DNA from: Terriglobales bacterium
GTDB lineage: Bacteria; Acidobacteriota; Terriglobia; Terriglobales; Gp1-AA117
DNA: 10,349 nucleotides
Assembly (NCBI GenBank): GCA_030150795.1
Contig: JASLFF010000271.1
Location: forward strand, 1-10,349
Direction of reading: 5' to 3'
Of this stretch, positions 1 through 10,349 are shown one piece after another. Each line of letters begins with the position of its first letter. The first letter of the stretch is position 1. A program made the position numbers and the translations under genes. The notes under the pieces are model-generated. The model ran no database searches and was not told where the DNA came from. It was given only the letters and a program-made list of their open reading frames with translations.

Positions 1-11
1 TCTCTGCCCGG

Positions 12-1601
12 TCACTTCCCTGGCTTCACCGCCTCCTGGTACCACGAGTCCAGTGCGCGCTTCATCTCCTTCATCGCGACAGCATCGTTATAGACCATGT
101 GGCCGCCCTTGAAATCTGCAAAGGTGATGTTCTTGCGATAGTCAGGCTCCAGGCGCAGATGCTGGAATGTATAGGCGCTGGCATAAAACGGCGTGGCCAG
201 GTCATACATGCCTTCCATCACCAGAACTTTCAGATATTTATTTTTCGCCATGGCCGATTGCAGCTTCGTCGCCGTTTGCGGGTAGCCTCCGATCCCCGCA
301 CTAAAGTCCATCGCCGTGCCCCAATCCCATGCACGGTTGATGCCCTCATAATTCCAGATCACATAGGGCAGTTCGGATTTGTATCCCAGCTCACTGCCGG
401 CGTAATCGTTCATCACGGCGTTGAAGGCGGGCATCAGTGCCGCCATGGCAGGATCAAAGAACGGCTCGTGCGCGCTGCTCAGCGGCAGGGGCGAGGCAAC
501 ACGTCCGTCAACGCGCCCGACTTCGAGTTTGCGGTCTTTGAGCAGGTTGTGCATGAAGACCTGAGGCTCAATGCGAAGGTCGTTCTCTTCAATCAGCTCC
601 GGCTTCAGTCCTGTGTATGCGGCAAGTTGCTCGATGATCTGCTTGCGTTTCTCGGGCGACAGAGCATTTCCCAGGGCCAGGGCCTGAGCATAGTCGGTGG
701 CGCACCATTGCTCCACTTTCTTGATGGTGGCTTCAAGATTGACCGTGAGTTCCGCCGCCAGCTTCTTGTGGTACGCCGCGATCATGGTATAGCTGGGGAC
801 AATCACTTGGTACGGAAGATCGTTCATGTTGCCGGATAGCAGTGTGGTGAAATCCAGGCCAACCGAGAGCAGGGCCACGCCATTGACCGGAATGTAATTG
901 TCCGCCAGATGGTTCACCAATGCGGCGGCGCGCGTGGTGCCGTAACTCTCGCCAAATAGAAACAGCGGCGAGCGCCAGCGCTGGTAGCGCGAAAGGTAAA
1001 TCCTGATGAAACGACAGAAGGCGTCGGCATCGCCCATCACGTTGTAAAACTTTTTCGTAAGATCAGCGCGGACGCGACTGTAACCAGTCCCCGGCGCGTC
1101 AATAAACACCAGATCGGTACGGTCTAAGATCGTCTCGGGGTTATCCACTGTGACGTAGGGAGGCGCGGGAACGCCGCCATCCGGTTCCAGCTTGATTTTG
1201 CGCGGACCGAGCGCGCCCATGTGCAGCCATGCCGTCGCGGTGCCAGGACCGCCGTTGAATACAAAGGTCAGCGGCCGTGTGCGCGCATCCTCGCCGTCGA
1301 GCGTATAAGCAGTAAAAAAGATCGCCGCTTCCGTGGGGCCGCTTTCGGGCTTGAGCAATATGCGTCCTGTGGTGGCGGTGTACTTCAGCGGCTTGCCTCC
1401 GACCGTGATTTGGTGGTGCGTTACCACGGACGCGCCATCCGCCAGCGGATCGTCTTCATGCCCGGGCTCTCGCCCGAGTTCATGCGCTGGCTGCGCGGCT
1501 GGCGCTGTGTCGGCTTTTTGTTGTGATGGCCGCTGCGGCGCAGATTGCTGGGCTGTGGCTATAGATAGTGTGGTGAGAACAAGCAAAGCGAGGCGGATCA
1601 T
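12..1601 (-). CDS. Secreted S10-family serine carboxypeptidase-like protein
   Basis: 529-residue alpha/beta-hydrolase of peptidase family S10, predicted to be exported and to cleave C-terminal residues from peptides. Seen: a signal peptide at residues 1-17 (hydrophobic run after MIR, likely cut near ATA-QQ), then a Pro/Ala/Gln-rich linker to about 55. The oxyanion motif NGGPG is at 116-120 and the nucleophile elbow GESYG has Ser219. Asp467 (in YDLATP) and His501 (in GGHMVY) complete the triad, so the enzyme looks intact. The reading frame is open for 65 more codons upstream (to 1796), but that extension is not signal-like and would bury the export signal. A TATAAT box at 1647-1652 also lies inside it, so I start at the ATG at 1601. 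The Shine-Dalgarno is weak. It is divergent from the orphan receiver gene and shows no functional link to the stressosome operon. Family assignment is firm; substrate is unknown, and not every S10-like protein is a proven peptidase. Confidence 0.9.
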   Translation of the reverse strand: MIRLALLVLTTLSIATAQQSAPQRPSQQKADTAPAAQPAHELGREPGHEDDPLADGASVVTHHQITVGGKPLKYTATTGRILLKPESGPTEAAIFFTAYTLDGEDARTRPLTFVFNGGPGTATAWLHMGALGPRKIKLEPDGGVPAPPYVTVDNPETILDRTDLVFIDAPGTGYSRVRADLTKKFYNVMGDADAFCRFIRIYLSRYQRWRSPLFLFGESYGTTRAAALVNHLADNYIPVNGVALLSVGLDFTTLLSGNMNDLPYQVIVPSYTMIAAYHKKLAAELTVNLEATIKKVEQWCATDYAQALALGNALSPEKRKQIIEQLAAYTGLKPELIEENDLRIEPQVFMHNLLKDRKLEVGRVDGRVASPLPLSSAHEPFFDPAMAALMPAFNAVMNDYAGSELGYKSELPYVIWNYEGINRAWDWGTAMDFSAGIGGYPQTATKLQSAMAKNKYLKVLVMEGMYDLATPFYASAYTFQHLRLEPDYRKNITFADFKGGHMVYNDAVAMKEMKRALDSWYQEAVKPGK

Positions 1602-1646
1602 GGAGGCTGGGAACCCTTTCGTCGTGCTGAGATGACGAAACGGGAC

Positions 1647-1652
1647 ATTATA
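1647..1652 (-). promoter_or_regulatory. Candidate -10 box for the S10 peptidase gene
   Basis: A perfect TATAAT on the minus strand lies 46 bp upstream of the chosen ATG at 1601. I see no good TTGACA-like -35 at 16-18 bp (CCCATT is the nearest hexamer). Transcription would begin near 1640, giving a leader of about 40 nt. It supports the shorter, signal-peptide-containing start of the peptidase. Confidence 0.4.
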
Positions 1653-1707
1653 GAGTTGGCAACGGGGAAAATGGGAGGTCAGGGATTGGGCTGGCGCCAT
1701 TTTTCGA

Positions 1708-1736
1708 TTGACATAAAAGCGAACAAATAGTAAAAG
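1708..1736 (+). promoter_or_regulatory. Candidate sigma-70-type promoter for the orphan receiver gene
   Basis: A consensus -35 hexamer TTGACA (1708-1713) is followed after 17 bp by TAAAAG (1731-1736), a 4/6 match to the -10 consensus. It points toward the receiver gene and would give a leader of about 125 nt containing a small inverted repeat (1786-1798). The -35 match and spacing are good and the -10 is mediocre. Confidence 0.35.
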
Positions 1737-1867
1737 TTCTAGATCGGCGCTGGGTGAGTTAATGGAGACCGGAACTCTGCTTTGTGGTTGAAACAACCTG
1801 CTAAGAGGTTCACAATCTCAGCACTCGTTAGCTCTTATCCTCGAAACGGGCAGAAACTGAGACCCCC

Positions 1868-2263
1868 TTGGGACACAACTGCGACAAAGAAACCATTCTT
1901 GTGGTGGATGACGAAGAGTCTCTACGCACCGTCGTCGTGGATCTGCTCGGCCATCTGGGGTATTGCACGCTTTCCGCGGCCAACGGCCCTGCAGCCATGG
2001 AATTGGCGGAGGGGTATCCCGGCAAAATTGACCTGCTGCTGACGGACGTGGTGATGCATCCGCTTCCCGGCCCGGTACTGGCTGAAAAACTGATGCGCTC
2101 ACGGCCGGAGATGAAAGTGATCTTTATCTCGGGTTATGCCAACCCATCGCTGGCGCCGGATGGCGTTTTGAAGCCCGATACCGTGCTGGTGCACAAGCCC
2201 TTTACCATGAAGATCCTTTCCGCCAAGCTGCGTGAAGTGCTGGGAGATCCCCCAAAAGGCTAA
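1868..2263 (+). CDS. Orphan single-domain response regulator (CheY-like receiver)
   Basis: 131-residue stand-alone receiver domain. Acidic pocket residues are Asp14, Asp15 and Glu16 (VVDDEE), the phospho-acceptor is Asp60 (LLLTDVVM), the switch Ser is Ser88 (FISGYA) and the conserved Lys is Lys110 (HKPF), so it should be phosphorylatable. No DNA-binding or enzymatic output domain follows. The start is a TTG. It is the only usable initiation codon between an in-frame TAG at 1829-1831 and the acidic motif, and its ribosome binding site is weak (GAG at 1859-1861). In style (LLLTDVVM, VIFISGYA, HKPFT) the domain closely resembles the C-terminal receivers of PAS-type hybrid histidine kinases, so it may descend from one that lost its kinase part. 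Partner kinase unknown; the two kinases downstream on the opposite strand are candidates by proximity only. Confidence 0.82.
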   Translation: MGHNCDKETILVVDDEESLRTVVVDLLGHLGYCTLSAANGPAAMELAEGYPGKIDLLLTDVVMHPLPGPVLAEKLMRSRPEMKVIFISGYANPSLAPDGVLKPDTVLVHKPFTMKILSAKLREVLGDPPKG

Positions 2264-2509
2264 ACATTTCGGCCGGAAATATTGGGAAACCCTGAATTTT
2301 TGAAGATTGCCGGGAGCGGCGTTGGGGGCCCGAAGGCTGAAAATTAGCCATCAAAAGCTGTCTACGCCAGGACACAAGACAGAGATTTTCTGACACACAA
2401 CCGCCGTTCAGCCACATCTTTAAGCTATTGATAATACAAAGACAGAGCTGCTTGGCCCCGCGGTTGCACTATCTCTTGCCGGCAACAATATTTGGAAAGG
2501 GGGCTCACC
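2264..2509. other. Gene-poor spacer with weak hairpins
   Basis: No convincing protein gene. Just after the receiver stop there is an inverted repeat (ATTTC 2266-2270, GAAAT 2276-2280, around GGCCG) and then GGGAAACCC (2284-2292) followed by a short T run at 2297-2301. Together these might act as a weak terminator. A GATAAT hexamer at 2430-2435 could be a -10 box for the small membrane protein gene downstream, but its -35 region (TTCAGC) is poor. Confidence 0.25.
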
Positions 2510-2611
2510 GTGAATAGTGGAGAGATGGCCGGCAGCAGAAACTTCTTGATCTGGATGGGACTGTGGATCGCCGCATTGATGGTCCTGCTGCCCGCGCTGG
2601 CCGGAAGCTAG
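2510..2611 (+). CDS. Small single-pass membrane protein (33 residues), unrecognised
   Basis: Short open frame starting with GTG, preceded at 6-7 nt by a strong purine-rich Shine-Dalgarno AAAGGGGG (2496-2503). The product has a short polar N-terminus (MNSGEMAGSRN) and then a hydrophobic stretch, residues 12-31 (FLIWMGLWIAALMVLLPALA), long enough for one transmembrane helix. It ends GS and TAG. The ribosome site, composition and single helix are typical of real bacterial small membrane proteins. Against it: the frame is short, there is no recognised homologue, and an internal ATG at codon 6 could be the true start. Function unknown; a small membrane regulator or a hydrophobic type I toxin-like peptide are both possible, and nothing in the sequence decides between them. 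Confidence 0.45.
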   Translation: MNSGEMAGSRNFLIWMGLWIAALMVLLPALAGS

Positions 2612-2670
2612 GGAGTGCTTATTCCGGGAAAGGGCTTGCGATGGCAATCGACCCTCGCGTTGATCAAAGG

Positions 2671-2716
2671 GTTAAAGGTCGTCGGTTTAAAAGGATCTCG
2701 GTTTAAAGATCTTCGG
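2671..2716 (-). repeat. Three degenerate 15-16 bp tandem repeats after the operon's last gene
   Basis: On the minus strand, immediately after the TGA of the last kinase gene, come three related units: CCGAAGATCTTTAAA (2716-2702), CCGAGATCCTTTTAAA (2701-2686) and CCGACGACCTTTAAC (2685-2671). They share CCGA at the start and CTTTAA near the end. They do not form an obvious GC-rich terminator. Role unknown. Confidence 0.5.
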
Positions 2717-4207
2717 TCAACGTTCATTGAGCAATTCCTGCGGCGTTACCTTTTCTGCCCTGGATTTGTATTCGCCCGGCGCACCATTTGGCAGGAAGAC
2801 CCTGAAGCAGGTTCCAGCGCCGCCGGTGGCGCGTCGTGATCGAAAACGCAAAGTGCCGCGATGTTTTATTACCAAGCTGTTGGCCAGCCATAGTCCCAGC
2901 CCGGTGCCTTTGAGCTCTTTGGTGGTAAAGAACGGTTCCAGCACCCGGTTGCGCAGCTCTTTTGGTATGCCCGGCCCTTGATCATGAATGGTAAAAACCA
3001 CGCCTGGAACGCCGTGCGAGCTGTCTTTGCGGAGACGGATGGAAAGGCAGCCGTGTTCGGGTGAGGCGTCAATGGCGTTGCCGATCAGGTTGGCAAAAAC
3101 CTGGCGCAGTTCGCCGGGAAACCCGTGGATGCAAAACGCCGGGCCTTTTTTGAAATCGACTGTTATGTGCTTGGTTTCCATCTGCACCACGTACAACGCC
3201 AGAACGGATTGCACCATGTCCTGAAAATCCAGTTCCACGGCGATCTTGGTTTCACGATGGAACGAGAGAATCTGCTTCGTGATCTTGGCTACACGGTCCA
3301 GCTCTCTGGTCGCCTGTTTCAAAAATTCCTGGATTTGCTGCTGGTCAGCCGTATGCATGGCAAGATAAATCAGGTTGGTCAAGGCTTCCAGGGGGTTATT
3401 GATTTCATGAGCGATGGTTTGGGCCAGCCTGCCGGTGGCCGCCAGTTTTTCCGTGTGGCGCAGGGTTTCTTCCGCCAGCTTGCGCTCGGTAATGTTGGTC
3501 AAGACCACGATGGAGCCAAAACGCTGCTCGCCGCTCATCACCGGATCGGCTGTAATCAGAAACCAGTTTTGTCCCTGCTGCCGCTCAGCTACATACCGGG
3601 AAGTGTCAGGAAAGGTGAGAAAATCCGCGTTGCCCAGCACTTGGGTCAGTATGGTCACTGCATCCTGTCCAATAACTTCGCTGAAGGACCTGCCGCTCAA
3701 CGCCGCAAAGGCCCGATTGCAGCGTACAACTTTGTTTTCTGTATCCAGCAGCACCAGGTATTCCGGCAGGGCGTCCACCGTGGATTGCCATTCCTGGGCG
3801 GATTGCCGCGAAATCAATTCCACCTGCTTGAGGCGCAGGAGAGATTTTACGGTCGCCACCAGCACAGTGGCATCAATGGGATGCGTAAGATATCCGTCGG
3901 CTCCGCCCTCAAGCGCCTGGGCCTTGCTCTCATTGCTCACGAATGACGCGGAGATTTGCAGCACCGGTACTGAGCGTGTAGCTGGATCACTCTTGATGCG
4001 ACGGCAAACTTCATAGCCCGAAATGTCAGGCAGCTTCACATCAAGAATCACCAGGTCCGGACAAGATCTCACTCGTTCCAGCGCGTCTTTGCCGGTGGTA
4101 GACTGCTCCACTTCCAGGCCTGCGCGCGCCAGGATGCGCGAAAGCACGTAGCGGTTTTGCTCCGTGTCGTCCACCAGCAGGATTCGTGATGTTTTGCGCG
4201 CTGTCAT
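2717..4207 (-). CDS. Sensor histidine kinase, REC-PAS-HisKA-HATPase
   Basis: 496-residue soluble histidine kinase with no transmembrane segment. Order: N-terminal receiver, residues about 6-125 (Asp18/Asp19 pocket, phospho-acceptor Asp56 in VILDVKLP); PAS domain about 140-247 ending in the usual DxT-like join (LTNITERK); dimerisation/phospho-acceptor helix with His267 in IAHEINNP; catalytic ATPase domain with N-box Asn377 (LIGNAIDAS), G1 box DQGPGI (409-414), F-box EPFFTT and G2 box GTGLGL (434-439). The kinase core is intact. In the receiver the conserved Lys before Pro is His109 (YLTHPID), a change I recognise from related N-terminal receivers. The gene starts 6 bp after the preceding hybrid kinase stop, so it is the last gene of the operon. 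The architecture suggests it receives phosphate or allosteric input on its receiver, possibly from the upstream hybrid kinase or the stand-alone receiver, and passes signal to an unlinked regulator. Confidence 0.9.
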   Translation of the reverse strand: MTARKTSRILLVDDTEQNRYVLSRILARAGLEVEQSTTGKDALERVRSCPDLVILDVKLPDISGYEVCRRIKSDPATRSVPVLQISASFVSNESKAQALEGGADGYLTHPIDATVLVATVKSLLRLKQVELISRQSAQEWQSTVDALPEYLVLLDTENKVVRCNRAFAALSGRSFSEVIGQDAVTILTQVLGNADFLTFPDTSRYVAERQQGQNWFLITADPVMSGEQRFGSIVVLTNITERKLAEETLRHTEKLAATGRLAQTIAHEINNPLEALTNLIYLAMHTADQQQIQEFLKQATRELDRVAKITKQILSFHRETKIAVELDFQDMVQSVLALYVVQMETKHITVDFKKGPAFCIHGFPGELRQVFANLIGNAIDASPEHGCLSIRLRKDSSHGVPGVVFTIHDQGPGIPKELRNRVLEPFFTTKELKGTGLGLWLANSLVIKHRGTLRFRSRRATGGAGTCFRVFLPNGAPGEYKSRAEKVTPQELLNER

Positions 4208-4213
4208 CGCCGG

Positions 4214-6361
4214 CTATTTTTCTTCTGGTCCCGCAATGTCCATCTTGGCCAGTGAGCTCAACAACGATTCAGGAGAGAGTGAAGTGGTTACGTCACTCTT
4301 GGCGATCAGTCCAGCGGCCAGGTCGGTCAACCGCTTCTTCTCTTCGCCCGTCAGCAATTTTGACGTGTACACAATCACCGGCAGGCGGCGTGTCTGTTCC
4401 TGGTCACGTAGCTTCTGCAAAACTTCAAAGCCGCCCATCCCAGGCATTACCAGGTCAAGGATCACGGCATCCGGCTGCTCGCGATCGATGATGTCCAGCG
4501 CTTCCTGTCCATTATGCGCTTCCATCAGGTTCAGCCAGGGACGGTCGAGCAACTCGCGCAGGATATACAAGGACAAATCGTTGTCGTCCACCAGCAGAAG
4601 CTTCTTTGGTTTTTCCTGCCGGGTAACGCGGCGAACGTCCTGCAATAAGCTTGCGGCATCAAGCGGCTTGCTCACGGCCAAAGCAGCACCCAGATCCAGG
4701 GCTTTTGTGGAATCCTCTGGCGCAGTGATGGCCACAATCGGAATTTGCTCGCCTGGCTCCCCCGGTTTTGGGAAAAACCGGAGAAAATCCCATGCCGGAT
4801 TCTCAATCTCCTGTATATCCAGTACCACTGCGCGGGGCTGGTGGCGTTCCAGCCATGTCTCTGCGCGCTCCACGCTTTGCATATGAATCAACTGAAATTC
4901 TGACGTCTTAAAAACAGAATCGATTAAGGAAAATGTCTGCGCCTCTGGTGCGATCAATAACACCGTGGGTCGTGAAAACTCCGGCGCCGGCATCTCTTCG
5001 CGCGATCCGGCCACGTCAGCTTCACCTTTATAGACGACCGGCAGTTCCACAAAGAAGCTCGATCCGCGCCCTAATTCGCTGGTCACCCATACTTTGCCAC
5101 CCAGCAGCAAGGCCATTTTTCTGCACAGCGGCAGCCCCAGTCCGGTACCGCGATAGCGCTCCTGCAATGGATTTTCTATTTGAGAAAATTCCTGAAACAC
5201 CGTCTCCAGGTGTTCCGGCGGAATGCCAATTCCTGTGTCCGTAACTTCAAACAGCACTGAGCCGCTGCCGCGCATCTCGGCGGAAATCTTTATTTCGCCC
5301 TGCGGCGTAAATTTAATTGCGTTGGAAATAAAGTTTCTCAGTATCTGTGAGACCTTGCCTTCATCTGTCCGCATAGGCGGCAGATTTGCGCCCTCTATAA
5401 AAACCAGGTCCACGGAAGTGTTGTCCGCCAGCAGCGGTTTCAGCATGCCCTTCAGAGCGCTGAACAGCTCCATCACCTCAAACGTCTTCACCCTGATCCG
5501 GACTTTTCCTGCTTCCACCTTGGCCAGATCGAGCAAGTCATTCACCATCTCGGATAATGTCTTCGCCGACTCCAGGATGAATCCCACCTGGGTTTCCTGA
5601 TCGCCTGTCAGGTCTCCATCCAGCCGGTCCAGCAGTATCCGCGCAAGAGACATAATGGAGTTCAGAGGCGTGCGGAACTCATGCGATATGTTGGAAAGAA
5701 AACTGGTCTTCAAGTCTGATGCGCGCCGCAAATAATCCGCTCGCTCATCCAGTTCCGCATACAGCGCAACCACGCCGCGGTTTGTGTCTTCCAGTTCGCG
5801 ATTCAGCAACGCCAGCTCTTCCTGCCGGGCGCGCAGTTCCTGCAATGTCTTCAGCAACTCGCGGTTTTGCCGGTCGATTTCCTCGTATGGGCTTTCCGGC
5901 GTCTTGCTATTGATCTTGTCATTCACGTCCTTCAGCCGCACAGGCGTAAGCAGCGGAGCGGAAAACGGCAGGTCTTTGCCCATCTTCACCACGGTTCCGG
6001 AAGGGTTGCTGATGATTTCGAAGTTGTCCATCAGCCGCTTGGTGCCTATAATGCCAAGGCCCATCCCTGTCTGGGAGCGATAACGGCCTTCAAGAATTTC
6101 ATTCAGATTATCGATTCCCGGGCCGGTATCTGAAACCGTGATCACCAGTATCTGCGTCCGTCCGGTATCCACTTCAAAACTTACTTTTCCGCCACGAGCA
6201 TAGCGATAGGCATTCCGCGCCATCTCTGAAGTTGCGGTGGCCAGCCGGATTTGCTCCTGATTGTCAAAGCCCAGTAGCGCGGCAATTTCTCGCGCTCGCT
6301 GGCGGGCCTGGACCACGTCGCGTTCATTCCGTAATGTAATGATGGAAAGCCGGTCGCTCAT
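4214..6361 (-). CDS. Hybrid histidine kinase with N-terminal RsbT-like ATPase domain and two receivers
   Basis: 715 residues, cytosolic. Residues 1-135 form an RsbT/anti-sigma-type GHKL ATPase: SEMARN with Glu46 and Asn50, DTGPGI at 78-83, and TGMGLG lid at 98-103, closely paralleling the stand-alone RsbT in this operon. A coiled-coil linker (about 160-215, heptad-like Leu/Glu/Arg) leads to a standard kinase core: His227 in SNISHEFRTPLNS, Asn347, DTGIGI at 375-380 and GTGLGL at 405-410. Two receivers follow. The first (about 465-580) keeps Asp515 and Lys565, but its acidic pocket reads LLIAPEA instead of the usual Asp-Asp, so it is probably poorly phosphorylated. The second (about 595-712) has VDDND, Asp636, a Thr in VYTSK and Lys688, and looks functional. 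It lies 19 bp downstream of the RsbX-like gene. The fusion suggests that an RsbT-type switch input controls a phosphorelay; that is inference. Confidence 0.9.
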   Translation of the reverse strand: MSDRLSIITLRNERDVVQARQRAREIAALLGFDNQEQIRLATATSEMARNAYRYARGGKVSFEVDTGRTQILVITVSDTGPGIDNLNEILEGRYRSQTGMGLGIIGTKRLMDNFEIISNPSGTVVKMGKDLPFSAPLLTPVRLKDVNDKINSKTPESPYEEIDRQNRELLKTLQELRARQEELALLNRELEDTNRGVVALYAELDERADYLRRASDLKTSFLSNISHEFRTPLNSIMSLARILLDRLDGDLTGDQETQVGFILESAKTLSEMVNDLLDLAKVEAGKVRIRVKTFEVMELFSALKGMLKPLLADNTSVDLVFIEGANLPPMRTDEGKVSQILRNFISNAIKFTPQGEIKISAEMRGSGSVLFEVTDTGIGIPPEHLETVFQEFSQIENPLQERYRGTGLGLPLCRKMALLLGGKVWVTSELGRGSSFFVELPVVYKGEADVAGSREEMPAPEFSRPTVLLIAPEAQTFSLIDSVFKTSEFQLIHMQSVERAETWLERHQPRAVVLDIQEIENPAWDFLRFFPKPGEPGEQIPIVAITAPEDSTKALDLGAALAVSKPLDAASLLQDVRRVTRQEKPKKLLLVDDNDLSLYILRELLDRPWLNLMEAHNGQEALDIIDREQPDAVILDLVMPGMGGFEVLQKLRDQEQTRRLPVIVYTSKLLTGEEKKRLTDLAAGLIAKSDVTTSLSPESLLSSLAKMDIAGPEEK

Positions 6362-6380
6362 CAGGTTTCACTCGATCAAA

Positions 6381-7391
6381 CTAGACTGATGCTGCTCCCC
6401 TCAGCACCAACACGCTGGCATCGTCGCGCTCCCTGCGGAAATCGCGTAACAAAACACCGGCAATCAGCGCCGGCTGCCGCGCCAGCAGGCCCGGATACCG
6501 CGAAAGGTCCCAGCGCGACTGCAACCCGTCAGAATGCATCACCAGAACGCCATCCTTAGGCCATTCAACTTTGAACTCCTGCACTCTCGCCATCACGTGT
6601 CCTAGCGTGCCATTGTGTGAAACCAGGCTGCGGCTCAGCGTATGACTTAGGATGCTCCCTGAGATGTTGCCGACGCCGGCATACGTCAATGTTCCTGCCA
6701 GCGTGCGCACTTCCGCGATGGCCGCTGCCGCGCCCCGGGTTTTCTTTAGTGCGTCGTGCAAGCGCGAGATCAAGCTTGCCGGGGATTCGCTGCTATGTGC
6801 GCGGAACACCCGTACCGCTTCATCCGCTGCGTCCGCTGCTTGCATGCCGTGGCCTAGCCCATCAGCCATCAGCACTATGCACCTGTCGCCATTGATTTCC
6901 CAGGCCAGGTTGTCGCCGGAAACCTTCTCACCGGCGAGCGGGGAGACCAGCCCGGCAAGCTCTACTGAGGATTTGCGCGAGTGCGCCCCATCTTCCTGCT
7001 GCTCTATGCGGGCGAAAACGGCTGTGCCTTTTGTGCTGGAAAATACGTCAAAGACCTCCGCCATGCGCCTGATCGCGCCCAGTCCGGTCCCAGGAGTGCC
7101 GCCGGTCGAGTATCCATCCTGCAGCGCGCGTGACAGATCAGCGATACCCGGCCCACGGTCCAGGGCCACGATATCCATTCTTGTTTCGTTCTTGGATTTG
7201 ATGCCTGAAAGCAGCAGCTGCCCACCGCCGCCATAGACCACCGCATTTCGTGCAGCTTCAGTGATCACAATTGCCGTTTCACCTGATTTTGTTTCACTCA
7301 GGCCAAGCAAGGCGGCCATGCGCGCGCCGGCGCGCCGGGCTTCAGCCGTGGAACTGAAATCGGACAACGAGACCGTTTGAGAGAGAAACAT
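6381..7391 (-). CDS. RsbX-like PP2C/SpoIIE phosphatase with N-terminal RsbT-like ATPase domain
   Basis: 336 residues. Residues 1-135 are a GHKL ATPase of RsbT/anti-sigma type: TEAARN with Glu45 and Asn49, DRGPGI at 78-83, GTGLG at 101-105. Residues about 145-335 are a SpoIIE/PP2C-type serine phosphatase with metal-binding aspartates in SGDN (Asp160), MADGLGHG (Asp177), HSDGL (Asp288) and RDDAS (Asp323/Asp324). By position after rsbT and by the compact catalytic domain, it should be the RsbX equivalent that dephosphorylates RsbR and RsbS and resets the stressosome. Bacillus RsbX is only about 200 residues and lacks the ATPase part. Its ATG overlaps the rsbT stop by one base (TAATG), implying translational coupling. 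Alternative: an RsbU-like activator phosphatase, but I see no RsbU-type N-terminal RsbT-binding domain. Proteins of this ATPase-phosphatase layout are known in other bacteria. Confidence 0.88.
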   Translation of the reverse strand: MFLSQTVSLSDFSSTAEARRAGARMAALLGLSETKSGETAIVITEAARNAVVYGGGGQLLLSGIKSKNETRMDIVALDRGPGIADLSRALQDGYSTGGTPGTGLGAIRRMAEVFDVFSSTKGTAVFARIEQQEDGAHSRKSSVELAGLVSPLAGEKVSGDNLAWEINGDRCIVLMADGLGHGMQAADAADEAVRVFRAHSSESPASLISRLHDALKKTRGAAAAIAEVRTLAGTLTYAGVGNISGSILSHTLSRSLVSHNGTLGHVMARVQEFKVEWPKDGVLVMHSDGLQSRWDLSRYPGLLARQPALIAGVLLRDFRRERDDASVLVLRGAASV

Positions 7392-7795
7392 TATTTCCAG
7401 CGGACCACGGTAACGCGCGTCCCTTTACCCGGCTCTGATTCAATATGAAAGTCGTTGACGAGTCTTTTGCTCCCGCCCAATCCCAGTCCCATGCCTCCAC
7501 CGGTCGTGAAACCATCCCGTAAGGCGGCATCCACGTCGCTTATTCCAGGGCCGCGGTCTTCAAACACCAGCTTCAAACCGCTCTTGATGGAGTTCTCTAC
7601 CTGCTCGATCATCATGTGGCCGCCCTTGCCGTGTTCCAGGGCGTTGCGTGCCAGTTCGCTCGCGGCGGTCACCAGTTTGGTCTGGTCCACCAGCGTGAAC
7701 TTCATTTCAATGGCCCATTGCCGCACCTTCTGTCTTGCCACCACCACGTCGGAGGAAGTGGCAATTGGCACGGTCTCCTGCTTTGCAGATCTCAT
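7391..7795 (-). CDS. rsbT: RsbT-type serine/threonine kinase (stressosome switch kinase)
   Basis: 134 residues, essentially the same length as Bacillus RsbT. A single GHKL ATPase domain carries SELARN (Glu47, Asn51), DRGPGISD (from Asp80) and the glycine-rich lid GGGMGLGLGG at about 99-108. In the characterised system RsbT phosphorylates Ser/Thr in the STAS domains of RsbR and RsbS, is released from the stressosome, and then activates a downstream partner. The usual partner RsbU is absent from this window, so the target here is uncertain; the neighbouring hybrid kinase is a candidate. The ATG overlaps the rsbS stop in an ATGA, and the rsbT stop overlaps the next ATG. A GGAG lies about 8 nt before the start. 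Confidence 0.93.
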   Translation of the reverse strand: MRSAKQETVPIATSSDVVVARQKVRQWAIEMKFTLVDQTKLVTAASELARNALEHGKGGHMMIEQVENSIKSGLKLVFEDRGPGISDVDAALRDGFTTGGGMGLGLGGSKRLVNDFHIESEPGKGTRVTVVRWK

Positions 7796-8172
7796 CCACC
7801 CAGCTCCGAATGGAAATCTCCGCGCAGTTCGTACAGCAGTTCCATTCCCGTTTCCACGTTCAGCGCGGTACGCACTCCGCTCAGTGACATGCCAAGCTCA
7901 ACCAAAGTGATGGCCACCGCCGGCTGCATTCCCACTACCACGGTTTCGGCGTCCAGCACTCGCGCCATTGCCGCAATGTTCGCCAGCATTCTGCCGATGA
8001 ATGAATCAACGATTTCCAGCGTTGAAATATCGATCAAGACCCCGCGGGAACTCCACTCGGAAATTTTTTCCGTCAGATCGTCCTGCAACTGCACCGCCAG
8101 CCGGTCATGCATGTCCACCTGGATTGTGACCAGCAGGAATTGCCCCATGCGCAGGATTGGAATGCGTTCCAT
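7792..8172 (-). CDS. rsbS: RsbS stressosome scaffold STAS protein
   Basis: 126-residue single STAS domain. Seen: the family opening IPILRMGQFLLVTIQVDM, then LIDISTLEIVDSFIGR with Ser57 at the position of the RsbT-phosphorylated serine of Bacillus RsbS (Ser59), and GMQPAVAITLVELG. RsbS and RsbR together form the pseudo-icosahedral stressosome core, which holds RsbT until both are phosphorylated. The gene starts directly on the base after the rsbR stop (TAA then ATG). Its Shine-Dalgarno GGGAGGAG (8176-8183) lies within the last rsbR codons. The stop overlaps the rsbT start. Confidence 0.94.
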   Translation of the reverse strand: MERIPILRMGQFLLVTIQVDMHDRLAVQLQDDLTEKISEWSSRGVLIDISTLEIVDSFIGRMLANIAAMARVLDAETVVVGMQPAVAITLVELGMSLSGVRTALNVETGMELLYELRGDFHSELGG

Positions 8173-9060
8173 TTACTCCTCCCGCCTGAGAAGCGTCTTT
8201 TTGCTGCTGTTGTTGTCGCCGTTGACTTTTGTCACCATCTGGCCGGTGCGCTGCAGGGCCAGGGCAAATGCGTCGGACAACTTTGCTTTCGTAATTACGC
8301 CGGCCAGGTCAATGCCCAGGTGCACGATGGTTTGCGCAATCTGCGGACGCACGCCGCTGATGATGCAGTCCGCGCCCATGAGGCGTGCAGCTGTAATCGT
8401 TTTCAGGAGATGCTGCGCCACCAGCGTGTCCACCGTGGGAACGCCCGTGATGTCGATGATCGCGACCCGCGAGTTCGTTTGCACCACAGCTTGCAGCAAT
8501 GACTCCATCACCACCTGGGTCCGCGCGCTGTCCAGCGTGCCGATGATCGGCAGCGCCAGGATTCCTTCCCACAGCTTGACGACGGGCGTGGACAACTCCA
8601 TTAATTCTTCTTGCTGCCGCGCGATGAACTTCTCGCGCGTCGACTGGAATGCGTCGGCCGTGATTAGCGCCAGCTTATCTACCAGCAGAGTTGTTTTCCA
8701 TATGTCATCAAACAGACCCGCTGGATCGGAAGCGTTCTCTCGGCGCACGGCATTAAATATCGGCTGTTTTAATGAAAGGACAAAAGTCGCCGTTTCGCTG
8801 GTGGAGAAACCCTGCTTGGCCCGCGACGCGGAGATGGCGCTCAGGGTGTCTCGTGCCTGTCCCCAGGCTGGCCCATCGAGGTTGGCAAGGTCTCCGGACT
8901 TTACGCCAGCGGTAATAGCGCTCATTAATTCGCGCGATTGGGCATCGAGTTCCTCATCGCTCATCAGATCGGCGCGGCGCACGGAGGAGTTCATTTGCTT
9001 CAGCCAGTCTTGTCGTATCTCCTCCTGGTGCTTGTTGATCATCTCAGGCAATTTGCTCAT
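8173..9060 (-). CDS. rsbR: RsbR-type stressosome sensor (RsbRD-like N-terminal domain plus STAS)
   Basis: 295 residues. The N-terminal part, about 1-155, is all-helical and of the RsbRD_N type (EEIRQDWLKQM near the start, AKQGFSTSETATFVLSLKQP at 91-110), not obviously the globin fold of RsbRA. The STAS domain, about 163-280, reads ELSTPVVKLWEGILALPIIGTLD, then IIDITGVPTVDTLVAQHLL and GVRPQIAQTIVHLGIDL. Thr212 (VDTLVA) aligns with the Bacillus phosphosite Thr205. Spacing of 34 residues places Ser178 (GTLDSAR) at the Thr171 equivalent. A charged, Ser/Lys-rich tail follows (281-295). Role: senses a stress signal through the N-terminal domain and forms the stressosome with RsbS. It has a strong Shine-Dalgarno, GGAGG, 5 nt before the ATG, and is the first gene of the tightly coupled block. 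The signal sensed cannot be told from sequence. Confidence 0.92.
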   Translation of the reverse strand: MSKLPEMINKHQEEIRQDWLKQMNSSVRRADLMSDEELDAQSRELMSAITAGVKSGDLANLDGPAWGQARDTLSAISASRAKQGFSTSETATFVLSLKQPIFNAVRRENASDPAGLFDDIWKTTLLVDKLALITADAFQSTREKFIARQQEELMELSTPVVKLWEGILALPIIGTLDSARTQVVMESLLQAVVQTNSRVAIIDITGVPTVDTLVAQHLLKTITAARLMGADCIISGVRPQIAQTIVHLGIDLAGVITKAKLSDAFALALQRTGQMVTKVNGDNNSSKKTLLRREE

Positions 9061-9218
9061 CGATCCTCCAGATATTTTTCAGGTGCTTTCACAAGATCCG
9101 TTATGGAAGTATTTGGATTGCTTTTAAAAATGGGCAGGAAAAAGCAAACGCGGCAAAATCGCCCCAAGATGCAGCGGCTAAATTTGATGCAGATGGAAGC
9201 TGATATGCTGTCTGACGC
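9061..9218 (-). other. Leader between receiver gene and rsbR, with inverted repeat
   Basis: 158 bp without a gene. It holds an 8-bp perfect inverted repeat, TTGCTTTT / AAAAGCAA (9118-9125 and 9140-9147), with a 14-nt spacer. It is AT-rich and lacks a GC stem with a U run, so it is a better candidate for a protein-binding site or mRNA hairpin than for a terminator. I could not pick out a convincing -35/-10 pair for rsbR here, so the operon may start at the promoter of the upstream receiver gene. Confidence 0.35.
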
Positions 9219-9620
9219 TTAGGCCTGTGCTGGATCGGAATCCGGCACAAAAGTCTTCAGGGCTGCTTCCAGTTCTTTGGGGCCCGCCCACTTGGGGACC
9301 ACATGCTCTACCCCAAAAAACTGGCATAGCTTCTTTTCCGTATCACCCATTACCGTCCACACAACCACGTGGATCTTGTGGAGCTTTTCCGTGGACTTCC
9401 AGTACCGCAATACTTCGAATCCGCTCTCTCTGGGGAAGGAAAGATCCAGCAGGATCAAGTCCGGCGCCGGCTTGGTTCCTTCCACCACGTCCTGCAAAAA
9501 CAGGATGGCTGCTGCAATGTTGTTCAGCGCGATAACGTCCTGTGCCCCCAGCTTCTTCACTACTGCCGTGGACTGCCGCACATCTGCCGGCGTATCTTCA
9601 ACGATCAAAACTCGACGCAT
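9219..9620 (-). CDS. Stand-alone response regulator (Rcp1/CheY-like receiver)
   Basis: 133-residue receiver domain without output domain. Acidic pocket Glu8/Asp9 (LIVEDTPAD), phospho-acceptor Asp59 (LILLDLSFP), switch Thr89 (VVWTVMG) and conserved Lys110 (VPKWAGP) are all present. LDLSFPRESGFEVL and the VED start place it with the Rcp1-like receivers that usually act as phosphate shuttles for histidine kinases. It lies upstream of rsbR on the same strand with a 158-bp gap, so co-transcription with the stressosome operon is plausible but not shown. It may be the phospho-acceptor for one of the two kinases encoded downstream. The ATG at 9620 begins directly with the beta-1 strand MRRVLIVED; the ribosome site is weak. 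Confidence 0.88.
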   Translation of the reverse strand: MRRVLIVEDTPADVRQSTAVVKKLGAQDVIALNNIAAAILFLQDVVEGTKPAPDLILLDLSFPRESGFEVLRYWKSTEKLHKIHVVVWTVMGDTEKKLCQFFGVEHVVPKWAGPKELEAALKTFVPDSDPAQA

Positions 9621-9685
9621 ATATTGTTTCAGAAGTGTTTCTAAACCCTTCTTCTACTTATTTTTCTACTCTTTCGGAAGGACAA

Positions 9686-9714
9686 ATTCTATGTAGTCTC
9701 TCCGTTAGAAGCAA
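9686..9714 (-). promoter_or_regulatory. Candidate sigma-70-type promoter upstream of the stand-alone receiver
   Basis: On the minus strand, TTGCTT (9714-9709) is followed after exactly 17 bp by TAGAAT (9691-9686). That is 4/6 and 5/6 to consensus, with the start expected near 9679 and a leader of about 60 nt. It could drive the receiver alone or the receiver plus the stressosome operon. Confidence 0.38.
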
Positions 9715-9940
9715 GCCCCCGGAACCCTAGTTTTGTAAAGAGACCTTAGCCGAGAGAGACGGGAAATGTTGCAAAATACCTTCGGGATGGCCTTATTACG
9801 CTGTTTCAATGGTTCCCGGAGCTGTGCAAAAAAGTACACTTTTTCAGCGAACCAACCAGATAAATGCGGCATCTATTCCCAAGACTAAGAGCCCCATTTT
9901 GCCCGAAGGTCCGGGTGTGCCGACAATCAAGGAGTAAACT
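9715..9940. other. Divergent intergenic region with palindrome
   Basis: Spacer between the minus-strand receiver and the plus-strand Cys-pair gene. No supported protein gene. Its clearest element is the near-palindrome AAAAAGT-AC-ACTTTTT at 9829-9844, which could be an operator or a very tight hairpin. A second, wider inverted pair is ACCTTCGGG (9778-9786) and CCCGAAGGT (9902-9910), possibly chance. No clear -35/-10 pair for the plus-strand gene. Confidence 0.35.
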
Positions 9941-10216
9941 ATGCTCGCAAAATGCGCCAACCCATCCTGTTCTACTCCGCTGGTTTATTTGCGTGAAGGC
10001 AAGATCTTTATGGTTGAATCTCAGCAGCAGCCACGGGTTGAGTTGGTGAGCGCAGCCCCAACCAAACGTAAACCCGCCAGTCGTGTGGAGCATTTCTGGC
10101 TCTGCGGTCCATGCTCCGGCGAAATGACCCTCACCTATGATCGCCAGCGCGGCGTAGAGATCGTTCGAAAAGCAGTTGGCAAAGCGCTCCTGACGCGGCG
10201 CGCTGCCGCATCCTGA
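9941..10216 (+). CDS. Small protein with two Cys pairs, possible zinc-binding, function unknown
   Basis: 91 residues. The ATG is preceded by a good Shine-Dalgarno AAGGAG (9929-9934) at 6 nt. Cys5 and Cys10 (CANPSC) and Cys55 and Cys58 (CGPC) make a C-x4-C and C-x2-C arrangement, with His51 just before the second pair. This could bind one zinc ion, with the middle segment (Leu/Tyr/Gly-rich start, polar 27-50) between the two halves. The C-terminus is basic (RKAVGKALLTRR), which would suit nucleic-acid contact. I have an impression of similar short proteins in Acidobacteriota but no functional assignment. It is followed directly by a strong terminator and so is probably monocistronic. Confidence 0.75.
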   Translation: MLAKCANPSCSTPLVYLREGKIFMVESQQQPRVELVSAAPTKRKPASRVEHFWLCGPCSGEMTLTYDRQRGVEIVRKAVGKALLTRRAAAS

Positions 10217-10238
10217 TTTGCTTTTTTGCGCAAAGCTA

Positions 10239-10265
10239 ACCCGCCTTGCGGCGGGTCATTTTTTT
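10239..10265 (+). terminator. Rho-independent terminator of the Cys-pair gene
   Basis: Perfect 7-bp GC-rich stem ACCCGCC (10239-10245) / GGCGGGT (10250-10256) with a TTGC tetraloop, then CA and seven Ts (10259-10265). It lies 23 bp after the stop at 10216. It works in the plus direction; in the minus direction no U run follows the stem. Confidence 0.88.
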
Positions 10266-10349
10266 AGGGGTTTGGGCTTTCCTCATTGGGTGGCTGTGAG
10301 TATCGCTCGCGGTCGCGTTCTTCAATACGGCGCATGGCCCCAAGCAGAT
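10264..10349 (-). CDS. Possible C-terminal end of a minus-strand gene, partial
   Basis: An open frame enters from the right edge and stops at TAA (10266-10264). The visible 28 residues begin LLGAMRRIEERDRERY and end in a polar NEESPNP tail, a charged composition typical of a protein C-terminus. It converges on the Cys-pair gene, and its stop falls within the T run of that gene's terminator. An ATG at 10335 could also start a 23-residue frame, but no ribosome site supports that. No product can be named. Confidence 0.4.
   Translation of the reverse strand, partial: LLGAMRRIEERDRERYSQPPNEESPNP

Follow-up and report, generated by a model that had tools for sequence, protein, structure and literature searches.

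An RsbT-like domain fused to a histidine kinase as a possible cis link between a SigB-less stressosome module and two-component signalling

Introduction

Which protein receives the stressosome signal when the operon that encodes the core runs on into histidine kinase genes? This question is raised by a locus in a window of 10,349 nucleotides (the whole stretch of DNA analysed here), whose host is an acidobacterial soil bacterium. Stressosome-linked kinases are already known, and the new part described here is an RsbT-like domain fused to the kinase itself, an arrangement of which no description was found in the literature searched. With the RsbT switch domain physically joined to a kinase, a concrete, testable route from SigB-less stressosomes to two-component systems is at hand, and such a built-in copy of the switch suggests that stressosomes can steer other pathways without the usual helper proteins.

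Results

A six-gene stressosome operon

The first-pass annotation had read the locus as rsbR, rsbS, rsbT and an rsbX-like gene followed by two histidine kinases, and all six ORFs were borne out at the same place and on the same strand, the minus strand between 9060 and 2717 (Table 1). Pfam agreed with this reading, assigning RsbRD_N and STAS to the first protein, STAS to the second, HATPase_c/HATPase_c_2 to the third, SpoIIE to the fourth, and HisKA, HATPase_c and receivers to the kinases. The successive junctions of 0, -4, -1, 19 and 6 bases give the pattern of one transcription unit, and the gene order is far beyond chance, since the same block was found again in other phyla. Scans for promoters (4 found versus a shuffled mean of 4.8) and terminators (17 found versus a shuffled mean of 12.1, sd 4.0) gave nothing clear, and Rfam returned zero matches in the window at gathering scores.

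Table 1. Features of the stressosome locus and their coordinates in the window
Feature	Coordinates	Strand	Evidence or remark
Stand-alone receiver	9219..9620	-	Pfam; 158 bp upstream of rsbR
RsbR: RsbRD_N sensor domain (residues 4-105) and STAS (162-251)	8173..9060	-	Pfam; alignment with Listeria RsbR
RsbS: single STAS	7792..8172	-	Pfam; alignment
RsbT: free switch kinase	7391..7795	-	Pfam
T:X: RsbT-like domain (residues 1-130) and SpoIIE/PP2C phosphatase (168-331), in the RsbX position	6381..7391	-	Pfam
T:HK, 715 aa: RsbT-like domain (1-131), linker helix, HisKA (H227), HATPase_c (333-442), two receivers	4214..6361	-	Pfam, alignments, models
Linker helix of T:HK (residues 159-219)	5705..5887	-	QNRELL half and ELEDTNRGVVALYAELD half
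HK2, 496 aa: receiver-PAS-HisKA(H267)-HATPase_c; last gene of the block	2717..4207	-	Pfam, residue check
Stand-alone receiver, convergent, downstream of the operon	1868..2263	+	Pfam

The first three genes stand in RsbRST order, with an RsbR carrying a sensor domain and a STAS domain, a STAS-type RsbS and an RsbT kinase. The DSF phosphoserine motif was invariant in the seven aligned RsbS proteins, and in RsbR the IAQT motif was found in 6/6 sequences and VDT in 5/6, with IDS in the other one; by analogy with Bacillus, we take DSF, IAQT and VDT to be the phosphosites. RsbT shares 44% identity with Listeria RsbT over 134 columns and keeps the catalytic residues in its sequence, and its only match in a sequence search of solved structures was SpoIIAB.

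The four receivers already noted at the locus were recovered, two of them in the 715-aa kinase (the first, at about 463-575, degenerate by our reading; the second, at 586-700, intact with D636), one in HK2 and one upstream of rsbR, and a fifth was found beyond the operon on the opposite strand. The upstream receiver has a close match at the equivalent place only in loci L001-L003, and the downstream one is conserved in L001 and L002 (the contig of L003 stops earlier). HK2 is conserved beside the module in relatives.

RsbT-like domains on the phosphatase and the kinase

Overlooked in the first reading were the N-terminal RsbT-like (T) domains that Pfam detects on the RsbX-like protein (residues 14-126) and on the 715-aa kinase (14-128). 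The features of a hybrid histidine kinase are present in the latter (H227, HATPase_c boxes, D592/D593, D636 and K668); Pfam recognised no sensor domain in it besides the T domain, and RsbU_N was missing from both kinases. The full-kinase model reached a pTM of 0.38, so that domain packing is not given by it. A fold search with the full kinase was filled by kinase cores, with ShkA first, and the T domain was therefore folded and searched alone. It has the SpoIIAB/RsbW-type fold with N-box and G-boxes, and a sequence search of solved structures gave zero matches for it. In a quick tree of 133 columns, with RsbW as outgroup represented by a single long-branched row, it groups with the RsbT side.

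Of 28 kinase T domains, 26 keep the N-box Asn, the exceptions being those of Caballeronia and of genome G429, which have lost it. A marked difference concerns the ATP-lid segment, where D94 of Listeria RsbT (presumably D92 in B. subtilis numbering) is matched by Asp in 43 of 56 RsbT proteins versus 1 of 28 kinase T domains; given this difference, the kinase T domains may, judging from sequence, use other surfaces than RsbT does. The idea that this Asp is a strict RsbU contact was weakened, as it is missing in 8 of the 15 RsbT proteins of the RsbU_N group.

A linker helix specific to these kinases

From the T domain to the phosphoacceptor helix, T:HK is predicted to form a continuous helix, and its highly conserved portion (ELEDTNRGVVALYAELD) continues into the phosphoacceptor helix. 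The two halves of the linker behave differently: the QNRELL half tracks the T domain (25/30 fused proteins versus 0/10 T-less ones), whereas the ELEDTNRGVVALYAELD half tracks the HisKA kinases of these operons. Polar T193-N194 and G196 sit mid-helix and are invariant in 39 aligned rows, fused and T-less alike, and the T-N-x-G motif occurs in all ten T-less kinases and in 26 of the 30 fused proteins. The linker profile matched 25 of 645 genomes, in every case beside such a module. Fisher values on the linker counts, and those on the T-domain residues above, take related sequences as independent.

Distribution of the fused modules

A comparison of gene order across relatives, proposed with the first reading, found the kinases kept beside rsbRST. 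The fused arrangement is common to Acidobacteriota, Deinococcota and Pseudomonadota, and the megaplasmid MP1 of Deinococcus radiodurans, a non-pathogenic laboratory organism, has the same six-gene block, which makes the question open to genetics; there rsbS is DR_RS15575, free rsbT is DR_RS15580 and the T:HK gene is DR_RS15590. In 30 examined loci the fused output protein comes after RsbT and the fused phosphatase; in one of them, G236, rsbR and the first part of rsbS run the other way, through either an inversion or a misassembly. This locus was kept in both the 25 and the 30, since its RsbT, T:X and T:HK remain collinear. Genome G130 has an additional pair of RsbT and T:X (L094) with no adjoining output gene of these families. 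For each genome the surveys scored first-look candidates up to a limited number, and many of the genomes are fragmentary. Because the linker profile served to pick the 17 Pseudomonadota loci (at E values up to 1e-6), these bear on the motif not being found elsewhere and give no frequency for stressosome kinases as a whole.

All fused RsbT domains fall into a single clade; most sit on histidine kinases and one on a diguanylate cyclase, and the same T domain is also carried by GGDEF and HisKA_2 outputs lacking the TNRG motif. Ten HisKA kinases at the equivalent gene position lack it, as does a GGDEF protein there (G435), which indicates that it is dispensable. The T-less kinases appear nested among the fused ones, in a tree with many open forks and long outgroup branches, and the T domain of the kinases looks ancestral on this tree.

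RsbU_N and SigB in relatives

The first-pass annotation had seen no RsbU, RsbV, RsbW or sigma factor in the window, in agreement with the nine proteins run through Pfam (0 matches; the 594-aa ORF at 12-1796 lay outside the scan). It had also named an unlinked RsbU as a finding that would speak against its reading; in relatives, RsbU_N (PF08673) was found in 0/5 and 0/14, that is 0/19, genomes with the fused module type. SigBFG (TIGR02980) scored above its cut-off in 0/12 related genomes.

Acidobacterial modules of the other type present a different picture. Eleven loci have RsbR, RsbS, RsbT and an X of one domain, followed by a gene that could be read; that gene encodes RsbU_N in ten (G220, G097, G100, G071, G024, G174, G206, G193, G124 and G142; the G124 match, at 23.7 bits, is below the Pfam cut-off of 25.5), and in G247 it does not, an RsbW-like gene being next there. 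In G213 and G158, RsbT is followed by an RsbU_N gene, but RsbR, RsbS and X were not seen adjoining. Also outside the count are G182 and G133 (contig ends), lone RsbT-like matches in G024, G193 and G130, and four genomes with T fused to X (G134, G169, G109 and G008), where no free RsbT was seen and the next gene lacks RsbU_N by our profile. A cis arrangement (T fusion) and a trans arrangement (RsbU_N) inside one phylum thus provide a natural comparison of hub rewiring.

Discussion

Proposed mechanism and alternatives

The earlier reading, with kinases in the position of the output arm, held good insofar as no SigB-type arm is linked, but the 715-aa kinase also bears an RsbT-like domain fused to it and a linker specific to its family, so that a link of unknown kind gives way to a cis-fused one as the likely mechanism. 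We somewhat favour direct control of the kinase by the stressosome through the fused T domain, acting in cis and replacing the RsbT-RsbU_N contact in trans; with the switch domain already part of the kinase, RsbU_N, the usual RsbT-binding adaptor, would be unneeded. Before stress, the core of RsbR and RsbS would hold the RsbT-like domains of kinase and phosphatase like free RsbT. Under stress, RsbT would phosphorylate RsbS and RsbR, releasing the fused domains; movement of the T domain relative to the linker, at T193-N194 and G196, would switch the kinase, which would phosphorylate H227 and then D636, with the phosphate passing to HK2 and/or the free receivers. T:X would finally reset the core. 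Several observations weigh against this reading: the T domain is absent from the ten HisKA kinases and the GGDEF protein noted above, and free RsbT could act on the linker in trans; the further RsbT and T:X pair of G130 has no such output gene beside it; the ATP-lid segment of the kinase T domains differs from that of RsbT; and two kinase T domains have lost the N-box Asn.

A rather unlikely alternative is that the kinase linker is the target of free RsbT in trans, through RsbU-like binding or phosphorylation of T193, the fused T domain being an auxiliary regulator or dimer partner. The invariance of T193, N194 and G196, and the presence of T-N-x-G in all T-less kinases, fit such an action, whereas the apparent nesting of these kinases among the fused ones, the association of the QNRELL half with the T domain, as expected of a cis contact, and retention of the T domain on GGDEF and HisKA_2 outputs lacking the motif argue against it. 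Signal flow might also be reversed, the kinase T domain phosphorylating RsbR/RsbS so that a two-component signal enters the stressosome. The nearly constant N-box Asn suggests that the fused domain may be an active Ser/Thr kinase, but the hybrid kinase has no other recognised sensor, its position behind RsbX equals that of outputs in other modules, and one relative has a diguanylate cyclase, an output enzyme, at the equivalent position, all of which make this flow improbable. Least probable is an output through an unlinked RsbU-RsbV-RsbW-sigma chain, with the kinases as mere neighbours: sigma-70 family members are present in 12/12 related genomes searched, but all fall under the SigBFG cut-off, RsbU_N was not found in any of the 19 relatives, and the kinases are fixed in place across three phyla. 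The relatives thus disfavour a SigB-chain output.

Extending the cis reading, and with more reserve, the T domain and its linker could be an ancient client adaptor that plugs output proteins into stressosomes. A single RsbT clade would have ceased to diffuse freely and become built into output proteins; as the part behind it was exchanged, several histidine kinase families and a diguanylate cyclase would have come under direct stressosome control, in three phyla or more, by a cis route that stands in for the RsbT-RsbU_N contact in trans. The TNxG helix, which in the 645 genomes searched occurred nowhere but next to these modules, would read the stressosome state, and the T-less kinases would be trans-acting derivatives. 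We hold this wider proposal tentatively.

Comparison with known systems

The RsbRST-RsbUVW-SigB system of Bacillus and Listeria shares with this locus the RsbR, RsbS, RsbT order, the phosphosite motifs and an RsbX-like phosphatase; in contrast, RsbU, RsbV, RsbW and SigB were not seen here in the scanned window proteins, and phosphatase and output bear RsbT-like domains. In D. radiodurans, the kinases DR_B0028/DR_B0029, which by position would correspond to DR_RS15590/15595, are described as probably sharing their regulation with an antisigma-factor-regulation operon (PMC6501615, citing Makarova 2001), and the RsbT domain of the kinase is unmentioned in the available part of that source. The Vibrio-type modules, with the two-component outputs VvD1-VvD2, share RSTX followed by kinase genes and the absence of SigB; their RsbX is single-domain and, in the available portions of these sources, no RsbT-like domain is described on the kinase, whereas here both proteins carry one (PMC9237108, PMC10014275). 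The available text of Heinz et al. (PMC9237108) gives the VvRsbT-VvD1 interaction as not positive and the majority of outputs as lacking RsbU_N. In RsbU itself, the linker change Q94L is reported to bypass RsbT (PMC12143880). Finally, the RsbU_N-bearing kinases and cyclases (Moorella MtG and proteobacterial kinases; PMC12143880, available part) also have a histidine kinase or GGDEF output behind a coiled-coil linker, but there an RsbU_N adaptor is bound by free RsbT in trans, whereas here RsbU_N was not found and RsbT is fused to the output in cis.

A stressosome operon that ends in two histidine kinases

Six closely packed genes lie on the minus strand between 9060 and 2717, with junctions of 0, -4, -1, 19 and 6 bases. 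The first-pass annotation had read them as rsbR-rsbS-rsbT-rsbX-like genes followed by two histidine kinases, and all six ORFs were found with the corresponding Pfam domains. Comparison with Listeria and other relatives shows that RsbS and RsbR retain their phosphosite motifs. The two stand-alone receivers flanking the block, both kept in the closest relatives, could provide the final step of a phosphorelay.

Features of the operon and its surroundings
Feature	Position	Strand	Remarks
RsbR, RsbRD_N + STAS (Pfam)	first gene of block	minus	
RsbS, STAS (Pfam)	second gene	minus	
RsbT (Pfam)	third gene	minus	
RsbX-like phosphatase (Pfam)	fourth gene	minus	
Hybrid histidine kinase (Pfam)	4214-6361	minus	715 residues
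HK2, receiver-PAS-kinase (Pfam)	sixth gene	minus	496 residues
Single-receiver gene	9219-9620		158 bp upstream of block
Single-receiver gene	1868-2263		convergent, downstream of block
594-aa ORF	12-1796	minus	motifs FNGGPG and GESYG; presumably a serine carboxypeptidase
91-aa ORF	9941-10216	plus	paired Cys motifs; no Pfam match
Terminator-like hairpin	10239-10256		after the 91-aa ORF

Conservation of the fusion module

The fusion module, in which an RsbT-like N-terminal domain (T domain) precedes both the phosphatase (T:X) and the output protein, is real, widespread and specific. The position of kinases beside rsbRST, noted by the first-pass annotation, held when gene order was compared: the block through the fused output (RsbR, RsbS, RsbT, T:X, T:output) is also found in Acidobacteria (L001-L003, L005), Hyphomicrobium (L004), Deinococcus radiodurans MP1 and Deinococcus sp. 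KNUC1210 (L008, L011), Caballeronia (L009) and Sphingomonas (L010). Precomputed Pfam domains place the fusion in 119 of the 120 best kinase homologues of 7,996 over threshold, the exception being one shortened protein; among the matches listed, the closest named relatives are Candidatus Angelobacter and other Acidobacteria. A fused output was present in 8 of 247 drawn Acidobacteriota genomes, always directly after RsbT and T:X, and in 5 of 240 genomes from the class to which the Hyphomicrobium locus belongs, all five in the same position.

Altogether, 30 fused loci were examined, including G236. HK2 or another receiver-kinase comes next in most of them; it is absent in Sphingomonas, G246, G346, G627 and G619, and the contig runs out in G456 and G429. 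Paraburkholderia plasmid pBN1 (L012) carries RsbS, a short RsbT, T:X and a T-fused kinase split over two frames, no RsbR ORF was found there, and the module looks broken. In G236 (L105:3014-4579), the minus strand carries rsbR and the front part of rsbS, and the plus strand carries the remainder of rsbS with the genes that follow it, reflecting either an inversion that cuts through rsbS or a faulty assembly.

Outputs behind the T domain

The T domain and the helical linker that follows it are one putative adaptor for many output enzymes. Outputs of the window type are HisKA kinases; G346 has a HisKA_2/HWE kinase, as does G456 (own profile), and the Sphingomonas kinase has a phosphoacceptor motif that is NtrB-like by eye. 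In G246 the protein in the output position joins a T domain to a GGDEF diguanylate cyclase (149 bits; L107:4366-5496, L022; P0121, P0122); it has two close homologues among the 120 matches listed, one named Terriglobus albidus. In the tree, kinase T domains form one clade that falls on the side of RsbT (SH-aLRT 99; 21 rows, including the T:GGDEF row and the HisKA_2-type row of G456), the inner forks being weak because a quick method and only 133 columns were used. In a further module type (G134, G169, G109, G008; L083, L098-L100) the phosphatase carries the RsbT domain, no free RsbT was seen in these modules, and the next gene has a weak, degenerate T-like N-terminal stretch in three of the four loci.

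Modules with RsbU_N

Some Acidobacteria have another module, in which RsbT is closer to Listeria RsbT and the phosphatase is single-domain (X type). In 11 such modules the next gene could be read, and in 10 of them it carries RsbU_N, the usual RsbT-binding adaptor, counting G124, whose 23.7 bits fall slightly below the cut-off; the sole exception, G247, has an RsbW-like gene there. RsbU_N also lies beside further RsbT genes in G213 and G158, with no RsbR, RsbS or X visible beside these RsbT. The RsbU_N proteins beside RsbT are mostly histidine kinases, that of G213 being cut by the contig end after PAS domains. The first-pass annotation saw no RsbU in the window; among relatives, RsbU_N was found in none of 19 genomes carrying the T:X type, several of them fragmentary, such that absence is no proof for each. 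The same search was positive in the four X-type genomes to which it was applied, picked because their loci showed RsbU_N, and among 14 control genomes matched only B. subtilis.

The linker and the role of the T domain

A 57-residue linker profile (matches taken at E up to 1e-6) hit 8 of 247 Acidobacteriota and 17 of 398 Pseudomonadota genomes, all 25 matches lying in the gene after RsbT and T:X. Nine of the 17 Pseudomonadota matches are T-fused and eight are kinases in the same position without the T domain (T-less). All ten T-less HisKA kinases (these eight plus G130 and G433) keep the T-N-x-G motif of the linker helix. So do 26 of 30 fused proteins; the four that lack it are the GGDEF protein, two HisKA_2-type kinases and the Paraburkholderia kinase. 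QNRELL, the first half of the linker, is shared by 25 of the 30 fused proteins and by none of the 10 T-less ones. In the kinase-core tree, where many forks are open, the T-less kinases branch from within the fused ones, consistent with a loss of the T domain.

We propose that the RsbR-RsbS core would hold the kinase by its T domain, used as a handle, and that the linker would convert release, or contact with RsbT, into changed kinase activity. For Bacillus, passages of PMC9237108 describe RsbT-dependent phosphorylation of RsbS and RsbR, followed by release and reset by RsbX, a scheme that we infer may carry over to this operon. Several observations count against this predicted handle. T-less kinases and the GGDEF protein of G435, standing in the output position, show that the T domain is not indispensable. 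G130 has a further RsbT and T:X pair (L094), with a near-identical RsbT match at another place in its genome, and no kinase or cyclase of these output families lies beside that pair. The ATP-lid position of Listeria RsbT D94 is D in 43 of 56 RsbT versus 1 of 28 kinase T domains, and the N-box Asn is lost in the T domains of Caballeronia (L009:6719-8743) and G429 (L111:2659-3328), as if only binding mattered there. Free RsbT may instead act in trans on the linker, or the signal may run from the kinase to the stressosome. With the T domain as handle, the fusion suggests a testable way in which a stressosome could control a histidine kinase.

Comparison with known systems

The window kinase has an intact H227 and an intact second receiver (D592/D593, D636, K668). 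Its first receiver (residues 463-575) lacks the acidic pair, its Asp is variable in the alignment of homologues, and it is a predicted pseudo-receiver. The first receiver of ShkA is a pseudo-receiver. ShkA was the best fold match of the whole-kinase model, and the order of kinase core, degenerate receiver and true receiver resembles that of ShkA.

On an archaeal Halanaeroarchaeum plasmid (L013), a module of RsbR-like PAS-STAS, RsbS, RsbT and X is followed by a large PAS protein. Stressosome modules adjoining two-component genes are described in parts of PMC9237108 and PMC10014275, and kinases and cyclases bearing RsbU_N in sections of PMC12143880. In D. radiodurans, a passage of PMC6501615 describes DR_B0028 and DR_B0029 as kinases presumed to share their regulation with an antisigma-factor-regulation operon and names DR_B0028 a candidate regulator of the vacuum response. 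The portions of the literature searched did not mention any fusion of an RsbT domain to a kinase or cyclase; the Pane-Farre reviews (2005, 2017), cited in these papers, may describe such a fusion. The predicted model of the window kinase has a single helix from residue 158 to 244, running from the linker through H227, and by our reading of the heptads, T193 would lie in its core. This polar residue may be likened to Q94 at the linker interface of RsbU, which is part of what keeps RsbU switchable, according to an excerpt of PMC12143880.
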